Shown here: piece by piece, positions 1 to 64,000 of the stretch
Layout of the letters: every line of letters begins with the position of its first letter
How positions within the stretch are numbered: the stretch's first letter is position 1
Source of the DNA: Thermanaeromonas sp. C210
GTDB taxonomy: Bacteria; Bacillota; DSM-521; Neomoorellales; Neomoorellaceae
DNA: 64,000 bases
Assembly (NCBI RefSeq): GCF_013167955.1
Contig: NZ_BLWF01000003.1
Location: 1 to 64,000 of the forward strand
Direction: 5' to 3'
Made by a program: the position numbers and the translations under genes
The notes under the pieces: model-generated
The model's database searches: none
What the model was told of the DNA's origin: nothing
Seen by the model: the letters and a program-made list of their open reading frames with translations, nothing else

Positions 1-1
1 C

Positions 2-475
2 GGCACCATCCAGTTGGATTTCCTCATGCCCGAAAAATTCGATCTCACCTACATCGGTGAAGATGGGCAGAGACACCGGCCGGTGATGATCCACCGGGTG
101 GTTTTCGGCAGCATAGAAAGATTCATAGGCATCCTAATCGAACACTACGGGGGCGCCTTCCCGGTATGGCTGGCTCCGGTGCAGGTAAAGATCCTCCCCA
201 TAGCCGACCGCCACCATGAGTACGCTTACAAGGTGCGGGATACCCTAGAGCAGGCCGGAGTACGGGCCGAGGTTAACGACCGTAACGACAAGATCGGTTA
301 CAAAATACGGGCGGCGGAGGTAGAACGCATTCCCTATATGCTGGTTATAGGGGACAAGGAGGCGGCCGAAGGTACCGTAGCCGTGCGCGAAAGGGGCAAG
401 GGCGACACTGGGAACGTCGTACTGACAGACTTTGTTAACCGCATTGTGAAGGAGATTAAGGAACGGAGGGGCTAG
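2..475 (+). CDS. thrS: Threonyl-tRNA synthetase, C-terminal part (5' truncated by the window)
   Basis: The frame is open from the first complete codon (position 2) to the TAG at 473-475, about 157 codons. The residues include TIQLDF, PERF-like PEKFDLTYIGEDG, HRPVMIHRVVFGSIERF and PVWLAPVQV, which are the end of the class II catalytic core (motif 3, with the ERF arginine region) followed by the anticodon-binding domain of ThrRS. The enzyme charges tRNA-Thr in the cytoplasm. The N-terminal TGS, editing and motif 1/2 regions lie outside the window. ThrRS upstream of infC is a common Firmicute order. The call is firm; only the start is missing. Confidence 0.95.
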   Translation, partial: GTIQLDFLMPEKFDLTYIGEDGQRHRPVMIHRVVFGSIERFIGILIEHYGGAFPVWLAPVQVKILPIADRHHEYAYKVRDTLEQAGVRAEVNDRNDKIGYKIRAAEVERIPYMLVIGDKEAAEGTVAVRERGKGDTGNVVLTDFVNRIVKEIKERRG

Positions 476-613
476 GACCCGCCAGAAAAACCGCGGGGCG
501 GGCCGGCTGGCGGCGGGGAATTCGGGAGCCTTGAGGTGGAATAGCTTACAGGGTTGAGGAGAGGATTCCAAAAAGAAGGCCTAAACTACTCCCTTACTGG
601 AAGGTGAGGCATT

Positions 614-1867
614 ATGTCCCGTCGGTTTAGACTGCCCTATGGCCGCGACAGCTACCAGGAGCTTATAGTAGAGGAGGCCAATTTTGCCGGTCTACTCCAC
701 CACCGGGAGGCGGGTCCTCCCCTGGACGAGGTAGGATTACGGCGGGCCTTTGCCAGCCCTGTCGGTACTCCTCCCCTAAGGGAGCTAGTTAGGAAGGGCG
801 ACCGGGTAGCCATTGTTACCAGTGATATAACGCGACCCTGCCCGAGCAAGGTGCTGTTGCCTTTAATCTTGGAAGAGCTTCAGGAGGCCGGTATCAGGAG
901 GGAAGATATCATTATAGTACTGGCCGTCGGCAATCACCGCCCCCATACGGAGGAAGAGAAGAGAGCCCTCCTGGGAGAAGGGGTTTATGCGGCCTACCGG
1001 TGCGTAGATTCCGATCCTGCCGATACGGTCTACGTAGGTACTACCAGCAGGGGAACTCCGGTAGAAATATTCCGGCCGGTGGTGGAGGCCGATAAGAGGA
1101 TACTGCTGGGTAACGTAGAGTACCACTATTTCGCCGGGTATAGCGGCGGGGTTAAAGCTCTTCTGCCGGGCTGCGCTACGCCCCGCACGATACAGGCCAA
1201 TCACCGCATGATGGTCGAAGAGGGCGCTACCGCAGGGGAAATCGATAACAACCCGGTGAGGCGGGATATAGAAGAAGTGAACGACTTTGTCCATGTGGAT
1301 TTTATCTTCAACGTAGTGCTCGATGAGGCCAAGAATATCCTGGCCGCCTTTGCCGGCCACCCTGTCCTCGCCCACCGGGAGGCCTGCAAGTACTTAGACG
1401 GCATTTACAAAGTGAAGATAGCCGAACCGGCGGACATCGTCGTTGCGTCGGCCGGGGGCTTTCCCAAGGATATAAACCTTTACCAGGCCCAGAAGGCCAT
1501 GGATAATGCCAGCCGGGCGGTGAGGTCCGGTGGTATTCTCATCCTGGTGGCGGAGTGTCCGGAGGGCCTCGGCGACGAGGTTTTTTCTAAGTGGGTGGCT
1601 GCGGCACAGAAACCTGAGGACCTGCTCGACCGCGTTCGCGTTAACTTCGAGCTCGGAGGTCACAAAGCCGCGGCTATAGCCATGGTCCGCCGTAAGATTG
1701 ACATATACCTGGTTTCTTCCTTATCCCCGGATATTGTAAGGCGCGTATTCCTTGAGCCGTTTACGGAGTTGCAGGAAGCCTACAGGAGAGCGTTAGAAAC
1801 TATGGGCGCCGGGGCAAGGGTAATGGTCATTCCTCAGGGGGGATCCCTGCTGCCGGTGGTGGAGTAA
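614..1867 (+). CDS. larA: LarA-family (DUF2088) nickel-pincer enzyme, lactate-racemase-like
   Basis: This 417-residue protein has the length and motifs of LarA, which racemises lactate or related 2-hydroxy acids with a nickel-pincer nucleotide. Visible LarA signatures are TSDITRP (substrate-contacting Asp/Arg), GNHRPHT (catalytic His) and YHYFAGYSGGVKALLPG, which holds the second catalytic His and the Lys that carries the cofactor; NH in QANHRMM fits the nickel-ligand His. The start ATG follows GGAAGGTGAGG. It stands alone between thrS and infC: no larB, larC or larE (cofactor synthesis) is in the window. Many LarA homologues act on other hydroxy acids, so the substrate is open. Confidence 0.85.
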   Translation: MSRRFRLPYGRDSYQELIVEEANFAGLLHHREAGPPLDEVGLRRAFASPVGTPPLRELVRKGDRVAIVTSDITRPCPSKVLLPLILEELQEAGIRREDIIIVLAVGNHRPHTEEEKRALLGEGVYAAYRCVDSDPADTVYVGTTSRGTPVEIFRPVVEADKRILLGNVEYHYFAGYSGGVKALLPGCATPRTIQANHRMMVEEGATAGEIDNNPVRRDIEEVNDFVHVDFIFNVVLDEAKNILAAFAGHPVLAHREACKYLDGIYKVKIAEPADIVVASAGGFPKDINLYQAQKAMDNASRAVRSGGILILVAECPEGLGDEVFSKWVAAAQKPEDLLDRVRVNFELGGHKAAAIAMVRRKIDIYLVSSLSPDIVRRVFLEPFTELQEAYRRALETMGAGARVMVIPQGGSLLPVVE

Positions 1868-1895
1868 AGATGGGGAGCTCAGGCCAAACCGGTTA

Positions 1896-1924
1896 TTGAC
1901 GGTAATCTATGGCTGTGCTATACT
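1896..1924 (+). promoter_or_regulatory. Sigma-A promoter of the infC operon
   Basis: TTGACG (1896-1901) and TATACT (1919-1924) are separated by exactly 17 bases, close to the housekeeping consensus. Transcription would start near 1931, just before the L20-type leader. Confidence 0.8.
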
Positions 1925-1930
1925 AGCCCA

Positions 1931-2042
1931 GGAAAGTAGAAGCCATCCGCTTCTCACCTTACAGCCCCAGGCTGCTAAGGTCGGCGCCCGGTGAAAGAAG
2001 GGGTTTAGATGTATAAGCGGGTGGGGACACCCGCTTTCTTTA
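1931..2042 (+). promoter_or_regulatory. L20-type autoregulatory leader of infC-rpmI-rplT, with terminator
   Basis: The leader carries the CTCACCTTA ... CTAAGGT ... GGTGAAAGAAG blocks typical of the Firmicute infC leader, in which ribosomal protein L20 binds and promotes termination. A hairpin with 9-bp arms (AAGCGGGTG 2015-2023, CACCCGCTT 2028-2036) and a GGGA loop runs into TTTCTTTAT and is the likely intrinsic terminator. The family assignment is from remembered consensus. Confidence 0.75.
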
Positions 2043-2076
2043 TGCTGGGCGGAATTTCATCTGGAGGTGACGGGTT

Positions 2077-2586
2077 ATCAGCAAAGATTGGAGGGTGAAC
2101 GGAGAAATCCGCGCCCGGGAAGTGCGCCTGGTCGGAACCGACGGCCAGCAGCTAGGCATCATGCCGTTGCGGGAGGCTCTGCGCATAGCCCATGAGCAGG
2201 GGCTGGATTTGGTGGAAGTGGCACCTCAGGCCCGACCACCGGTCTGCCGCATTATGGATTTTGGGAAATATAAATATGAGCAGAGCAAGCGGGAACGTGA
2301 AGCCAGGAAAAAGCAGCGGATTATCGATGTTAAAGAGGTAAAGCTGCGGCCGGGCATTGAGGAACACGATTTCCAGGTCAAAGCCCGCAATGCCCTCCGC
2401 TTTCTGGAAGACGGCGATAAGGTAAAGGTAACCATTATGTTTCGCGGCCGGGAAATCTCCCATCCCGAGCTGGGAGAAAAGCTTTGTTGGCGTTTGGCCG
2501 ACCAGGTGTCGGAGCTAGCCTCCGTTGAAAGGCCGCCCAAGTTAGAAGGGCGCAATATGGTTATGATATTGGCTCCTAAGAACTAA
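2077..2586 (+). CDS. infC: Translation initiation factor IF-3, probable AUC start
   Basis: IF-3 binds the 30S subunit and checks start-codon choice. The product (169 residues) reads [17 protein letters not shown], then [16 protein letters not shown] and [14 protein letters not shown], and ends in ILAPKN, matching the whole family. The usual family N-terminus begins at ISKD. Here that codon is ATC at 2077, six bases after a perfect GGAGGTGA (2063-2070). The first standard start, GTG at 2095, would cut the conserved N-terminus and has GGAG almost touching it. An AUU/AUC start in infC is the known basis of its self-control. It forms an operon with rpmI and rplT. Confidence 0.95.
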
Positions 2587-2605
2587 GAATTAAGAGGTGG
2601 ACAAT

Positions 2606-2806
2606 ATGCCCAAGATGAAAACCCACCGCGGGGCTGCTAAGCGTTTTCGCTTTACGGGTAAAGGAAAGATCAAGCGGGCCAAGGCTTTCAAGAGCCACCT
2701 TTTGGGGGGTAAGACCGCCAAGAGAAAGCGCCGCCTGCGCCAACCCGATCTGGTTTCTTCTGCCGACCGGCGGCGGGTGGCCAGGTTGTTACCCTACGGA
2801 GCGTAG
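2606..2806 (+). CDS. rpmI: 50S ribosomal protein L35
   Basis: A 66-residue, very basic protein beginning [14 protein letters not shown] and containing [19 protein letters not shown], the L35 signature. The ATG at 2606 follows AAGAGGTGG; an in-frame GTG at 2597 is inside that ribosome site and is not the start. It sits between infC and rplT as in nearly all Firmicutes and should be under the same L20 leader control. Confidence 0.97.
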
Positions 2807-2822
2807 AGGAGGAAGGTAGAAC

Positions 2823-3188
2823 ATGTCCAGGGTAAAACGAGGTGTAACCAAGAGACGGCGTCACAAGAAAATCCTGAAACTGGCCAAGGGTTACTTCGGC
2901 GCCAAGTCCAAGCTGTTTAGGGTGGCCAACCAGCAGGTAATGAAATCCTTAATGTATGCTTACGCCCACAGGCGTAAGCGCAAGAGGGATTTCCGGCAGC
3001 TATGGATTGCCCGGATTAACGCGGCCGCCCGGGAGAACGGCCTTACTTACAGCCGTTTCATCAACGGATTAAAGCAGGCGGGGGTAGAAATCAATCGTAA
3101 AATGCTGGCCGATATGGCCGTCAACGATGCCCAAGGGTTTCGTCAATTAGTGGATATCGCCAAGGAAAAGCTGGGAGTCGGAGCCTAA
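2823..3188 (+). CDS. rplT: 50S ribosomal protein L20
   Basis: A 121-residue basic protein starting [18 protein letters not shown], with [20 protein letters not shown] and [19 protein letters not shown], which are L20 hallmarks. L20 is needed early in 50S assembly and also binds the infC leader to repress its own operon. The ATG follows GAGGAGGAAGGTAGAAC. Standard length. Confidence 0.97.
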
Positions 3189-3192
3189 ACTT

Positions 3193-3846
3193 ATGAAAAA
3201 GCAGTTTGCCGTAATCGGCCTGGGACGCTTCGGGGCCAGCGTTGCCACGGCCCTGGCACGCTTGGGATGTGAGGTTGTGGGTATCGACGCGGATGCCGCC
3301 AAGGTAGAAGCCGTGATGAACGAGATTACCCATGCCATCCAGGCCGATGCCCGGGATGAAGAGGCCCTCAAGGCCGCCGGGGTCCGCAATGTCGACGTAG
3401 CCATCGTTGCCATCGGGGAAGACGTGGAGGCCAACATCCTGGTGACCCTGATCGCGAAAGAGATGGGCGTTAAGTGTGTGGTGGCTAAAGCTCTAAACGA
3501 TCTCCATGCCAAGGTATTGGCCAAGATCGGGGCGGATAAGATCGTTTTCCCCGAGCGCGACATGGGGATAAGGGTGGCCCGGGCCCTGGTGGCGGGAAAT
3601 GTTCTGGAGCACATAGAGCTCTCACCCGAATACAGCATCGAAGAAATCGCGGCGCCCCAGCGGGTGGCCGGGAAAACCCTGGCAGAGCTAAATCTGAGGG
3701 CCAAACACGGGGCCACGGTAATGGCCATAAAGCGCAGGGATGAAATTATCGTAGCCCCGGGGGGAGATGAAGTTATAAAAGCAGGAGATATTTTGGTACT
3801 CTTGGGGCCTACTAAAGTACTGGAGCGCTTTCAAGAGCGAGAGTGA
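3193..3846 (+). CDS. trkA: TrkA/KtrA-type potassium channel regulatory subunit
   Basis: At 217 residues this is the single-unit (KtrA) form. It has an N-terminal RCK Rossmann domain starting FAVIGLGRFGASVATAL (nucleotide-binding GxGxFG), an acidic strand end GIDAD, and after residue ~135 an RCK_C domain. Such proteins form rings that bind ATP/ADP or NAD(H) and gate a TrkH/KtrB membrane subunit. That partner gene lies one gene downstream, and the methylase gene between overlaps both ends of the cluster, so the three are probably co-transcribed. It follows rplT by 4 bases. Confidence 0.9.
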   Translation: MKKQFAVIGLGRFGASVATALARLGCEVVGIDADAAKVEAVMNEITHAIQADARDEEALKAAGVRNVDVAIVAIGEDVEANILVTLIAKEMGVKCVVAKALNDLHAKVLAKIGADKIVFPERDMGIRVARALVAGNVLEHIELSPEYSIEEIAAPQRVAGKTLAELNLRAKHGATVMAIKRRDEIIVAPGGDEVIKAGDILVLLGPTKVLERFQERE

Positions 3847-4664
3847 GTGAAGCTGTGGGAAGTATAATTACTTCGCGGGCCAACCGGTATGTAAAACTGG
3901 CCCGCTCCCTCTACCGTCGCGCCCAGCGAGAAAAGACAGGGCTCTACCTTCTGGAAGGGAAGCATCTCCTCATGGAGGCCCTGGCAGCGCGGGCGGAGGT
4001 AGAGGTAGTTTTTTATGAGCCCCATTTCGTTAGGTCGGCGGAGCATGCCGGGCTCATATCCCGGCTCCGGGAGGCGGGATACCTCTGCCTGGAGGTGGAA
4101 CCGTCGGTTATGGAGAGTGTGGCCGCTACCGTCACGCCTCCCGGAGTCCTGGCCATAGCCAGGCAAAAAAGGGCCAGCTTATCCCTCCTGCTGGAAAACC
4201 CGGAGGTTTTTTTATTAGTAGCCGATGGGGTCCAGGACCCGGGTAATTTGGGAACCATGCTGCGCACGGCGGTGGCTGCCGGCTGCACCGGGGCGGTTTT
4301 GACCGGCGGGACGGTAGATCCCTATAACGAGAAAGTGGTGCGCGCTGCCATGGGCGCCCTTTTCCACCTCCCGGTGGTCACGGGTATCGCGGCAGCCCAG
4401 CTGGCCCTTCGGCTAAAGGGGAAGGTGAGGGTAATCGTGGCCCACGTGGATGCCGTCCGCCCCTACTACGACTACGATTACGGCGGAAGGGTGGCCCTGG
4501 TTCTGGGTAACGAAAACAGAGGTCCCAGTCCGGAAATACTAAAGCAAGCCGAGGCCCAGGTGAGCATTCCCCTTTGGGGGCCCGTAGAATCCCTTAATGT
4601 GGCGGTGGCGGCCGCTATTTTGCTTTATGAAGCGGCTCGCAGGCGCCATATGGGGGAGGCTTAA
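3843..4664 (+). CDS. SpoU-family (TrmH/RlmB-like) rRNA or tRNA 2'-O-ribose methyltransferase
   Basis: The 273-residue protein has an N-terminal substrate-binding domain (SRANRYVKLARSLYRR, EGKHLLMEAL) and a C-terminal SPOUT knot with the three SpoU motifs: VQDPGNLGTMLRTA, VLGNENRGPS and IPLWGPVESLNVAVAAAI. SpoU enzymes add a methyl group from S-adenosylmethionine to a ribose 2'-OH in rRNA or tRNA; the target nucleotide cannot be told from sequence. The GTG start overlaps the trkA stop by four bases (GTGA). In many Firmicutes this gene precedes pheST (ysgA position), which fits the layout here. Confidence 0.88.
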   Translation: MSEAVGSIITSRANRYVKLARSLYRRAQREKTGLYLLEGKHLLMEALAARAEVEVVFYEPHFVRSAEHAGLISRLREAGYLCLEVEPSVMESVAATVTPPGVLAIARQKRASLSLLLENPEVFLLVADGVQDPGNLGTMLRTAVAAGCTGAVLTGGTVDPYNEKVVRAAMGALFHLPVVTGIAAAQLALRLKGKVRVIVAHVDAVRPYYDYDYGGRVALVLGNENRGPSPEILKQAEAQVSIPLWGPVESLNVAVAAAILLYEAARRRHMGEA

Positions 4665-4666
4665 GT

Positions 4667-6007
4667 ATGCTGCGGGCGCGCCTTACTCCTACCCAGGGGA
4701 TCGTCATAGGTTTTGCCTGCGTGATTCTGGCGGGAACCCTTTTATTGATGTTGCCCGTTTCTTCGGCGGGGCGGGCGACTGATTTTTTGACGGCTCTGTT
4801 CACCGCCACTTCGGCCGTGTGCGTGACCGGGCTGGTAGTGGTGGATACCGGTACTTACTGGTCTGCCTTCGGTCAAGGGGTTATTGCCTTGCTGATCCAG
4901 ATAGGTGGACTGGGCTGGATGAGTGTGGTCACTTTGTTCGCCCTCCTAATCCGGAAGCGCATTTCCCTGGGGGAAAGGCTGTTAATCCAGGAGGCCCTGA
5001 ATCGGGAGAATTTGGGCGGGGTCGTAGCTCTAACGAAGAGGATTATTCTCACTACCTTTGTCCTGGAAGGTGTAGGGGCCCTGGTTTTATCCTGGCGGTT
5101 TGCCCGGGATTTTGGGTGGGGACGAGGGGTATATTACGGGGTATTTCACGCCGTGTCGGCCTTTAATAATGCCGGCTTCGATGTGTTGGGCCCCGTCTTT
5201 GGGCCGTACTGCAGTCTGACCCCCTACGTCCAGGATATCACCATCAATATAGTTATTTCGACTTTATTGATCCTTGGCGGTATCGGATTCCCCGTAATCA
5301 TGGAAGTGGCGGGGTTCCGGAGGAGAGCGGGTCGTTTGAGCTTGCACAGCAGAATGGTTCTTCTGACGACTCTCGTCCTGATTGTAGCCGGTACGCTTAT
5401 TCTTTTAGCCATAGAATGGGATAACCCCAACACCCTGGGACCTTTATCGCCCGCGGGCAAGGGGATGGCTGCATATTTCCAGGCGGTTACCCCCAGGACG
5501 GCAGGCTTCAATACTGTTAGCATCAACGACCTCCGCCCTGCGAGCCAGTACGTTCAGGTCATCTTGATGTTTATAGGAGCTTCGCCGGCGGGTACCGGCG
5601 GCGGCATTAAGACCACCACTTTCACCGTTCTGGTGCTGGCCATAGCGGCGGTAGTGAGGGGACGGCAGGAAGTGGAATTCGGCGGCCGGTGTATCCCCTG
5701 GCACCGCGTAATTAAAGCGCTGGTCATTGCTGCCCTGGGTTTCTTACTGGTGAACGCCGTCGGTTTTATCCTCCTTCTTACCGAAGGGAAAGGGTTTTTG
5801 CCCGTTTTGTATGAAGTAACTTCGGCCTTCGGCACCGTAGGCCTGACTACGGGCCTGACCCCGGAGCTGACACCTGTCGGCCGCTGCCTCCTTATCCTTA
5901 CCATGTTTGCCGGCAGGGTGGGTCCGGTGAGCTTGGCCATGGCCATCTGGAAACGACAGGTAAGGGTTAACATTCATCTGCCGGAAGAACAGGTCATTTT
6001 GGGCTAG
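4667..6007 (+). CDS. trkH: TrkH/KtrB-type potassium uptake channel subunit
   Basis: A 446-residue integral membrane protein with many hydrophobic helices. The four pore-loop signatures of the family are visible in order: TSAVCVTGL, FNNAGFD, TPRTAGFNT and FGTVGLTTG. It conducts potassium (or sodium-coupled potassium) across the cytoplasmic membrane under control of the TrkA subunit encoded two genes upstream. The ATG starts two bases after the methylase stop and follows a GGGGAGG site. Confidence 0.9.
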   Translation: MLRARLTPTQGIVIGFACVILAGTLLLMLPVSSAGRATDFLTALFTATSAVCVTGLVVVDTGTYWSAFGQGVIALLIQIGGLGWMSVVTLFALLIRKRISLGERLLIQEALNRENLGGVVALTKRIILTTFVLEGVGALVLSWRFARDFGWGRGVYYGVFHAVSAFNNAGFDVLGPVFGPYCSLTPYVQDITINIVISTLLILGGIGFPVIMEVAGFRRRAGRLSLHSRMVLLTTLVLIVAGTLILLAIEWDNPNTLGPLSPAGKGMAAYFQAVTPRTAGFNTVSINDLRPASQYVQVILMFIGASPAGTGGGIKTTTFTVLVLAIAAVVRGRQEVEFGGRCIPWHRVIKALVIAALGFLLVNAVGFILLLTEGKGFLPVLYEVTSAFGTVGLTTGLTPELTPVGRCLLILTMFAGRVGPVSLAMAIWKRQVRVNIHLPEEQVILG

Positions 6008-6071
6008 CCAAGGGTTGGGCCGTATGGTATAATCTTAAAGGAAAGGTCCCAACCCCTGGAAAGGTTGTGAT

Positions 6072-6167
6072 ATGGTGTCCTGGTGCGCGGAATTCTTCTG
6101 GCGGATTTTCGAGAAAACCGGGTCCATAGCAGCCTATATTATTTACCGCAGACTAGTCCTGCAGTAA
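6072..6167 (+). CDS. yqzL: YqzL-like small protein
   Basis: A 31-codon frame reading MVSWCAEFFWRIFEKTG then SIAAYIIYRRLVLQ. The pattern (aromatic FFW, then F-x-K/Q-TGSI-x-AYxxYRxL) matches the YqzL family of tiny Firmicute proteins as I remember it; their role is unknown, although the family is common in spore formers. GGAAAGG lies about 7 bases upstream of the ATG. It sits alone between trkH and the pheS leader. The tiny size makes this a moderate call. Confidence 0.7.
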   Translation: MVSWCAEFFWRIFEKTGSIAAYIIYRRLVLQ

Positions 6168-6187
6168 ATAAGACGTTTAAATGCCGT

Positions 6188-6425
6188 GAACGGGAGGAGT
6201 AGCTTGCCGGTACCTTACAGGGAGGCGGCGTCGGCGACTGGAAGCGCTGCTAAGGGAGGGGCAAGCGAAGTTCGCCCGGGAGCAGCTGGCTGAAAGGCGG
6301 GAAGCCGAGTAGGCTAAGCCGGTCCTCCTACCGTTAAGAAGGAGACCTGTTGTTGGGCAGGTATCTTGGGGTGGTTTCTTTTGTAAACATTGGGTCTTCG
6401 TCCCGAAGGGGCGAAGGCTTTTTTT
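6188..6425 (+). promoter_or_regulatory. T-box leader (tRNA-Phe responsive) of pheST
   Basis: The stretch has T-box order: GGAGGAGTAGC (AGTA element), CAGGGAGGCGG (AGAGAG-like) with a CTGGAAGC loop, a candidate TTC phenylalanine specifier at 6271-6273 followed by GGGAGC, GGCTGAAAGGC, CCGTTAAGAAGG, then the T-box bulge as TTGGGGTGGTTTC. The UGGU that pairs with the acceptor end is kept, but the following bases depart from the usual ACCGCG. The classic CTTCGTCCC...GGGGCGAAG terminator closes it. Uncharged tRNA-Phe should favour readthrough into pheS. Confidence 0.85.
6395..6425 (+). terminator. Intrinsic terminator of the pheS T-box
   Basis: CTTCGTCCC (6396-6404) pairs with GGGGCGAAG (6408-6416, one G-U) around a GAA loop and is followed by GCTTTTTTT. 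It ends 14 bases before the pheS start. Confidence 0.85.
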
Positions 6426-6438
6426 ATGGGGTGAGGAT

Positions 6439-7461
6439 ATGCTGGAAGCCATTAGCGAGCTAAAGGAAAGGGCTATCGCGGAGCTATCGCAAATTAAAGA
6501 CCTTGAAAAACTAGAAGCTATAAGGGTTAAGTACCTGGGGAAAAAGGGAGAACTGACCCAGATTTTGCGCGGTATGGGGAAACTGTCCCCCGAGGAGCGG
6601 CCCCGGGTGGGCCAGGCGGCCAACCGGGCCCGGGAAGAGCTGGAGGCCGCCCTGCAAGTGGCCAGGAGGCACCTGCTGGAGGCGGAAAAGGAGCGCCGCC
6701 TTAAGGAGGAAAGCCTGGATGTCACCCTTCCGGGTCGGCCCTTACCTCGCGGTTACCGCCATCCCTTAAGCCGGGTTTTGGCGGAACTGAAAGATATTTT
6801 TGTGGGACTGGGTTTCGCCGTAGCCGAGGGTCCGGAGGTGGAGACGGACTACTACAACTTCACGGCCTTGAATCTGCCGCCCGAGCATCCCGCCCGGGAT
6901 ATGCAGGATTCCTTTTACATCACTCCCAACGTCCTGCTCCGTACCCACACCTCGCCCGTTCAAGTGCGGGTCATGGAGGCCATGCGCCCGCACCTGCCCA
7001 TCCGGATTATAGCTCCGGGCAAGGTGTACCGGCGGGATGACGATGCTACCCATTCCCCCATGTTCCACCAGGTGGAGGGATTGCTGGTGGACAGGAGGGT
7101 GACCTTCGGGGATTTAAAGGGCATCCTCATGGCCTTCCTGCGGCAGTTCTTCGGGTCCGGTGTAGGGGTTCGTTTCCGGCCCAGTTATTTTCCCTTTACC
7201 GAACCGAGCGCCGAAGTGGATATCTCCTGTGTTATGTGCCGGGGACGGGGTTGCCGGGTGTGCAAGCAGAGCGGGTGGCTGGAGATACTGGGGAGTGGCA
7301 TGGTCCACCCCGCCGTCCTGGAAATGGCCGGATACGACCCCGAAGAAGTCAGCGGCTTTGCCTTCGGTTTGGGCGTGGAGCGGCTGGCTATGCTTAAGTA
7401 CGGTATCGACGACCTTCGCCTCTTCTTTGAAAACGACCTGCGCTTCTTGAGCCAGTTTTAG
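6439..7461 (+). CDS. pheS: Phenylalanyl-tRNA synthetase alpha chain
   Basis: A 340-residue class II synthetase subunit. The N-terminal ~90 residues are a coiled coil that grips t[23 protein letters not shown] is typical. Catalytic parts include [17 protein letters not shown] (motif 1 region), [19 protein letters not shown] (motif 2) and [11 protein letters not shown] (motif 3). With PheT it forms the alpha2beta2 enzyme that charges tRNA-Phe. The ATG follows GTGAGGAT, and pheT begins 29 bases after its stop. Expression should respond to tRNA-Phe charging through the upstream T-box. Confidence 0.97.
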
Positions 7462-7490
7462 GATTCCGGGATGAGTGAGGAGGAAGGGAA

Positions 7491-9905
7491 TTGCGCGTAC
7501 CTTACAGTTGGTTGCGTGAATTTGTAGAAATAGATTTACCGCCGGAGGAGCTGGCGGAAAAACTCACCATGGCCGGGGTACCCGTGGAGAATATTATAGG
7601 TCCCCAAACCGGCCTGGAAGGAGTGGTGGTGGGTGAAATCCTGGCCATAGAGGACCACCCCCACGCCGAGCACCTGGTAGTATGCCAAGTGGATGTAGGA
7701 GGCAGGGTGCTGTCCCTGGTAACCGGCGCCCCTAACATATGGGTGGGCCAGAAGGTGGCGGTGGCCCTAGAAGGGGCCCGCCTCCCCGGCGGCCGGGAAA
7801 TTCGCAAGGCCACCTTTCGCGGCGTGGACTCCCACGGCATGGTCTGTTCGACCCAGGAATTGGGCCTGGACAGCAGCCTGGTGGCTCCGGAGGACCGGGA
7901 AGGCATCCTCACCCTTCCGCCCGATGCTCCCCTGGGTGAAGAGGTGGCCGGTATTCTCGGTTTCAAGGAAACCGTATTAGAACTGGAACTGACTCCCAAC
8001 CGGGCCGACTGCTTGAGCATTCAGGGGGTGGCCCGGGAGGTAGCGGCCTTAACCGGTGCGCCTTTGCTCCGGCCGGCCCTTGAGGTGGTGGAAGAGGGGC
8101 CCCCTACTTCCAGTTTGGTCCAGGTGGAAATCGAAGCCCCGGATATGTGCGGCCGCTATGTCGCCCGGATCGTGCGGGGGGTAAAAATCGGTCCCTCTCC
8201 CACGTGGATGCAGCAGAGGTTGCGGGCTTGCGGGGTAAGGCCCATCAACAACATAGTAGACGTTACCAATTACGTTATGCTGGAGATGGGCCAGCCTTTA
8301 CATGCCTTTGATTACACCCTCCTCCGGGACAGGCGAATTATCGTCCGCCGGGCCAAGCCGGGAGAAAAAATTGTGACCCTGGACGGCCAGGAACGTGCCC
8401 TAGATCCACGGGTACTGGTCATAGCCGATTGCGAGAGGGCAGTGGCCGTAGCAGGGGTGATGGGGGGACAGGACACCGAAGTAACCCCGAACACGGAGGA
8501 CATCTTAATCGAGTCGGCCCACTTCGACGGGGCGTCCATCCGCAGGGCTTCCCGCCTGCTGGGATTACGTTCGGAATCCTCATTGCGCTTTGAGCGCGGG
8601 GTCAACATAGAAGGGTGTGCAGAGGCGGCCGACCGCGCTGCCGCCCTCATGCAGGCGCTGGCCGGGGGGAAAGTCAGCCCCGGGCGGGTAGATTGTTACG
8701 TGAAGAGGCGGGAACCCGTAATTATTAACCTCCGGCCGGAAAGGGTAAATTACCTTCTGGGGACCGAACTCACCTCCCGGGAAATCCGGCAGATTTTAGA
8801 GCGACTGCACCTTAAGGTCGAAGGCGGGGACCCCCTGCGGGTGGAAGTCCCGGCGGCGAGGGGAGACCTGACCAGGGAGGTCGACCTCGTCGAGGAAGTG
8901 GCCCGGCTTTACGGTTACGACCGCATTCCCGTAACTATACCGCCAGGGGTGGCGGCGGGGGAGAAGAAATCACCCCGGCTGTGTTGGGAAGAGCTGGGTA
9001 GGGAGATTGCCACCTCCTGCGGGCTGGCCGAGGTTGTTACCTATAGCTTTATAAACCCCAAAGGATGGGATGTTTTTCGCCTGCCCCCCGACCACCCCTG
9101 GCGCCGGACCGTCGTCCTGCAGAATCCCCTGCGGGAAGAGCAGAGCGTTCTGAGAACTACTCTACTGCCAGGGCTCCTCGAGGTGGCAGCCCGCAATGCC
9201 CATCGGAAGGTCATGCCCGTGGCTATTTACGAGCTGGGCCGCGTTTTCCTGCCCGGGCGGGATGAGTTGCCGGAAGAGCCCTTAAGGCTGGCCGGCCTGG
9301 TAATGGGCAGCCGGGACCGGGGCTGGGCCTGGCCCCGCCAGGAAATGGATTTCTACTATCTTAAAGGAATACTAGAGGAAATCCTAGAGCGCGCCGGGCT
9401 ACCGGAGGTGCGCTTTAAGGCCAGTACCGCCTGGCCCTTCCTCCACCCCGGGCGCAGCGCGGCCCTTTGGGTGCGGGATGTCAACCTGGGCTTTTTGGGC
9501 GAGGTACACCCGGACGTTTTGGAGGCCTATGACCTGCCCCAGCGGGCCTGTGTTTTCGAGGTGGACTGGGATCGGGCCCTGGATCTGGCTGAAACCTCGC
9601 CCGTTTATGAGCCCCTGCCCCGCTTCCCGGCTGTGGAGAGGGACCTGGCGGTGGTGGTGGCCGAGGAAACAGCGGCCGACCAGGTCCAGGACATAATTGT
9701 GGGTGCTGCCGGAGAAATGCTCAGGGCATGCCGCCTTTTTGATGTGTACCGGGGGGAGCAGATTGCCCCGGGCTTTAAGAGCCTGGCCTATGCCCTCACT
9801 TTCCAACGAGACGACCGCACCCTGACGGAAGAAGAAGTCCACACAGCCTTAAACCGCATTGAAGAGGAGCTGGCGAAAAAATTGGGCGCAACTTTGCGGA
9901 AGTAG
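7491..9905 (+). CDS. pheT: Phenylalanyl-tRNA synthetase beta chain
   Basis: The 804-residue product has the full bacterial beta-chain layout: N-terminal B1 region ([20 protein letters not shown]), an OB-fold tRNA-binding domain ([20 protein letters not shown]), the B3/B4 editing domain (residues ~200-400), the B5 DNA-binding-like domain and a C-terminal FDX-ACB anticodon-binding domain ([14 protein letters not shown] ... [15 protein letters not shown]). The start is TTG, supported by GAGGAGGAAGGG and by the family N-terminus. It is cotranscribed with pheS. Confidence 0.96.
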
Positions 9906-10001
9906 CTCCTGGACCAAAAGGATTTTTGGCCTTCGGGGAGAAAACTTAAGGAAATCAAACCAGCTTAAGTACCGAGTTTACTTTAAGAGGGGTGGCCGCC
10001 C

Positions 10002-10295
10002 TTGCCCGAACCTGCAAAGGTTAAGGAGGAAAAAAAGGAAGAAGGTATTAACCGGACTACAGTCACTATTTTCGACCATGAATACGTATTAAAGGGGACG
10101 GAGACGCCGGAATATATGCGTGCCCTGGCGGCTTACGTGGACAGGAAGATGCGCCAGGTGGGTGAGAAAAACCCCCATTACCCTCCGGTGAAGATCGCCG
10201 TGCTGGCCGCCTTGAACATCGCCGATGAATTAAACAAAATACGGCAGGACTATGAGACCCTTATAAGGCTGATTCAGGAGGAGCGGAAGGGTTGA
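10002..10295 (+). CDS. zapA: Cell division protein ZapA
   Basis: A 97-residue protein with the ZapA pattern: NRTTVTIFDHEYVLKG (N-terminal strand), TPEYMRALAAYVDRKM, and a helical tail KIAVLAALNIADELNKI, which dimerises as a coiled coil. ZapA bundles FtsZ filaments at the division site. The start is read as TTG at 10002; the ribosome site is weak, so a nearby alternative start is possible. In Firmicutes zapA commonly follows pheT and precedes polX, as here. It overlaps polX by four bases (TTGA). Confidence 0.88.
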   Translation: MPEPAKVKEEKKEEGINRTTVTIFDHEYVLKGTETPEYMRALAAYVDRKMRQVGEKNPHYPPVKIAVLAALNIADELNKIRQDYETLIRLIQEERKG

Positions 10296-12061
10296 CCAAC
10301 CTTGAACTGTCTTGGGCCCTGGCGGAAATGGGGGATCTCTTGGAGTTAAAGGGGGAAGAACCCTTTAAGGTACGGGCCTATCAACGGGCCGCCCGGGCAC
10401 TGGAGCACTTGGAGGAAGAGGCAGCCAGCCTTTACGCCCGGGGGGAGCTGGAAAGGATACCGGGCGTGGGGAAAAATTTGGCCAAAAAGATTGCCGAACT
10501 TCTGGAAACCGGGCGTTCCACCTTCCTGGAGCAGCTCCGGCAGGAGGTTCCGCCCGGGCTACGAGATATGCTGGCCGTTCCCGGCCTGGGGGCCAAGTCC
10601 GTTCGCGTGATCCACCAGCATTTGGGGATAACAACTCTAGAAGAACTGGAAAGGGCCGCTCGGGAGCGCAGGATCCGCCAGCTGCCCGGTATGGGTAGCA
10701 AGACGGAACTGGCCATCTTGCGGGGCCTGGATATGCTCAAAGAGAATCGGGACCGGATACCCCTTGGTATCGCCAGGCCCCTGGCCCAGCTCTTCTGCCG
10801 CCAGTTATCGGCCCTGCCGGGGGTCGCAAAGGTGGAGGTGGCCGGCAGCCTGCGGCGCGGCTGTTCCATGGTGGGCGACGTGGACCTCGTCGTAGGGGTT
10901 AAGGGTCCTACGGAAGTGAAGGAGGTTATGGCCCGCCATCCCCAGGTTAAGGAAGTCCTTCTGGAGGAGGAAAACCGCCTGTCCCTGCGTACATGGGCGG
11001 GGGTAAAGGTGGAAATTTTTCTGGTACCAGAGGACAAATTCGCTCCCGCTTGGCTGTACCTTACGGGGTCACCGGCCCACCGGGAAGAGCTGGGACGTTT
11101 CGCTGCCGAGCGCCATCTCTCCCTGGAGAAATTGGGTTTGCCCCGCAGGCTGGAGGAGGCAGAGGCTTCTTTCCGCTCGGAGGAAGAGTTTTACAGCCGG
11201 CTAGAGCTGCCCTTTATTGTGCCCGAATGGCGGGAGGGGCGGGGCGAGGTCTGGGCGGCCCGGGAGGGGCGCCTCCCCGCCCTCATCACCCTGAAAGACA
11301 TCAAAGGTGATCTCCACATCCATACGAGGTACAGCGACGGCCTGCATACCATCCGGGAAATGGTGGAGGCGGCCCGGGCCAGGGGCTATCGCTACATGGC
11401 CATTACCGAGCACTCCCGTTCTTTGGCCGTTGCGAGGGGATTGAGCGCCGAGCAATTGCTGGCCCAGCGAGAGGAGATCGCCCGGCTAAACCGGGAGCTA
11501 GATGATTTTGTGGTTTTGTCGGGTATAGAGGTAGATATCCTCCCCGACGGCCGCCTGGATCTGGAAGACGATATCCTGGCTTCCCTGGACATCGTAATTG
11601 CCTCGATTCATTCGGGGTTTAACCAAAAGGAAGAGCAGATTATGGCCCGCTTAGAGGCGGCCATGCGCCATCCCTGGGTAGACATAATAGGCCACCCCAC
11701 CGGGCGCATGCTGGGCCGGAGGCCATCCTATGCCGTCAACCTGGAAAGGTTGCTGGAGCTGGCGGCGGAGACCGGCACCATCCTGGAGATCAACGCGTCT
11801 CCCGACCGCCTGGACCTGGATGAAGACGCCGCGCGCCGGGCTAAGGAATACGGCGTGCTCCTGGCCATCAACACCGATGCCCATGATATGGGCCGGCTGG
11901 AAGACATGTGGTACGGCATTACGGTGGCCCGCCGGGGCTGGTTGGGACCGGAAGACCTTCTCAACACGCGGGAGCTGGACGGCGTCTTAAAGGCCCTCAA
12001 GCGTAACCGCGGAAACGGTGGGAAGCACTCGGCTCCGGGGCAGGGAAACGCCCGGCCTTGA
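10292..12061 (+). CDS. polX: DNA polymerase/3'-5' exonuclease PolX
   Basis: The 589-residue protein joins a family X polymerase to a PHP nuclease domain, as in B. subtilis PolX. The N-terminus has helix-hairpin-helix repeats (IPGVGKNLAKKIAELL; VPGLGAKSVRVI; LPGMGSKTEL), followed by the nucleotidyl-transferase signature GSLRRG and DVDLVVG (metal-binding Asp pair) near residue 200. From residue ~340 the PHP domain shows DLHIHTRYSDG, ITEHS, HP and INTDAHD, which bind metals. It acts in base-excision repair. The TTG start overlaps zapA. Length is normal. Confidence 0.94.
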   Translation: MTNLELSWALAEMGDLLELKGEEPFKVRAYQRAARALEHLEEEAASLYARGELERIPGVGKNLAKKIAELLETGRSTFLEQLRQEVPPGLRDMLAVPGLGAKSVRVIHQHLGITTLEELERAARERRIRQLPGMGSKTELAILRGLDMLKENRDRIPLGIARPLAQLFCRQLSALPGVAKVEVAGSLRRGCSMVGDVDLVVGVKGPTEVKEVMARHPQVKEVLLEEENRLSLRTWAGVKVEIFLVPEDKFAPAWLYLTGSPAHREELGRFAAERHLSLEKLGLPRRLEEAEASFRSEEEFYSRLELPFIVPEWREGRGEVWAAREGRLPALITLKDIKGDLHIHTRYSDGLHTIREMVEAARARGYRYMAITEHSRSLAVARGLSAEQLLAQREEIARLNRELDDFVVLSGIEVDILPDGRLDLEDDILASLDIVIASIHSGFNQKEEQIMARLEAAMRHPWVDIIGHPTGRMLGRRPSYAVNLERLLELAAETGTILEINASPDRLDLDEDAARRAKEYGVLLAINTDAHDMGRLEDMWYGITVARRGWLGPEDLLNTRELDGVLKALKRNRGNGGKHSAPGQGNARP

Positions 12062-12109
12062 TCCCTGCCATAAAGGAGGGACGGCCGGGGTCGCAGTGAG
12101 GGGGGCGAG

Positions 12110-12400
12110 GTGAAGACTGTGGGGGACTTTATAAAGATCATTTTTTCTTCTCCCTTCCGGGAAATTGTAGGCGGTAAAAACCTGGAACTGGCTGCGGAAG
12201 GGCCGCTGATGGTAAGAGAAATTTTAGACCGGCTTGTCCGGCAGTTTCCTCCTCTGGAGAAGTTCGTGCCGCAGGTTAAAGACGAGGTTATATTCTGGGG
12301 CAGCATCGTCCCCATGAAGGAGGACAGGATTTTAAAGCCCGATGCCCTCGTAGAGCCCGGCGAAACTTTATACCTCTATCCCCCTTTAAGCGGTGGGTAG
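12110..12400 (+). CDS. MoaD/ThiS-family ubiquitin-like sulfur carrier
   Basis: A 96-residue beta-grasp protein ending YLYPPLSGG; the terminal Gly-Gly is the site that is adenylated and thiolated in MoaD/ThiS proteins. LMVREILDRLVRQFPPL and VKDEVIFWGSIVPMKEDRILKPDALVEPGETLYLYPP resemble the MoaD-type family used for molybdopterin or tungstopterin. The first 25 residues (KTVGDFIKIIFSSPFREIVG) are somewhat longer than classic MoaD. GTG start after GGGGGCGAGG. No moaE, moeB or thiF partner is adjacent, so the pathway is uncertain. Confidence 0.72.
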   Translation: MKTVGDFIKIIFSSPFREIVGGKNLELAAEGPLMVREILDRLVRQFPPLEKFVPQVKDEVIFWGSIVPMKEDRILKPDALVEPGETLYLYPPLSGG

Positions 12401-12478
12401 GCCTTACAGGTGCCGGGCATATCCGGGAAGATTATCCATGGGCTTCTTTTTCTTTTGCCCTTGATTTCTTCAGTAACT

Positions 12479-12653
12479 TTGTACAAAATATAACTAGCAC
12501 AATATAGCCTGACCCGGCGGGTGCGGGGGCCGGCCGGGGAGGGCGGGAAGAAAAGTCCTGCAGCCAGGGGCAACCTGCAGCGAGGGGGAGAGGCAAATGA
12601 TGGCCCGCGAATGCTTACTTGCTGTCGGCAAAGGCAGGTAAGCATTTTTTGTT
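12479..12653 (+). promoter_or_regulatory. Structured leader before hydG: promoter, folded segment and terminator
   Basis: A TTGTAC box (about 12479-12484) with TATAGC-like sequence 17-18 bases on is a plausible promoter. The following ~90 bases are purine- and GC-rich with CCTGCAG repeated on either side of CCAGGGGCAA, and GGCGGG that could pair with a later GGCCCGC. A terminator follows, then only ~60 bases to hydG. The arrangement suggests attenuation, but I could not assign it to a known riboswitch class. The rest of the 12401-12713 gap holds no gene. Confidence 0.45.
12611..12653 (+). terminator. Intrinsic terminator/attenuator upstream of hydG
   Basis: ATGCTTACTTGC (12611-12622) pairs with GCAGGTAAGCAT (12634-12645, one G-U) and runs into TTTTTTGTTTT. 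Confidence 0.85.
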
Positions 12654-12713
12654 TTCACGGGTTAGCATGGAAGCTAGTTGTTCAGGATTAATTAGCAAGG
12701 GAGGAGAAAAGCC

Positions 12714-14117
12714 GTGCGCCACCATTATAGAGCTGATTTTATCCCTGAGGAAGAAATAGAGGGCCTGCTGGCCGAAGCCGCCTGTGTGGGCGCGGGCCGG
12801 GCAGAGGAGATTGTGGATAAGGCCCGGGAGGCTAAGGGACTGGAGCCGTATGAGGTAGCCGTCCTGCTGCAGAATAAAGACGAAGCCGTGTGGCAAAGAG
12901 TTTTTTCTGTTGCCAAGGAAATTAAGGAGAAAATTTATGGGAAACGCATGGTCCTGTTTGCCCCCCTGTACATCAGTGACTACTGCGTTAATAACTGCCG
13001 TTATTGCGGTTACCGCAGGGATAACAAATTTGCCCGCCGGCGGCTCGGCTGGGAAGAGCTGGAGCGTGAAGTCCGGATTTTAGAATCCCTGGGGCATAAA
13101 CGTCTGGCCGTGGAGGCGGGAGAGGATCCGGTTCATTGTCCCCTGGATTATGTGGTAGAGGTTATCCGGCGTATTTACCGGATAACGGAGAAAAACGGGA
13201 GCATCCGGCGGGTTAACGTTAATATTGCCGCTACTACGGTGGATGAATACCGGGAACTAAAGGCCGCCGGTATCGGGACTTATGTTTTATTCCAGGAGAC
13301 TTACCATCGGCCGACCTATGCTTATATGCACCCCTCCGGCCCCAAGGCTGATTATGATTGGCACACTACCGCCATGGATCGGGCCATGGAAGCCGGAATA
13401 GATGATGTCGGCTTGGGAGTCCTCTTCGGGCTTTACGACTACAAGTTTGAAGTGCTGGGCCTCCTTTATCACGCCCGCCATTTAGAAGCGACCTTTGGCG
13501 TCGGCCCCCATACTATTTCGGTGCCCCGGCTTAGACCGGCCCAGGGTATTAATTTGGATGCTTTCCCGTACCTGGTACCCGATGAGGAGTTTAAAAAAAT
13601 CGTGGCCGTTTTGCGCCTGGCGGTACCGTACACGGGTATGATCATCTCCACCCGCGAAACCCCGGAGTTTAGGGCCGTGCTTCTGGGATTGGGCATCTCC
13701 CAGCTTAGTGCCGGTTCCTGTACGGGCGTAGGGGGGTACGGGCGCCACTACACCGAGGAACCCGACGAAATACCCCAGTTCGAGGTAGGGGATCACCGCC
13801 ACCCCGACGAAGTGATCCGTGATTTATGTCGGAGGGGGTACCTACCCAGCTACTGTACTGCCTGTTACCGGCGGGGACGTACCGGGGAGCGCTTTATGGC
13901 CCTGGCCAAGACGGGGCAGATTCAAAATGTCTGCCAGCCCAACGCTTTACTGACCTTTCAGGAATATTTATTGGATTACGCCACTCCGGAAACTAGGAAA
14001 ATAGGACAGGAAACCATGGAACGTTACCTGGCCGAGATACCCAGTCCTGCCGTACGGGAAGAAACTGCCCGGCGGCTGGAGCGCATTAAGGCCGGGGAGA
14101 GGGACTTGTACTTCTAG
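12714..14117 (+). CDS. hydG: [FeFe]-hydrogenase maturation radical-SAM tyrosine lyase HydG
   Basis: HydG splits tyrosine with S-adenosylmethionine to give CO and cyanide for the hydrogenase active site. The 467-residue protein has the radical-SAM triad CVNNCRYCGY (CX3CX2C, residues ~90-97), and near the C-terminus YCTACYRRG and IQNVCQPNA, the CX2C...C set that binds the second cluster and separates HydG from ThiH. The GTG start follows AAGGGAGGAGAAAAGCC. It heads a group with a TM1266-type regulator and HydE. HydF, the GTPase scaffold, is not in the window. Confidence 0.95.
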   Translation: MRHHYRADFIPEEEIEGLLAEAACVGAGRAEEIVDKAREAKGLEPYEVAVLLQNKDEAVWQRVFSVAKEIKEKIYGKRMVLFAPLYISDYCVNNCRYCGYRRDNKFARRRLGWEELEREVRILESLGHKRLAVEAGEDPVHCPLDYVVEVIRRIYRITEKNGSIRRVNVNIAATTVDEYRELKAAGIGTYVLFQETYHRPTYAYMHPSGPKADYDWHTTAMDRAMEAGIDDVGLGVLFGLYDYKFEVLGLLYHARHLEATFGVGPHTISVPRLRPAQGINLDAFPYLVPDEEFKKIVAVLRLAVPYTGMIISTRETPEFRAVLLGLGISQLSAGSCTGVGGYGRHYTEEPDEIPQFEVGDHRHPDEVIRDLCRRGYLPSYCTACYRRGRTGERFMALAKTGQIQNVCQPNALLTFQEYLLDYATPETRKIGQETMERYLAEIPSPAVREETARRLERIKAGERDLYF

Positions 14118-14182
14118 ACAAAGGTTAATCCGCCGCTTTCACTGGTCGGAGTCTTGGGGCTTGGGAAGGGGGGAGCCGGGTA

Positions 14183-14431
14183 TTGGAACGCCGCATCGGA
14201 GTCATCGGCATCGTGATTGAAGACCGGCAGGCCGCAGCCGCCCGGGTCAACGCCATTCTGAGCGATTATGCCGAATATATCGTAGGCCGCATGGGCATCC
14301 CTTATCGCGAGCGGGGGGTGTCGGTTATCGCCCTCATAGTAGACGGAACTACGGATGCCATTGGAGCCCTTACCGGTAAACTGGGAGCGTTGTCGGGAGT
14401 CAGGGTGCGGGCCGCCTTAACCGGAAAGTGA
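14183..14431 (+). CDS. TM1266-family iron-only hydrogenase system regulator
   Basis: An 82-residue ACT/ferredoxin-fold protein (ERRIGVIGIVIEDRQAAAARVNAILSDYAEYIVGRMGIPY...) with the family pattern GVIGI and GRMGIP followed by SVIALIVDGTTDAIGALTGKLG. This small family is found next to [FeFe]-hydrogenase maturation genes and resembles the NikR C-terminal ligand domain; it has no DNA-binding domain, so how it regulates is unknown. TTG start after GGAAGGGGGGAG. Its stop overlaps the first possible start of hydE, tying it to hydG-hydE in one transcript. Confidence 0.85.
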   Translation: MERRIGVIGIVIEDRQAAAARVNAILSDYAEYIVGRMGIPYRERGVSVIALIVDGTTDAIGALTGKLGALSGVRVRAALTGK

Positions 14432-15549
14432 GGGTCGAAAGTATGCGCAGAGAATTTGCCGCCACCCTGGCCCGGGTGACGGCGGGCCGGGGAGTAGAAA
14501 AAGAGGACGTAGTTATGCTCCTTACCGCACAGCCAGGCGAGGAAGAAGAAGCCCTTTACCGGCAGGCCGATGCCTTCCGGTCGCGCTACGTGGGGGAAGA
14601 AGTGCACCTGCGGGGGGTTATTGAGTTTTCCAACCATTGCCGGCGGCGCTGCCGTTACTGCGGGCTGAGGGCCGATAACAACCGGCTGGACCGCTACCGG
14701 ATGACCCCGGAAGAAATACTGGCCTCCGCCAGGAGAGGCGTAGAGCTGGGCTACAAGACTATAGTCCTGCAGTCAGGGGAGGATCCCTGGTATACGGCAG
14801 ATATCCTGGCGGAAACGGTGGCCGCCATAAAAGAGCTGGGAGTGGCCGTTACCCTCTGTGTGGGGGAAAGGCCGCGGGAAGATTACGAGCTGTGGCGGCG
14901 GGCAGGGGCCGACCGGTATCTTTTAAAGCATGAAACGGCCAATCCCAAACTCTATGCCCGGCTCCACCCGGATATGAGCTGGGAAAAGAGGCTGGCCTGC
15001 CTGCGGTGGTTGAAAGAACTGGGCTACCAGGTGGGATCGGGCAATATGGTAGGATTGCCCGGCCAGACCCTGGAAGACCTGGCGGCCGATATCCTCCTCC
15101 TGCGGGAACTGGAGGTGGAGATGGCCGGCATAGGCCCCTTTATTCCCCACCCGAACACGCCTCTGGGGGACCACCCGGCGGGCAGTTTGGACTTGACCTA
15201 CCGGGTGTTGGCGGTGACCAGACTGGTCGTACCTTGGGCCCACCTGCCGGCTACCACAGCGGTGGGCACCCTCTCCCCCAACGGCAGGCAGATGGCCCTG
15301 CGGCGAGGGGCTAACGTTGTTATGCCCAACCTTACTCCGGGGAAATACCGGCCTAATTACCAGATATACCCCGGGAAGATCTGTATTAATGAGGAACCGG
15401 ATGACTGCCGTCACTGCCTGGAAGGAATGATCCGCTCCCTGGGCCGGGTGGTGGCCAGGCATCCGGGGCACGGTTTGAGGAGGAGCCCACCAACCAAAAA
15501 TTGGAAGCCAAGAATCCGAGTCGAAGTGTCCAAATTACTGCAGAGCTAA
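14428..15549 (+). CDS. hydE: [FeFe]-hydrogenase maturation radical-SAM protein HydE
   Basis: A 373-residue radical-SAM enzyme with CRRRCRYCGLRADN (CX3CX2C) inside the HydE pattern HLRGVIEFSNHCRRRCRYCG, then VLQSGEDPWYT and GQTLEDLAADILLLRE. HydE helps build the azadithiolate-bridged diiron site. Two starts are possible: GTG at 14428, overlapping the regulator stop, or ATG at 14443, five codons later, which has GAGGG at suitable distance and gives a more usual N-terminus. The last ~25 residues are basic and not conserved in the family as I know it. Confidence 0.93.
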   Translation: MRVESMRREFAATLARVTAGRGVEKEDVVMLLTAQPGEEEEALYRQADAFRSRYVGEEVHLRGVIEFSNHCRRRCRYCGLRADNNRLDRYRMTPEEILASARRGVELGYKTIVLQSGEDPWYTADILAETVAAIKELGVAVTLCVGERPREDYELWRRAGADRYLLKHETANPKLYARLHPDMSWEKRLACLRWLKELGYQVGSGNMVGLPGQTLEDLAADILLLRELEVEMAGIGPFIPHPNTPLGDHPAGSLDLTYRVLAVTRLVVPWAHLPATTAVGTLSPNGRQMALRRGANVVMPNLTPGKYRPNYQIYPGKICINEEPDDCRHCLEGMIRSLGRVVARHPGHGLRRSPPTKNWKPRIRVEVSKLLQS

Positions 15550-15612
15550 TATGGATTTTGCCAATAGCAGAGGAAAATTCCGGATGGATGGCGCATAGGT
15601 AAATGGACGAAT

Positions 15613-15664
15613 GTGAAAGACTTCACAGTTACTGCGAGTTAAACCCCAAGTAAGGCTTGGGGTT
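15613..15664. repeat. Two inverted repeats after hydE
   Basis: GTGAA/TTCAC (15613-15626) is a short dyad. AACCCCAAG (15642-15650) pairs perfectly with CTTGGGGTT (15656-15664). The second could be the hydE transcript end, although the downstream T-rich run (TTGTTCTTTTATT) begins about 20 bases later. The remaining gap to hydC holds the hydC promoter and no gene. Confidence 0.5.
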
Positions 15665-15767
15665 GGAGCCCCCTGGGCCTTGTTCTTTTATTGTCGCCGG
15701 AGATGAAGGAGCTGCTAAATTGGGGATTTGGGGAGCAAAAATAGCTGGGAGCTAGCGGCACCGCAGG

Positions 15768-15796
15768 TTGCTTTGCGGCAGAAATTTTATTATAAT
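15768..15796 (+). promoter_or_regulatory. Sigma-A promoter of hydCBA
   Basis: TTGCTT (15768-15773), 17 bases, then a perfect TATAAT (15791-15796). Transcription should begin near 15803, giving a leader of about 100 bases before hydC. A perfect palindrome ATGTTAACAT at 15849-15858 in that leader is a candidate operator. Confidence 0.8.
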
Positions 15797-15901
15797 AGTA
15801 CCTGATTTCGTGAAGGCAAGCACAAGAACAATAAGTTAAATAGGGAAAATGTTAACATCGGAGCGTATCTAAGGTGTCATTTGGGGGAGGAGGAAACCTT
15901 C

Positions 15902-16420
15902 ATGTCGTGTTTAAAGGACGAAATTCGGGAAATTATTGGGCACCACCAAGGACAAGTTTCCCATCTGATCGCCATACTGCAGGAAGTTCAGCAGAAATAC
16001 CGGTACCTGCCGGAGGAAGCCTTGGAGGTTATTGCCGGTGATTTGCACATTTCCCCGGCAGTGGTGTGGGGTGTAGCCACCTTTTACGCCCAGTTTTCGT
16101 TAAAACCCAAGGGCAAATATACTATCCGGATCTGTAACGGTACGGCCTGTCACGTGCGGGGAGCGGCCCAGATTCACGAAGCCTTGTGCAAAGAGCTGCA
16201 ACTCAAGGAAGGGGAAAACACCACCGCAGACCTGGAGTTTACGGTGGAGACAGTCTCCTGTCTGGGGGCCTGCGGCCTGGCACCTGTTATGACCATTAAT
16301 GACAATGAAGTTCACGGCCAATTGACTCCCGAAGGGGCTGTCTCCATCGTGCGAGGGTTGAAGGTGAAGGCTGCGGAAGAGGAGAAGGAGAAGGTCCGGG
16401 GGAGGGACCATGTTGCTTAA
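15902..16420 (+). CDS. hydC: HydC, NuoE-like thioredoxin-fold [2Fe-2S] subunit of bifurcating hydrogenase
   Basis: A 172-residue NuoE-type subunit. Residues ~20-70 form the helical N-terminus (LIAILQEVQQKYRYLPEEAL ... VWGVATFYAQF); the [2Fe-2S] ligands are C-N-G-T-A-C and CLGACGLAPVM. The ATG at 15902 follows GGGGGAGGAGGAAACC; an upstream in-frame TTG at 15881 is not used because the ribosome site lies between. In HydABC complexes it passes electrons near the NAD(H) site. It overlaps hydB by 11 bases. Confidence 0.93.
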   Translation: MSCLKDEIREIIGHHQGQVSHLIAILQEVQQKYRYLPEEALEVIAGDLHISPAVVWGVATFYAQFSLKPKGKYTIRICNGTACHVRGAAQIHEALCKELQLKEGENTTADLEFTVETVSCLGACGLAPVMTINDNEVHGQLTPEGAVSIVRGLKVKAAEEEKEKVRGRDHVA

Positions 16421-18293
16421 GTCAAGGGAAGATTTGCAAGCCATGGCGGAGCGGGCCGAGAAAATGCTGCGAAAGGAGAAGGCTCGCATTTTAGTGTGTG
16501 CGGGAACGGGGTGTGTTGCTAACGGTTCTCTCGGTGTCTACGAGGCTTTTCACCGGGAACTGGTGCGGCGGGGGCTGGCCCATAAGGTCGAACTGCTTAG
16601 AGAAGGGGAGGGGGCCGGGCTAGCCTTAAACATCAGCGGCTGCCACGGCTTTTGCCAGATGGGTCCCCTGGTGCGTTTGGAGCCGGAGGGAGTCCTCTAC
16701 TGTAAAGTAAAACCAGGAGACGTACCGGAAATAATCGAGGAACACCTTCTCCAGAATCGGCCGGTGGAGCGCCTCCTTTACCACCACCCGGCTACCGGAC
16801 AAGCTGTACGCAGGGAGGACGACATCCCCTTTTATAAGAAACAGCGACGGGTGGTTTTGGAGCACTGCGGCCGTATTAACCCGGAGGATCCCTATGACTA
16901 CCTGGCCCACGGCGGTTACCAAGCCCTGGCCAAAGCCCTGTTTGAAATGACGCCGGAGGAAGTCATTCAGGAGATCCACGAGGCTGGCCTGCGCGGGCGG
17001 GGCGGGGGCGGTTTCCCCACGGGTAAGAAATGGGCCCTGGCCCGGTCGGAAGCGGGGGGCCCGAAGTATATCATTTGCAACGGCGACGAGGGCGACCCGG
17101 GCGCCTTTATGGATCGCAGCGTCATGGAAGGCGACCCCCACCGGGTGCTGGAGGGCATGCTCATTGCAGGTTACGCCATCGGGGCCCAGGAAGGCTATGT
17201 TTACGTTCGGGCCGAATATCCCCTGGCGGTAAAGAGGTTGCGCAAGGCCGTGGCCGATGCCGAAGACCTGGGGCTGTTAGGTGACCGCATTCTGGGGAGC
17301 CCCTTTTCCTTTAAGGTGCATATCAAGGAAGGAGCCGGTGCCTTTGTCTGCGGGGAAGAAACCGCCCTGATCGCGTCCATAGAGGGCCAGCGGGGCATGC
17401 CCCGTCCCCGGCCGCCTTATCCGGTCCAGAGGGGGCTGTGGGGTTGCCCCACGGTCATCAACAACGTAGAAACCCTGGCCAACGTGGCGCCCATTATCAT
17501 GCACGGCGCCGGCTGGTTCAGACAATGCGGAACTCCCACCAGTCCCGGCACTAAGACCTTCGCCCTGGCCGGGCAGGTGGCTCATACCGGCCTGGTAGAG
17601 GTGCCCCTAGGCATGAGCCTCCGGGAGGTGGTTTTTGAAATAGGTGGAGGTCCGCGGGAAGGCCGTGGTTTTAAGGCGGTGCAGATCGGGGGACCCTCCG
17701 GGGGATGCCTCACCGCCGAGCACCTGGATTTGTCCCTGGACTTCGATTCTCTCCAGAAGGCAGGAGCCATGGTGGGATCGGGAGGGCTCGTAGTCCTGGG
17801 GCAGGATAGCTGTATGGTGGAAGTGGCCAGATTCTTCATGGGTTTTGTCCAGGATGAATCCTGCGGCAAATGCGTCCCCTGCCGGGAAGGTACGAAGCGC
17901 ATGCTCGAGCTGCTGGATAAGATCGTCGCCGGCGACGCCACCGAAGAAGATATGGACCTGCTGGAAGAGCTGGCCCTGGTGGTGAAGGACGGCGCCCTCT
18001 GCGGGCTGGGCAAGACGGCTCCGAACCCTGTGCTAACCACTCTGCGCTATTTCAGGGAAGAATATGAAGCGCACATTAAGGATAAAAGGTGTCCCGCAGG
18101 GGTCTGCCGGGGACTGTTGCGTTACTTCATCAACGTAGAAAAGTGCCGAGGGTGCAGCCTATGTGCCCGGAGTTGTCCGGTAAAGGCCATTACCGGGGAG
18201 AGAAACCATCCCCATACCCTGGACCAGGAGAAATGTATCCGGTGCGGGACTTGCCTGGAAGTATGCCGGTTCAATGCGGTGTATACGGCCTGA
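16410..18293 (+). CDS. hydB: HydB, NuoF-like FMN/NAD(P)-binding subunit of bifurcating hydrogenase
   Basis: The 627-residue protein has an N-terminal thioredoxin-like [2Fe-2S] region (CAGTGCVANGS, CHGFC), the FMN/NAD Rossmann-type core (GRGGGGFPTGKKW, NGDEGDPGAFMDR, GAGAFVCGEETALIASIEG), the SLBB domain, the [4Fe-4S] site ESCGKCVPCREGT with a later Cys, and a C-terminal pair of ferredoxin clusters (CRGCSLCARSCP, CIRCGTCLEVCR). This layout is that of HydB in Thermotoga and Moorella electron-bifurcating hydrogenases, which couple H2 with ferredoxin and NAD(H). ATG overlapping hydC. Confidence 0.95.
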   Translation: MLLKSREDLQAMAERAEKMLRKEKARILVCAGTGCVANGSLGVYEAFHRELVRRGLAHKVELLREGEGAGLALNISGCHGFCQMGPLVRLEPEGVLYCKVKPGDVPEIIEEHLLQNRPVERLLYHHPATGQAVRREDDIPFYKKQRRVVLEHCGRINPEDPYDYLAHGGYQALAKALFEMTPEEVIQEIHEAGLRGRGGGGFPTGKKWALARSEAGGPKYIICNGDEGDPGAFMDRSVMEGDPHRVLEGMLIAGYAIGAQEGYVYVRAEYPLAVKRLRKAVADAEDLGLLGDRILGSPFSFKVHIKEGAGAFVCGEETALIASIEGQRGMPRPRPPYPVQRGLWGCPTVINNVETLANVAPIIMHGAGWFRQCGTPTSPGTKTFALAGQVAHTGLVEVPLGMSLREVVFEIGGGPREGRGFKAVQIGGPSGGCLTAEHLDLSLDFDSLQKAGAMVGSGGLVVLGQDSCMVEVARFFMGFVQDESCGKCVPCREGTKRMLELLDKIVAGDATEEDMDLLEELALVVKDGALCGLGKTAPNPVLTTLRYFREEYEAHIKDKRCPAGVCRGLLRYFINVEKCRGCSLCARSCPVKAITGERNHPHTLDQEKCIRCGTCLEVCRFNAVYTA

Positions 18294-18333
18294 AAAGCCG
18301 GGCCCAGGAAACTCGGAAAGAGGGAGCGGAGTT

Positions 18334-20073
18334 ATGGCTACAGGAAAAGTAACGGTAGACGGCGAAACGGTAAAGATCAACGGCGCCAAGAATCTCCTGG
18401 AAGTGGTGCGGCGGGCTGGGATCGAATTGCCCACCTTCTGCTACCACTCCGAATTAAGCGTTTACGGGGCCTGCCGCATGTGCATGGTGGAGGTAGAGGG
18501 CCAAGGGCTGGTTGCCGCCTGCTCTACGCCGCCGGCGGACGGCATGAAAATCCATACCAACACTCCCCGCACCCGGCGTCTGCGACGTATGGTGCTGGAA
18601 TTGCTGCTGGCAAACCACGAGCGGGAATGCACCACTTGTGAGCGGAGCGGAAGTTGCAAACTCCAGCAGCTGGCGCGGCGGCTGGGCGTTACCCAGGTAC
18701 GCTTCGGACAGCGGGACAAGAGGGTGCCGGTGGATAACAGTTCACCGTCCCTGGTGAATAATCCGAATAAATGTATTTTGTGCGGCGACTGCGTCCGTAT
18801 GTGCAAGGAAATCCAGGGAGTGGGAATTTGGGATTTTGCCTTTCGGGGCTCAAGGACCCGGGTGACCACTGCTTTCAACCGGCCCCTGGCGGAGGTGGGC
18901 TGCCTGAACTGCGGCCAGTGCGTGGCTGTTTGCCCTACCGGCGCCCTGGCCGTAAAATCGGAAATCAACCTGGTGTGGTCGGCCTTACAAGACCCTGACC
19001 GCATGGTAGTAGTCCAGGTGGCCCCGGCGGTGCGGGTGGCCATCGGAGAGGAATTCGGCTTGAAGCGCGGCGAGGCATCCACGGGACGGATGGTAGCTGC
19101 CTTAAAGAAGCTGGGCTTTGATCGGGTCTTCGATACCACCTTTACCGCAGACATGACCAGCATTGAAGAGGCCATGGAACTGCTTCAACGCCTGGAAACG
19201 GGCGAGAAGCTGCCCCTCTTCACCTCCTGCTGCCCGGCCTGGGTTAAGTACGCCGAGCAGTTCCACCCGGAGCTTTTGGATAATCTCTCCACTTGCCGTT
19301 CGCCCCAGCAGATGTTCGGCTCTCTGGTAAAGAAGCACTACTGCCGAGAAATAGGAAAAGGCCCCCGGGAGATAGTCTGCGTATCAATTATGCCGTGCAC
19401 GGCCAAGAAATTCGAAGCTAGGAGAACGGAGTTCACTACGGACGGCGTCCGGGATGTAGATTTCGTCCTTACCACGGTGGAACTGGCTCAGATGATTAAG
19501 GAAGCCGGAATTGTTTTCGCCGACTTGGAACCCGAAGCATTTGACAATCCCTTAGGGGTAGGCTCTGGTGCCGGCATAATCTACGGCGCCTCGGGCGGGG
19601 TAATGGAATCGGTGGTACGTTTCCTTTACGGCTACCTTACGGAGGCCGACGAAGTAGGCAGAGTGAACTTTTATCCCGCGAGGGGGATGGAGGGTATTAA
19701 GGAAGCCCAAGTGGATATTCAGGGGCAAAGGCTTAGGCTTGCCATTGTAAACGGGCTGGTCCGGGCCGAAGAACTGATCCAACGCCTCCGGAGGGGTGAA
19801 GTCTTTTATCATGCCGTAGAGGTCATGGCCTGCCCGGGAGGATGCCTGGGAGGCGGCGGCCAGCCGGTGCCCAATGACACTGCCGCCCGGCTGGAACGCA
19901 TGAAAGGCCTCTACCGGCTGGACAGGGGAGAACAGCTCCACAAGCCCCAGGATAATATTTTTGTGACCAGGGCCTTTGAACGCTGGTTTGGCGGCTGGGC
20001 CAATGCCCGCACCCATAGGGATTTGCATACCCGTTATCAACCACGCCGGGCACTGAGTTGTTCCATTTCTTGA
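18334..20073 (+). CDS. hydA: HydA, catalytic [FeFe]-hydrogenase subunit (group A, bifurcating type)
   Basis: At 579 residues it contains, in order, a plant-type [2Fe-2S] domain (CYHSELSVYGACRMC), the His-containing cluster site HERECTTCERSGSCKLQ, two [4Fe-4S] sites (CILCGDCVRMCKE, CLNCGQCVAVCP), and the H-cluster domain with all three signatures: TSCCPAW, MPCTAKKFE and MACPGGCLGGGGQP. The proton-relay cysteine (first Cys of TSCCP) is present, so it should be active. The ATG at 18334 follows GGGAGCGGAG; a longer frame from 18274 only adds unconserved residues. It should work with HydB and HydC in reversible bifurcating H2 metabolism. Confidence 0.95.
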   Translation: MATGKVTVDGETVKINGAKNLLEVVRRAGIELPTFCYHSELSVYGACRMCMVEVEGQGLVAACSTPPADGMKIHTNTPRTRRLRRMVLELLLANHERECTTCERSGSCKLQQLARRLGVTQVRFGQRDKRVPVDNSSPSLVNNPNKCILCGDCVRMCKEIQGVGIWDFAFRGSRTRVTTAFNRPLAEVGCLNCGQCVAVCPTGALAVKSEINLVWSALQDPDRMVVVQVAPAVRVAIGEEFGLKRGEASTGRMVAALKKLGFDRVFDTTFTADMTSIEEAMELLQRLETGEKLPLFTSCCPAWVKYAEQFHPELLDNLSTCRSPQQMFGSLVKKHYCREIGKGPREIVCVSIMPCTAKKFEARRTEFTTDGVRDVDFVLTTVELAQMIKEAGIVFADLEPEAFDNPLGVGSGAGIIYGASGGVMESVVRFLYGYLTEADEVGRVNFYPARGMEGIKEAQVDIQGQRLRLAIVNGLVRAEELIQRLRRGEVFYHAVEVMACPGGCLGGGGQPVPNDTAARLERMKGLYRLDRGEQLHKPQDNIFVTRAFERWFGGWANARTHRDLHTRYQPRRALSCSIS

Positions 20074-20419
20074 TTTCTGGTCTGCTTGGCTTGGGCTCGC
20101 TCTCATAGTTTCTCTCGCGGGGGCCGGACTCTTGCTCGGCCTTAAAGGTTCAGGCGGGGCTCCCAGACCGGTGGACGTCCATGGCGACTAGGCCCGTCTC
20201 CGTCTCCGGCCCCCGACCCTCGACCCGCCTTCCCTTCGGGCAAAGCTCAGGTGGGGTTGTCGCCAGTTGCTCGCCTCTTTCCCAGCCCAAGGAGGCGTTG
20301 TCGCAAGAAAGTGACAAGGCAGCGGCGGTGTACCGAAGAGAATAATACAAAATTCTGTCTCGCCTTCCGGTTCGATGTATCGTATAATAGTGATGAAAGC
20401 AACAGAAGGGGGAGAAGGC
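20074..20419. other. Non-coding gap between hydA and the composite regulator
   Basis: GC-rich sequence with short dyads but no convincing gene and no U-tailed terminator for hydCBA, so readthrough from the hydrogenase operon into the regulator is possible. A perfect TATAAT lies at 20383-20388, about 32 bases before the regulator GTG; the matching -35 region is poor. The octamer GTTGTCGC occurs twice (near 20257 and 20297). Confidence 0.5.
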
Positions 20420-22678
20420 GTGTCGGGCATTGTGAAAGTAATCACTGGTAAATGCCGCATGTGTTACGCTTGTATACGCAACTGCCCGGTAAAGGCTATT
20501 AAAGTAGTGGACGGGCAGGCCCAGGTGGTGCCGGAGCTCTGCATATCCTGCGGCCACTGCGTACAGGTCTGTGCGCAAAAGGCTAAATTGGTAGAAAGTG
20601 AAATAGAAAAAGTCAATAGTTATTTGCAGAACGAAAGGGTGGCGGCCTGTCTGGCCCCTTCCTTTGTGGCCGAATTTCACCCGGCATGGCCCGGGCAGGT
20701 GATATCCGCCCTGCGCCGTATGGGTTTTGCCGAAGTCCACGAGGTTGCTTTCGGTGCTCACCTGGTTACCCAGGAGTACCTGAAGTATCTCGAGGAAATG
20801 GGGGACCGGCAGGGCCTCATTACCACTCCCTGTCCCGCGGTAGTTAACCTGGTGGAGAAGTTTTTCCCCCGCTTGATTTCCCAACTGGTCCCCATAGTCT
20901 CCCCGGCCATCGCCCTGGGCAGGTATTTAAAAAAGACCCGAGGTCCGGCCTTGAAGGTGGTGTTCATCGGGCCCTGTGTAGCCAAGAAAGCCGAAATTCG
21001 GGACGAGGAAGTAGCCGGGGCCGTAGACGCCGTCCTTACCTTTGCGGAATTCCGGGAGATGTTGCGGGAAAGGGGATTAGAAATATCGGCTCAGGAGGAC
21101 GGTGAATTCGACAGTCCTCCTCCCCACTTTGGCCGGCTGTATCCCATAGGGGGCGGCCTGCTGCGCAGCGCCGGGATCCTGCCGGACATCCTGGAAAGCC
21201 GGGTACTGGTGGTGGAAGGACGGGAGGAATGCCTGGAATTCCTGCGGGCCGTTAACGAAGGGAAAATGGTACCCCAGGTAGCCGACATGCTCTTCTGTAA
21301 GGGCTGTATCAACGGGCCTGCGATAGAAAACGAGTATTCTTCCTTCCGTCGCCGGCGCATCGTGGCGGAATTTGCCCACAGGGGCTTGGAGCAGGTGTCT
21401 GACGGCGGAGAAGAGGCCATGGAGGAGCTTGATCTCCGCAGGGAGTTCCGGGATCGGAGCGTACACTTACCGCGACCGAGCGAAGCAGACATTCGCGCCA
21501 TAATGGCCGAACTGGGGAAGATGGGACCGGAGGACGAACTGAACTGCGGAGCGTGCGGTTACCCTTCTTGCCGGGATAAGGCCATTGCCGTATATCGAGG
21601 TCTGGCGGAAAACGAAATGTGCCTTCCCTATCTTATCTTGCAATTACAAAAGAGCAATTTGCGGCTGCGCCAGGAACTAAAGACGGTTCGCGGCCAGTTC
21701 GGCCAGTTGGTAGGCAAGAGCACGGCCATGCAGGAAGTTTATCGCCTGATTGAAAAGGTGGCTCCCACCGATGCCACCGTTCTCATCCGGGGAGAGAGTG
21801 GCACCGGGAAGGAGTTGGTGGCCCGGGCCATCCACTACCGCAGCCTGCGCAGCGAGGCCCCCTTTGTGAGTATCAATTGCGCCGCTCTGCCGGAAAATCT
21901 GCTGGAAAGCGAGCTCTTCGGCCATGCCCGGGGTGCCTTTACCGGTGCCGTAGCCGCTAAGAAGGGCCTGTTTGAAGAGGCCCACGAAGGGACGCTGTTT
22001 CTGGACGAGATTGGAGATATAAGCCTATCCCTCCAGGCCAAGCTCCTTCGTGTCCTCCAAGAGGGAGAGTTTATCCGCATAGGGGAAACGAGGCCGCGGC
22101 GGGTGGACGTACGGATTATTGCGGCTACTAACCGGGATCTGGAAGGGGCCATTAAAGAGGGGAGTTTCCGCCCGGAGTTGTTCTACCGTTTGAATGTGAT
22201 TACCCTTTGGCTGCCTCCCTTACGGGAACGGAGGGACGATATTCCGCTCCTGGCGCGCCATTTCTTGGAACAGGCCTGCCAGCGGCTGGGCAAGGATATA
22301 AAAGGCTTCACCGCGGAAGCCATGGACGCCCTGATCCGGGCCGACTGGCCGGGCAACGTCCGGGAACTGGAGAATGTCATCGAGCGGGCCGTCATATTAT
22401 GTGAAGGCAATCGCATAGAGCTGACCGACCTGCCCCGGGACCTGCGCAACAGGGCGGCTAATGCAGCGGGGTGGGCCTATACCCAGGGAATGACCTTTAG
22501 AGAAGCGGTGGAGGCCTACGAAGTCCAACTCCTCATCAAGGCCCTGGAAGAGAGCAAATGGGTGCAGGCCCGGGCGGCCGAAATTTTAGGATTGAAGCGC
22601 AGCACCCTCAATGAGATGCTTAAGAGGTACCGCCTATTGCCCAAAATGGCCAAGAGGTATTCGGAAAACCGGAGATAG
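20420..22678 (+). CDS. Composite regulator: ferredoxin + sensory [FeFe]-hydrogenase-like domain fused to sigma-54 AAA+ activator
   Basis: The 752 residues read in order: two [4Fe-4S] sites (Cys 12/15/18/22 and 41/44/47/51); an [FeFe]-hydrogenase H-domain-like region (~70-300) with TTPCPA (Cys138), GPCVAKKAE (Cys186) and CKGCINGP (Cys293/296); a further Fe-S domain NCGACGYPSC (376-384, Cys401); a helical linker; a sigma-54 AAA+ domain with Walker A GESGTGKE (458-465), GAFTGA and FLDEIGD; and a Fis-type helix-turn-helix at the end. The proton-relay Cys of TSCCP is Pro here, as expected for a sensor rather than a catalyst. GTG at 20420 follows GGGGGAGAAGG; a longer frame from 20375 would include the -10 box. 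Probably an H2- or redox-controlled activator. Confidence 0.9.
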   Translation: MSGIVKVITGKCRMCYACIRNCPVKAIKVVDGQAQVVPELCISCGHCVQVCAQKAKLVESEIEKVNSYLQNERVAACLAPSFVAEFHPAWPGQVISALRRMGFAEVHEVAFGAHLVTQEYLKYLEEMGDRQGLITTPCPAVVNLVEKFFPRLISQLVPIVSPAIALGRYLKKTRGPALKVVFIGPCVAKKAEIRDEEVAGAVDAVLTFAEFREMLRERGLEISAQEDGEFDSPPPHFGRLYPIGGGLLRSAGILPDILESRVLVVEGREECLEFLRAVNEGKMVPQVADMLFCKGCINGPAIENEYSSFRRRRIVAEFAHRGLEQVSDGGEEAMEELDLRREFRDRSVHLPRPSEADIRAIMAELGKMGPEDELNCGACGYPSCRDKAIAVYRGLAENEMCLPYLILQLQKSNLRLRQELKTVRGQFGQLVGKSTAMQEVYRLIEKVAPTDATVLIRGESGTGKELVARAIHYRSLRSEAPFVSINCAALPENLLESELFGHARGAFTGAVAAKKGLFEEAHEGTLFLDEIGDISLSLQAKLLRVLQEGEFIRIGETRPRRVDVRIIAATNRDLEGAIKEGSFRPELFYRLNVITLWLPPLRERRDDIPLLARHFLEQACQRLGKDIKGFTAEAMDALIRADWPGNVRELENVIERAVILCEGNRIELTDLPRDLRNRAANAAGWAYTQGMTFREAVEAYEVQLLIKALEESKWVQARAAEILGLKRSTLNEMLKRYRLLPKMAKRYSENRR

Positions 22679-22698
22679 TTCAAAAAAGCGAACCCAAC

Positions 22699-22727
22699 GC
22701 CCCTGCCAGTCAGGGGCCTTTATTATT
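22699..22727 (+). terminator. Intrinsic terminator after the composite regulator
   Basis: GCCCCTG (22699-22705) pairs with CAGGGGC (22711-22717), loop CCAGT, tail CTTTATTATT. It separates the regulator transcript from the sigma-54 unit downstream. Confidence 0.85.
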
Positions 22728-22729
22728 AT

Positions 22730-22749
22730 GGCCATATGGGGGATATGCC
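22730..22749. promoter_or_regulatory. Inverted repeat, candidate activator-binding site
   Basis: GGCCATAT (22730-22737) and ATATGCC (22743-22749) form an interrupted dyad roughly 90-110 bases upstream of the sigma-54 promoter, the usual distance for an enhancer site of a Fis-type activator. No binding evidence; only one copy seen. Confidence 0.4.
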
Positions 22750-22837
22750 GAGTCCTGGGATTCACCTATTTGAACCTTCTGCCGACAGGAGACCCCGGGG
22801 GGCCAAGGAAGAGAAAGCCCCCGACTCTTGTATAAAC

Positions 22838-22853
22838 TGGCACGAAACTTGCA
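22838..22853 (+). promoter_or_regulatory. Sigma-54 (-24/-12) promoter, perfect consensus
   Basis: TGGCACGAAACTTGCA matches the TGGCACG-N4-TTGCW consensus at every fixed base with the required GG to GC spacing. Transcription would begin near 22864, leaving a ~160-base leader before the ATG at 23023. I looked for TGGCAC elsewhere in the window and found no other copy with a correctly spaced TTGC. Confidence 0.88.
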
Positions 22854-23022
22854 ATACAACCTACATGCAAGGCGAAAGTTTCACAAACCGTTCGGTCCCT
22901 TTTAGGAGCTACTGGGGGTTAATTATCAACCACATAGCGAGAGAAATTCTAAATTAAATAAAGACTATGTTAAAATGATTCCATAGGACGAACGGGTAAA
23001 CTTCAAGGGGAGGAAATTACCT

Positions 23023-23217
23023 ATGGCGAGGGCAGTAAAGGCGTGGGAGCGCGGGGAGCCAGAATGGGATGTGCTGAGCCCCGAGGAATTAAATGAGGCT
23101 TATGCCAGGCTGGAAGAACGGTATAACGGGTTGAGGTCTAACTGGGAGTGGTTCGTAAAGGAAGACAACCGGATCGATAGAACTGCCGGCGTTCTTCGAA
23201 GAGTAGATGAGAACTGA
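23023..23217 (+). CDS. Unrecognised 64-residue protein of the sigma-54 unit
   Basis: The ATG follows a strong AAGGGGAGGAAATTACCT site, and the stop is directly followed by a terminator, so this is a well-formed one-gene unit. The product is hydrophilic, mixed-charge and mostly helical by composition, with no membrane span, signal peptide or cysteine. Four tryptophans stand out (WERGEPEWDV near the start and NWEWFVKEDNR in the middle), along with LSPEELNEAYARLEERY, a helix-forming stretch. I do not recognise the family. Its placement suggests it is the direct output of the neighbouring hydrogenase-like activator; a structural adaptor or modulator role is only a guess. Confidence 0.75.
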   Translation: MARAVKAWERGEPEWDVLSPEELNEAYARLEERYNGLRSNWEWFVKEDNRIDRTAGVLRRVDEN

Positions 23218-23244
23218 GGCGCGACCCGTCGCGCCCTTTATTTT
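23218..23244 (+). terminator. Intrinsic terminator of the small sigma-54 unit
   Basis: GGCGCGAC (23218-23225), CC loop, GTCGCGCC (23228-23235), tail CTTTATTTT. It starts on the base after the stop codon. Confidence 0.88.
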
Positions 23245-23254
23245 ACGCGACCGG

Positions 23255-23304
23255 AAAAAGATCGTTTTCTTGCGGGAGCAGGTCCGGCAGAAAACGATCT
23301 TTTT
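23255..23304. terminator. Long inverted repeat, probable second or bidirectional terminator
   Basis: Fifteen bases AAAAAGATCGTTTTC (23255-23269) pair perfectly with 23290-23304, extended by TGC/GCA after a one-base bulge. A-run on one side and T-run on the other suit termination in both directions. The next ~170 bases (23305-23471) hold no gene that I can support. Confidence 0.75.
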
Positions 23305-23471
23305 TGTTGGGAAGTAGTGGCCAACGCCCTTGCGGTAGGCGTCTGCCGTAAAAGCGGGAGGGGGGAGCCCTAATCGTACGGAAGGCCCATAGGCCGGCGG
23401 GGGTTTACCACCGTGGCGGAAGGGAGGCGCGTTAAGCGCACCCACGGCCAGGGCCCGGTAGGGGGGAGCTT

Positions 23472-23499
23472 TTGAGGGAGGAAGGGATTATGTTACAAT
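23472..23499 (+). promoter_or_regulatory. Probable sigma-A promoter of the U32 gene
   Basis: TTGAGG (23472-23477), 16 bases, TACAAT (23494-23499). The leader behind it contains a 13-base direct repeat AGGCCGTAAAGGG at 23541-23553 and 23571-23583, spaced by exactly 30 bases. Confidence 0.6.
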
Positions 23500-23596
23500 G
23501 GATAACAAGGTGAGCATAATCACCCTCACTATAAAGCAGAAGGCCGTAAAGGGATAAGCTAGAAAAAACGAGGCCGTAAAGGGGAGCAGTAGGACT

Positions 23597-26131
23597 TTGG
23601 AAGGCCGGGTTGAACTCATGGCGCCGGCGGGCAGTGAAGAAGCCTTGAGGGCGGCAGTGGCCAACGGCGCCGATGCCGTGTACCTGGGCGGCAGGCAGTT
23701 TAATGCCCGCCAGTATGCGGAGAACTTTACCCTGGAAGGGATACGGGAAGCCGTGGCTTATGCCCACGAGCGCGGGGTTAAAATATACGTCACGGTAAAC
23801 ACCTTACTCAAGGAGGAGGAACTGGAACCGGCTCTGCGCTACCTCTACGCCCTGGGAGAAAGCCGGGTTGACGGGGTTATCGTTCAGGACTTGGGCCTGG
23901 CGTGGGAGGCCCACCGGCTTCTACCAGACCTCCCCCTCATCGGCAGCACCCAGATGACGGTTACCGATGCCGCAGGGGCCAAGCTTCTAGAGAAAATGGG
24001 ATTTAAGCGGGTGGTCCTGGCCCGGGAGCTATCCCTAGAGGATATTGGCCGTATCCGGCAGGAGTGCGCGCTAGAGCTGGAGGTTTTCGTCCACGGCGCC
24101 CTCTGCTATTCCTACTCCGGTCAGTGTCTCTTGAGCAGCCTGGTGGGGGGCCGGAGCGGCAACCGGGGACGCTGCGCCCAGCCCTGCCGGCTGGCTTATA
24201 CCCTGGTGGATGAGGGGGGACGGGAAGTGGAGGCGGCGTCCGAACACCTCCTCAGCACGAGGGACCTCTGCACCCTGGAAATGTTGCCCCTCCTTATTAG
24301 CTCGGGAGTCAACGCCTTTAAAATTGAAGGCCGTATGCGCCGCCCCGAATATGTGGCGGTGGTCACGCGGGCCTATCGGCGGGCCATCGACCGTTTTCTG
24401 GAGAATCCCGGGAAATTCGCCGTAGATCCGGAGGAAGCCCGGGATATCGCCCAGATCTTTAACCGGGATTTTACCACCGGCTATCTTCTGGGAGATCCCG
24501 GCTCCGAACTCATGAGTTACGGACGCCCCAGCAACCGGGGCATTTTCTTGGGGAGGATCCTGGCCCGAGAGAAGGGGGGATTATACCGCGTAAAGCTGGA
24601 GGTGCCCCTGAAGCGGGGGGACGGGGTGGAGGTCTGGGTGCGCCGCGGCGGGCACCCTGGCATGGTCATCTCCGAGATAAGAATGGACGGCCGGCCGGTG
24701 GATGAGGCGCCGGCGGGTTCCGTAGTTTTCCTGGCCCTGCCGCCGACAGCGCGCCCGGGGGACCGTCTTTTCAAGACTAGCGATGCCGAGCTACTCCGCC
24801 GGGTGCGCCGCGGTTACACCTCTCCGCGGGAGGGAAGGAAGATCCCGGTGAATATGGAGGTATGGGCGGCACCGGGTGAACCTTTGAGGCTCCGGGTGAC
24901 GGACCCCCAGGGTCGGGCAGGTGAGGCGGTGGCCCCGGTGCCTTCGGAACCGGCCCGCAAGCACCCTTTGACAGTAGAAACTCTGCGGGCCCAGCTGGAC
25001 CGCCTCGGAAACACGCCCTACGAGCTGAAACAATTAAAGGCCCATATCCAGGGGAAAGTTATGGTCCCGTTGAGCGTCATCAACGGTGTGCGGCGGGAAG
25101 CCGTGTCCGGCCTGGCCGCTGCCCGGCTGGCAAGCTGGCCGCGGCCGGTGCCCTCCCGGGAAGAGTTCGAAAAGGCCCTGGAGGAGGGGGCGATCCCCGA
25201 AGCCGGACGAAGGGTCCGGCCGGCCGGGACCCCCGCTCCCGGCCTTCCCCGCTTAGCCGTGGCGGTCCGGGACCTGGAGGGAGCCAGGGCCGCCGCCGAA
25301 GCCGGGGCCGACCGGATTTACTTAGGCGGTGATGTATGGCAGGGAGGGGAAGCTCCTCCTCCCGCAGAGGTGGCCCGGCTAGGGCAGGAGTTGGCACGCC
25401 GGGGTATAGAATTGCTTCCGGCCTTACCCCGCCTGTGGCATGAGGTAGAAGGGGGGCGGGTCCGCCGCCGGTTGGAAAAGCTCCTTGAGGTCGGTATCCG
25501 GCAATTCTTAGTGGCCAATTTGGGCGGCCTCTGGCTCGTGAAAGAATTGGGCGCAACGGGGTGGGGGGACTACCCCTTAAATGTGTTTAACAGTTCTTGC
25601 GTGCAGACCCTTAGCCTTCTCGGCCTGGGGGGGGTAACTCTTTCGCCGGAGTTAAACCTGGACGAGATAAAAGGGATCTATCCCTTCCTTTCCCTGGAAG
25701 TAATAGTTCATGGGTCCCTGCCCCTGGCCGTCTCCGCCCATTGCGTCCTGGGAGCCCGCCTGGGCGGAAAGGGACCCGGGAAAAGGTGTTCCGCTCCCTG
25801 CCGGCGAGAAACCTTTGGGTTGAAGGACCGCCTGGGCCTCGTCTTTCCCATAACGACCGACGTGAACTGCCGCTTCTACCTGTATAACCCCAAGACCCTC
25901 GACTTCCTGGAACACATGGGCCTTTTGCAGGGCGCCGGTCTTAGTTTTGTGCGCCTGGAGGTCCGCAACCAAGGGGCCCCGTATATACGCAGGGTGACCG
26001 CCCTCTATCGCCAGGCCCTGTTCTGCCTGGACAAGGGAGATAGGGAAGCCTTGCCGGCTCTGGCCGGGGAACTCAGGGAGCTGGTGGGCGAGCATGTCAC
26101 CCGGGGACACTACTTCCGGGGAGTGTCCTAA
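23597..26131 (+). CDS. U32 peptidase-family protein with DUF3656 region (RlhA-like RNA hydroxylation family)
   Basis: The 844-residue protein opens with the U32 barrel (VELMAPAGSEEALRAAVANGADAVYLGG, VTVNTLL, FVHGALCYSYSGQCLLSS, GNRGRCAQPCRL), has a DUF3656-like middle (~400-500) and a second, more divergent barrel half (AVAVRDLEGARAAAEAGADRIYLGG ... VIVHGSLPLAVSAHC ... KRCSAPCRR). E. coli relatives RlhA and TrhP are needed for 5-hydroxylation of 23S rRNA C2501 or tRNA U34, and the conserved Cys sets suggest an Fe-S cluster; older annotation as collagenase is doubtful. TTG start chosen by homology. mutS2 follows after 14 bases. Confidence 0.85.
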   Translation: MEGRVELMAPAGSEEALRAAVANGADAVYLGGRQFNARQYAENFTLEGIREAVAYAHERGVKIYVTVNTLLKEEELEPALRYLYALGESRVDGVIVQDLGLAWEAHRLLPDLPLIGSTQMTVTDAAGAKLLEKMGFKRVVLARELSLEDIGRIRQECALELEVFVHGALCYSYSGQCLLSSLVGGRSGNRGRCAQPCRLAYTLVDEGGREVEAASEHLLSTRDLCTLEMLPLLISSGVNAFKIEGRMRRPEYVAVVTRAYRRAIDRFLENPGKFAVDPEEARDIAQIFNRDFTTGYLLGDPGSELMSYGRPSNRGIFLGRILAREKGGLYRVKLEVPLKRGDGVEVWVRRGGHPGMVISEIRMDGRPVDEAPAGSVVFLALPPTARPGDRLFKTSDAELLRRVRRGYTSPREGRKIPVNMEVWAAPGEPLRLRVTDPQGRAGEAVAPVPSEPARKHPLTVETLRAQLDRLGNTPYELKQLKAHIQGKVMVPLSVINGVRREAVSGLAAARLASWPRPVPSREEFEKALEEGAIPEAGRRVRPAGTPAPGLPRLAVAVRDLEGARAAAEAGADRIYLGGDVWQGGEAPPPAEVARLGQELARRGIELLPALPRLWHEVEGGRVRRRLEKLLEVGIRQFLVANLGGLWLVKELGATGWGDYPLNVFNSSCVQTLSLLGLGGVTLSPELNLDEIKGIYPFLSLEVIVHGSLPLAVSAHCVLGARLGGKGPGKRCSAPCRRETFGLKDRLGLVFPITTDVNCRFYLYNPKTLDFLEHMGLLQGAGLSFVRLEVRNQGAPYIRRVTALYRQALFCLDKGDREALPALAGELRELVGEHVTRGHYFRGVS

Positions 26132-26145
26132 GGAGGGGGTATTAC

Positions 26146-28506
26146 ATGGAAGAGAAGACATGGGAAGTATTGGAACTAGAGAAAATCCTCCAGCGGCTGC
26201 AAGACTGCTGTAGCTCCCCCCTGGGCAAGGAACTGGCCTTGCATCTCCGGCCTACCACCGATATCCAAGAAGTTCAAAGGAGGCAGGCAGAAACGGGGGA
26301 AGCCTGTGATTTCTTGCGCCTCTACCCCGACTGCCTGCCCGGCGTCACCCGTGATATCCGGCCCTGGGTGGAGCGGGCGGCTGCCGGGGCCACCCTCAAG
26401 GGAGAAGAGCTCCTGGCCGTGGCGGGCACCTTAAATGCCGGCAGGCGCTTTAGAAAGGCCGTCCTGCAGGCGGAAGGCCCCTTTCCCCTCCTGAAAGGCC
26501 TGGCTGCCCGGGTGGGGGATTTCCGCCGCTTGGAGGAAGAGATCGCCAAAGCCGTCGGCGAGGACGGCGAGGTTAAGGACGAGGCCACGCCCCGTCTCTT
26601 CCAGCTCCGGCGGCGTATAAGGTCCGTGCAGGAGGAGATAAAGGCACGCCTGGACTCCTATTTACGTTCTCCGGAGATGCAGAAATACCTTCAGGACAAC
26701 ATATACACGGTGCGCGGTAATCGGTACGTCCTTCCAGTCAAGCAAGAGTACCGCCATCAGGTGCCCGGCCTGATCCACGACCAGTCGGCCAGCGGGGCCA
26801 CCCTTTTTATCGAGCCCATGGCCCTGGTGGAACTTAATAACGAGCTGCGTCGGTTGCTGGCCGCCGAAGAGCAAGAGGTGGAAGCTGTTCTGGCCGGATT
26901 GTCCCGCATGGTAGGAGAAGCCGAAGAGCCACTGCTGGAGACCCTGGAGGCCCTGGGACGCCTTGATTTTATCCTGGCCAAGGGCATTTTAAGCCAAAGG
27001 ATGGAAGGGGTCCCGCCGGCTATAAACAATTCGGGGCGCTGGCGGATACAGGACGGACGTCACCCGCTGCTGTCGGGAGAAGTGGTTCCCGTTACCCTGT
27101 ACCTGGGGGAGGATTTTGACATCCTGGTCATAACAGGGCCCAATACCGGCGGCAAGACGGTTACCCTCAAGACCATCGGGCTCTTTACCCTCATGGCCCA
27201 GTGCGGCCTGCACTTGCCGGCGCGGCAAGCGGAGATATCAGGAAGCTCCCTTGTGTTTGCCGACATCGGGGACGAGCAGAGTATCGAGCAGTCCTTGAGC
27301 ACCTTTTCTTCTCATATGAGCCATATTGTATCCCTCTTGCACCGGGTGGAGCCCGGCAGCCTGGTCCTGCTGGATGAGATCGGGGCCGGTACGGACCCCA
27401 CGGAAGGGGCCGCCCTGGCGGTGGCCATCCTCGACTACCTGGCCAGCCTCGGCGCCAAGGTAGTGGCTACTACCCATTACAGCGAATTAAAGGTCTATGC
27501 CTATACCACTCCCCGGGTGGAGAACGCCGCCGTGGAATTCGACAGCCGGACCCTAAGGCCCACTTTCCGCCTGCTCATAGGTACCCCAGGGGAAAGCAAC
27601 GCCTTTATCATCGCCCGCCGGCTGGGCTTGCCAGAGGAAGTGGTGGAGAGGGCCAAGGGATTCCTTTCCGAAGAACAGAAACAGGTGGGCCAGATGATCC
27701 GCAGCCTGGCGGAAGACCGGCGGGCCAGTGAGCAGGCCCTCCGGGAGGCCGAAGCAATAAGGCGGGAGGCCAGGCAACTGCAGCAGCAGAAGGAAAGGGA
27801 GCTGGAAGAAGCTGGCCGGCGGGCGGCCGAGATGGTGGAAAGGGCCCGGGAGGAAGCCAGGAGCATAGTGCGCCGGGCCAGGACGGAAGTGAGGGAATTA
27901 ATGAAAAGGCTGCAACAGGCCCTGGCTGAGGAGGAGCGACAGGAGAAGATTAAAGCCCTCCATTTGGCCCGCCAGCAGCTGGCCAGCCTGAGCAAAGAAG
28001 TAGAGGATAAGAGCGAGGCGTACGGGGCAATCCCCGGCGGCGCTCCGGTATCGGCGGCCCCCGGGGAGGAGGTATGGGTTGTGCCTTTGAGGCAGAGGGG
28101 TGTTATCCTTGGCCGGCCGGGGGGCGAGGGTGAGGTGACCGTACAGGTGGGGAACTTAAAGGTCAACCTCAAGGTAAATGAACTCCGCTCCCTCCAGCAG
28201 GGGGCAAGGGAAAAAAAGCTCTCGGGCGGGTGGAAGGTGCTTTCTGCGCCGGCGGCGGGCGCCGTGAAGCCGAAGATCGATTTGCGGGGCCTCACGGCCG
28301 ACGAGGCCTGCCTGCAGGCCGACAAATACCTGGATGAGGTCTACCTGGCCGGCCTTAAGGTGGTAAGCCTCATCCACGGCAAAGGAACGGGTGCCTTGCG
28401 AACGGCCCTACACGCTTACCTCCGTTCCCATCCCCTGGTAAAGGGCTTCCGGTTCGGCGGCGCCGGAGAGGGAGGGAGCGGGGTAACCATCGTAGAACTA
28501 AAGTAG
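26146..28506 (+). CDS. mutS2: Endonuclease MutS2
   Basis: A 786-residue MutS2: N-terminal helical core (LELEKILQRLQDCCSSPLGKEL), DNA-clamp region, an ABC-type ATPase with Walker A GPNTGGKTVTLK near residue 330, LLDEIGAGTDPTEG (Walker B) and TTHYSELK, a long coiled coil (~520-620), and a C-terminal Smr nuclease domain with DLRGLTADEA and HGKGTGALR. MutS2 lacks mismatch recognition; in other species it suppresses recombination and in B. subtilis rescues collided ribosomes. ATG after AAGGAGGGGG. Confidence 0.95.
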   Translation: MEEKTWEVLELEKILQRLQDCCSSPLGKELALHLRPTTDIQEVQRRQAETGEACDFLRLYPDCLPGVTRDIRPWVERAAAGATLKGEELLAVAGTLNAGRRFRKAVLQAEGPFPLLKGLAARVGDFRRLEEEIAKAVGEDGEVKDEATPRLFQLRRRIRSVQEEIKARLDSYLRSPEMQKYLQDNIYTVRGNRYVLPVKQEYRHQVPGLIHDQSASGATLFIEPMALVELNNELRRLLAAEEQEVEAVLAGLSRMVGEAEEPLLETLEALGRLDFILAKGILSQRMEGVPPAINNSGRWRIQDGRHPLLSGEVVPVTLYLGEDFDILVITGPNTGGKTVTLKTIGLFTLMAQCGLHLPARQAEISGSSLVFADIGDEQSIEQSLSTFSSHMSHIVSLLHRVEPGSLVLLDEIGAGTDPTEGAALAVAILDYLASLGAKVVATTHYSELKVYAYTTPRVENAAVEFDSRTLRPTFRLLIGTPGESNAFIIARRLGLPEEVVERAKGFLSEEQKQVGQMIRSLAEDRRASEQALREAEAIRREARQLQQQKERELEEAGRRAAEMVERAREEARSIVRRARTEVRELMKRLQQALAEEERQEKIKALHLARQQLASLSKEVEDKSEAYGAIPGGAPVSAAPGEEVWVVPLRQRGVILGRPGGEGEVTVQVGNLKVNLKVNELRSLQQGAREKKLSGGWKVLSAPAAGAVKPKIDLRGLTADEACLQADKYLDEVYLAGLKVVSLIHGKGTGALRTALHAYLRSHPLVKGFRFGGAGEGGSGVTIVELK

Positions 28507-28513
28507 GTTGCAC

Positions 28514-31249
28514 TTAGGTTTCCGGCGCCTTTTTCCGGTTCGGGCCCGCCGGTACATTTACGGTCACTTCGTTGGATGGAGTACTGATCTGGGTGGCAGG
28601 ATCGACGGCTAAGACCCGGTAGGTATAAGTCCTCCCGGGTTTAACCCCGGTATCCACGTAAGTCGTGTCCCGGGTGATGGTCAAGTTCTTGCGGCTGCCG
28701 TTCTCCCGCCTCTCCACGGAATAAAGGTATTCCCCTTCTCCCCCGGTATGCCAGCTCAGTTTTACCTCGGGACGGCCGGAGCTCAGCTCTACATCTACCT
28801 GCACCTGTAATTCGGGGGCCGGCGGGGGGGCCGGCTCTCCGGAGGAGCCTTCCCCGAGCTGGTGTTCCGGCAGGTTACAGTGTTCGGTAGGGGCGGTGCC
28901 GGGGGCGAACTCCTTGCTCTGCACGTACTCGGATGGGCACCCGCCCTGCTGGCCGGGACCGGGGACGTTGGCCAAAACGGGTTTTCCCCCGTGGCGGGGA
29001 TCGGTACATATCAGCACAGTCCGAGCTTCGCCGGAACTGTGGAGGGTGCAGACTTCTTTGGGAGCCTCCAGATAGGCGTCCTCCGGCTGTACCGAGCCGG
29101 TGTAGGGGACGGGACGCCGGAGGAAGACGCCGGTAGTGAGCTGGGGGCAGTGGGGGGAGGCCAGCTGGCCGGTGGTAGCGCAGACCTCGAGCTGCACCCA
29201 TACGTCCGACACTTTTTTGGGTACGGTATCGGCCGTGAATATTTCTTTGACGATAAACTCTTTGGGCGTTAAGTCGCTGGGGAGGAGGCCGGACTTGGCA
29301 TCCACGTCGGCATAGACAATGCCCGAAGGTCGGGGAAAGTTCTGGACCGGCACTCCCTTTAAGGCCTCCTGCATGACCTGCCTCCAGATAAGGGCCGGAT
29401 AACTACCGCCGGCTACGCCCCGAAGGTAGTGCTGGGGATCCGTCTGATCATAGCCCATCCAGACGGCGGCTACCAGTTCGGGGGTATAACCCACAAACCA
29501 GGCATCCTTTTCCCCGGACACCCCCCTGAAAGCGGGCAAGTCGGGTAGAGAAGTGGTGCCCGTCTTTCCCGCGACCGGTCGACCGATCTGGGCACGCTGG
29601 CCGGTACCGGATTTGACTACTGTCTGCAACATGTCGGTCATGAGATAGGCCATCTGCTCGCTCATAATTACCTGCTGCTGGGGGGTGTTCACCACCAGAT
29701 CGCGGCCGTGCCGGTCGGTAATGCGAGTGACGGTATGAGGAGCTACGTAGACACCTCCATTGGCAAAAACTCCGTAGGCCGCGGCCATCTGCAGGGGGGT
29801 GACCCCCGAAGTAATTCCCCCTAGGGCGAGGGATAAATTACGATCGCCCTCCTGCAGGGGCAGCCCCAGCTTGCGGCCGTACTCCCAGCCCGTATCCACG
29901 CCTATGGTGTGGAGCATTTTGACGGCGGCAACGTTGACCGACCAGCGCAGGGCTTCCCGCATGCTGATCAGGCCCCGGTAGCGGCCGTCGTAATTGCGCG
30001 GAGTAAAGGGTTTGGGCGAGCCGGGAAAGGTCGTGGGAACGTCGTCGATGACCGAAGCCGGGGTAAAGCCCCGTTCCAGGGCCGGGGCATAGACTACTAG
30101 GGGCTTAATGGTAGATCCCGGCTGGCGCTCGGCCTGGGTGGCCCGGTTGAGGCCACGACGGGCGGTGTACTGCCGGCCTCCTACCAGCCCCCTGATCTCG
30201 CCGGTATGGGGGTCCAAAACTACCATGGCGCTCTCCACCAGGCGCTCGGAAGGGCTCTTGGGGAAATTGGCTGGGTTGGCGTATACTTCCTCCATCTTAG
30301 CCTGGACCTTGGGATCCAGGGTGGTATAAACATGGAGGCCGCCGCGGAAGAGCTCTCCCGCGCTGATGCCGTTTTCCTCCAGGAGGCGACTGGCTTCCTC
30401 GATGACGGCATCCACAAAATAAGGATACTTAGGGGTGCTCGTCGGCGGCTTGCTGTTGAAGACCAGTTCTTGCTGTAGAGCCTGGTCGGCTTCGGCCTGG
30501 CTGATGAATCCGTATTTAACCATATTGGCCAGTACGGTGGCCTGGCGCTCTTTGGCCGCTTTTTCATTGTTCTTGATCAAGGGTGAATAGCGGGCCGGGC
30601 TTTGAATTATCCCTGCTATAAGGGCGCTCTCGGCCAAAGTTAGGTCCTGTACATCCTTGCCGAAGTAAGCTTCGGCCGCGGCCTTAACACCGTAGATTCC
30701 CGGCCCCAGGTAGACGATGTTCAAGTAGTGCTCCAGGATTTCCTCCTTGGTATAGACGCGCTCTATCTGCAGGGCCAGGATGGCTTCCTGAATCTTGCGA
30801 CGGAAGGTCCGTTCCCAATCTTCGATGAAGGCGTTTTTGGCCAGTTGTTGGGTAATGGTGCTGCCGCCCTCCCGGATTTGCCGGTGCAACAGGTTGGTAA
30901 CGGCCGCCCGGGCGATGCTCCGCAGGTCTATGCCGTGGTGCTGGTAAAAACGCACGTCCTCTATGGCTATAACGGCATCCTGCAAATATTTAGGAATTTC
31001 TTCCAGGGAAGCATGAAGCCGGTTCTGTTCGCCGTGAAGGGTGGCGAAAAGATTGTTGTCTTTATCGTAGAGAGAAGTGGTCAAATCCATGCGCAGGTTG
31101 TTGGGGTCCCAGGAAGGAAGGCCTCGCAGAACGTCGAAGGCCAATCCTATACCTGACCCGATACCCGCCAGAACTACAACGGCCGCCAGGAGCAGCAGGA
31201 GCCGCTTTAGGTTGAGTCTCCGGCGGGTTTTCTTTTTATCTGCTGGCAT
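28514..31249 (-). CDS. Class A penicillin-binding protein (PBP1A-type) with C-terminal fibronectin III domain
   Basis: The only clear minus-strand gene (911 residues). After a basic N-terminus and one membrane segment (LLLLLAAVVVLAGIGSGIGL) come the GT51 glycosyltransferase (EDVRFYQHHGID, GGSTITQQLAKN) and transpeptidase (GSTIK active-site Ser, SVN, GKTGTT) domains. The tail, after a low-complexity PAPPPAPE linker, is a fibronectin type III domain (~830-900). It builds and crosslinks peptidoglycan outside the membrane. Start ATG at 31249, 12 bases after GGAGG, a rather long spacing; the frame stays open to 31312. It converges on mutS2 with a gap of only 7 bases. Confidence 0.95.
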   Translation of the reverse strand: MPADKKKTRRRLNLKRLLLLLAAVVVLAGIGSGIGLAFDVLRGLPSWDPNNLRMDLTTSLYDKDNNLFATLHGEQNRLHASLEEIPKYLQDAVIAIEDVRFYQHHGIDLRSIARAAVTNLLHRQIREGGSTITQQLAKNAFIEDWERTFRRKIQEAILALQIERVYTKEEILEHYLNIVYLGPGIYGVKAAAEAYFGKDVQDLTLAESALIAGIIQSPARYSPLIKNNEKAAKERQATVLANMVKYGFISQAEADQALQQELVFNSKPPTSTPKYPYFVDAVIEEASRLLEENGISAGELFRGGLHVYTTLDPKVQAKMEEVYANPANFPKSPSERLVESAMVVLDPHTGEIRGLVGGRQYTARRGLNRATQAERQPGSTIKPLVVYAPALERGFTPASVIDDVPTTFPGSPKPFTPRNYDGRYRGLISMREALRWSVNVAAVKMLHTIGVDTGWEYGRKLGLPLQEGDRNLSLALGGITSGVTPLQMAAAYGVFANGGVYVAPHTVTRITDRHGRDLVVNTPQQQVIMSEQMAYLMTDMLQTVVKSGTGQRAQIGRPVAGKTGTTSLPDLPAFRGVSGEKDAWFVGYTPELVAAVWMGYDQTDPQHYLRGVAGGSYPALIWRQVMQEALKGVPVQNFPRPSGIVYADVDAKSGLLPSDLTPKEFIVKEIFTADTVPKKVSDVWVQLEVCATTGQLASPHCPQLTTGVFLRRPVPYTGSVQPEDAYLEAPKEVCTLHSSGEARTVLICTDPRHGGKPVLANVPGPGQQGGCPSEYVQSKEFAPGTAPTEHCNLPEHQLGEGSSGEPAPPPAPELQVQVDVELSSGRPEVKLSWHTGGEGEYLYSVERRENGSRKNLTITRDTTYVDTGVKPGRTYTYRVLAVDPATQISTPSNEVTVNVPAGPNRKKAPET

Positions 31250-31277
31250 GCGAGGAAACTGACCTCCTTTCGCCTCA

Positions 31278-31306
31278 ATTATAACACAGCCCGCAGGTGG
31301 CTTGAA
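31278..31306 (-). promoter_or_regulatory. Promoter of the PBP gene
   Basis: On the minus strand TATAAT lies at 31283-31278, with a weak -35 TTCAAG 17 bases before it (31306-31301). Confidence 0.6.
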
Positions 31307-31318
31307 CCCCATAAAGCC

Positions 31319-31347
31319 TTGTGCTAAACTTTTAGAACAGGTATAAA
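31319..31347 (+). promoter_or_regulatory. Possible promoter of tyrS
   Basis: TTGTGC (31319-31324), 17 bases, TATAAA (31342-31347). If used, the transcript would start within a few bases of the tyrS start codon, an unusually short leader, and no T-box is present. It diverges from the PBP promoter. Confidence 0.55.
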
Positions 31348-31356
31348 AAGGGAAGG

Positions 31357-32580
31357 ATGATATCTTTGGAGCCGGAGGTATCGAGGCAGCTAGCCGTTCT
31401 TCGCCGCGGAGCGGCCGAGATCGTTCCCGAAGAAGAACTGGCCCACAAGATCCGCCGCTCCCTAGCTTCGGGTCGACCTTTAAGGGTGAAGCTGGGGTTG
31501 GATCCCACAGCTCCCGATATACATTTGGGTCACACCGTGGTTTTGCACAAACTCCGCCAGTTTCAAGAACTCGGCCACCACGTTATCATAATCATTGGCG
31601 ATTTCACCGGCCGCATCGGCGATCCCACCGGGAAGTCGGAAACCCGGCGGCAGCTCAGCGAGGAAGAAGTCCTGGCCAACGCCGAAACTTACAAGCAGCA
31701 GATTTTTAAAATCCTGGATCCCGCTAAGACGGAGATTGCCTTTAACAGCACGTGGCTGAAAAAGCTCACCTTTGCCGAAGTCATCGAGCTGGCGGCTAAG
31801 ATCACCGTGGCCCGCATGTTGGAGAGGGATGATTTTGCCAAGCGTTACCGGGAAGGACGCCCCATTAGCGTCCACGAGTTTTTTTATCCCTTAATGCAGG
31901 GCTATGATTCCGTGGCGCTGCAGGCCGACGTGGAGCTGGGAGGAACCGACCAGAAGTTCAACCTCCTTATGGGTCGGCATCTGCAGAGGGAATACGGCCA
32001 GGAACCCCAGGTAGCCCTTATGATGCCTATCCTGGTAGGCCTGGACGGCGTGCAAAAGATGAGCAAGAGCCTGGGGAACTACATCGGCATCAATGAGCCG
32101 CCTGCGGAGATGTACGGCAAGGTCATGTCCCTGCCCGATGAGCTTATGCTTACTTACTTTGAATTGGTAACTCCCCTTTCCCTGGAGGAGGTGGAAGCCG
32201 TCCGGCGGGGGCTGGCGGCGGGCGAGCTCCATCCCCGGGATGCCAAGATGTACCTGGCCCGGGAAATCGTGAAGTTTTACCACGGCCAGGAAGCTGCTTA
32301 TGAGGCGGAAGCCGAGTTCCGCAGGGTTTTCCAGGAAAAGGATATGCCTTCGGACATGCCGGAGATGGTTGTGGCCGAAGACTCCGTGTGGCTTCCGAGG
32401 CTCCTGGTGCGGGCGGGCCTGGCGTCCAGCACCAGCGAAGCCCGCCGCCTGATCGTGCAAGGGGCCGTAAAGGTAGGGGGGAGCCGGGTAACGGATCCTG
32501 AAGCCGAGATCGCCATTACCCCCGGCATGGTCCTTCAAGCGGGCAAGCGAAAATTTGTCCGCCTCCGGCGCCAGGATTAA
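31357..32580 (+). CDS. tyrS: Tyrosyl-tRNA synthetase
   Basis: A 407-residue class I synthetase: [19 protein letters not shown] contains the HIGH-type motif (HLGH), then [14 protein letters not shown], and [11 protein letters not shown] carries KMSKS. A C-terminal S4 RNA-binding domain (residues ~340-405) includes [19 protein letters not shown]. It belongs to the TyrS form with [11 protein letters not shown] rather than the YCGxDPTADSLH form. Either ATG 31357 or TTG 31366 may be used; GGAAGG directly precedes the ATG and is better spaced for the TTG. Confidence 0.95.
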
Positions 32581-32630
32581 CGGCACCTTTGGCCGGGCGC
32601 CGCGTATACTTTCTATATGGGGGTGAAAGT

Positions 32631-33296
32631 ATGCGTCGGCGGTGGCGCCGGCCCGGAGGACGGGCAAAGGTTTGGGTCCTGGTGTTGCTGGGCGGTCTGG
32701 CCTTACTGGCGGCCCTGGAGTGGCGCCTGAAGCCAGCCATGGAAAGGCTGGCCGTGGCCCAAGCCCAGTGGGTAGCCACCGAAGCCATTCAAGAGGCGGT
32801 TTTGGAGCGGATAGCTGGAGAGGTAAAATATAATGATTTGATCCAACCGGCCAGCGACGAGAGCCGGCAGGTGGTGTTCATGGAGGCCGACGTGTTACGC
32901 ATAAGCAGGCTGCAGGCGGAAGCCCAGCTGGCCATCCAAGAAAAGCTATCGGAGTTGAAGGGCCACAGGTATCCCCTGCCCCTCGGGCAGCTGCTGGGAT
33001 GGCATGTGGTCGCCGCCCTCGGTCCTCCCATCCCCGTGAGCTTTGTGCCTATGGGTACGGTAGCTGTTACCCTGGGGGACAGCTTCGAGGCGGCGGGCAT
33101 CAACCAAACCCGTCACCGAATCTATTTGCAGGTGGAGAGTAATGTGCAGGTAATAGCTCCGTTGCTGGCGGAACAGGTGAGGGTGGAATCCCGGATACCG
33201 GTAGCAGAGGCCATTATTGTAGGGCCGGTTCCCCAAACCTATCTCTCCTTTAATATGGAACCGGGCAAGGGCATACTCCACTCCCCGAGCTTTTAA
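32631..33296 (+). CDS. yunB: Sporulation protein YunB
   Basis: A 221-residue protein with a basic N-terminus and one membrane helix (VWVLVLLGGLALLAALEW), then the YunB pattern: AIQEAVLERI, YNDLI, ADVLRISRLQAEAQLAIQEKL, LGQLLGWHVVAALGPPIPVSFVPMG and RVESRIPVAEAIIVGPVPQTYL. YunB is a mother-cell sporulation protein of the sigma-E regulon in Bacillus; the function is unclear. ATG at 32631 follows GGGGGTGAAAGT; an earlier in-frame start at 32589 is unsupported. Confidence 0.88.
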   Translation: MRRRWRRPGGRAKVWVLVLLGGLALLAALEWRLKPAMERLAVAQAQWVATEAIQEAVLERIAGEVKYNDLIQPASDESRQVVFMEADVLRISRLQAEAQLAIQEKLSELKGHRYPLPLGQLLGWHVVAALGPPIPVSFVPMGTVAVTLGDSFEAAGINQTRHRIYLQVESNVQVIAPLLAEQVRVESRIPVAEAIIVGPVPQTYLSFNMEPGKGILHSPSF

Positions 33297-33301
33297 TTTC
33301 T

Positions 33302-33440
33302 TGCCGGCTTAAGGAGGATTTTTCGTTTCTAGGGCGAATAGTTTTATTTAAGGAGCGGTCAGTGGAGGCCGCGCTGGATGTCTGGCCACGAGGAGGTCAC
33401 CAGCTATCAGGAGTTGGGGGGTTCCTCTGGCCTTTTTGTG
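33302..33440 (+). promoter_or_regulatory. Structured leader with terminator before the DUF3842-cooT-cbi operon
   Basis: A small hairpin GCGG...CCGC (33355-33372) precedes a terminator: GGCCACGAGGA (33384-33394) with TCCTCTGGCC (33423-33432) and tail TTTTTGTG. Only 22 bases separate it from the DUF3842 ATG, leaving no room for a separate promoter, so it probably acts as an attenuator. I could not match it to a known riboswitch. Confidence 0.55.
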
Positions 33441-33462
33441 TAGGGTAGAGGTTCTGGGAGAG

Positions 33463-33900
33463 ATGCCTTTGCGCATTGCGGTAGTGGACGGGCAGGGCGG
33501 TGGCATCGGAAAGCACATCACCAGCAAGATACGCAAGGAGCTACCGCCGGAAGTGGAAATTCTGGCCCTGGGGACCAACGCCATGGCCACGGCGGCTATG
33601 CTCAAGGCCGGGGCCAATGAGGGAGCCACGGGGGAAAATGCCGTGGTACGCAATGCTTCCCGGGTAGACGTGATCGTGGGGTCCCTGGCCATTGTGCTGG
33701 CTGAAAGTATGCTGGGCGAGGTTACCCCCCGTATGGCCGCCAGCATTGCCGCCAGTCCGGCCCTAAAACTGCTGCTACCCCTCAACAGATCCGGTGTGGA
33801 GGTGGTAGGGGTCAAGGAGGAACCCCTACCCCATTTGATAGATGCCCTGGTAGTGCGGCTAAAGGAGTGGGCTATGGAGGCCGGTAAGCTTACGAACTAG
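33463..33900 (+). CDS. DUF3842 family protein
   Basis: A 145-residue protein of unknown function. The start MPLRIAVVDGQGGGIGKHI is a Rossmann-like nucleotide-binding loop, followed by VEILALGTNAMATAAMLKAGANEGATGENAVV and a helical half rich in small residues (VGSLAIVLAESMLGEVTP). I recall this as the DUF3842 family of anaerobic Firmicutes. ATG at 33463 follows CTGGGAG. It heads a run of genes for cobalt or nickel handling (CooT-like, CbiMNQO), which hints at a metal- or corrinoid-related role; this is context only. Confidence 0.75.
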   Translation: MPLRIAVVDGQGGGIGKHITSKIRKELPPEVEILALGTNAMATAAMLKAGANEGATGENAVVRNASRVDVIVGSLAIVLAESMLGEVTPRMAASIAASPALKLLLPLNRSGVEVVGVKEEPLPHLIDALVVRLKEWAMEAGKLTN

Positions 33901-33927
33901 CGGGGCGGACGGGAAGGAGGAAGGGAC

Positions 33928-34119
33928 GTGTGCGAGGCTAACGCCTATCTTTTGAAGGGAGATAAAGAAGAGCTGGTCCTGGAGGGTGTGGACCGAGTCG
34001 TTCCCCAGGAAGAAGGGATTCTTTTAGAAGACATTTTCGGCAAGCGGAAACTCCTGCGGGCGCGCATTAAAGAGATGGCCCTGGTGGAACATAAGATCAT
34101 CCTGGAGGAAACGGAATAA
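33928..34119 (+). CDS. CooT-like small nickel-binding protein
   Basis: A 63-residue protein beginning MCEANAYL, with VLEGVDRVVPQEEGILLEDIFGKRKLLRARIKEMALVEHKIIL. The N-terminal Met-Cys and the short beta-rich layout are those of CooT, a nickel-binding protein tied to carbon monoxide dehydrogenase nickel supply in Rhodospirillum. In acetogens, which depend on nickel CODH/ACS, such proteins are widespread. GTG start after GGAAGGAGGAAGGGAC. Its place directly before CbiMNQO suggests the transporter may supply nickel as well as cobalt. Confidence 0.75.
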   Translation: MCEANAYLLKGDKEELVLEGVDRVVPQEEGILLEDIFGKRKLLRARIKEMALVEHKIILEETE

Positions 34120-34120
34120 C

Positions 34121-34219
34121 GAGAGGGTAAGGGTCCGGAGGACCATAGGACAGCGGATGCCGCGGTGAAGGCGTGGGCCATGGAGGCTCCAAGGGGAGTT
34201 TCCATGGCGTTGTTTTTTT
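34121..34219 (+). promoter_or_regulatory. Attenuator/riboswitch candidate between the cooT-like gene and cbiM
   Basis: Two small hairpins, GGTCC-GGA-GGACC (34132-34144) and GCGG-AT-GCCGC (34153-34163), lead to a very strong terminator: 14-bp arms 34177-34190 and 34195-34208, loop AAGG, tail GTTGTTTTTTT. cbiM starts 20 bases later with its ribosome site filling the space, so transcription of cbiMNQO must read through this hairpin. Compact multi-hairpin layout resembles metal-sensing riboswitches, but no family match could be made. Confidence 0.65.
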
Positions 34220-34238
34220 AGGAAGGGGGGGCATCTCC

Positions 34239-34877
34239 ATGCACATTCCAGACGGCTTTTTGGACGCCAAGACATGGTTGGGAGCCGCAGCCTTAAGCGG
34301 CGCCGCCGTGGGTTACGGCCTTAAAAAAACCGGGGAGGCCCTTCAGGACCGGCAAATCCCCGTCCTGGGGGTCCTGGGGGCTTTCATCTTTGCCGCCCAA
34401 ATGGTCAACTTCCCGGTGGGAGGGGGGACCTCCGGCCACCTCTTAGGTGCCGCTCTGGCTACGGCCCTGCTGGGCCCCTGGAGCGCCACTCTTATTTTGA
34501 CCACTGTACTGATCATCCAGGCTATTTTCTTTGCGGATGGGGGGATTACTGCCCTGGGCGCTAATGTGTTAAATATGGCTGTTATAGCCCCCATGGCAGC
34601 CCATTGTGTTTATAGACTCTTGGGCGGCGTGCGGCCCCTGAGTGTTTTCTTGGGCAGCTGGTGCTCGGTGATAGCTGCGGCAACCGCGACAGCTTTGGAA
34701 CTGGCCCTGGCGGGAGCAGTCCCGTTACCCGCGGTGTTGACGGCTATGGTGGGTTGGCACCTACTCATAGGTATCGGAGAGGGGCTTGTAACCTGCGCGG
34801 TGGTGGCTTTCGTGAGCCGCAGCGGTCTATTGCCGTCCGCAAGTCCCTACGAGAACGGGGAGGGGAAAATAGCGTGA
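34239..34877 (+). CDS. cbiM: Cobalt/nickel ECF transporter substrate-binding subunit CbiM
   Basis: The 212-residue membrane protein begins [13 protein letters not shown], the CbiM/NikM hallmark in which the free N-terminus and His2 bind the metal. [17 protein letters not shown] is the second metal-binding signature. It forms the S-component of an energy-coupling transporter with CbiN, CbiQ and CbiO. ATG at 34239 is fixed by MHIPDG and by GGAAGGGGGGG; the frame runs open upstream to 34173. Overlaps cbiN by four bases (GTGA). Confidence 0.95.
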
Positions 34878-35185
34878 CCTCAACCGACAGGCATCAACCC
34901 AAGGCCAAGGTGATGATCCTCCTTCTCGTCGCCCTGGCGGTGGCGGCCCTGCTATCCCCTTGGGCTTCCTCCAGCCCCGACGGCCTGGAGCGGGTAGCCG
35001 AAGACCTCGGTTTCATGTATTTGGCGGAAGGGGCCCCGTTACTGGAAGGCTGGATGCCGGACTACCTTTTTCCCGGCCTCCCACACGAGGGGCTGGCGAC
35101 CTCCCTCGCGGGGGTGATAGGCACCCTTGTGACCTTGGGTGCTACCTGGGGCCTGGGCAAATTGATTACCCTGCCCAGGCGCTAA
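34874..35185 (+). CDS. cbiN: PDGLE-domain protein, CbiN-like ECF transporter subunit
   Basis: A 103-residue protein with an N-terminal membrane helix ([19 protein letters not shown]), the [13 protein letters not shown] motif that names the PDGLE family, DYLFPGLPH, and a second membrane helix ([18 protein letters not shown]). It fills the CbiN/NikN slot between the CbiM and CbiQ genes and likely loads metal into CbiM. GTG start overlapping the cbiM stop. Confidence 0.88.
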
Positions 35186-35201
35186 AGGAGAGAAAGCACC
35201 C

Positions 35202-36029
35202 ATGGTGGACCTCCATGCCGCCCGGGCCGGGACTTTCCCCGGCCGGGGTAAGGGTTTGTTGCCCTTGCAGAGGGTAGATTCCCGGGTGAAACTGGTGGCC
35301 ATGGTCGGATATATTGCCCTGGCTACGGGCCTTACTTCTTGGCTTTCATTGCTGGTGGGGGTCGCCTTTCTGGGCCTGTTAATCGCCTTTTCGGGCTCCG
35401 GGTGGCGCCGGGCAGCGGCCCGCCTTGCCTGGGCGTCGCCCCTGGCCGTAGCTATGCTCTTGTTCCTGCCGGCGGTGACCCCCGGGCACCCCTGGCACCA
35501 AATAAGGATGGGGCCCTGGGAGTTGACCTTGAGCCTCGAGGGTTACGGGCTGGCCGTCTTGCTAGGGTTGCGCATGGTTAACGCTTTATTAGCGGCCGCC
35601 TTGCTTCTGGACACCACCCCTTGGGGTGAACTCATGGGCGCTTTGAGGAGCCTGCGCTTTCCTGCCTTGCTGGTACAATTAATAGACTTTACCCTGCGCT
35701 ATATTTTTGTCACCGGCGACGAGTTAGCCCGCATGAATGTGGCCCTTAAAGCGCGGGGTTTTAAAAGCGGTCGCAGCCTTCTGGACCGGGATACCTTTTA
35801 CACTTTGGGCAGGGTAATCGGGACCCTTTTCATCCGCTCCTGGAAGCGGAGCGAACGTGTTTACCAGGCTATGCTCGCCCGGGGCATGGCCGGAGGCCAT
35901 GTACCGTATACGTCTCCGACACGTCCAGGGGGATGGGATCTGGCCTGGGGGCTGGGTATCGTGGGAATGGGCCTAGGATTGCGGCTGCTGGAACCGGGGG
36001 GATGGATTTGGACTATATTATCCAGATAG
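35202..36029 (+). CDS. cbiQ: ECF transporter transmembrane coupling subunit CbiQ
   Basis: At 275 residues with several membrane helices, it shows the T-component pattern: VDSRVKLVAMVGYI near the start, and the coupling motif ARMNVALKARGF, with a second AMLARGM, that contact the ATPase. It links CbiM/CbiN to CbiO. ATG after TAAAGGAGAGAAAGCACCC, and its end overlaps cbiO by 28 bases. Confidence 0.92.
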   Translation: MVDLHAARAGTFPGRGKGLLPLQRVDSRVKLVAMVGYIALATGLTSWLSLLVGVAFLGLLIAFSGSGWRRAAARLAWASPLAVAMLLFLPAVTPGHPWHQIRMGPWELTLSLEGYGLAVLLGLRMVNALLAAALLLDTTPWGELMGALRSLRFPALLVQLIDFTLRYIFVTGDELARMNVALKARGFKSGRSLLDRDTFYTLGRVIGTLFIRSWKRSERVYQAMLARGMAGGHVPYTSPTRPGGWDLAWGLGIVGMGLGLRLLEPGGWIWTILSR

Positions 36030-36841
36030 AGGATCTGTATTTCCGCTATAAAGACGGTACGGTGGCCCTCCAGGGCCTTTCTTTATTTATTGAGGGGGGT
36101 AAGAAGGTGGCCCTTTTGGGCCCCAATGGAGCAGGAAAGTCCACCCTCCTTTTACACTTGAATGCCATCCATCTGCCCCAGCGCGGCAGGGTACGGGTGG
36201 CGGGCCGGGAAATATCCAGGAGCACGGAACGCTGGGTGCGTTCCCGGGTGGGCATGGTATTCCAAGACCCGGACGATCAGCTCTTTTCTACCACGGTAAA
36301 AGAGGATGTAGCCTTTGGGCCGCGCAACCTGGGCCTTTCGCCTGCTGAAGTGGAAGAGCGGGTGGAAGTGGCCTTGGCAGCCGTAGGCATGCTGGCCTAT
36401 CGGGATCGGGCTCCTTACCACCTCAGCTACGGCCAAAAGAAGCGGGTGGCTATAGCCGGGGTTCTGGCTATGGAACCGGACATTATTGTTATGGACGAAC
36501 CCATGGCCTTTCTCGACCCTGCCGGCCAGGAAGCCGTACGGGCCATCCTCGACCGGCTCCATAAGGAAGGAAAAACCCTCGTTATCGCTACCCACGATGT
36601 CGACTTTGCTGCGTCCTGGGCCGAGGACACAATAATTATGAAAGGGGGACGTGTGCTGGCCCAGGGCGGTCCGGAGATTCTTCTGGAGCCCCAGTTAGTA
36701 CGGGAAGCCGGCTTGCGCCTGCCCCGGGTAGCCGAAGTTTTCCTGGGTTTGTTGCCGGCAAATATGAAGTTGCCCCGGGATGTATCGGACGCCAGAAGGA
36801 TCTTGCGTTCCCTCATTGACAACGGGTGGGGTGCCGGTTAA
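36002..36841 (+). CDS. cbiO: ECF transporter ATPase CbiO
   Basis: A 279-residue ABC ATPase with Walker A LLGPNGAGKSTLL, Q-loop VFQDPDDQLF (the DPDDQ form typical of ECF and CbiO ATPases), signature LSYGQKKRVAIAGVLAM, Walker B DIIVMDEPMAFLDP and H-loop ATHDVDFA. It powers cobalt or nickel uptake. The ATG at 36002 lies inside the end of cbiQ and has GGGGG directly ahead; the longer open frame from 35933 is not conserved. Confidence 0.95.
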   Translation: MDLDYIIQIEDLYFRYKDGTVALQGLSLFIEGGKKVALLGPNGAGKSTLLLHLNAIHLPQRGRVRVAGREISRSTERWVRSRVGMVFQDPDDQLFSTTVKEDVAFGPRNLGLSPAEVEERVEVALAAVGMLAYRDRAPYHLSYGQKKRVAIAGVLAMEPDIIVMDEPMAFLDPAGQEAVRAILDRLHKEGKTLVIATHDVDFAASWAEDTIIMKGGRVLAQGGPEILLEPQLVREAGLRLPRVAEVFLGLLPANMKLPRDVSDARRILRSLIDNGWGAG

Positions 36842-36915
36842 AATAACATTTGAAGATAGAAATAGTAGGAATTAGGGTGGATGGGAACGATAAAACGAGG
36901 GGGTTGTAGGTTAAG

Positions 36916-37839
36916 ATGCGAGTAGCGGAAAACATAACCGAGTTGATCGGGCAGACGCCGGTGGTGAAACTTAATCGCCTGGCGGGGGAAGGGGCTGAGG
37001 TATGGGTTAAACTGGAATTCTTTAATCCCGGCTCCAGCGTAAAGGATCGTATCGCCCTGAGCATGATCAGGCAGGCTGAAGAGGAAGGACGCTTAAAGCC
37101 TGGGGACACCATTGTGGAACCAACCAGCGGCAACACGGGGATAGGCCTGGCCATGGTAGCCGCCTCACGGGGGTATCGGCTTATTTTGGTGATGCCGGAA
37201 ACCATGAGCATTGAGAGGCGCAAGCTCCTGGCCGCCTTCGGTGCGGAGTTTATCCTTACCCCGGGTACGGAAGGAATGCGGGGAGCAGTGGAAAAGGCAC
37301 AGGAGCTGGTGCAGGAAAATCCCCAATTTTTTATGCCCCAGCAGTTCGACAACCCGGCCAATCCTGCCATTCACCGGGAGACTACGGCCCGGGAAATACT
37401 GGAGCAAATGGGAAGACGCCTGGATGCCTTTGTAGCCGGCGTGGGTACCGGCGGGACCATAACGGGGGTGGGCGAAGTACTCAAAAAGGAGTTGCCGCGT
37501 GTGCAGGTCGTGGCCGTGGAACCTGCCGCCTCGCCCGTACTTTCGGGGGGACAGCCCGGACCCCACAAGATCCAGGGAATAGGGGCCGGGTTCGTACCCA
37601 AGGTATTTAACCGCGGAGTGGTTGATGAAATTATTACCGTGGGTAATGAAGAGGCCATGGAAACTTCCCGGCGGCTGGCCCGGGAAGAGGGCATCCTGGT
37701 CGGGATTTCTTCGGGTGCCGCGGTGTATGCTGCCCTGCAGGTGGCTCGCCGCCTGGGCAAGGGGAGGAGAGTCTTGGCCATAGCCCCCGATACGGGGGAA
37801 AGGTATCTTAGCACCGAGCTCTTTAAGTTCGATATGTAG
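36916..37839 (+). CDS. cysK: Cysteine synthase A (O-acetylserine sulfhydrylase)
   Basis: The 307-residue PLP enzyme has [14 protein letters not shown] (the PLP-binding Lys), [15 protein letters not shown] (Asn-containing loop that senses the substrate carboxylate), [14 protein letters not shown] and [12 protein letters not shown] (phosphate loop) with GISSGAAV. It makes cysteine from O-acetylserine and sulfide. ATG after GGGGGTTGTAGGTTAAG. It stands as its own unit after cbiO, with no sulfur-related neighbours. Confidence 0.95.
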
Positions 37840-37956
37840 CCGGTATCCCACGGCCCGCTGAAGGTTGTAAACCGCTCCCGCGGGCCAGCGGACGATCTCT
37901 CGGAGGGGCTCGTTACGGCGGGCGAGAAAAGTAGGATGCCTCAAGTCATGCCTCCC

Positions 37957-37986
37957 TTGCACCGCCAGGGCGTAATATGATAGAAT
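37957..37986 (+). promoter_or_regulatory. Promoter of yebC
   Basis: TTGCAC (37957-37962), 18 bases, TAGAAT (37981-37986), about 40 bases before the GTG of yebC. Confidence 0.65.
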
Positions 37987-38025
37987 TGTGCACGCTAAAA
38001 AAGAGGAGGAGGGGAGGGAGGATAA

Positions 38026-38781
38026 GTGGCCGGGCATTCCAAGTGGGCTAACATTAAACACCGGAAGGCCAAAATGGATGAAAAAAAGGGCAAGCTGTTT
38101 ACGAAGATAGGCCGGGAGTTGATCATAGCCGCCAGGATGGGCGGTGGTGACCCGGAGGCCAATCCCCGCTTGAAAGCGGCCATCCAGAAGGCTAAGGAAG
38201 CCAATATGCCCAACGAAAACATCCAGCGGGCCATCATGCGCGGCACCGGGGAGATTGAGGGCACTGCCTATGAAGAGCTGACCTACGAGGGTTACGGACC
38301 GGGCGGGGTGGCCCTGCTTCTCAATATTGCTACCGACAACCGTAACCGCACGGCAGCGGAAATCCGGTATATTTTCTCCCGTAACGGCGGTAATCTGGGG
38401 GAGAGCGGGTGCGTGTCCTGGATGTTCCGGCCCCGGGGCGTCATCACCATTGCCCTTCCGGCGGGCGAAAAGCGGGAAGAGGTCGCCCTCCAGGCCATTG
38501 AGGCCGGAGCAGAGGATGTGGACGACAGCGATGCCGAGATCCTGGAAATCTACACCGAGCCGGGGGAACTGGAGAAGGTGCGCCAGGCCTTGGCTGCGAG
38601 CGGGATCGAAATTGCCGGCGCCGAGGTGCAGATGGTACCTAACACTACGGTGACTATTGAAGATCTGGAGACGGCGGCCAAGGTGTTGAAGCTGGTGGAT
38701 CTCCTGGAAGACCACGATGACGTGCAGGCTGTTTATAGCAACTTTGATATTCCCCAGGATATTATGGAACGGATAAGCTGA
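38026..38781 (+). CDS. yebC: YebC/PmpR family protein
   Basis: A 251-residue protein with the invariant N-terminus [22 protein letters not shown] and later [21 protein letters not shown] and [18 protein letters not shown]. Family members are annotated as transcription factors; work on YebC also supports a translation role at proline-rich stalls, so the function is stated cautiously. GTG start after GGGGAGGGAGGATAA. It precedes the BofC-domain gene and ruvCAB, as in many Firmicutes. Confidence 0.94.
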
Positions 38782-38847
38782 GGGGAACAGGGTATAGCAG
38801 GACGTCCAGCCGGTGATGCTAGATTCTGGTAGCAAGGAGGTTGGCTT

Positions 38848-39405
38848 ATGGAATCTGGCAGCCGGCGTTTTTTGTTGGTCCTCTTCCTCCTCGCCGTGGG
38901 AGGAATGATTGCAGTCTTAGGGCCGAAAATCGTAACCCTGGAGAAGTCTCCCGGGCCTGCCGTACCCCGGCCTGCGCGCCCCCTTCCGGTGGTGGAGAAG
39001 GTTTACGTGGCTTGCGGGCACCGGGAAGAGCTGCCGCTCCCTGCCGGTGTAGACTGGAAGAGGGCGGGCAAGGAGGAGCTGGAAGCTGCCTTTCCGCCGG
39101 GGGAAGGATGGATAATCCGGGAGGAGGGTAGTGGACGGGTAGTCATTTCCCAGGAAATCCTGGAGCTCTGCCCGGCCGATGCCGGGAAGCTTCACCTGGC
39201 AGAACTGGACGGCCGGGTGGCGGTTTACCGGGGGCCGGCCGGGAGCTCCGGTCCCCTGGAAAGGGTGCTGGACGTGGAGATATCCCAGCTACCCGCCTAC
39301 TGGCAGGAGCGGATACGCCGGGGTCAGGCAGAGTTCGGGTCTGAGGAAGAACTGGGGCAGGCCCTGGACAGCCTGGATGAATACTCTTCGGCCTATGGGT
39401 CGTAA
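38848..39405 (+). CDS. BofC C-terminal-domain sporulation protein
   Basis: This 185-residue protein has an N-terminal membrane anchor (RFLLVLFLLAVGGMIAVLG), a Pro-rich linker, then EKVYVACGHREELPLP and GWIIREEGSGRVVISQEILELCPADAGKLHLAELDGRVAVYRG, which match the BofC C-terminal domain. In Bacillus, BofC in the forespore-mother cell space restrains SpoIVB signalling. The tail has an acidic EEELGQALDSLDEYSS helix. ATG after AAGGAGGTTGGCTT. The yebC-bofC-ruvC order is common in Clostridia. Confidence 0.82.
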   Translation: MESGSRRFLLVLFLLAVGGMIAVLGPKIVTLEKSPGPAVPRPARPLPVVEKVYVACGHREELPLPAGVDWKRAGKEELEAAFPPGEGWIIREEGSGRVVISQEILELCPADAGKLHLAELDGRVAVYRGPAGSSGPLERVLDVEISQLPAYWQERIRRGQAEFGSEEELGQALDSLDEYSSAYGS

Positions 39406-39469
39406 CGGCCCCCTCGCCCATACTCCGCGCTGCCCGATCTCAGGAATTAATTAACAGGAGAAGGAACCG

Positions 39470-39574
39470 ATGCTAAGGTTGGCGAATTACCACTCTAGCA
39501 GATCGGCGGGTGAAGGCGCCGGAGCTCGCCTGGCGGGCGGGGCTATTGAAGGGGAGAAGACGATTAGCGCCTAG
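39470..39574 (+). CDS. Possible 34-residue small protein
   Basis: A 35-codon frame with a good ribosome site (AGGAGAAGGAACCG) and product MLRLANYHSSRSAGEGAGAR followed by LAGGAIEGEKTISA. No family recognised. Small size, an alanine/glycine-rich sequence and a GC-rich background make a chance frame quite possible. Confidence 0.3.
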   Translation: MLRLANYHSSRSAGEGAGARLAGGAIEGEKTISA

Positions 39575-39657
39575 GGCACGGGGCTGGTCGCGTATTGGGG
39601 CTGGAGGCTAGAGGTTCGTGGAACGTTAGGACGGCCGAAGGCTAAAGGAGAGGTTAT

Positions 39658-40164
39658 ATGCGAATTTTGGGTATTGACCCGGGCACCGCCACCACCGGAT
39701 ACGGCTTAATCGAGACGGGCAGAGAAGGTATGAGGCTGCACGGCTACGGTTGCCTTCGTACTCGGGCGGGCGACCCCCTGCCCCTTCGGCTGGCCTCTTT
39801 GTATGAACAATTGACCGCCCTCATCCGGGAAATGGAGCCTTCCTCCATGGCTATAGAGGAACTGTTTTTTAACAAAAACGTGCGCACGGCCTTGTCCGTG
39901 GGTCAGGCCAGGGGGGTGGTGCTGCTGGCTGCGGCCCACGCCCGGCTTCCCGTAGTGGAGTACACCCCTCTGCAGGTGAAACAGGCCGTCACCGGCTACG
40001 GCCGCGCTCCTAAGGATCAGGTGCAGCGAATGGTACAGGCCATTTTGAAATTGCCCGAGCTGCCCGCTCCCGACGACGCCGCCGATGCCCTGGCCGTGGC
40101 CGTGTGCCATGCGGCTTACCAGAGCTTCCGGGACCAAGTGGAGGGAGGGGGCTTCTTTTGCTAG
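39658..40164 (+). CDS. ruvC: Holliday junction resolvase RuvC
   Basis: RuvC cuts Holliday junctions after branch migration. The 168-residue protein begins [16 protein letters not shown] (first catalytic Asp), followed by [15 protein letters not shown] (Glu) and [24 protein letters not shown] and [14 protein letters not shown] (two further Asp), giving the complete RNase H-like active site. ATG after AAAGGAGAGGTTAT. Overlaps the ruvA start by seven bases. Confidence 0.95.
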
Positions 40165-40757
40165 CGTTCCTGAGGGGTGAGTTGCGGCAGGTAGGGCCGG
40201 AAGGGGTGTTATTGGAGGTAAACGGGCTGGGGTTTTTCGTCCGTACCCTGCCCGGTGCCGACTGGCCGCCGGTAGGAAGCGAAGTAACAGTGTATACCCA
40301 TCTGGCCGTAAAGGAGGACGCCCTGGAATTATACGGCTTTAAGACCTCCGAAGAACTAAAGATGTTCCAGATTTTGCTGGGAGTTAGCGGCATGGGGCCC
40401 AAGGGAGCCCAGGCTTTGCTGGCCGCCGCCTCCCCCGAACGCCTGGGTCAGGCCATTATTGAAGAGGACGAGGGTTTTCTCAACGCCCTCCCGGGGGTCG
40501 GCCCCAAAAAGGCCAAACGCCTGGTGGTGGAATTAAAGGACAAGCTGGTAAAGGCCGGCCTGCGGTTTGACGCCGGGTCCTCGGTCCCTGGTCCGGGTGA
40601 AGATGAAGTGTTGGCAGCTCTAGTGGGGCTGGGATACAGTGCAGCCGAAGTACGTGGACCCCTCAAGAAAGCCAGGGAAGAGATGGGCCCGGGGGCAGGC
40701 ACGGGTGAGCTCTTGCGGGCCGTACTTAAAGATTTGGGCTCCCTTAAAGGGCTGTAA
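40158..40757 (+). CDS. ruvA: Holliday junction helicase subunit RuvA
   Basis: A 199-residue RuvA: N-terminal OB fold ([25 protein letters not shown]), helix-hairpin-helix pair ([35 protein letters not shown]) and a short C-terminal domain that contacts RuvB ([15 protein letters not shown]). The start is TTG at 40158, matching the usual MIAFLRG and preceded by GAGGGAGGGGG; the open frame from 40104 lies in ruvC and is not used. Confidence 0.95.
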
Positions 40758-41063
40758 AAGGGCGGCGGGCGACTTTTTCCAGGTAGACCGGCTTGCTGCC
40801 TTGCCGGCAGTTCCAGCAGTTACAAAGGGATGGAAGGGCCCGGAGGGTGTTTTCATAGAAGACCTGTTTGGACATTAAAGCCCTTGTTTGGCTGCGTAAA
40901 GATGTTGGGGCGGGAGCCGGTCAGATGCGGTATGTGGTCGGGCAGATCCCGGCCGGGCTTCCCTGGCTGGTGAGGGTCTTGCCGGGGCGGGGTGGAAGCG
41001 GGCGAGCCCCCGGCCTCAACGGGTCCAACTCGGGGACATTTCTGGGAGAGGAGTTGCAGCTTT
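40758..41063. other. Gap between ruvA and ruvB
   Basis: A 306-base spacer, although ruvA and ruvB are usually adjacent. An open frame crosses it and runs into ruvB (40868-41167), but it has no plausible start context and no recognisable content. No clear terminator or promoter seen. Confidence 0.5.
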
Positions 41064-42089
41064 ATGGAACGCCTGGTGGCCTCCACACCACATACCGGCG
41101 AACAGGAGATAGAAGCAAGCTTACGGCCCCAGTCTTTAGCCGAGTATATCGGCCAGGAGCAAGTTAAGGAAACCTTGCGCATTTTTATTGCCGCTGCCAA
41201 GGCCCGGGGCGAAGCCTTAGACCACGTACTTTTATGCGGCCCGCCCGGCCTGGGCAAGACTACCCTGGCCGGTATCATCGCCCGGGAAATGGGAGTACAG
41301 TTTCGTATCACTTCGGGACCGGCCATCGAACGCCCGGGCGACCTGGCGGCCATCCTGACGAACCTGCAGCCGGGGGACGTGCTATTCATAGATGAAATCC
41401 ACCGGTTGCCGCGAAGCGTGGAAGAAATCCTTTACCCGGCCATGGAAGATTTCGGCCTGGACATCGTGCTGGGCAAGGGTCCTGGCGCTAGGTCTCTGCG
41501 CCTGGCCCTGCCGCGGTTTACCCTGGTGGGAGCCACCACCCGGACGGGCCTCCTCACCTCTCCTTTACGGGAGCGTTTCGGTATTATGGCCCGGCTGGAG
41601 TTTTACCGGGAAGAAGAGCTGGCCGCCGTGGTCCGGCGTTCGGCCGGAATACTGGGGGTAGAAATAGATCCCCAAGGTGCCTGGGAAATCGCCCGCCGCT
41701 CCCGGGGGACCCCGAGGATCGCCAACCGCCTCCTTAAAAGGGTGCGGGATTATGCCCAGGTAAAGGCCGGGGGGGTCATCACTTTACAAGTGGCGCGGGA
41801 AGCCCTTGAATTACTGGAAGTGGATGAGGAGGGCCTGGATACCCTGGACCGGCGCCTCCTGGCCACCATCATCGAAAAATTCGGAGGGGGACCTGTGGGT
41901 TTAGATACCCTGGCCGCCAGTTTGAGCGAAGATGCGGAAACCCTGGAGGACGTGTACGAACCCTATTTGCTGCAGAAGGGGTACCTCCAGCGCACGCCGC
42001 GGGGACGGGTGGCCACCGAATTGGCCTACCGGCATTTGGGGTTAAAATATAACAAGGGAGACGGAGCCGTCCAGCTAACCATCCTTTAA
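41064..42089 (+). CDS. ruvB: Holliday junction helicase motor RuvB
   Basis: A 341-residue AAA+ motor: [18 protein letters not shown], Walker [12 protein letters not shown], Walker [28 protein letters not shown] (sensor 1 and arginine finger region), [19 protein letters not shown] (sensor 2) and a winged-helix end with [19 protein letters not shown]. It pumps DNA through the RuvA-bound junction. ATG at 41064 after GAGAGGAG; upstream frame from 40992 is not conserved. Confidence 0.96.
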
Positions 42090-42316
42090 TTCGGGGACCT
42101 AAAGATTTTGGGGTTCCCAAAGCCTGGGGACAGGCGGGGGGCAGGGGGTTAAAGCTTGAGGCGGGCTGTCGCGGGCACCAGGGCCGGTACGGCCTCGGGG
42201 GCGGAGGGCCGGGAGAAAACCGAGGCTTACGATTTACCATTACCGGCCGGGAGTTATAAGGGGAGTTCCATCTCGCTCCAGGACCGGTCTCCCTGTAGAG
42301 AGAGGGGTGGTATTCG

Positions 42317-42541
42317 GTGGGGGATTTTGGGGCTTTAGGCAAGATGCTGGTGGGCGTGGGGCTATTTCTGGCCTTGCTGGGATTAATGATCTGGGGAATG
42401 GGTAAACTTACCTCCCTGGGGCGCTTACCGGGGGATATTTATATTCAAAGGGGCAATTTCACTTTTTATTTCCCCCTGGTTACCTCCCTTATTTTGAGTC
42501 TAATCCTCACCCTGGTGTTAAATCTCTTTTGGCGCCGCTGA
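42317..42541 (+). CDS. DUF2905 small membrane protein
   Basis: A 74-residue protein with two membrane helices (LVGVGLFLALLGLMIWGMG and FPLVTSLILSLILTLVLNLF) flanking the conserved LGRLPGDIYIQRGNFTFYFP hairpin that marks the DUF2905 family. Function unknown. It commonly follows ruvB in Firmicutes. GTG start. The 228 bases between ruvB and this gene hold no supported feature. Confidence 0.85.
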   Translation: MGDFGALGKMLVGVGLFLALLGLMIWGMGKLTSLGRLPGDIYIQRGNFTFYFPLVTSLILSLILTLVLNLFWRR

Positions 42542-42606
42542 AGGTGGCTGGTAGCCCCGAAATGGGCGGTAAGGGCCGAATTTTCTTTGGGGAGGAGTGA
42601 AGCTGG

Positions 42607-43341
42607 TTGCAGCCGGAAACAGACCCCAACCGGCTTCTTTCTTTGGCTCGCCAAGGGGATAATCTGGCCAGGGAAGAGCTCATCCGGAAGTTTACCCCCT
42701 TTATCTTGAAGATCGCCTCCCGGTTGAGCGGCCGTTTTATCCGTCTGGGCGAAGATGACGAGGCCAGCATCGGGCTTATGGCCTTCAACGAAGCCATTGA
42801 TAACTTCAACCCGGAAAAGGGTATTTCTTTTTTAACCCTGGCCGAGACCATTATCCGCCGCCGGCTGGTCGATCATTTCCGCCGCGAAAAGCGGCACCGG
42901 CAGAATATCCCGCTGTCCGCCCTGGACCAAGCTCCGGGACAGGGAGGGGGCGGTATGGTGGCCGGGATCGAGGATTATACGCTGGTGGCCGAGCTGGAGG
43001 ACCGGAGACGGGAGGTCATCCGCTACCAGCAGGATCTGGCCCATTACGGGATTACCTTTGCCGACCTGGTGAGGGGTAGCCCCCGCCACCGAGATGCCAG
43101 GGAGCGGGCGCTGGCCTGTGCCCGGGTGATCGCGGACAACCCGGTTTTCCGGTGCCATTTGCAGGAAAAGCACGAGCTCCCTTTAAAGGCCCTCGAAAAG
43201 GAGCTGGACACCAGCCGGAAGACGCTGGAGCGCCACCGCAAGTACATTATTGCCGCCGCCGTGATAATGATGGGGCAATATGAGTATCTCCAGGAATATT
43301 TAGGTTGGAAGAGAGGAGGTGAGGGGTGTGGCCTGCGCTGA
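42607..43341 (+). CDS. sigI: RNA polymerase sigma factor SigI
   Basis: A 244-residue sigma-70-type factor of the SigI class: region 2 contains EELIRKFTPFILKIASRLSG and DDEASIGLMAFNEAIDNFN, and FLTLAETIIRRRLVDHFRRE; the SigI-specific C-terminal DNA-binding part ends LEKELDTSRKTLERHRKYIIAAAVIM. SigI factors respond to heat or, in cellulolytic clostridia, to extracellular polysaccharides via RsgI. TTG start after GGGGAGGAGTGAAGC. Overlaps rsgI. Confidence 0.9.
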   Translation: MQPETDPNRLLSLARQGDNLAREELIRKFTPFILKIASRLSGRFIRLGEDDEASIGLMAFNEAIDNFNPEKGISFLTLAETIIRRRLVDHFRREKRHRQNIPLSALDQAPGQGGGGMVAGIEDYTLVAELEDRRREVIRYQQDLAHYGITFADLVRGSPRHRDARERALACARVIADNPVFRCHLQEKHELPLKALEKELDTSRKTLERHRKYIIAAAVIMMGQYEYLQEYLGWKRGGEGCGLR

Positions 43342-44536
43342 AAGGGGCGTGGTTTTAGAGGTACGGGGCAGGAAGGCTATTGTTCTCACCCCTGAAGGCG
43401 AGTTTCGCCGGGTACGCCTTGCCGTACCTTTGCCCGAAGTAGGGGAAGAAATCATGCTGCCCCCTAAAGCATCCCGTGGAATTCCGTGGTATAGGGTGGT
43501 AGTTGCGGCTGCGGCTTTATTGTTTATAGCTCTGGTAGTCCCCTGGACCGGTAACCTCTTCGGCGGGCCCCGGGAAGTAGCTTATTACATCAGCGTGGAT
43601 ATCAACCCGAGCATAGAGCTGGCCGCCGACAGACGGGAAAGGGTTATGGAGGCCCGGGCCTTCAACCCGGAGGGGGAAGATCTCCTGGAGGGCCTGCGTT
43701 TAGAGAAGGTCGAAGTCCAGAGGGCTGTAGCGGAATTGGCTCGGGAAGCCGTTAGAAGGGGCTATTACCGGGCCCAAGAGGAAGGGGTACTGTTGCTGGC
43801 TGTGGTTCCCGCCACCGACGCAGAGGAAGGATTGGAGGCCGGTGAGAGCCTCGCTGCCCGGCTGACGACGACGGCCGAAAAGGCGCTGGAAGAGAACCGG
43901 ATTATACCGGTAGTGCAGGCGGCCACTATGAAGCCTGCCTTGCGGGAGCAAGCTTCGCGGGCCGGTCTTTCCTCCGGCAAATACGCCGTGTTGCTGGAGT
44001 CCCTGGCCCAGGGGGTGGACGTGAGCGGCGAGAGCCTTAAGCAGGAGAGGATTCTAGATGTGTTACGGAAGTCGGGGGCTGACTGGCAGGAGATCCTGCG
44101 CTCCCTGGGAGGACGTAATAATCTTGAGGAAAAGGAGAGAAGGGTAAAGCCCCTCCTGGAGAAAGCCCTGGGCTCAAAGGTCGACTACGATCCCGAGGCA
44201 GCCGGGCGGGCCGAAGGGAGACGGGAAGAGGTCGGTGACGGATTGCGCGGTAATCTTGTAAAGTCATCGCCGGGCACCCCGGCGCGCACCGACGGCGCGG
44301 AAATGGGGAATGACGCCCCAAAGGGAGGAAAGCGGGAGAACTGGGTATGGGAGGCCGAGGACTCCAGGCCTGCAGAGGCAGGCAATACTGCGGAAGATAA
44401 GGAGAGGCCGGTGGAGGAGACCGGTCGTAAGAAAGCCCCCCGCGGAGGAGAAGGGGGCAAGGGCAGGGGGAGCCCCCCTCCGAGGGAAAAGGAGCCCCGG
44501 GGTTGGCCGGGGAAAAATGAAAGACCGGCGCGGTGA
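43328..44536 (+). CDS. rsgI: Anti-sigma-I factor RsgI
   Basis: Starting at GTG 43328 (after GAGGAGGTGAGGGGT) the protein is 402 residues. The cytoplasmic RsgI_N domain (residues 1-45: ERGVVLEVRGRKAIVLTPEGEF) binds SigI; a single membrane helix spans ~54-73; outside, YYISVDINPSIELAADRRERV is the conserved RsgI periplasmic segment. The last ~110 residues are low-complexity, rich in Gly, Pro, Lys and Glu, with no visible sugar-binding module, so the sensed signal is unclear. A GTG at 43319 lies inside the ribosome site. Confidence 0.87.
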   Translation: MACAERGVVLEVRGRKAIVLTPEGEFRRVRLAVPLPEVGEEIMLPPKASRGIPWYRVVVAAAALLFIALVVPWTGNLFGGPREVAYYISVDINPSIELAADRRERVMEARAFNPEGEDLLEGLRLEKVEVQRAVAELAREAVRRGYYRAQEEGVLLLAVVPATDAEEGLEAGESLAARLTTTAEKALEENRIIPVVQAATMKPALREQASRAGLSSGKYAVLLESLAQGVDVSGESLKQERILDVLRKSGADWQEILRSLGGRNNLEEKERRVKPLLEKALGSKVDYDPEAAGRAEGRREEVGDGLRGNLVKSSPGTPARTDGAEMGNDAPKGGKRENWVWEAEDSRPAEAGNTAEDKERPVEETGRKKAPRGGEGGKGRGSPPPREKEPRGWPGKNERPAR

Positions 44537-44749
44537 GTTCCAGGACGGGAACCCGACAGGGAAAGGAAAGGCCTAACGCGGCCGGGGGATTGAAGAGGCT
44601 GATTTCCGGCGCCGGTGGTGGGAAGGACCTGGTAGAGGTAAGGTTGTCGCGGGGGTTGTGCCGCCGACAACGGATGTTGGTGGCGGGATGCCCGCGGTGA
44701 GAGTTGGTGCACATAGTTCAGTACCTGAGGAGAAATGGAGGAAGGGGCA

Positions 44750-46171
44750 TTGGGCAGGAAGACTTTACGGGGAGGAATTCTTTTTCTTTTCCTGTTGACG
44801 GTTACCCTCTTACCTTCTCCGGCGGGGGCGGGTGACCCGGACTCCCCATCCATAAGGGTACTCCTGGATAGAGGCCTTAGCCGGGTTAGTTTTGAGGCGG
44901 TTCAGGGCAGCTACCGGCTGGTGGACGGACAGGGAAAGGAGCTCGCCCGGCCCGGCACGGGTGAGTCCTGGGAGGTCAGGCTGGAAGAAGGCCAGTTAAG
45001 ACTTTTCAAGGAGGGGCAGGCTTTGCCCCCCGTAAGGGTCGGAAGGGTGGAGTTTAAACCGGCGGACGAGAAAGCCTCGAATCTCTTTAAATACCAGGGG
45101 AAGCGCTACCGGGGAAGCCTCCGGATCCTTTATGAGGGGACGGGGCTGGCGGCCATTAATAGTTTGGATGTGGAACAGTATCTTTACGGAGTAGTGGGGG
45201 CCGAGATGGGTACCGGTGCCGGACTGGAAGCCCTCAAAGCTCAAGCCGTAGTTTCCCGCACTTTTGCCTTAAGCAGGGTGAGGCCGGCGGCCCCTTATGA
45301 TGTAACCGATGATACCTCTACTCAGGTCTATGACGGCTATGAAGCCGAAGTGGTCCCGGGCGCTGACAAGGTAAAGCAGGCCGTGGATTCCACGCGCGGA
45401 CAAGTTATTTATTATGACGGCAAGCTCATTGAAGCTTACTTCCATTCCAATGCCGGGGGACATACAGAGGACAGCGAAAACGTATGGTCCGCGGCCTTGC
45501 CCTACCTGCGGGGCGTCCCTTCCCCGGAGGACGAGCATGCCCTCCAGTACAGCGGGTGGCCCGCTGATACTTACAGGTGGACCCTTAGCCTGACCAGGGA
45601 AGAGATCCAGAGGAGGGTAGAGGCCTGGTTAGAGAGGACGGGCCAGAAAACCGAGATAGGGCAAGTGAGGGAACTGGTAGTCTCCCGGCAGAGGTCGGAC
45701 GGGAGCGGGCCCACGATATCCGGGCGGGCAACGCGGCTGGATATAATAGGCGATAGGAGCGCGGTGTCGGCCTACCGGGACGGCATACGGTCGGTTCTCG
45801 GGCTGCGCAGCACCTTATTTACCCTGGAGACGGATTCTACCGTGGCCGTGGTGGACGCAAGGGGGAATAGGCGGGAGCTAAGCTACGGCGGCGAACTGGT
45901 GGCGGTGGGGGCTAAGGGCGCCCCGGATGCGGTGAACGGCGCGGCGGGCGAATACGTGGTAGCCGGCCGGGACGGGAGCCGCACGGTGCCCAAGGTATTT
46001 CGGCAGGTAGTTATTCAGGGCCGCGGTAACGGTCACGGCCTGGGTCTGAGCCAGTGGGGGGCCAGGGGGATGGCCGCGAAGGGGTATAGTTACCGGGAGA
46101 TAATTGAACACTATTATAACCAGGACCGCCGGGACGGAAAACTGGTGGTTGCACCTTTTGCGGGGAGATAG
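44750..46171 (+). CDS. SpoIID/LytB-domain secreted protein
   Basis: From TTG 44750 (GGAGGAAGGGGCA upstream) the product is 473 residues with a signal peptide ([25 protein letters not shown]). The SpoIID/LytB domain shows [63 protein letters not shown] and the C-terminal [19 protein letters not shown]. Relatives are peptidoglycan lytic transglycosylases used in spore engulfment (SpoIID) or autolysis (LytB). An ATG at 44735 is less well placed. Since sigI-rsgI is upstream, control by SigI is possible but not shown. Confidence 0.88.
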
Positions 46172-46172
46172 T

Positions 46173-47198
46173 ATGCGCGTAGAGGAGTTCGATTATTATC
46201 TGCCCCCGGAATTAATAGCCCAGGAACCGGTGGAGCCGCGGGATAGCTCGCGGCTCCTAGTGTTGCACCGCCGGGACGGGCGCCTGGAGCACCGCCGTTT
46301 CTATGACCTGCCGCAATACCTGGAAAAGGGAGATATTCTAGTGCTAAACGATACCCGGGTCATACCGGCTCGCTTATTCGGCAGGAAGGCGGGAACGGGA
46401 GGCCGGGTAGAGGTGCTCCTCCTGAGCCCTCTGGGAGGGGACCGGTGGGAGACCCTGGTGCGGCCCGGCCGCCGGGTACCGCCCGGTACCCGGCTTATTT
46501 TCGGTCAAGGAGAGCTGGAGGCCCGGGTGTTGTCTACCACCGACGAAGGTGGACGGGTACTGGAATTCGCCTATCGGGGAAGCTGGGAGGATATCTTGGC
46601 CAGGCTGGGACGGGTGCCCTTGCCCCCGTACATCCGGCGGGAACTGCCGGATCCCGAGCGCTACCAGACGGTCTACGCCCGGCATCCCGGTTCGGCGGCA
46701 GCCCCCACGGCGGGCCTCCACTTTACCCCCCGCCTGTTGGAAAAAATAAGGGAAAAGGGGGTGGAAGTGGCTTCGATTCTACTGCACGTCGGCCTCGGTA
46801 CCTTCCGCCCGGTGAAGGAAGAAACGGTGGAAAAACACCGCATGCATGCCGAATACTATATTGTTTTGCCGGAAACGGCCGAGGCCATCAACAAGGCCCG
46901 GGCCCGGGGCGGACGGGTGGTGGCCGTGGGGACCACGGTAGTCCGTACCCTGGAAACGGTGGCCACCCCGGAGGGCAGGATATCCCCGGGAGAGGGATAT
47001 ACGGATCTTTTTATATATCCTGGTTACTCCTTTAAGGCGGTTGACTGCCTAATTACTAACTTCCATTTACCCCGTTCCACCCTCCTCATGCTGGTGAGCG
47101 CCTTCGCGGGGCGGGAGAAGATCCTCCAGGCCTACCGGGTGGCCGTAGAAGAGGGTTATCGGTTTTTCAGCTTTGGTGACGCCATGCTAATCCTCTGA
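46173..47198 (+). CDS. queA: S-adenosylmethionine:tRNA ribosyltransferase-isomerase QueA
   Basis: A 341-residue protein starting [19 protein letters not shown] and containing [44 protein letters not shown] and [17 protein letters not shown], the QueA signatures. It transfers and rearranges the ribose of S-adenosylmethionine to make epoxyqueuosine in tRNA. ATG at 46173 follows GGGGAGATAGT; the open frame extends into the end of the spoIID-like gene. Followed by tgt, its pathway partner. Confidence 0.95.
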
Positions 47199-48341
<1,143 letters not shown>

Positions 48342-48394
48342 GGGCGAAAGGTGTTATCCGTCTTTTGTCGAAAGGAATAATGGGAGGTGATGTT

Positions 48395-48676
48395 ATGGAG
48401 CAGGCCCAGGGATGGGGGCTGACCATTTTTTACCTGGTCTTCTTTTTTGCCATCTTTTACTTCTTGATCATCCGTCCCCAGCAGAAGCAGCAGAAAAAGC
48501 GCCAGGAAATGCTCAGCAAGTTAAAGGTGGACGACCGGGTAGTCACCGTGGGCGGCCTCCACGGGCGTATTACCAAGATAAAGGATGATACGGTAATGCT
48601 GCGCATTGCCGACAAGGTAGAAGTGGAAGTAAATAAGAGCGCCATCTCTTATGTGCCCGGCCAGGAGGCGAAGTAA
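48395..48676 (+). CDS. yajC: Preprotein translocase subunit YajC
   Basis: A 93-residue protein with one membrane helix (LTIFYLVFFFAIFYFLIIRP) followed by QQKQQKKRQEMLSKLKVDDRVVTVGGLHGRI, the YajC pattern. It associates with SecDF-SecYEG. ATG at 48395 after GGGAGGTGATGTT; an upstream in-frame start at 48365 is not needed. The HD hydrolase gene starts four bases later. Confidence 0.94.
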   Translation: MEQAQGWGLTIFYLVFFFAIFYFLIIRPQQKQQKKRQEMLSKLKVDDRVVTVGGLHGRITKIKDDTVMLRIADKVEVEVNKSAISYVPGQEAK

Positions 48677-48679
48677 TCC

Positions 48680-49345
48680 TTGGCTCCGGTAACCCTGGAA
48701 GAGGTTAAGAAGGATCCGGAAGTAGAAATTTTGGTCCAGCAAGGCAACCGGCATCTGGAGGTTTTGGGTTACACCGAGCATGGCCACCGCCATTTGAGCC
48801 TGGTGGCCAGTATTAGTTATAACGTCCTTCACCGGCTGGGCTATCCGGAACGCATGGCCGAGTTAGCCTCTATTGCGGGCTACCTCCATGATATAGGCAA
48901 CGTCATCAGCCGCGAAAATCACGGCCAGGCAGGGGCTTTGCTGGCTTACCATATTTTGTCCCGGCTAGGTATGGTACCGGAGGAGACGGCCCTCATTATG
49001 GGGGCTATAGGCAACCACGAGGAGGCCTACGGCCAGGCGGTCAATGCGGTGGCAGCCGCTTTGATCCTGGCCGACAAATCTGATGTGCACCGTTCCAGGG
49101 TGCGGAATACAGAGCTGGCCACCTTCGACCTCCACGATCGGGTCAACTATGCGGTAGAACACTCCTTCCTGCGGGTGGAAGAAAAGGAAAAAACCATCAC
49201 CCTGGAACTCAAGATCGATTTAAATATCAGCAACCCGGCGGAGTACTTCGAGATTTTCCTGACCCGGATGATGATGTGCCGCCGGGCCGCTGCCTTTTTA
49301 GGCTGCCAGTTTGGCCTGGTAATTAATAACGCCCGCCTCCTTTGA
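48680..49345 (+). CDS. HD-domain metal-dependent phosphohydrolase
   Basis: A 221-residue HD-domain protein. Metal ligands are visible as HGHRHLSLVA, AGYLHDIGN (the HD pair), NHEE and ADKSDVH. The substrate is unknown. It is inserted between yajC and secD, an arrangement I recall in several Clostridia. TTG start with GGCCAGGAGGCGAAG upstream. The ~200-290 region (HRSRVRNTELATFDLHDRVNYAV, then a beta-rich tail) is typical of this subfamily. Confidence 0.85.
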   Translation: MAPVTLEEVKKDPEVEILVQQGNRHLEVLGYTEHGHRHLSLVASISYNVLHRLGYPERMAELASIAGYLHDIGNVISRENHGQAGALLAYHILSRLGMVPEETALIMGAIGNHEEAYGQAVNAVAAALILADKSDVHRSRVRNTELATFDLHDRVNYAVEHSFLRVEEKEKTITLELKIDLNISNPAEYFEIFLTRMMMCRRAAAFLGCQFGLVINNARLL

Positions 49346-49416
49346 ATTGACATCAACGTGGGGGAGAGCTATAATGACGTGGTTAGTTCGGCCGTGCAGC
49401 AGAGGGGGAAGGGAGT

Positions 49417-50688
49417 TTGACGGGAGGAAGTAAGAAAACCTTTAGGGCCGTCGCCGTTTTTCTGGCCATCCTGGCCCTGGGGGTAGGTGTTCTACCCCCT
49501 TTAATCCGGTCCATGAAACTGGGCCTGGACTTAAGGGGCGGGGTGCACATCGTAGTGGAAGCCAAGGACACCGCTGACCACCAAGTGACGGATGAGGATA
49601 TGGAGGCCCTCCGCCGGGTCATGAGCAGCCGGGTGGACGAACTGGGCCTCGCCGAGCCGCTGATCCAGCGGGAAGGCAGCCGTCGCCTCATCATCGAACT
49701 GGCAGGGATCAATGATCCCGAGGAAGCCGTAAAGGTAATTGGGAAAACGGCCCTGCTGGAATTTAAGACCGCCGACGGCCAGGTGGTGGTAAGCGGCAAG
49801 GATTTGAGGGATGCCAAGGCCATTATTGATCAGCAGACTAATGAGCCCATGGTAACCCTAAAGTTCAATGACGAGGGGACCAAGAAGTTCGCCGAAGTTA
49901 CGGCGGAACTGGTAAAGCAGTACAGCCTGAATGATCCGCGGAGGCATATCGGGATTTACTTGGATAATGAACTCTTGACCAATCCCGTAGTGCGAGAGGC
50001 TATTCCCAACGGCGAAGCGGTGATTAGCGGCGGCTTTGCCGATTTCAAAGAAGCGGCCGACCTGGCGGCCCTTTTGCGGGGCGGCGCCCTGCCGGTGCCC
50101 GTCGAGATAGAGGAACGCCGGGCCGTGGGACCGACCCTGGGACAGGACTCCCTGCTTAAGAGCAGGAACGCCATCGTCGTCGGGCTAATCGCCATTGCCC
50201 TTTTCATGCTTATTGTATACCGTCTACCCGGCCTGGTGGCCGATTTTTCCTTGATCGTATATGCCGTAATCGTCCTCGCGGCTTTATGGGCCCTGAAGGC
50301 CACCTTGACGCTGCCGGGCATCGCCGGTTTGCTCCTGTCCGTGAGCATGGCGGTGGATGCCAACATCATTATTTATGAGCGCCTGAAGGAAGAGTTGCGG
50401 AATGGCAAGACCTTGCGCGCTGCGGTAGAGGCGGGCTTTACCAGGGCTTTTGCTACCATCTTTGACTCTAACACTACCACTGTGCTGGCTGCCGTTGTCC
50501 TTTACTTTCTGGGAAGCGGGACCATCCGGGGTTTTGCCGTCACCCTAGTGTTAGGCATCGCAGCTAGCATGTTTACGGCCATTACGCTGACCAGATTCTT
50601 GTTGCGCCTCCTTGTCAATATACCGGCCTTCCAGGATGTGCGGTTGTACGGGGTAAGGCGGGAACCTTCGGTCGAGGCAGAGGGGTGA
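49417..50688 (+). CDS. secD: Protein translocase subunit SecD
   Basis: A 423-residue membrane protein with an N-terminal helix, then KLGLDLRGGVHIVVEA (the D1 LDLRGG motif), a periplasmic domain (EALRRVMSSRVDELGLAEP, REGSRRLIIELAGI) and a five-helix bundle with SVSMAVDANIIIYERLKEEL and GAALWALK-like segments. SecDF uses the proton gradient to pull exported proteins outward. TTG start after GAGGGGGAAGGGAG. secF follows after 6 bases. Confidence 0.95.
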   Translation: MTGGSKKTFRAVAVFLAILALGVGVLPPLIRSMKLGLDLRGGVHIVVEAKDTADHQVTDEDMEALRRVMSSRVDELGLAEPLIQREGSRRLIIELAGINDPEEAVKVIGKTALLEFKTADGQVVVSGKDLRDAKAIIDQQTNEPMVTLKFNDEGTKKFAEVTAELVKQYSLNDPRRHIGIYLDNELLTNPVVREAIPNGEAVISGGFADFKEAADLAALLRGGALPVPVEIEERRAVGPTLGQDSLLKSRNAIVVGLIAIALFMLIVYRLPGLVADFSLIVYAVIVLAALWALKATLTLPGIAGLLLSVSMAVDANIIIYERLKEELRNGKTLRAAVEAGFTRAFATIFDSNTTTVLAAVVLYFLGSGTIRGFAVTLVLGIAASMFTAITLTRFLLRLLVNIPAFQDVRLYGVRREPSVEAEG

Positions 50689-50694
50689 AGGCTG

Positions 50695-51594
50695 TTGGAC
50701 TTCGTAGGTAAACGTAAGCTCTGGTATTTCCTTTCCATATTGGTGATTATTCCGGGGATTATTGCCATGGCCACCCACCGGCCGCCGTTAAACCTGGGCA
50801 TCGACTTTACCGGCGGGAACCTACTGCAGGTTAAATTTGAGCAGCCGGTGGAAACGTCTCAGGTCCGGGAGGCTTTGAAGGAGTTTAACCTAGAGCAGGC
50901 CTCCATTCAGACGGCCGGACCCAACGAGTTCCTGCTCCGGACTCCGGTGCTGACGGAAGAAGAAAGCACCAGGATGCTGGATAGCCTGAAGGAAAAGTTC
51001 GGCAACCTCGATATTAAGCGGAATGAGAGGGTAGGAGCAGTAATCGGCGCCGAACTGACGCGAAAGGGGCTATATGCCCTGGCCCTGGCGACCGTGCTAA
51101 TGGTTATTTATATCGGATTCCGTTTTGAATTTCTCTTCGGCATCGCCGCAGTGGTGGCCCTGCTCCACGATGTGCTGGTCACCGTTGGCCTTTTTGCCCT
51201 CTTCCGATGGGAGGTTAACAGTGCCTTCGTGGCGGCCATCCTGACCATCATCGGGTATTCCATTAACGATACCATTGTAATTTTTGACCGGATCCGGGAG
51301 AACCTCCGGCTGCGCAAGAAGGAGAGTTTGGAAGAGCTGGTCAACAAGAGCATTGCCCAGAGCCTCACCCGGTGTATTAACACGGTGACTACCGTTGTGA
51401 TGGCTCTGCTGGCCCTGCTGATATTAGGAGGAGATACTACCAAATTCTTTGCTTTGACCCTTCTTATTGGTACCGTCAGCGGTACCTACTCATCCATCTT
51501 TACCGCCAGCCCCCTGTGGATCGATTTGCGTAACCTAACTCAGGGACGGAGGCGGACCGCCCGGGCCAAGGTTCGCCGGGCGACGTCCCCTTAA
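50695..51594 (+). CDS. secF: Protein translocase subunit SecF
   Basis: A 299-residue membrane protein with NLGIDFTGGNLLQVKF (SecF IDFTGG motif), a short periplasmic domain, and GYSINDTIVIFDRIRENLRL with QSLTRCINTVTTVV in the helix bundle. Partner of SecD. TTG start. The last ~15 residues are basic (RRRTARAKVRR), as expected for a cytoplasmic tail. Confidence 0.95.
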   Translation: MDFVGKRKLWYFLSILVIIPGIIAMATHRPPLNLGIDFTGGNLLQVKFEQPVETSQVREALKEFNLEQASIQTAGPNEFLLRTPVLTEEESTRMLDSLKEKFGNLDIKRNERVGAVIGAELTRKGLYALALATVLMVIYIGFRFEFLFGIAAVVALLHDVLVTVGLFALFRWEVNSAFVAAILTIIGYSINDTIVIFDRIRENLRLRKKESLEELVNKSIAQSLTRCINTVTTVVMALLALLILGGDTTKFFALTLLIGTVSGTYSSIFTASPLWIDLRNLTQGRRRTARAKVRRATSP

Positions 51595-51607
51595 GGAGGG
51601 GCCGAGG

Positions 51608-52057
51608 GTGGTTTTCCTCTGGGGGGTATTCCTCGTCGTGGTTTTGGCCGCAGGCCTGTTCTATCCATGGACAGGCCTGTTCGCCCTTCTGGCGGCCGTT
51701 TTAACTTATGCCCTGCACGCACCCCCCGGTGGACTTATGCTTATACTGTTACTGGTAGGTGCGGTTCTGGCCGTTGGGTTGGTAGCGGTACCTGGGCTGC
51801 TCGGTCCCAGGCGGCTCCCGGACCCCAGCCGGGTGATGGCCGCCGGCCTGGCTGCCCTGCTGGTGGGAGGAGCCTTGGCGGGACCTCGCTGGGGAGTGGC
51901 CTTGGCCGGTCTGGCGGGGGCCAGGGAGTTGTTGCTCCTCAAGGAACAGGGCAAGTTTGGCAGATACTGGAGCCTTTTGGCTGCGTGGTTGGCCCCCCGG
52001 GTAGGGGTGCTGATCCTGTGGACTCTCCATTTAATCCAGGTGGTCGGTTCTCTGTAG
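51608..52057 (+). CDS. Small integral membrane protein of unknown function
   Basis: A 149-residue, strongly hydrophobic protein with about four membrane helices (FLWGVFLVVVLAAGLFYPW, LMLILLLVGAVLAVGLVAV, MAAGLAALLVGGALAGP, and a C-terminal WLAPRVGVLILWTLHLIQVV). No family recognised. GTG start after AAGGAGGGGCCGAGG, 13 bases behind secF, so it is probably the last gene of the yajC-secDF operon. Confidence 0.7.
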   Translation: MVFLWGVFLVVVLAAGLFYPWTGLFALLAAVLTYALHAPPGGLMLILLLVGAVLAVGLVAVPGLLGPRRLPDPSRVMAAGLAALLVGGALAGPRWGVALAGLAGARELLLLKEQGKFGRYWSLLAAWLAPRVGVLILWTLHLIQVVGSL

Positions 52058-52066
52058 TGGTAAATC

Positions 52067-52096
52067 TTGCGGCCCGACGGTTTTCAGTGTTACAAT
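52067..52096 (+). promoter_or_regulatory. Promoter of the CDF exporter transcript
   Basis: TTGCGG (52067-52072), 18 bases, TACAAT (52091-52096), giving a transcript start near 52103 and a ~180-base leader. Confidence 0.65.
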
Positions 52097-52102
52097 GGGA
52101 AC

Positions 52103-52265
52103 AAGGCCTGGAAAGGACAATGGTTGCGTTGGCAAGGGTAGGCCCGCTTTTCCAAGGGTGATTAACCTGGCAGGTGCGGGCCGGAGGCGGAAGCCCGCAC
52201 GCGATAGGGGGAAGTAGCGGAGCGGTAGGACTTCATCGGGACGAAGGATGAAGTCCAATTTTTTA
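52103..52265 (+). promoter_or_regulatory. Riboswitch-like leader with terminator before the CDF exporter
   Basis: The leader has a perfect 8-bp hairpin GTGCGGGC/GCCCGCAC (52174-52181, 52193-52200) and a strong terminator GGACTTCATC/GATGAAGTCC (52228-52237, 52247-52256) with tail AATTTTTT. GAAGT at 52211-52215 could pair instead with ACTTC in the terminator 5' arm (52230-52234), a possible antiterminator. Upstream of a metal exporter this suggests metal-responsive attenuation. It does not match the Mn (yybP) consensus, and I could not confirm the NiCo class. Confidence 0.6.
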
Positions 52266-52285
52266 AAGTCAAGGGGACGATTTCC

Positions 52286-53191
52286 GTGGACGAGCGGGCG
52301 AGGGCGGCCAGGATATCGGTGGTGTCCAACGCCTTTCTGGTGCTCCTGAAATTGGCCACCGGACTGGCCACCAACTCCTTGAGCGTCATTTCCGAGGCCA
52401 TCCACTCGGGAATGGACTTATTGGCGGCGGTAATTGCCTATTTTTCGGTAAGGGAGGCCAGCAAGCCGGCCGATTTCGAGCACCGCTACGGCCATGGTAA
52501 AATCGAAAATGTGGCCGGCACTATTGAAGCCCTCCTCATCTTTGGGGCCGCCATGGCCATCATAGCGGAAGCTGTAAAAAAGCTGCGGCTGGGGGCGGAA
52601 GTGATTCAGCCGGGAATCGGTATGGCCGTCATGGGCTTATCGGCCCTCATTAATCTATGTGTTTCCCGCTATCTCTTTAAGGTTGCGGAAGAGACCCAGT
52701 CGGTGGCCCTGGCAGCCGATGCCTGGCACCTGCGCACGGACGTATATACTTCGGCAGGCGTTATGGTGGGGCTGGTGGCCATCGAGATCACGGGCCTTAA
52801 CTGGCTGGATCCCCTGGCTGCCCTGGTGGTGGCCGCCCTCATTCTGGCGGCGGCTTACCGGTTGACGCGGGAAGCCTTTACTCCCTTAATGGACGTTTGC
52901 CTGCCGGAGGAGGAAGAGCGCTTGATCAAAGACATTATAAGCTCCTATGCCGACCAGTATGTGGAATTTCACAAGTTGCGCACCCGCAAGTCCGGCCGGG
53001 AGCGCCAAATCGATTTACACTTGGTAGTTCCCGGACGCCAATCAGTGGCCCAGGCCCACCGGTTAAGTGACAGGATTACGGCGGCCATCAAGGCCGCCTT
53101 ACCCTATACCGAAGTTCTCATCCACATTGAACCCTGCGAGGAAGATGAGGGCTGCCGGGGATGCAACACCTGCCCCAGGGAGGAGGGCTGA
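52286..53191 (+). CDS. Cation diffusion facilitator (CDF) metal exporter
   Basis: A 301-residue CDF protein with about six membrane helices. ISEAIHSGMDLLAAVIAYFSV and ADAWHLRTDVYTSAGVMVGL carry the paired metal-site residues (here HSGMD and HLRTD patterns); HRYGHGKIENVAGTIEALLIFGA is the family signature. The cytoplasmic C-terminal domain ends with an unusual Cys-rich tail (CEEDEGCRGCNTCPREEG). Substrates of the family are Zn, Co, Ni, Fe or Mn. GTG start after CAAGGGGACG. Likely controlled by the leader upstream; recJ begins on the base after its stop. Confidence 0.9.
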   Translation: MDERARAARISVVSNAFLVLLKLATGLATNSLSVISEAIHSGMDLLAAVIAYFSVREASKPADFEHRYGHGKIENVAGTIEALLIFGAAMAIIAEAVKKLRLGAEVIQPGIGMAVMGLSALINLCVSRYLFKVAEETQSVALAADAWHLRTDVYTSAGVMVGLVAIEITGLNWLDPLAALVVAALILAAAYRLTREAFTPLMDVCLPEEEERLIKDIISSYADQYVEFHKLRTRKSGRERQIDLHLVVPGRQSVAQAHRLSDRITAAIKAALPYTEVLIHIEPCEEDEGCRGCNTCPREEG

Positions 53192-56026
53192 ATGTCGAGG
53201 TCCCTGTGGAAAGTCCACCCGCCGGATTTTATCCTCCAGGGAACCCTGGCCCGGGCCCTGAACATATCGCCGGTCACCGCCCAGGTCCTGATAAACCGGG
53301 GGGTTAAGACGGTAGAGGAAGCCCGGACCTTTTTGACCGGAGGAGTAGAAGATTTGAGTTCACCTTATGCCCTACCGGGGATGGAGCAGGCCCTAGAGCG
53401 CCTGAGCCGGGCCGTGCGGGCCGGGGAAAAAGTTTTGGTGTACGGAGACTACGATGTGGACGGGCTTACGGCGGCTGCTATTTTGGGGGAAACCCTCGAA
53501 AAGTTAGGGGTGGTAGTGGAGTTTTACATTCCCCACCGCCTGGAGGAAGGTTACGGGCTGAAGATAGAAGGGCTCTCCTGGGGCCTCCGGCAGGGGTGTA
53601 CTCTGGCTGTCAGTGTCGACTGCGGCATCACCGCCGTGGGGGAGGCCGCCTGGGCCGCAGAACACGGCCTGGACCTGATAATCACCGATCACCACCGGCC
53701 TTCCGGCGAGCTTCCCGCCGCCCTGGCAGTGGTGAACCCCTGGCTGGCTCCCGGACGGAGCACCGCCCTGGCCGGGGCCGGGGTGGCCTTTAAGGTGGCC
53801 CAAGGGTTGGCGCAGCTTTTTGACCTGTGCCCCGAGGGGATACCTGCCGGCTGGGCCCTGGACCTGGCGGCCCTGGGGACCGTTGCCGATGCCGTGCCCC
53901 TCCTGGGGGAGAACCGGATTCTGGTACGTGCCGGGTTGGAGGTGCTTAAGGAGGCCAGGAGGCCAGGGATAAAGGCCCTCCTGGAAGCAGCCGGCCTCAA
54001 ACCTGAGGAGTTAAGCGCTGAAAGAATAGCCTTCGGCCTGGCGCCGCGCCTCAATGCAGCCGGGCGGCTGGGTTCGGCCCGGCCCGCCCTGGATTTGCTC
54101 CTCACCCCCTCGGCGCAACAAGCCTGGGAGCTGGCCCAGACCCTGAACCGGGAAAACCAGACCCGTCAGCTCCTAGAAGAACAAGTGCTGGCCGAGGCGC
54201 TGGCTCAGGCCCAAGCAGCTCTGGAGCGGGGAGAACCCGGGGTGGTCCTGGCCTCCCCCGGGTGGCACCCGGGAGTGCTGGGAATTGTAGCGGGCAGGCT
54301 GGCGGAGCGCCTGGGCCGGCCGGCTATTCTCATCGGCTTGGGGCCGGAGGGCAGGGGCCGGGGTTCCGGACGCAGTGCCATGGGCATCGATCTTTTTAGC
54401 GTTGTACAGATTTGTCGCGAGTACCTTTCCGCCTTCGGAGGCCACGGACAGGCCGTGGGCCTGGAAATAGCCGAGGACCAGGTCGCCCCCTTTCGCGAAG
54501 CCTTTCTTGCCGCCCTGGAGGCGGCCTGCACCGGGGAGGTGCCCCAACCCTTGCTACACTTGGAGGCGGAGGTACTGTTCAGCCAGATAGACAAGGGTCT
54601 AGTGGAAGAATTAGAGGGTCTGGCCCCCTTTGGCGAGGAGAACCCGCGTCCCCTCTTCCTGTACCGGGGAGCGGAAATTGCCGCCTTACGGGCGGTGGGG
54701 GCCCAGGGAGTACATATTAAATTCAGGCTCCTGGCCGAGGGGCAAGAGCTGCCTGCCATCGGCTTTAACATGGCCCTGCCTCAGGGCGTGGGAGAAGGGA
54801 GCAAAATAGATGTGGCCTTTCGGCCGGTTGTAGACCGGTATAACGGCCGCGAAGAAGTGGAATTGGTGGTGGCAGACCTGCGGCCCGCGGAGTCCTCTCC
54901 CATCGTCGTGGTGGGGGAGGAAAAGCCCCGCGACAACGAGGGGCCAGGGATAGTCACTTACCCGGAAGCAAGAGAAGGGAGCCGGGAAGGGGAAAGCAGG
55001 GAGTCGCCTACCTGGGCAGCAGCCCTTCTGGGAGAGCTGGGCGAGCATTTGAGGCAGGGTAGGATAGCAGGGAGTTTGGTATTCGCCTCGGGCCGGGGAG
55101 TCCTGGCCTGCTACTACGGATTAAGGCGCCTGCTGGCCCTTCCGGAACGGGAGCTGCGGCCGTGGGGGCCGTGGTTACCGGAGGAAGAACTGAGGCCTGG
55201 AAACCACTGCCCGGGGATTATCCTGCAACCTATAGAGTTGTTTAAGATAGCAGGGATGGAACATGAGGGGTGGCAGCTATGGTCCCCGGAAATAGGCGAG
55301 GGCGTGCCGAGGGCGCAACCCTGGAGCCCCGCCGGTCGGCCTGGGGCCATCAGTATTGAGGACCCGATAAGCTGTGCCTTGGAGAGGGCATCTAGGGGAG
55401 AGCGGACGCTCCTTTACGCCGCTGATTACCCGCAGGCCCGAAGGCTGGCCCGCTTCTTCCGGCAGCAGGGGCTAAAGGTGGTGCTGGACGAAGGCTTAAC
55501 CGTCCATCAGGAAGCCTTGGTCCGCCGGGCCTCCCTCGCCGGAGAGGTGTGTCTCCTGGTGGGGGTGGGTTCCAGGCCGGCGTGGTTTTACCCGGCGCAG
55601 ACGGTAGTCTTCGCTTACCTTCCCCGGGGACGGGAGGAAATGGAGCTAAGCCTGCCGCCGCAACCGGCGCGGCCGCAAGTCTACCTGGGGGGCCGGTTTC
55701 TGAACCAGGAACCTCCGGAAATGTCGGGCTTACGGCCCTTTCTCGGGCGCCTTTACCGGCGCCTGGCAGCGTTGACCTCCGGGAGGGAAGGGGTTTACCT
55801 GGATAGGAAGATGCTGGGCGGATACTTGGTCCGGTGCGGTGTGAATGTCCTGGAAGAATTGGGATTAGTACAGTTAACAGAAGATTCCAGGGGAACGAGG
55901 GTACGGCTGACCGCCGGGACCAAGGGGAAGCGGGACCTACATAACTCGTGGCGCTACCGTCAACTCTGCCGGGATTATAAACTGGCAATGGATTTATGGC
56001 GGGAGCTCCGGGGTTTAAGGAGGTGA
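53192..56026 (+). CDS. recJ: Single-strand-specific exonuclease RecJ, long Firmicute form
   Basis: The N-terminal ~560 residues are the RecJ core: VYGDYDVDGLTAAAIL (DHH motif region), DCGITAV, ITDHHRP, then DHHA1 signatures (GRGSGRSAMGIDLF, FGGHGQAVGLEI) and the OB-like domain (FGEENPRPLF). It degrades single-stranded DNA 5'-3' in repair. The remaining ~380 residues correspond to the RecJ C-terminal region found in Firmicutes, with a linker rich in Glu/Gly. At 944 residues it is longer than B. subtilis RecJ. ATG after AGGAGGG. Confidence 0.93.
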   Translation: MSRSLWKVHPPDFILQGTLARALNISPVTAQVLINRGVKTVEEARTFLTGGVEDLSSPYALPGMEQALERLSRAVRAGEKVLVYGDYDVDGLTAAAILGETLEKLGVVVEFYIPHRLEEGYGLKIEGLSWGLRQGCTLAVSVDCGITAVGEAAWAAEHGLDLIITDHHRPSGELPAALAVVNPWLAPGRSTALAGAGVAFKVAQGLAQLFDLCPEGIPAGWALDLAALGTVADAVPLLGENRILVRAGLEVLKEARRPGIKALLEAAGLKPEELSAERIAFGLAPRLNAAGRLGSARPALDLLLTPSAQQAWELAQTLNRENQTRQLLEEQVLAEALAQAQAALERGEPGVVLASPGWHPGVLGIVAGRLAERLGRPAILIGLGPEGRGRGSGRSAMGIDLFSVVQICREYLSAFGGHGQAVGLEIAEDQVAPFREAFLAALEAACTGEVPQPLLHLEAEVLFSQIDKGLVEELEGLAPFGEENPRPLFLYRGAEIAALRAVGAQGVHIKFRLLAEGQELPAIGFNMALPQGVGEGSKIDVAFRPVVDRYNGREEVELVVADLRPAESSPIVVVGEEKPRDNEGPGIVTYPEAREGSREGESRESPTWAAALLGELGEHLRQGRIAGSLVFASGRGVLACYYGLRRLLALPERELRPWGPWLPEEELRPGNHCPGIILQPIELFKIAGMEHEGWQLWSPEIGEGVPRAQPWSPAGRPGAISIEDPISCALERASRGERTLLYAADYPQARRLARFFRQQGLKVVLDEGLTVHQEALVRRASLAGEVCLLVGVGSRPAWFYPAQTVVFAYLPRGREEMELSLPPQPARPQVYLGGRFLNQEPPEMSGLRPFLGRLYRRLAALTSGREGVYLDRKMLGGYLVRCGVNVLEELGLVQLTEDSRGTRVRLTAGTKGKRDLHNSWRYRQLCRDYKLAMDLWRELRGLRR

Positions 56027-56031
56027 AGGTT

Positions 56032-58197
56032 GTGGACCTCCAGGGGTTGGAGAGGCAGATCCTCCTTTATTATCCCGACGCCGACTTGCAGCTTATCCGC
56101 AGGGCTTACGACTATGCCCGGAAGGCCCATGGTGATCAGAAGAGGTATTCCGGCGAGCCCTATATCATTCATCCCCTGGCCGTGGCGGAAATCCTGGCCG
56201 AACTGCAATTGGACATTGTCACCATTGCCGCCGGGTTGCTTCACGATGTGGTGGAGGATACTGCGGTCGGCCTGGACGAAGTGCGGGAGAATTTCGGGGA
56301 AGAAGTGGCCTACCTTGTTGACGGGGTTACTAAGCTGAGCCGCCTGGAGTACAAGACCAAGGAGGAGCAGCAGGCGGAAACTCTGCGCAAGATGTTCCTG
56401 GCCATGGCCAAGGATATACGGGTCATATTGATTAAACTGGCCGACCGCCTGCATAATATGCGGACCCTGAGGCACTGCCCCCCGGAAAAGCAGCGGGAAA
56501 TAGCCCGGGAAACCCTGGAAATTTACGCTCCCCTGGCCCACCGCTTGGGCATTTTTCGCTTAAAATGGGAGCTGGAAGACCACGCTTTACGCTACCTGGA
56601 GCCCGATGTTTATTACGACCTGGTAAAGAGCATTTCCAAGAAACGCCAGGAGAGGGAGGAGTATATCTACAAAGTAGCTTCCATTTTAAGGGAAAAATTG
56701 CAGGAAAGCGGGATTGAAGCGGATATTCAGGGGAGGCCCAAGCATTTTTACAGTATTTACAACAAGATGAAAAAAGACCAGAAGGAGCTAAGCGAAATCT
56801 ATGATCTTATTGCCCTCCGGGTCATCGTGGATACGGTTAAAGATTGTTACGCAGTATTAGGAATCATCCATGCCCTATGGAAACCCATCCCGGGCCGCTT
56901 CAAGGATTATATTGCCATGCCCAAACCCAATATGTACCAATCCCTCCACACCACCGTTCTGGGACCCGAAGGGGAACCCTTTGAAGTTCAAATCCGCACC
57001 TGGGAAATGCACCGGACGGCCGAATACGGGATTGCGGCCCACTGGCGGTACAAAGAGGGTTATACCGTATCGGATCACGAATTCGAGCAGAAGCTCACCT
57101 GGCTGCGCCAGATACTTGACTGGCAGCGTGAGCTACGGGATCCGAGGGAATTTATGGAGTCCCTCAAGATCGACCTCTTTTCGGACCGGGTGTACGTGTT
57201 TACCCCTAAAGGAGATGTGGTGGAGTTGCCGGCGGGGTCGGTGCCCATTGATTTTGCCTACCGGGTGCATACGGATGTGGGGCACCAGTGTGTAGGGGCG
57301 CGGGTGAACGGCAAACTCGTTCCCTTAGACTACCAGTTAAAAACGGGAGACATCGTGGAGATTTTGGTGCAAAAGGGGAGCGGCCCCAGCCGGGATTGGT
57401 TGAAGGTAGTCAAGACTTCCCAGGCCAAGAACCGCATCCGCCAGTGGTTCCGCAAAGAGGAGCGGGAGAAGAATTTGGCCCGGGGCAGGGAGCTGCTGGA
57501 AAAGGAATGCCGCAAGCAGGGGCTGAACTCGGAAGAAGTTTTGAAGCCCCCCCTCCTGCAGGAGGCGGCCCGCAAGTTCAACCTGGCCACGGCCGACGAC
57601 CTGGTGGCGGCCGTAGGAGACGGGGGGATTACCCCCGCCCAGGTGCTGGGGAGCCTGAGGGAGGAAATAAAGGAGGACAAAGGAGAAGAAATTGCCCGGG
57701 TGGAGGCCCTGCCCGCTGGCAAACCCTGGAACGGGTACAGCCGGCCTTCCCACGGAGTCCGGGTCAAGGGCCTGGACGACATAGTGGTGCGGCTGGCCCA
57801 CTGTTGCCATCCGTTGCCGGGGGATGCTATCATAGGGTATATCACCCGGGGGCGCGGGATCTCGGTTCACCGCAGCGACTGTCCTAACGTTCTCCACCAC
57901 CTTAACAATGAGGGCGAGCGCATTATTGAAGTGGCCTGGGATGGCGAGGCGGAGGCCACCTATGAGGTGCAGATCGAGGCGGTAGCCCTGGATCGTCCCC
58001 GCCTGGCCATGGATATAATGTCCGCTGTGGCCGACACCAAGACCATTATCAATTCCATCCATGCCCGGGCCACCCGTAACCATATGGCTACCGTGGACTT
58101 GAAAATCGAGATCAGGAGCCTGGAGCATTTGCAATATATTATGGACAAGATCAGGCGCATCAAGGATGTTATGGAAGTGAAACGGGTGACTCCTTGA
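56032..58197 (+). CDS. relA: Bifunctional (p)ppGpp synthetase/hydrolase Rel
   Basis: From GTG 56032 (AAGGAGGTGAAGG upstream) the protein is 721 residues. The HD hydrolase domain is intact (HPLAVAEIL, AGLLHDVVEDT, KLADRLHNMRTL), followed by the synthetase domain (YDLIALRVIVDTVKDCYAVLG, FKDYIAMPKPNMYQSLHTTV), TGS (VYVFTPKGDVVELPAG) and a C-terminal ACT domain. It makes and breaks down the starvation alarmone (p)ppGpp. An earlier in-frame start at 55996 lies in recJ. Confidence 0.95.
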   Translation: MDLQGLERQILLYYPDADLQLIRRAYDYARKAHGDQKRYSGEPYIIHPLAVAEILAELQLDIVTIAAGLLHDVVEDTAVGLDEVRENFGEEVAYLVDGVTKLSRLEYKTKEEQQAETLRKMFLAMAKDIRVILIKLADRLHNMRTLRHCPPEKQREIARETLEIYAPLAHRLGIFRLKWELEDHALRYLEPDVYYDLVKSISKKRQEREEYIYKVASILREKLQESGIEADIQGRPKHFYSIYNKMKKDQKELSEIYDLIALRVIVDTVKDCYAVLGIIHALWKPIPGRFKDYIAMPKPNMYQSLHTTVLGPEGEPFEVQIRTWEMHRTAEYGIAAHWRYKEGYTVSDHEFEQKLTWLRQILDWQRELRDPREFMESLKIDLFSDRVYVFTPKGDVVELPAGSVPIDFAYRVHTDVGHQCVGARVNGKLVPLDYQLKTGDIVEILVQKGSGPSRDWLKVVKTSQAKNRIRQWFRKEEREKNLARGRELLEKECRKQGLNSEEVLKPPLLQEAARKFNLATADDLVAAVGDGGITPAQVLGSLREEIKEDKGEEIARVEALPAGKPWNGYSRPSHGVRVKGLDDIVVRLAHCCHPLPGDAIIGYITRGRGISVHRSDCPNVLHHLNNEGERIIEVAWDGEAEATYEVQIEAVALDRPRLAMDIMSAVADTKTIINSIHARATRNHMATVDLKIEIRSLEHLQYIMDKIRRIKDVMEVKRVTP

Positions 58198-58379
58198 AGT
58201 GGTGCGGCTGGGGCTTATGGCCGGACCGCCGGGCTGTTTTATCCCGGCCGGAAATGTGGAAACAGAAGGTCAGGTAGGGAACGGTGGGCCCGGCGGAGAG
58301 GGCGCGTGCAGGGCCGATAGGCAAGGCGCGGAGGGGCTGAAGACTGTCCAGGTCTTTAGCGGGAAGGGGGTGAAGGCTC

Positions 58380-58829
58380 TTGCGGGCAGTTGTACAGCGG
58401 GTATTGCGGGCGCGGGTAACCGTAGAAGGAGAAGAGATAGGGGCCATAGGACCCGGCCTGTTAGTCTTTCTAGGGGTCAGGTCCGGGGATACCGTCCAGG
58501 ATGCCCGTTACCTGGCCGAGAAGATAGCCGGTCTGCGCATCTTTGCCGATGGGGAGGAAAAACTCAACCTCGCGGTAAAAGACGTCGGGGGCGGGGTTCT
58601 GGTGGTTTCCCAGTTTACCCTTTATGGCGACTGCCGCAAGGGACGGCGGCCCAGCTTTACTGAGGCTGCCCCTCCTGAAGTGGCGGAAGAACTGTACCGG
58701 GCATTTATTACCGCCGTGGAAGAACAGGGCCTTAAGGTTGCCAGCGGCCGCTTCCAGGCGCATATGCAGGTGGAGCTTGTTAACGACGGTCCGGTCACTC
58801 TGCTTCTGGACAGCAGCAAGTTGTTTTAG
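58380..58829 (+). CDS. dtd: D-aminoacyl-tRNA deacylase Dtd
   Basis: A 149-residue Dtd: [18 protein letters not shown] at the start, the catalytic-site motif [18 protein letters not shown], and the cross-subunit GP motif as [11 protein letters not shown]. It removes D-amino acids (and glycine) from mischarged tRNAs. TTG start after GGGAAGGGGGTGAAGG. It follows rel as in most Firmicutes. The 183 bases between rel and dtd hold no supported gene. Confidence 0.94.
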
Positions 58830-59003
58830 ATTTTGCGGCGGGTGGAAGGGAGATGGCGGACTTTCGGCCCGGTGGAGTTAACCCGCACCGAGATCTCTCC
58901 GGAGGCGGGAATTTTCTTCCAGGCCAAACTCAAGGTCCCGGCCCTTCCCTCCGGGGGCGTGGAGTGCCGGGCTTCTGATTCTGACTTGCAGAGGGGGGTT
59001 CTT

Positions 59004-59627
59004 ATGTTTATAGAAACTTTAGTGGTGGGAGCGCTGGCCACCAATTGCTATCTTATAGCCTGCCCCGAGACGAAGGAAGGTGCAGTCATCGACCCGGGTG
59101 CCGAAGGCAAGCGGATTCTGGCTGCTGCGGCCAAAGCTGGCATCCGGCTGCGTTATATTATCAATACCCACGGCCATATCGACCACTGCGGCGCCAATGG
59201 GGAAATTAAGGCGGCCACGGGGGCGGAAATTTTGATACACAGGGAAGACGCCGCGTACCTGACCGATCCCCGCCGCAATCTTGCCGCCTTTGCCGGGGGA
59301 ATGCGCGATGGCCTGCCGGCGGATCGCACCCTGGAAGAGGGCGATGTCATCCGCCTGGGTAAAGGGTTGGCCCTGGAAGTTATCCATACTCCGGGACACA
59401 CGCCAGGCGGCATCTGCCTAAAGGGAGATGGCGTGGTATTTACCGGAGATACCCTGTTCGCGGGTTCCATTGGCCGGACGGACTTTCCGGGGGGCTCCCT
59501 GGAAAAACTGCTTTCCTCCGTGCGGGAGAAATTGTTTTGCCTGCCGGACGGTTTCACCATATACCCCGGCCACGGGCCGGCTTCCACCATCGGAGAGGAA
59601 AAGGCCGATAACCCGTTTTTCTGCTGA
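59004..59627 (+). CDS. MBL-fold (glyoxalase II-like) metallohydrolase
   Basis: A 207-residue metallo-beta-lactamase-fold protein with the metal motif INTHGHIDHCG (HxHxDH), HTPGHTPGGICL, FTGDTLFAGSIGRTD and YPGHGPAST. This compact YqgX-like subfamily hydrolyses thioesters in the few characterised cases; the substrate here is unknown. ATG at 59004 after GAGGGGGGTTCTT; the frame remains open 57 codons further upstream, but that part is not family-like. hisS follows after 12 bases. Confidence 0.88.
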   Translation: MFIETLVVGALATNCYLIACPETKEGAVIDPGAEGKRILAAAAKAGIRLRYIINTHGHIDHCGANGEIKAATGAEILIHREDAAYLTDPRRNLAAFAGGMRDGLPADRTLEEGDVIRLGKGLALEVIHTPGHTPGGICLKGDGVVFTGDTLFAGSIGRTDFPGGSLEKLLSSVREKLFCLPDGFTIYPGHGPASTIGEEKADNPFFC

Positions 59628-59639
59628 GGGAGGTAAGGC

Positions 59640-60911
59640 ATGTTAACCCACAGACCGCGCGGTACCGAGGACATTCTGCCGGGAGCGAGCGAAAAATGGC
59701 AGTATCTCGAAGAGAAAGCCCGCTCCCTGTGCAGGCTTTACGGGTACCGGGAAATCAGGACCCCCATTTTTGAACACACCGAGCTTTTCCTCCGCGGAGT
59801 AGGGGACACGACGGATATTGTCGAGAAGGAAATGTATACTTTCCTCGACCGGAGCGAACGCAGCCTCACCCTGCGGCCGGAAGGGACGGCGCCGGTGGTG
59901 CGGGCCCTGCTGGAACACCGGCTGTATAGCGGGGTCCTGCCCGTAAAGCTCTTCTACCTGGGACCTATGTTTCGCTACGGGAGGCCCCAGGCCGGCCGGC
60001 TGCGGCAGTTCCACCAGTTCGGCGTGGAGGTTTTCGGCAGCAGGGATCCCGGTGTGGATGCCGAAGTCATTGTCCTGGCCATGGATTTTTACCGCCAGGT
60101 GGGCCTGGAGAATACGGAGCTGCGGATTAACAGTGTGGGCTGTCCCGCATGCCGGGCGGCACACCGGGAGAAACTCAAAGCCTACCTGCGGCCCAAACTG
60201 CCCGGATTGTGTCCCACCTGTCAGAACCGCTTCGAACGAAACCCGCTGCGTATATTCGACTGCAAGAGCGAGGCGTGCCGGGAGCTGCTGGCCGGGGCTC
60301 CTACTATAACCCGTTCGTTGTGCCCGGACTGCGCCGAGCACTTTCGAAGGGTTTTGCGCTACCTCGACGACCTGGGCATGGAGTATGTCCTGGACGAAGG
60401 CCTGGTGAGGGGTCTGGACTACTATACCAAGACGGCCTTTGAAATTACCGTGCCCGACATCGGTGCCCAGAGTTCCATAGGAGGCGGCGGCCGTTACGAC
60501 GGCCTGGTGGAAGCTTGCGGGGGACCTCCCACACCGGGGATCGGGTTCGGCCTCGGCCTGGAGCGCATCTTGCTGGCCCTGGAAGCCCAGGGGAAGGAGA
60601 TAGAGGTAGCCGGTGGGGTGGACGTTTTGGTCGTTACGGCGGGCTCCGGTTTGGAGGGGGCGGCCATGGATTTGCTTAAGACCCTGAGGGAGCACCGCAT
60701 TGCCGCCGATAAAGATTACATGGGCCGCAGTTTAAAAGCCCAGATGAAGTACGCCCACCGTTATCCGGCCAGGCTGGTCATCATTCTGGGGGAGGAAGAG
60801 CTGAAGGAGCGGAAGGTCACGGTTCGGGACCTGTTGCGGGGAGAACAGCAGGAGGTTGCCTGGGAGGACATCATACCCTATTGCAGGCGGAAGAAGGAGA
60901 GTGAAGGCTAA
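59640..60911 (+). CDS. hisS: Histidyl-tRNA synthetase
   Basis: A 423-residue class II synthetase: [11 protein letters not shown] at the start, [15 protein letters not shown] (motif 2 region), [26 protein letters not shown], the histidine loops [12 protein letters not shown] and [10 protein letters not shown], motif 3 [13 protein letters not shown], and a C-terminal anticodon-binding domain ([17 protein letters not shown]). ATG after GAGGGAGGTAAGGC. No histidine T-box is seen ahead of it. Confidence 0.96.
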
Positions 60912-62696
60912 GTGATAGAAGGTATGGGAGATTGGTCCAGGACCCATGGCTGTGGCGAATTGAGGAAAGAACATGCGGGCCTGGAGGTCATCCTTGCGGG
61001 ATGGGTTCACCGCCGGAGGGATCACGGCGGGTTAATCTTTATGGATTTGCGCGACCGCTCGGGGATAGTACAGGTGGTCTTCAACCCTGAAGTCTCAGAG
61101 CAGGCCTTTGCCAAGGCCGAAGCCCTCCGGGGCGAGTACGTCGTAGCCGTGGCCGGAGAGGTGAGCATCAGGCCGGAGGGCACGGCCAATCCCAACTTGC
61201 CCACCGGGGAAGTTGAGGTCTATGCCCGGGATTTGCGCTTACTGAACGTGGCCAAAGTGCCACCTTTTTACATTGCCGACAATTTGGAGGTAGACGAGGC
61301 CTTACGCCTGCGCTACCGATACCTGGACTTGAGGCGGCCCGAGATGCAGCGCCTGCTGGAACTGCGCTACCGCGCGACTAAAGCCATCCGGGACTTCCTG
61401 GACGGCCGGGGCTTCTGGGAAATCGAAACTCCCATGTTGACCAAAAGCACACCGGAAGGGGCGCGGGATTTCCTGGTGCCCAGCCGGCTGCACCCCGGCG
61501 AATTCTTTGCCCTGCCCCAGTCTCCCCAGCTCTTCAAACAGGTACTGATGGTGGCCGGGGTGGAACGCTACTTTCAAATCGTCCGCTGTTTCCGGGATGA
61601 GGACTTGCGGGCCGACCGCCAGCCAGAGTTTACCCAGCTGGATATGGAGATGTCCTTCGTGCGGCGGGAAGATGTTATGGGGATTACCGAAGAGCTGCTG
61701 GCCTATGTTTTTCACCGCGTCCTGGGTGTGGAGCTGGACCTCCCCTTCCCGCGGCTGACCTATGAGGAGGCCATAAGCCGCTACGGTTCCGACAAGCCCG
61801 ACCTGCGGTTTGGGTTGGAGATTAAGGACATCTCGGACTTGGTTAAGAATAGCGGATTCAGAGTTTTTGCCGAAGCCGTAGGCCGGGGAGGAGTAGTACG
61901 GGGCATCAGGGCTCCGGGCTGCAGCAGCTATTCCCGCCGCGAGCTGGATGAATTGACCAGGCTGGCCGGCACCTTCGGTGCCAAGGGCCTGGCCTGGATG
62001 ATTATAGAGGGGGATGGAATCCGCTCTCCCATTGCCAAGTTCTTCGACCCCGGCGAACTGCAGTCCGTCAGGGAACGGATGGAGGCACGGCCAGGGGATC
62101 TTCTCCTTTTCGTAGCCGATCAAGAGGAGACGGCCGCCTGCGCCCTGGGAGCCCTGCGCCTGGAAATGGGGCGGCGTCTGGGCCTGGTAGACGACGGGCG
62201 GCTGGCCTTCGCCTGGGTCATCGATTTCCCCCTCCTGGAATACGACGAAGAAGAGGGACGGTATAAGGCCGTCCACCATCCCTTTACCTCGCCCCGGGAA
62301 GAAGACTTGCCCCTTCTGGACCGCGAGCCGTTAAAGGCCAAGGCGCTGGCTTACGACGTCATATTGAACGGCGTAGAACTGGGCGGTGGGAGCATCCGTA
62401 TTCACCGCCGGGATGTGCAGGAGAAGATGTTCGAACTCCTGGGGTTGAGGGCCGAGGAAGCGCGGGAGAAATTCGGCTTTCTCCTGGAAGCCTTTGAATA
62501 CGGCGCCCCTCCCCACGGCGGCATTGCCTTTGGCCTCGACCGCATGGTTATGCTCATGGGGAGAAGGGAAACCATCCGGGACGTTATTCCCTTCCCCAAA
62601 ACCCAGAGCGCTAGCTGCCTTATGACGGGTGCCCCGGGTCCCGTGGCCCCCGAGCAGCTAAAGGAGTTACACCTTACTATACGGCCGTCGAGGTAG
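60912..62696 (+). CDS. aspS: Aspartyl-tRNA synthetase (bacterial type)
   Basis: The 594-residue enzyme has an OB-fold anticodon domain ([31 protein letters not shown]), motif 2 ([22 protein letters not shown]), the bacterial GAD insertion (~285-420) and motif 3 ([16 protein letters not shown]). The GTG at 60912 directly follows the hisS stop; ATG 60924 is an in-frame alternative that would give the usual [13 protein letters not shown] start. Whether it also charges tRNA-Asn cannot be told from this window. Confidence 0.95.
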
Positions 62697-63194
62697 CTGC
62701 GTTAGGAATACTCCGTTCCGGGTGTCAGGCCGCAGGACGTCCCCCTGGCCTTAATGCCGCCAGGGTTAGTCCGGCCTTCTCCCCAGGCCTTCGAGGGGAA
62801 GCCCAGGGCAGGCTTCCCCTCCTTCCGGGGTGGGGGCCGGAGAGTTGTTGGCCGGACTTCGGAGCGGTTTTGGCCGGCCGGGACCGCCTTTTTCCCGGGA
62901 AGTTAGCAACTACACGAGGGCGGCAGCTAAACCTGGGAGGTTTAGCGTGGCGGGCCGGGGAGGGAGGCCGGGGTAGGCCCGGTAGCGGAGGGAAATCCGG
63001 CGCCGAGAGCCCAGACGGAGGTGGAAGGTGGGGCCGGGACCGGGTATTTCCAGAGGGGCGGAAGCCCGGAGGGCCGGGCCTCCCCGGGAGTGTCCTAGAA
63101 TTGAGCACCAGTGTCGGTGGGCGAGGCTCACCGTGGGACCCGGAGCCAAGTCCCATCTGGCCCAAAACTGGGGCTGACTAAGCTGACTTAGCGC
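62697..63194. other. GC-rich non-coding stretch after aspS
   Basis: About 500 bases without a believable gene; open frames here are chance products of GC richness. It holds several perfect dyads: AGGGGAAGCC/GGCTTCCCCT (62794-62803, 62811-62820), the terminator at 62864-62893, and GCTAAACCT/AGGTTTAGC with a GGG loop (62926-62946). No promoter-like signal is clear before the 6S promoter. Confidence 0.5.
62864..62893 (+). terminator. Probable terminator of the hisS-aspS transcript
   Basis: GCGGT (62864-62868) pairs with ACCGC (62883-62887) around an inner GGCCGGCC palindrome and is followed by CTTTTT. Confidence 0.6.
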
Positions 63195-63223
63195 TTGCAC
63201 TAAAGGACAGTTTGTGCTAATAT
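63195..63223 (+). promoter_or_regulatory. Promoter of the 6S RNA gene
   Basis: TTGCAC (63195-63200), exactly 17 bases, TAATAT (63218-63223); predicted start near 63231. Confidence 0.75.
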
Positions 63224-63230
63224 AGAATAC

Positions 63231-63440
63231 GCAAAGAGGATTTTGAAGTGACACCCTGCAATGCCCGTGTTAGGGCCGCATGTTGTGAGCCAACACCAAC
63301 ACTTAGGGAGCCCGGACTCTGGGCGTGGCTTGTAAGCCCCCGAGGAGGGGAAACAAAAAGCGTCCAGGAGGGCACCCACCTGCGGAGAGCGGGTTCATGA
63401 AACTGCGGCACGTCACGGCATTTGTGGGGTTTTGTATTTA
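63231..63440 (+). ncRNA. ssrS: 6S RNA
   Basis: The segment contains the blocks I associate with Clostridia-type 6S RNA: CCCTGCAATGCCCGTGTTAG, GGGCCGCATGTTGTGAGCC, AACACCAACACTTAGGGAGC, GGGCGTGGCTTGTAAGCCC, AAACAAAAAGCGTCCAGGAG, and a 3' half GGTTCATGAAACTGCGGCA followed by CGTCACGGCATTTGTGGGG. The 5' CAATGCC and 3' GGCATTTG can form the closing stem, and a TTTT run follows. 6S RNA mimics an open promoter and binds housekeeping RNA polymerase in stationary phase. Its place between aspS and tcdA matches the 6S-1 locus of B. subtilis. Ends are approximate. Confidence 0.78.
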
Positions 63441-63460
63441 TATGAGGTGTTTCTCAGTCT

Positions 63461-64000
63461 ATGGAAGAAACCTTCACCGCTCGAACAGAACTCTTGATAG
63501 GCATGGAAGGCCTGGCCAAGCTCTCGCGGGCCCGGGTGGCGGTGATAGGCCTGGGCGGCGTAGGCTCCTTTGCCGCCGAAGCCCTGGCCCGGGCCGGGGT
63601 GGGATACTTGGAACTGGTGGACTACGACTACATAGTACCCAGCAACATCAACCGGCAACTTCATGCCCTCCATTCCACCCTAGGGCAGCCCAAAGTCCTG
63701 GTCATGGCCCGCCGCCTGAAGGATATCAACCCCCGCCTGACGGTGGTACCCCGGCAGGAGCGCTACGCCCCGGACACAGGCCACCTCTTCGTCCGCCGGG
63801 ACCTAGACTACCTGGTGGATGCCATTGACACCGTGCGGGATAAAGTGGATCTACTGGCCCGGGCCTACAGCAGTGGAATGCGGATCGTTTCCAGTATGGG
63901 TGCGGGCAACCGCCTCGACCCGACGGCCTTGGAAGTGGCGGATATTTCCGCTACTAGGGGCTGCCCTTTAGCCAGGGTCGTTCGCCGACAGCTCCGCCGG
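63461..64000 (+). CDS. tcdA: tRNA threonylcarbamoyladenosine dehydratase TcdA (3' truncated by the window)
   Basis: An open frame of 180 codons from ATG 63461 runs off the window end. It begins MEETFTARTELLIGMEGLAKL, then RVAVIGLGGVGSFAAEALARAG (ATP-binding loop), VDYDYIVPSNINRQLHA (catalytic Arg region), KDINPRLTV, YLVDAIDTVRDKVDLL and SSMGAGNRLDPTALEVADI, the TcdA/YrvM form of the ThiF/E1-like family. It cyclises t6A37 in tRNA to ct6A. GAGGTG lies 12 bases upstream of the ATG. Confidence 0.93.
   Translation, partial: MEETFTARTELLIGMEGLAKLSRARVAVIGLGGVGSFAAEALARAGVGYLELVDYDYIVPSNINRQLHALHSTLGQPKVLVMARRLKDINPRLTVVPRQERYAPDTGHLFVRRDLDYLVDAIDTVRDKVDLLARAYSSGMRIVSSMGAGNRLDPTALEVADISATRGCPLARVVRRQLRR

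Follow-up and report, generated by a model that had tools for sequence, protein, structure and literature searches.

What does a hydrogenase-like activator control when a perfect sigma-54 promoter beside it leads only to a gene of 64 codons? This arrangement was found in a 64,000-nucleotide stretch of DNA from Thermanaeromonas sp. C210 (below, the window). The account that we favor, with a probability of about 0.6, is that the product of 20375-22678 is a one-protein sensor-activator, whose hydrogenase-like, iron-sulfur-rich N-terminus would sense H2 or redox state. Its AAA+ and HTH parts would bind palindromes 77 to 160 nt upstream of the sigma-54 promoter at 22838-22853 and open it. The sole product of this promoter would be the 64-residue protein, made in the window's family also from a sigma-A type promoter. 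Most likely this protein would be a trans-acting partner or small modulator of the [FeFe] hydrogenase HydABC, alone or in a complex with the sensor. The account is built on sequence comparisons, and the predicted wiring of activator to promoter is well supported by them. The features of the locus are as follows.

20375-22678, plus strand: activator gene, encoding two ferredoxin-type [4Fe-4S] motifs, an [FeFe]-hydrogenase H-domain, a Cx2Cx4Cx16C motif, a sigma-54 AAA+ domain (GAFTGA) and a Fis-type HTH
22679-22692: degenerate distal candidate activator site TTCAAAAAAGCGAA, placed like the distal palindromes in relatives, which lie at about -145 to -179 relative to the box
22699-22717, plus strand: terminator of the activator gene
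22761-22774: candidate activator site (UAS) TTCACCTATTTGAA, a TNCA-N6-TGNA palindrome 77 nt upstream of the box
22838-22853, plus strand: sigma-54 -24/-12 promoter TGGCACGAAACTTGCA, from the pattern search and kept in relatives
22966-22976, plus strand: extended -10 box TATGTTAAAAT of sigma-A type within the leader, conserved in the family
23006-23013, plus strand: ribosome binding site AGGGGAGG, by direct reading
23023-23217, plus strand: 64-codon gene (SML), from profile searches and alignments A1-A6
23218-23235, plus strand: terminator-like stem of the small gene, beginning on the base after the stop codon

An earlier, sequence-only reading of this DNA had described the promoter as a perfect -24/-12 consensus, and it indeed shows 0 mismatches, with correct spacing of the GG and GC elements; the transcript is predicted to start near 22864, about 12 nt beyond the GC of the -12 element. 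Its statement that the window holds no other correctly spaced sigma-54 site agrees with our pattern search, in which this was the one exact match in 64 kb (0.03 expected). With up to two mismatches we obtained 11 sigma-54-like matches against 7.6 expected, the other 10 being at chance level. Both gene boundaries described there were borne out as well, namely an upstream activator gene that ends in its own terminator and a well-supported small gene with a terminator directly after its stop.

The genome (2.68 Mb in 19 contigs) contains one copy of rpoN, the gene on which the proposed control depends, and ten full-length sigma-54 activators. The regulon search consisted of pattern searches of the genome and gave seven exact TGGCACG-N4-TTGC sites, that is six in addition to that of the window. 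By our own reading of the site and domain lists, an activator domain lies no more than about 1.5 kb upstream of five of the seven. As the exact sites are thus found mostly just after activator genes, they suggest a pattern of one activator and one local promoter. By ORF reading, one exact box precedes a CooC-like ATPase gene followed by carbon monoxide dehydrogenase (G000:C3:199187, L004), another faces a gene for an acetoin-dehydrogenase-like E1 (C4:437447, L006) and a third faces a dipeptidase-like gene (C4:446866, L007). A further exact box (C1:15948, L001) stands before a sugar-acid kinase-like gene.

Pfam and NCBIfam scans of the activator detected the domains Fer4, Fe_hyd_lg_C, FeS, Sigma54_activat (1.1e-73) and HTH_8 (1.2e-9). 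Its AAA+ motifs are GESGTGKE at residue 473, GAFTGA at 520 and LFLDEIGD at 541. With Walker A and B, GAFTGA, an HTH and a candidate upstream site, the protein has the predicted make-up of a sigma-54 enhancer-binding protein. In the sensor part, the N-terminal [4Fe-4S] cysteines C27/30/33/37 and C56/59/62/66 are invariant, and the C-terminal Cx2Cx4Cx16C motif reads CGACGYPSCRDKAIAVYRGLAENEMC at 391. The proton-transfer cysteine C299 is lost (TTPCPA at 150 vs. TSCCPAW in HydA). The presumed H-cluster cysteines C153, C201, C308 and C311 are invariant, the last pair being CxxC and not CxxxC. This third motif (residues 308-311 of the window activator) reads C-x-G-C in all sensor-clade members in which it could be located; the catalytic HydA of the window has C-x-x-G-C, one residue more, and the shortening makes an intact H-cluster in the sensor uncertain. 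The sensor domain was also modeled, but at a mean pLDDT of 58.6 the structure was too poor for judging the H-cluster ligands and was set aside. Two relatives (G006 and G011; L123 and L124) carry a second hydrogenase-domain sigma-54 activator, 49% identical, with neither box nor palindrome behind it.

The sensor part resembles the putative sensory [FeFe]-hydrogenases of groups C and D (TmHydS, TamHydS), which share the N-terminal [4Fe-4S] pair, an H-domain without C299 and the C-terminal Cx2Cx4Cx16C motif (PMC8163306). Unlike these proteins, which are PAS-linked or stand alone, the window sensor is fused directly to a sigma-54 activator, has the CxGC third motif and comes with a defined candidate target promoter. 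The TmHydS type (group C) has a PAS domain, whereas none was present in the activator among the best 25 of 34 Pfam families.

We next consider where the activator may bind. We counted 14-base palindromes of the form TNCA-N6-TGNA upstream of the sigma-54 boxes in 20 loci from six families: 19 loci have them, 36 in total, while shuffled sequences gave 0.95 on average and at most 4. In the remaining locus a palindrome lies at about -210, just beyond the counted stretch. None was seen at ten other sites in the genome of the window that resemble sigma-54 promoters, and the palindrome is likely the expected activator binding site. When palindrome and box were searched together in 18 family genomes, matches were obtained in 12, and the sole intergenic one in each genome was the small-gene promoter. 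Extra matches in G010, G012 and G016 all lie within ORFs and were rejected. Because the combination is unique outside coding sequence and the palindrome is missing at the ten other sites, these results suggest that the activator's sigma-54 regulon in the window's family may be this single promoter. The identical box at C4:437447 was considered as a second target of the same activator and discarded, as it has no palindrome upstream and serves a different gene.

Comparison with relatives showed the same unit. The order activator, sigma-54 box, small gene and U32 peptidase is found in 12 genomes with an intact small gene, and MutS2 comes next wherever the examined stretch reaches that far. Activator, palindromes, box and small gene are all kept in these 12/12 family genomes, with 0 to 2 mismatches in the box; the activator orthologs of 12 relatives are 75-83% identical. 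A scan of related genomes had been proposed for this combination of regulator, sigma-54 site and small gene, and the combination is therefore a constant of the family wherever the gene is intact. Together with rpoN and with palindromes at the distance of activator sites, it supports the earlier proposal that the hydrogenase-like activator controls the small-gene unit; judged from these data, the adjacent regulator very probably switches on the small-gene promoter.

The hydrogenase genes upstream are less constant and were not found beside the activator in every relative. In the window, the hydrogenase next to the activator (16410-20073) is a divergent paralog, its HydA being only 48% identical to the HydA that relatives keep there. 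The family's usual hydCBA (93% to Moorella) lies on another contig (L201, G000 C2:199000-216000). Since these neighbors vary and activator and small gene persist, the latter two form the stable unit. About 316 nt before hydC in L201 there is a palindrome, TCCAAAAATATGAA, without a sigma-54 box. Control of the hydrogenase by the activator through palindromes upstream of hydC was considered; such a palindrome has the matching place only in G000 and G006, lies elsewhere in G009 and is missing in most relatives, and we left this as a lead.

One relative departs from the rule. In Moorella thermoacetica DSM 21394 (G009, L085, C2 about 140230-140500) a deletion has removed the box, the leader and the first part of the small gene, the remainder of which is frameshifted; the palindromes are kept and the activator is intact despite the loss of the promoter. 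Loss of the site in relatives that keep the regulator had been named as evidence against control; the site is kept in the 12 family genomes and lost in this one, where the small gene is broken too. As judged from this deletion and frameshift, the small protein is dispensable in this strain. That it lives without the promoter and an intact small gene, and has kept the activator, counts against our favored account.

The small protein carries the motif ELNxxYxxLxxxYNxLxSNWxWF and ends in R-x-(D/E)-(Q/E)-N. A predicted model of moderate quality (mean pLDDT 74) consists mainly of a long helix over residues 20-45. Conservation centers on this helix (YNxLxSNWxWF) and on the extreme C-terminal residues, running to the last one, which suggests that a free C-terminus may be used in binding. 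The protein belongs to no known family in Pfam or NCBIfam, its best sequence match in the PDB had an E of 0.06, and a fold search with the model gave nothing below E 4. Pfam and PDB leads (TscT, peptide YY and others) were single weak matches and were rejected.

To what, then, is the small protein linked? A first profile search found its family in 20/398 genomes of the phylum, and with divergent members added in 32/398, at E below 1e-9. The sensor clade, defined by 50% identity or more, is present in 34/398 by our own count from the search results. Both occur in 31 genomes, the sensor only in 3 and the small protein only in 1 (Fisher p 1.3e-41, a value that overstates the evidence, since related genomes enter as independent cases and some members of the second profile were identified through their position). 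Three genomes (G196, G022, G313) were not profile seeds, yet fit the pattern; in G313, the one with the small protein only, the sensor gene lies nearby in pieces. By profile search no family member was found in the sensor-clade genomes G053, G105 and G170, which also counts against our account. In G053 (L198, C27:89000-101000), what comes after sensor kinase, regulator, palindrome and sigma-54 box is another ORF, of 65 residues (MNKDLVRLEKRRSMLLDRW...RSQLF), not recognized as a member of the small-protein family.

The pairing recurs in eight families of anaerobic bacteria and survives a change of sensor architecture, from one protein (f1, f44, f76) to a hydrogenase-domain histidine kinase with an NtrC-type regulator (f35, f36, f118, f51, f4). 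The small gene of f51, f4 and f118 is placed after the sigma-54 promoter and before hydB-hydA, and in several f51 loci a few bases at most separate it from hydB. That the f51 proteins are homologous to the others was concluded from bridging sequences and from position, with E 4e-8 to 6e-5 for 1000 sequences and an HHalign probability of 95%. The description of the gene as lone thus holds for the window's family and fails in those families, where it leads a hydrogenase operon. In five genomes of other families the small gene is present twice: the copy after the sensor has a sigma-54 box, the other has none. Four of the five second copies show by eye a good sigma-A promoter (TTGCTT, TTGCTG or TTGACT, 17 nt, TATGAT or TATTAT), and in three loci the second copy directly follows hydA. 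In L155 (G130:C1:607500-625500), hydA, the second small gene and a U32 peptidase, the same peptidase as in the window, stand in a row. A group A6-type [FeFe] hydrogenase was present in every tested genome carrying the small gene. Second copies away from hydrogenase (L153, G062:C62; L157, G139:C27, directly after a 2-oxoacid:ferredoxin oxidoreductase operon) count against our account.

Because gene order in other families ties the small protein to HydABC and to the sensor, it is most likely a modulator or partner of one of them. More tentatively, and short of even odds, the small proteins may form a family of regulators, induced by H2 or redox state, whose binding to HydABC would determine how active it is or in which direction it runs; their control would lie with a new class of sigma-54-linked, hydrogenase-derived sensors.

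A different partner is conceivable. Induced by the sensor-activator, the small protein could bind it in turn and damp or reset the response, with no direct effect on hydrogenase. Single-target regulons are often autoregulatory, the small protein tracks the sensor clade closely (31/34 genomes), and it stays beside the window activator though the adjoining hydrogenase is a divergent paralog and the usual one is on another contig. Against such feedback, the second copies with sigma-A type promoters, some of them beside hydA, show no sign of sensor control, and in f51, f4 and f118 the gene leads the hydrogenase operon. We regard it as unlikely, though it is the strongest rival to a modulator of HydABC.

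The leader, about 160 nt long, adds a second promoter to this picture. Its extended -10 box, TRTGNTA(A/C)AAT, occurs in 12/12 intact loci of the window's family and in 0/8 loci of other families; in those eight, just 47 to 128 nt separate the sigma-54 box from the start codon. As this sigma-A type box is conserved, the small gene appears to have two promoters in the window's family, the second of which would also make the small protein. Here, then, a single gene with both promoters appears to stand in for the two gene copies of other families, each of which has one promoter. Taken further, the leader's sigma-A promoter might make most of the transcript, leaving the gene near-constitutive in the family and sigma-54 minor or condition-bound. 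The retention of the -10 box in every intact family locus would fit this, but the sigma-54 box and the palindromes are equally well kept there, and outside the family the sigma-54 copy goes without an extended -10 box; we consider such dominance improbable.

Proximity to hydB in f51 might also mean that the ORF is a short leader cistron aiding hydB translation, with the window copy a relic. This is very improbable, as in the window's family the gene is a unit by itself, closed by its own terminator, second copies exist elsewhere, and the protein motif and exact C-terminus are kept. The sequence-only reading had named either a very small protein or the RNA itself as the target; the first is favored here, and that the leader RNA is the product that matters is scarcely credible despite its length, given that an Rfam search gave nothing above chance, that the leader folds no better than shuffled sequences (z-score 0.39), that the distance from box to start codon ranges over 47 to 263 nt across all loci, and that the protein is conserved to its end.

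The favored account, in which the sensor-activator switches on a small protein that works with HydABC or its sensor, has partial parallels among known systems. Like enhancer-binding proteins of the NorR, PrdR and NifA type, the activator combines an AAA+ domain with GAFTGA, an HTH, upstream palindromes and a -24/-12 promoter adjoining its gene; unlike them, its sensor part is hydrogenase-like and the only target found in the family is a 64-residue protein. In H2 sensing by the regulatory [NiFe]-hydrogenase with HoxJ/HoxA, too, a hydrogenase-derived sensor and an NtrC-type regulator act on a hydrogenase operon, as they may in f51, f4 and f118; here, in contrast, the domain is of [FeFe] type, the hosts are anaerobes, and a small protein is the first or only target gene. 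The split sensors of other families resemble the histidine-kinase class of HydDB. In HydDB, classes C1 (histidine kinase), C2 (chemotaxis) and C3 (phosphatase) likewise join a putative H2-sensing hydrogenase domain to a signaling partner, and a sigma-54-linked class is not listed (PMC5037454). Our literature search found no paper on a sigma-54-linked hydrogenase sensor or on the 64-codon gene, and the main text of an M. thermoacetica transcriptome paper contains no mention that we found of either.

The role of sensory [FeFe]-hydrogenases is still called putative and their signaling unresolved (PMC8163306, PMC13104023, PMC5037454). For the protein described here, a candidate binding site, a promoter and a target can be named, all conserved across many families, and these would make H2 sensing by such proteins testable with one reporter. 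Our comparisons also point to an overlooked family of small proteins connected with HydABC-type hydrogenases in acetogens and other anaerobes. As the pairing with the sensor recurs in eight families and the small gene often leads the hydrogenase operon, the small protein is probably an unrecognized part of bacterial hydrogen metabolism.

Follow-up and report, generated by a model that had tools for sequence, protein, structure and literature searches.

What governs transcription into cbiM of Thermanaeromonas sp. C210, where a terminator-like hairpin fills the gap behind cooT? The locus lies in a stretch of 64,000 nucleotides (the window), in which yunB, DUF3842, cooT, cbiM, a gene that we take to be cbiN-like from its position and PDG.ERVAED motif, cbiQ, cbiO and cysK follow one another in this order, all on the + strand (Table 1). 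As cooT, cbiM, cbiQ and cbiO (Pfam) are co-directional, a transcript starting upstream must cross the terminator hairpin, and the first-pass annotation was right to see an obligatory attenuator in a metal-uptake operon. The sequence comparisons presented here suggest that this terminator belongs to an undescribed, widespread RNA switch. A second copy of the element stands before the DUF3842-cooT operon (leader A; 33383-33437), and this leader and that of cbiM (leader B) are probably attenuators of one new class, read by an autoregulated DUF3842-CooT pair and controlled by nickel or cobalt.

Table 1. Parts of the locus, with positions in the window
Feature	Position	Strand	Basis and remarks
Leader A, upstream hairpin P1	33355..33372	+	Folding; GCGGTC-AGTGGA-GGCCGC, loop ending in GGA
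Leader A, putative antiterminator hairpin P2	33383..33399	+	Folding; TGGCC-ACGAGGA-GGTCA, variant 7-nt loop
Leader A, predicted terminator	33384..33437	+	Stem 33384-33432, T5 33433-33437; 5' arm common with P2; R2 match 33381-33439
DUF3842 (PF12953), candidate co-regulator	33463..33900	+	Pfam E 1.4e-56; start codon inferred; co-occurrence
cooT (PF10133), Ni-binding protein family, candidate regulator/sensor	33928..34119	+	Pfam E 4.9e-26; relatives 6FAN, 5N76
Leader B, upstream hairpin P1	34132..34144	+	Folding; GGTCC-GGA-GGACC, degenerate GGA triloop
Leader B, putative antiterminator hairpin P2	34175..34189	+	Folding, covariation tests; GGGCC-ATGGA-GGCTC, ANGRA pentaloop
Leader B, predicted intrinsic terminator	34177..34219	+	Stem 34177-34208, T7 34213-34219; 5' arm common with P2
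cbiM (PF01891), Co/Ni ECF transporter S component, controlled gene	34239..34877	+	Pfam
cbiN-like small membrane protein (presumed)	34873..35185	+	Position and motif; without Pfam match
cbiQ (PF02361)	35202..36029	+	Pfam
cbiO ATPase	36002..36841	+	Start inferred

Leader B displays the G+C-rich stem and T run of an intrinsic terminator, as which it is predicted: 14 pairs, of which 8 are G-C, enclose a loop of 4 and are followed by GTTG and the seven T. The 14-bp terminator that had been described between cooT, which ends at 34119, and cbiM is present, and the ribosome site said to fill the space before cbiM is there also, purine-rich and in 19 bases (34220-34238) rather than 20. The hairpin is the top of a terminator scan over 10 kb, a region with 12 terminator-like sites against a shuffled mean of 11.6, and the 149-nt leader (34112-34260) has a folding energy of -55.5 kcal/mol, where shuffled sequences average -46.3 (sd 3.3; z -2.8). 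The observation of an attenuator before cbiM is confirmed. Two short hairpins reported ahead of the terminator were also found, at 34132-34144 and, as GCGG-ATG-CCGC, at 34153-34163. The alternative fold that had been proposed, in which CCAT pairs with ATGG of the terminator arm, did not hold up; CCAT occurs at 34143-34146 as described, but it shares bases with the 3' arm of the first of these hairpins, and the pairing is without a conserved counterpart in the leaders of relatives. What the relatives do conserve, in competition with the terminator, is a local hairpin (P2) within the terminator's own 5' arm.

Among the cbiM leaders of the family-level group, 14 of 15 carry a small P2-type hairpin in the terminator 5' arm, closed by CC/GG and bearing the loop AUGGA, ACGGA, AUGAA or AUGUA, with L005 the sole leader without one. 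Several of these leaders (L003, L006-L010) contain a second upstream hairpin with a like loop on a different stem. The leaders of DUF3842-cooT, taken from the CooT loci of 18 family genomes, have a P2 counterpart in 15 of 15 cases, and P1 of leader A has one in L031 and L041, with the loop AGCGGA. Upstream of this P1, at about 33310-33350 of the window, lies a GGAWTTT...GGCGAATA-like block that recurs in L046, L047, L049 and L053, and blocks of a similar kind, GCGAATA, stand ahead of some further leaders that have the element; whether part of a promoter or a further binding site, this block is unexplained.

Covariation supports both helices. In an alignment of 35 elements (A2), preselected for hairpin and terminator so that its pair counts lean that way, P2 is 100% paired with 14 double-changed cells and the terminator 93.5% paired with 34, each lying above all shuffles in pairing and covariation score. 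A stronger test was provided by alignment A4, composed of matches from 54 loci outside the training of a covariance model (R1) that was built from the A2 elements with the terminator pairs only; its 81 rows, less 4 antisense duplicates and the identical rows, leave 69 distinct ones. The outer two P2 pairs, which R1 does not model, are formed in 67/68 and 68/68 rows (54.6 and 61.0 when shuffled) and are of Watson-Crick type in 61 against 35.6 and 47 against 33.0. The 69 loops, of the ANGRA type with few exceptions, read ACGAA (29), AUGAA (17), ACGGA (12), AUGGA (8), GCGAA (2) and AUGUA (1), with G3 and A5 invariant and A1 kept in 67, an invariance somewhat overstated by the preference of R1 scoring for the consensus in an alignment that leans to the model's loop length. 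That G3 and A5 never vary and A1 rarely does, while letters 2 and 4 vary along with the terminator's 3' arm, suggests that the P2 loop itself is recognised.

Loop letters conserved beyond pairing, and the covariation of P2 and terminator on a common arm, also bear on two simpler explanations, namely a plain constitutive terminator whose sole effect is to reduce cbiM expression, and a DNA operator for a repressor such as NikR. The perfect inverted repeat with its T tract would suit them, and NikR boxes are placed before nikMQO in delta-proteobacteria in the accessible part of one study (PMC545781); however, the T tract invariably lies on the 3' side, unrelated metal genes have the element in front of them, and the element is unlike the reported box, GTGTTAC-N13/14-GTAACAC, which leaves these explanations highly improbable. 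Since NikR boxes are put forward there for the nickel uptake of some delta-proteobacteria, a NikR layer and the attenuator may coexist.

The stand-alone terminator hairpin reaches -24.9 kcal/mol against -6.1 for P2, and the most favourable structure of leader B that is made to keep P2 lies 14.6 kcal/mol above the free fold. Being far less stable, P2 would need help to win, so that the default would be termination. Of 43 leaders, 17 possess a GRA-loop hairpin of 5 bp or more farther upstream (loop often AUGAA or AGGAA), against 2.5 when shuffled, and the loop at the terminator apex includes GRA (AGAA, UGAA, UGGA or AGGA) in 21 of 37 apex hairpins; P1 and the apical hairpin, P3, are each absent or degenerate in many leaders, including those of the window (GGA triloop). 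A reader acting as a dimer or oligomer would suit the two or three like hairpins of a leader, and the element is best described, as predicted from these features, as a putative two-state terminator/antiterminator leader with repeated loop-recognition hairpins.

The element might be an ANTAR-type antiterminator or a CsrA site whose reader is encoded elsewhere in the genome. The logic of ANTAR targets is alike, with tandem hairpins, which part of the leaders here display, a P2 overlapping the terminator and a conserved loop A and G (available part of PMC3369931), and the GRA/GGA loops recall CsrA sites. In that source, however, ANTAR hairpins have hexanucleotide loops with A1 and G4, against P2 pentaloops with G3 and A5 in 69 of 69 matches here, and the CsrA family (PF02599) occurs in 14 of the 18 family genomes but is missing from G017 (one contig) and from G001, each with strong R1 matches. 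CsrA was rejected as the reader on this ground, and a known system of either kind is very unlikely to account for the element.

A scan of 80 CooT loci from named genomes for a hairpin with an overlapping terminator placed the element in Moorella, Thermincola, Sporomusa and many Deltaproteobacteria, where it adjoins either cooT or a cbiM close by; in 51 of the 80 loci the gene directly ahead of cooT is DUF3842. Most training loci of R1 had been reached by way of CooT or of closely related cbiM genes. A second covariance model, R2, was built from 32 elements that all lie outside the window's family: its best two matches in the 64-kb window were 33381-33439 (E 7.8e-4) and 34173-34216 (E 1.6e-3), the next standing at 0.18, and over 30 family cbiM loci it matched most short-type cbiM leaders and gave only one chance-level match (L030, E 0.31) among the other cbiM paralogues. 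R1 may score on both strands of palindromic terminators. A near-palindromic extra element downstream of cbiM in L018 (2670-2727; G017:C1) gives scores on both strands and possibly serves divergent genes.

The first-pass annotation had proposed a covariance search and an Rfam scan, of which the former recovered related elements before metal-uptake genes in two phyla and the latter matched no known class. At the gathering score Rfam gave only 6S RNA in the window (RF00013, 99.1 bits, 63250-63434), at E<=10 over 33290-34300 only two chance matches to human lncRNAs, and at the element in 41 further loci no match. Cobalamin riboswitches were present in 4 of 11 cbiM loci scanned with Rfam, all of the other-paralogue type, and the second cbiM of the window's genome has one upstream (L002 941-1135; G000:C3, upstream of 363692). 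The two cbiM paralogues of this genome would accordingly be controlled differently, and corrinoid sensing by leader B is unlikely, as it is the other paralogue that stands behind the cobalamin riboswitch.

Genome searches located the element before NicO, cbiM/nikM, larC, NikA-type ABC, FecCD/TonB, cobN, FmdE and DUF4198 genes. Thirty first downstream proteins were classified with Pfam (a set that includes the training locus L204, and L170 and L176, both similar to a training locus), and 18 of them belong to metal or solute transport families or are members of the regulon: NicO, SBP_bac_5 (3), BPD_transp_1, Peripla_BP_2, CbiM (2), FecCD (2), TonB receptors (2), CobN, FmdE, DUF4198 (2), DUF364 and DUF3842. 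The other 12 comprise methyltransferases (3), Phenol_MetA_deg (2), DUF6802 (1) and six proteins without a Pfam match. In the window's own genome the element precedes an FmdE and a NikA-type protein (L131, G000:C2:313221-313276), in Moorella relatives ZnuA-type and CobN genes, and in G196 larC. Two genomes (L184, L185) hold a single DUF3842-FmdE-CooT operon; that of L184 (1019-2926) is preceded by the element and encodes a CooT of 274 aa fused to a DUF4198 domain. The CooT of L185 is similarly long (279 aa). Genomes may carry many copies, R1 matching 27 times in Syntrophaceticus (G441) and 17 times in Thermacetogenium (G443). The elements in two clusters of G081 (L186, L187) stand mostly before peptide/nickel-type ABC transporter operons, within some 40 kb.

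The distribution of the element follows that of a gene pair. Among 398 genomes of the window's own phylum, CooT is found in 120, DUF3842 in 180 and an R1 match at E<=1e-5 in 84; the matches fall in 74 of 113 genomes with both genes, 6 of 67 with DUF3842 only, 0 of 7 with CooT only and 4 of 211 with neither. The corresponding counts in a second phylum (217 genomes; the phylum to which G420, source of a Deltaproteobacteria locus, belongs), where no genome has DUF3842 without CooT, are 58/74 for both genes, 2/47 for CooT only and 2/96 for neither, or 66/74, 7/47 and 13/96 at E<=1e-3; all are raw genome counts that ignore phylogeny, with the like behaviour of two phyla as the main guard. The pair, rather than CooT alone, predicts the element, and since the element occurs almost only where DUF3842 and cooT co-occur, the two are its likely regulators. 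CooT as sole reader was rejected on the rarity of the element in CooT-only genomes of both phyla, and DUF3842 as sole reader on the DUF3842-only genomes of the own phylum. A whole-genome search of CooT-bearing genomes gave a match at 1e-3 in 40 of 45, or in 25 of 30 once 15 training-source genomes are set aside; the strict filters of this search and of the two phylum searches lose weak matches.

Exceptions occur in both directions. Both genes are present with no match at 1e-5 in 39/113 genomes of the own phylum and 16/74 of the second, and ten own-phylum genomes have a match at this threshold without CooT, four of them also without DUF3842 (G019, G038, G045, G360). In G019 (L179) several strong elements precede nikABCDE-type, FmdE and cobN genes, real nickel loci in a genome where neither CooT nor DUF3842 was found, owing either to an assembly gap or to another reader. 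The complete family genomes without CooT, G002 and G015, yield only weak matches (0.010 and 2.6e-4), the best inside coding genes, and no convincing element was seen in the G015 genome. In this genome (L142), cysK directly follows yunB, DUF3842-cooT being missing from the spot that it holds in relatives. In a genus without CooT (L180, L181; G018, G283), the element lies after the DUF3842 gene and before an ECF S component.

The four genomes with matches but neither gene would be explained by a riboswitch, in which the tandem hairpins bind nickel, cobalt or a small molecule themselves, without a protein, and the leader position, two-state fold and metal regulon agree with one. Such a riboswitch is nevertheless unlikely. 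Pentaloop hairpins (4-8 bp) whose invariant core is small and whose number and spacing are modular look less like an aptamer than like repeated binding sites of a protein, none of the metal or cobalamin riboswitches of Rfam is matched, and in two phyla the distribution of the element follows that of a gene pair. For this last reason, a protein-read antiterminator fits better than the stand-alone, compact metal- or corrinoid-sensing element that had been envisaged at first.

The window's CooT scores 91.2 bits against the PF10133 cut-off of 27 and has the N-terminal Met-Cys and the length of 60-65 aa of this family, which was formerly named as a predicted RNA-binding protein. Cys2 is invariant (10/10), and the protein is a close relative of the solved CooT of C. 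hydrogenoformans (6FAN) and R. rubrum (5N76). The latter is a 7.1-kDa dimer that binds one Ni per dimer via Cys2 with a Kd of 9 nM, and cooT mutants need added nickel for growth on CO; the accessible part of this report describes CooT as a CODH nickel accessory protein and calls its function unclear (PMC6006190), and that of another treats it as a maturation protein only (PMC13056359). In fold searches only CooT entries stand out, with the RimM C-terminal and ATP-synthase epsilon as weak matches, CsrA not listed, though a likeness of CooT to it may still exist, and no close match to a known RNA-binding protein. DUF3842 has no sequence relative in the PDB, and its AF2 model, of high confidence, is a predicted Rossmann-like domain with middling matches only (best Z 9.1, many ties), appearing to resemble a generic Rossmann fold rather than any known RNA binder. 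No paper mentioning DUF3842 by name was found in the literature searched, which lacks most subscription papers.

The mechanism proposed for the DUF3842-CooT pair builds on mutually exclusive helices, loop conservation, a metal regulon, an autoregulatory position and the co-occurrence of the pair, all observed in this analysis. By default, RNA polymerase would make the long terminator and then stop, in leader B at the run of seven T. A regulator on the ANGRA loop of P2, and usually on a further hairpin with a GRA loop (upstream as P1, or at the apex of the terminator as P3), would hold P2, so that the terminator could not form and the metal-uptake genes would be transcribed. This regulator would be the pair, autoregulated through leader A, with CooT as the dimeric Ni-binding protein that reports nickel (or cobalt) status. 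At low nickel or cobalt, the pair would hold P2, the terminator would fail, and the uptake genes and the pair itself would be made; with enough metal, Ni on CooT would release the RNA and transcription would stop. As the regulon consists of uptake genes, it is most likely that the metal-free form antiterminates and that metal releases it. RNA binding by DUF3842 or CooT, which of the two makes contact, the ligand and the sign of control are what we infer.

The odds lean slightly towards a broader view, in which metal-sensing regulators of RNA antitermination form a new class, with DUF3842 and CooT as its first members, and CooT is mainly the nickel sensor of an RNA-based uptake regulon in at least two phyla, rather than a CODH chaperone. 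If true, the regulator of nickel and cobalt uptake would be known by name for acetogens, syntrophs and sulfate reducers, CooT and DUF3842 would each have a function open to testing, and, alongside riboswitches and repressors of the NikR type, metal homeostasis would include an antitermination switch read by proteins. Searches of the literature on cbiM antitermination, on nickel riboswitches, NikR or regulatory RNA, and on nickel antitermination, with most subscription papers outside their scope, returned nothing on the element.

Among known systems, the targets of the ANTAR proteins EutV, NasR and AmiR are alike in the conserved loop residues of their small hairpins, which stand in tandem there and in part of the leaders here, in the overlap of the second hairpin with the terminator 5' arm, and in forming one regulon over several leaders, with a protein dimer that reads two hairpins (as described in the accessible part of PMC3369931). 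The element differs from these in its ANGRA pentaloop (or NGRA tetraloop) in place of the A1/G4 hexaloop, in its associated candidate proteins, DUF3842 and CooT, which are unrelated, and in a regulon of metal uptake. CsrA/RsmA hairpins share the GGA in their loops and, as the candidate reader, a very small, beta-rich dimeric protein, but the element would act on a terminator rather than on the ribosome site. The cobalamin and NiCo (czcD) riboswitches of Rfam likewise act in cis on cobalt and nickel transport genes, the czcD class being the only nickel/cobalt-responsive riboswitch named in the available part of a review of metal-related regulatory RNAs (PMC9294342); neither is matched in the window's leaders, and those for cobalamin lie near other cbiM paralogues. 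Within the CooT family, of which the window's cooT is a clear member, the protein is a CODH nickel accessory protein in print and, here, part of a candidate regulatory pair.
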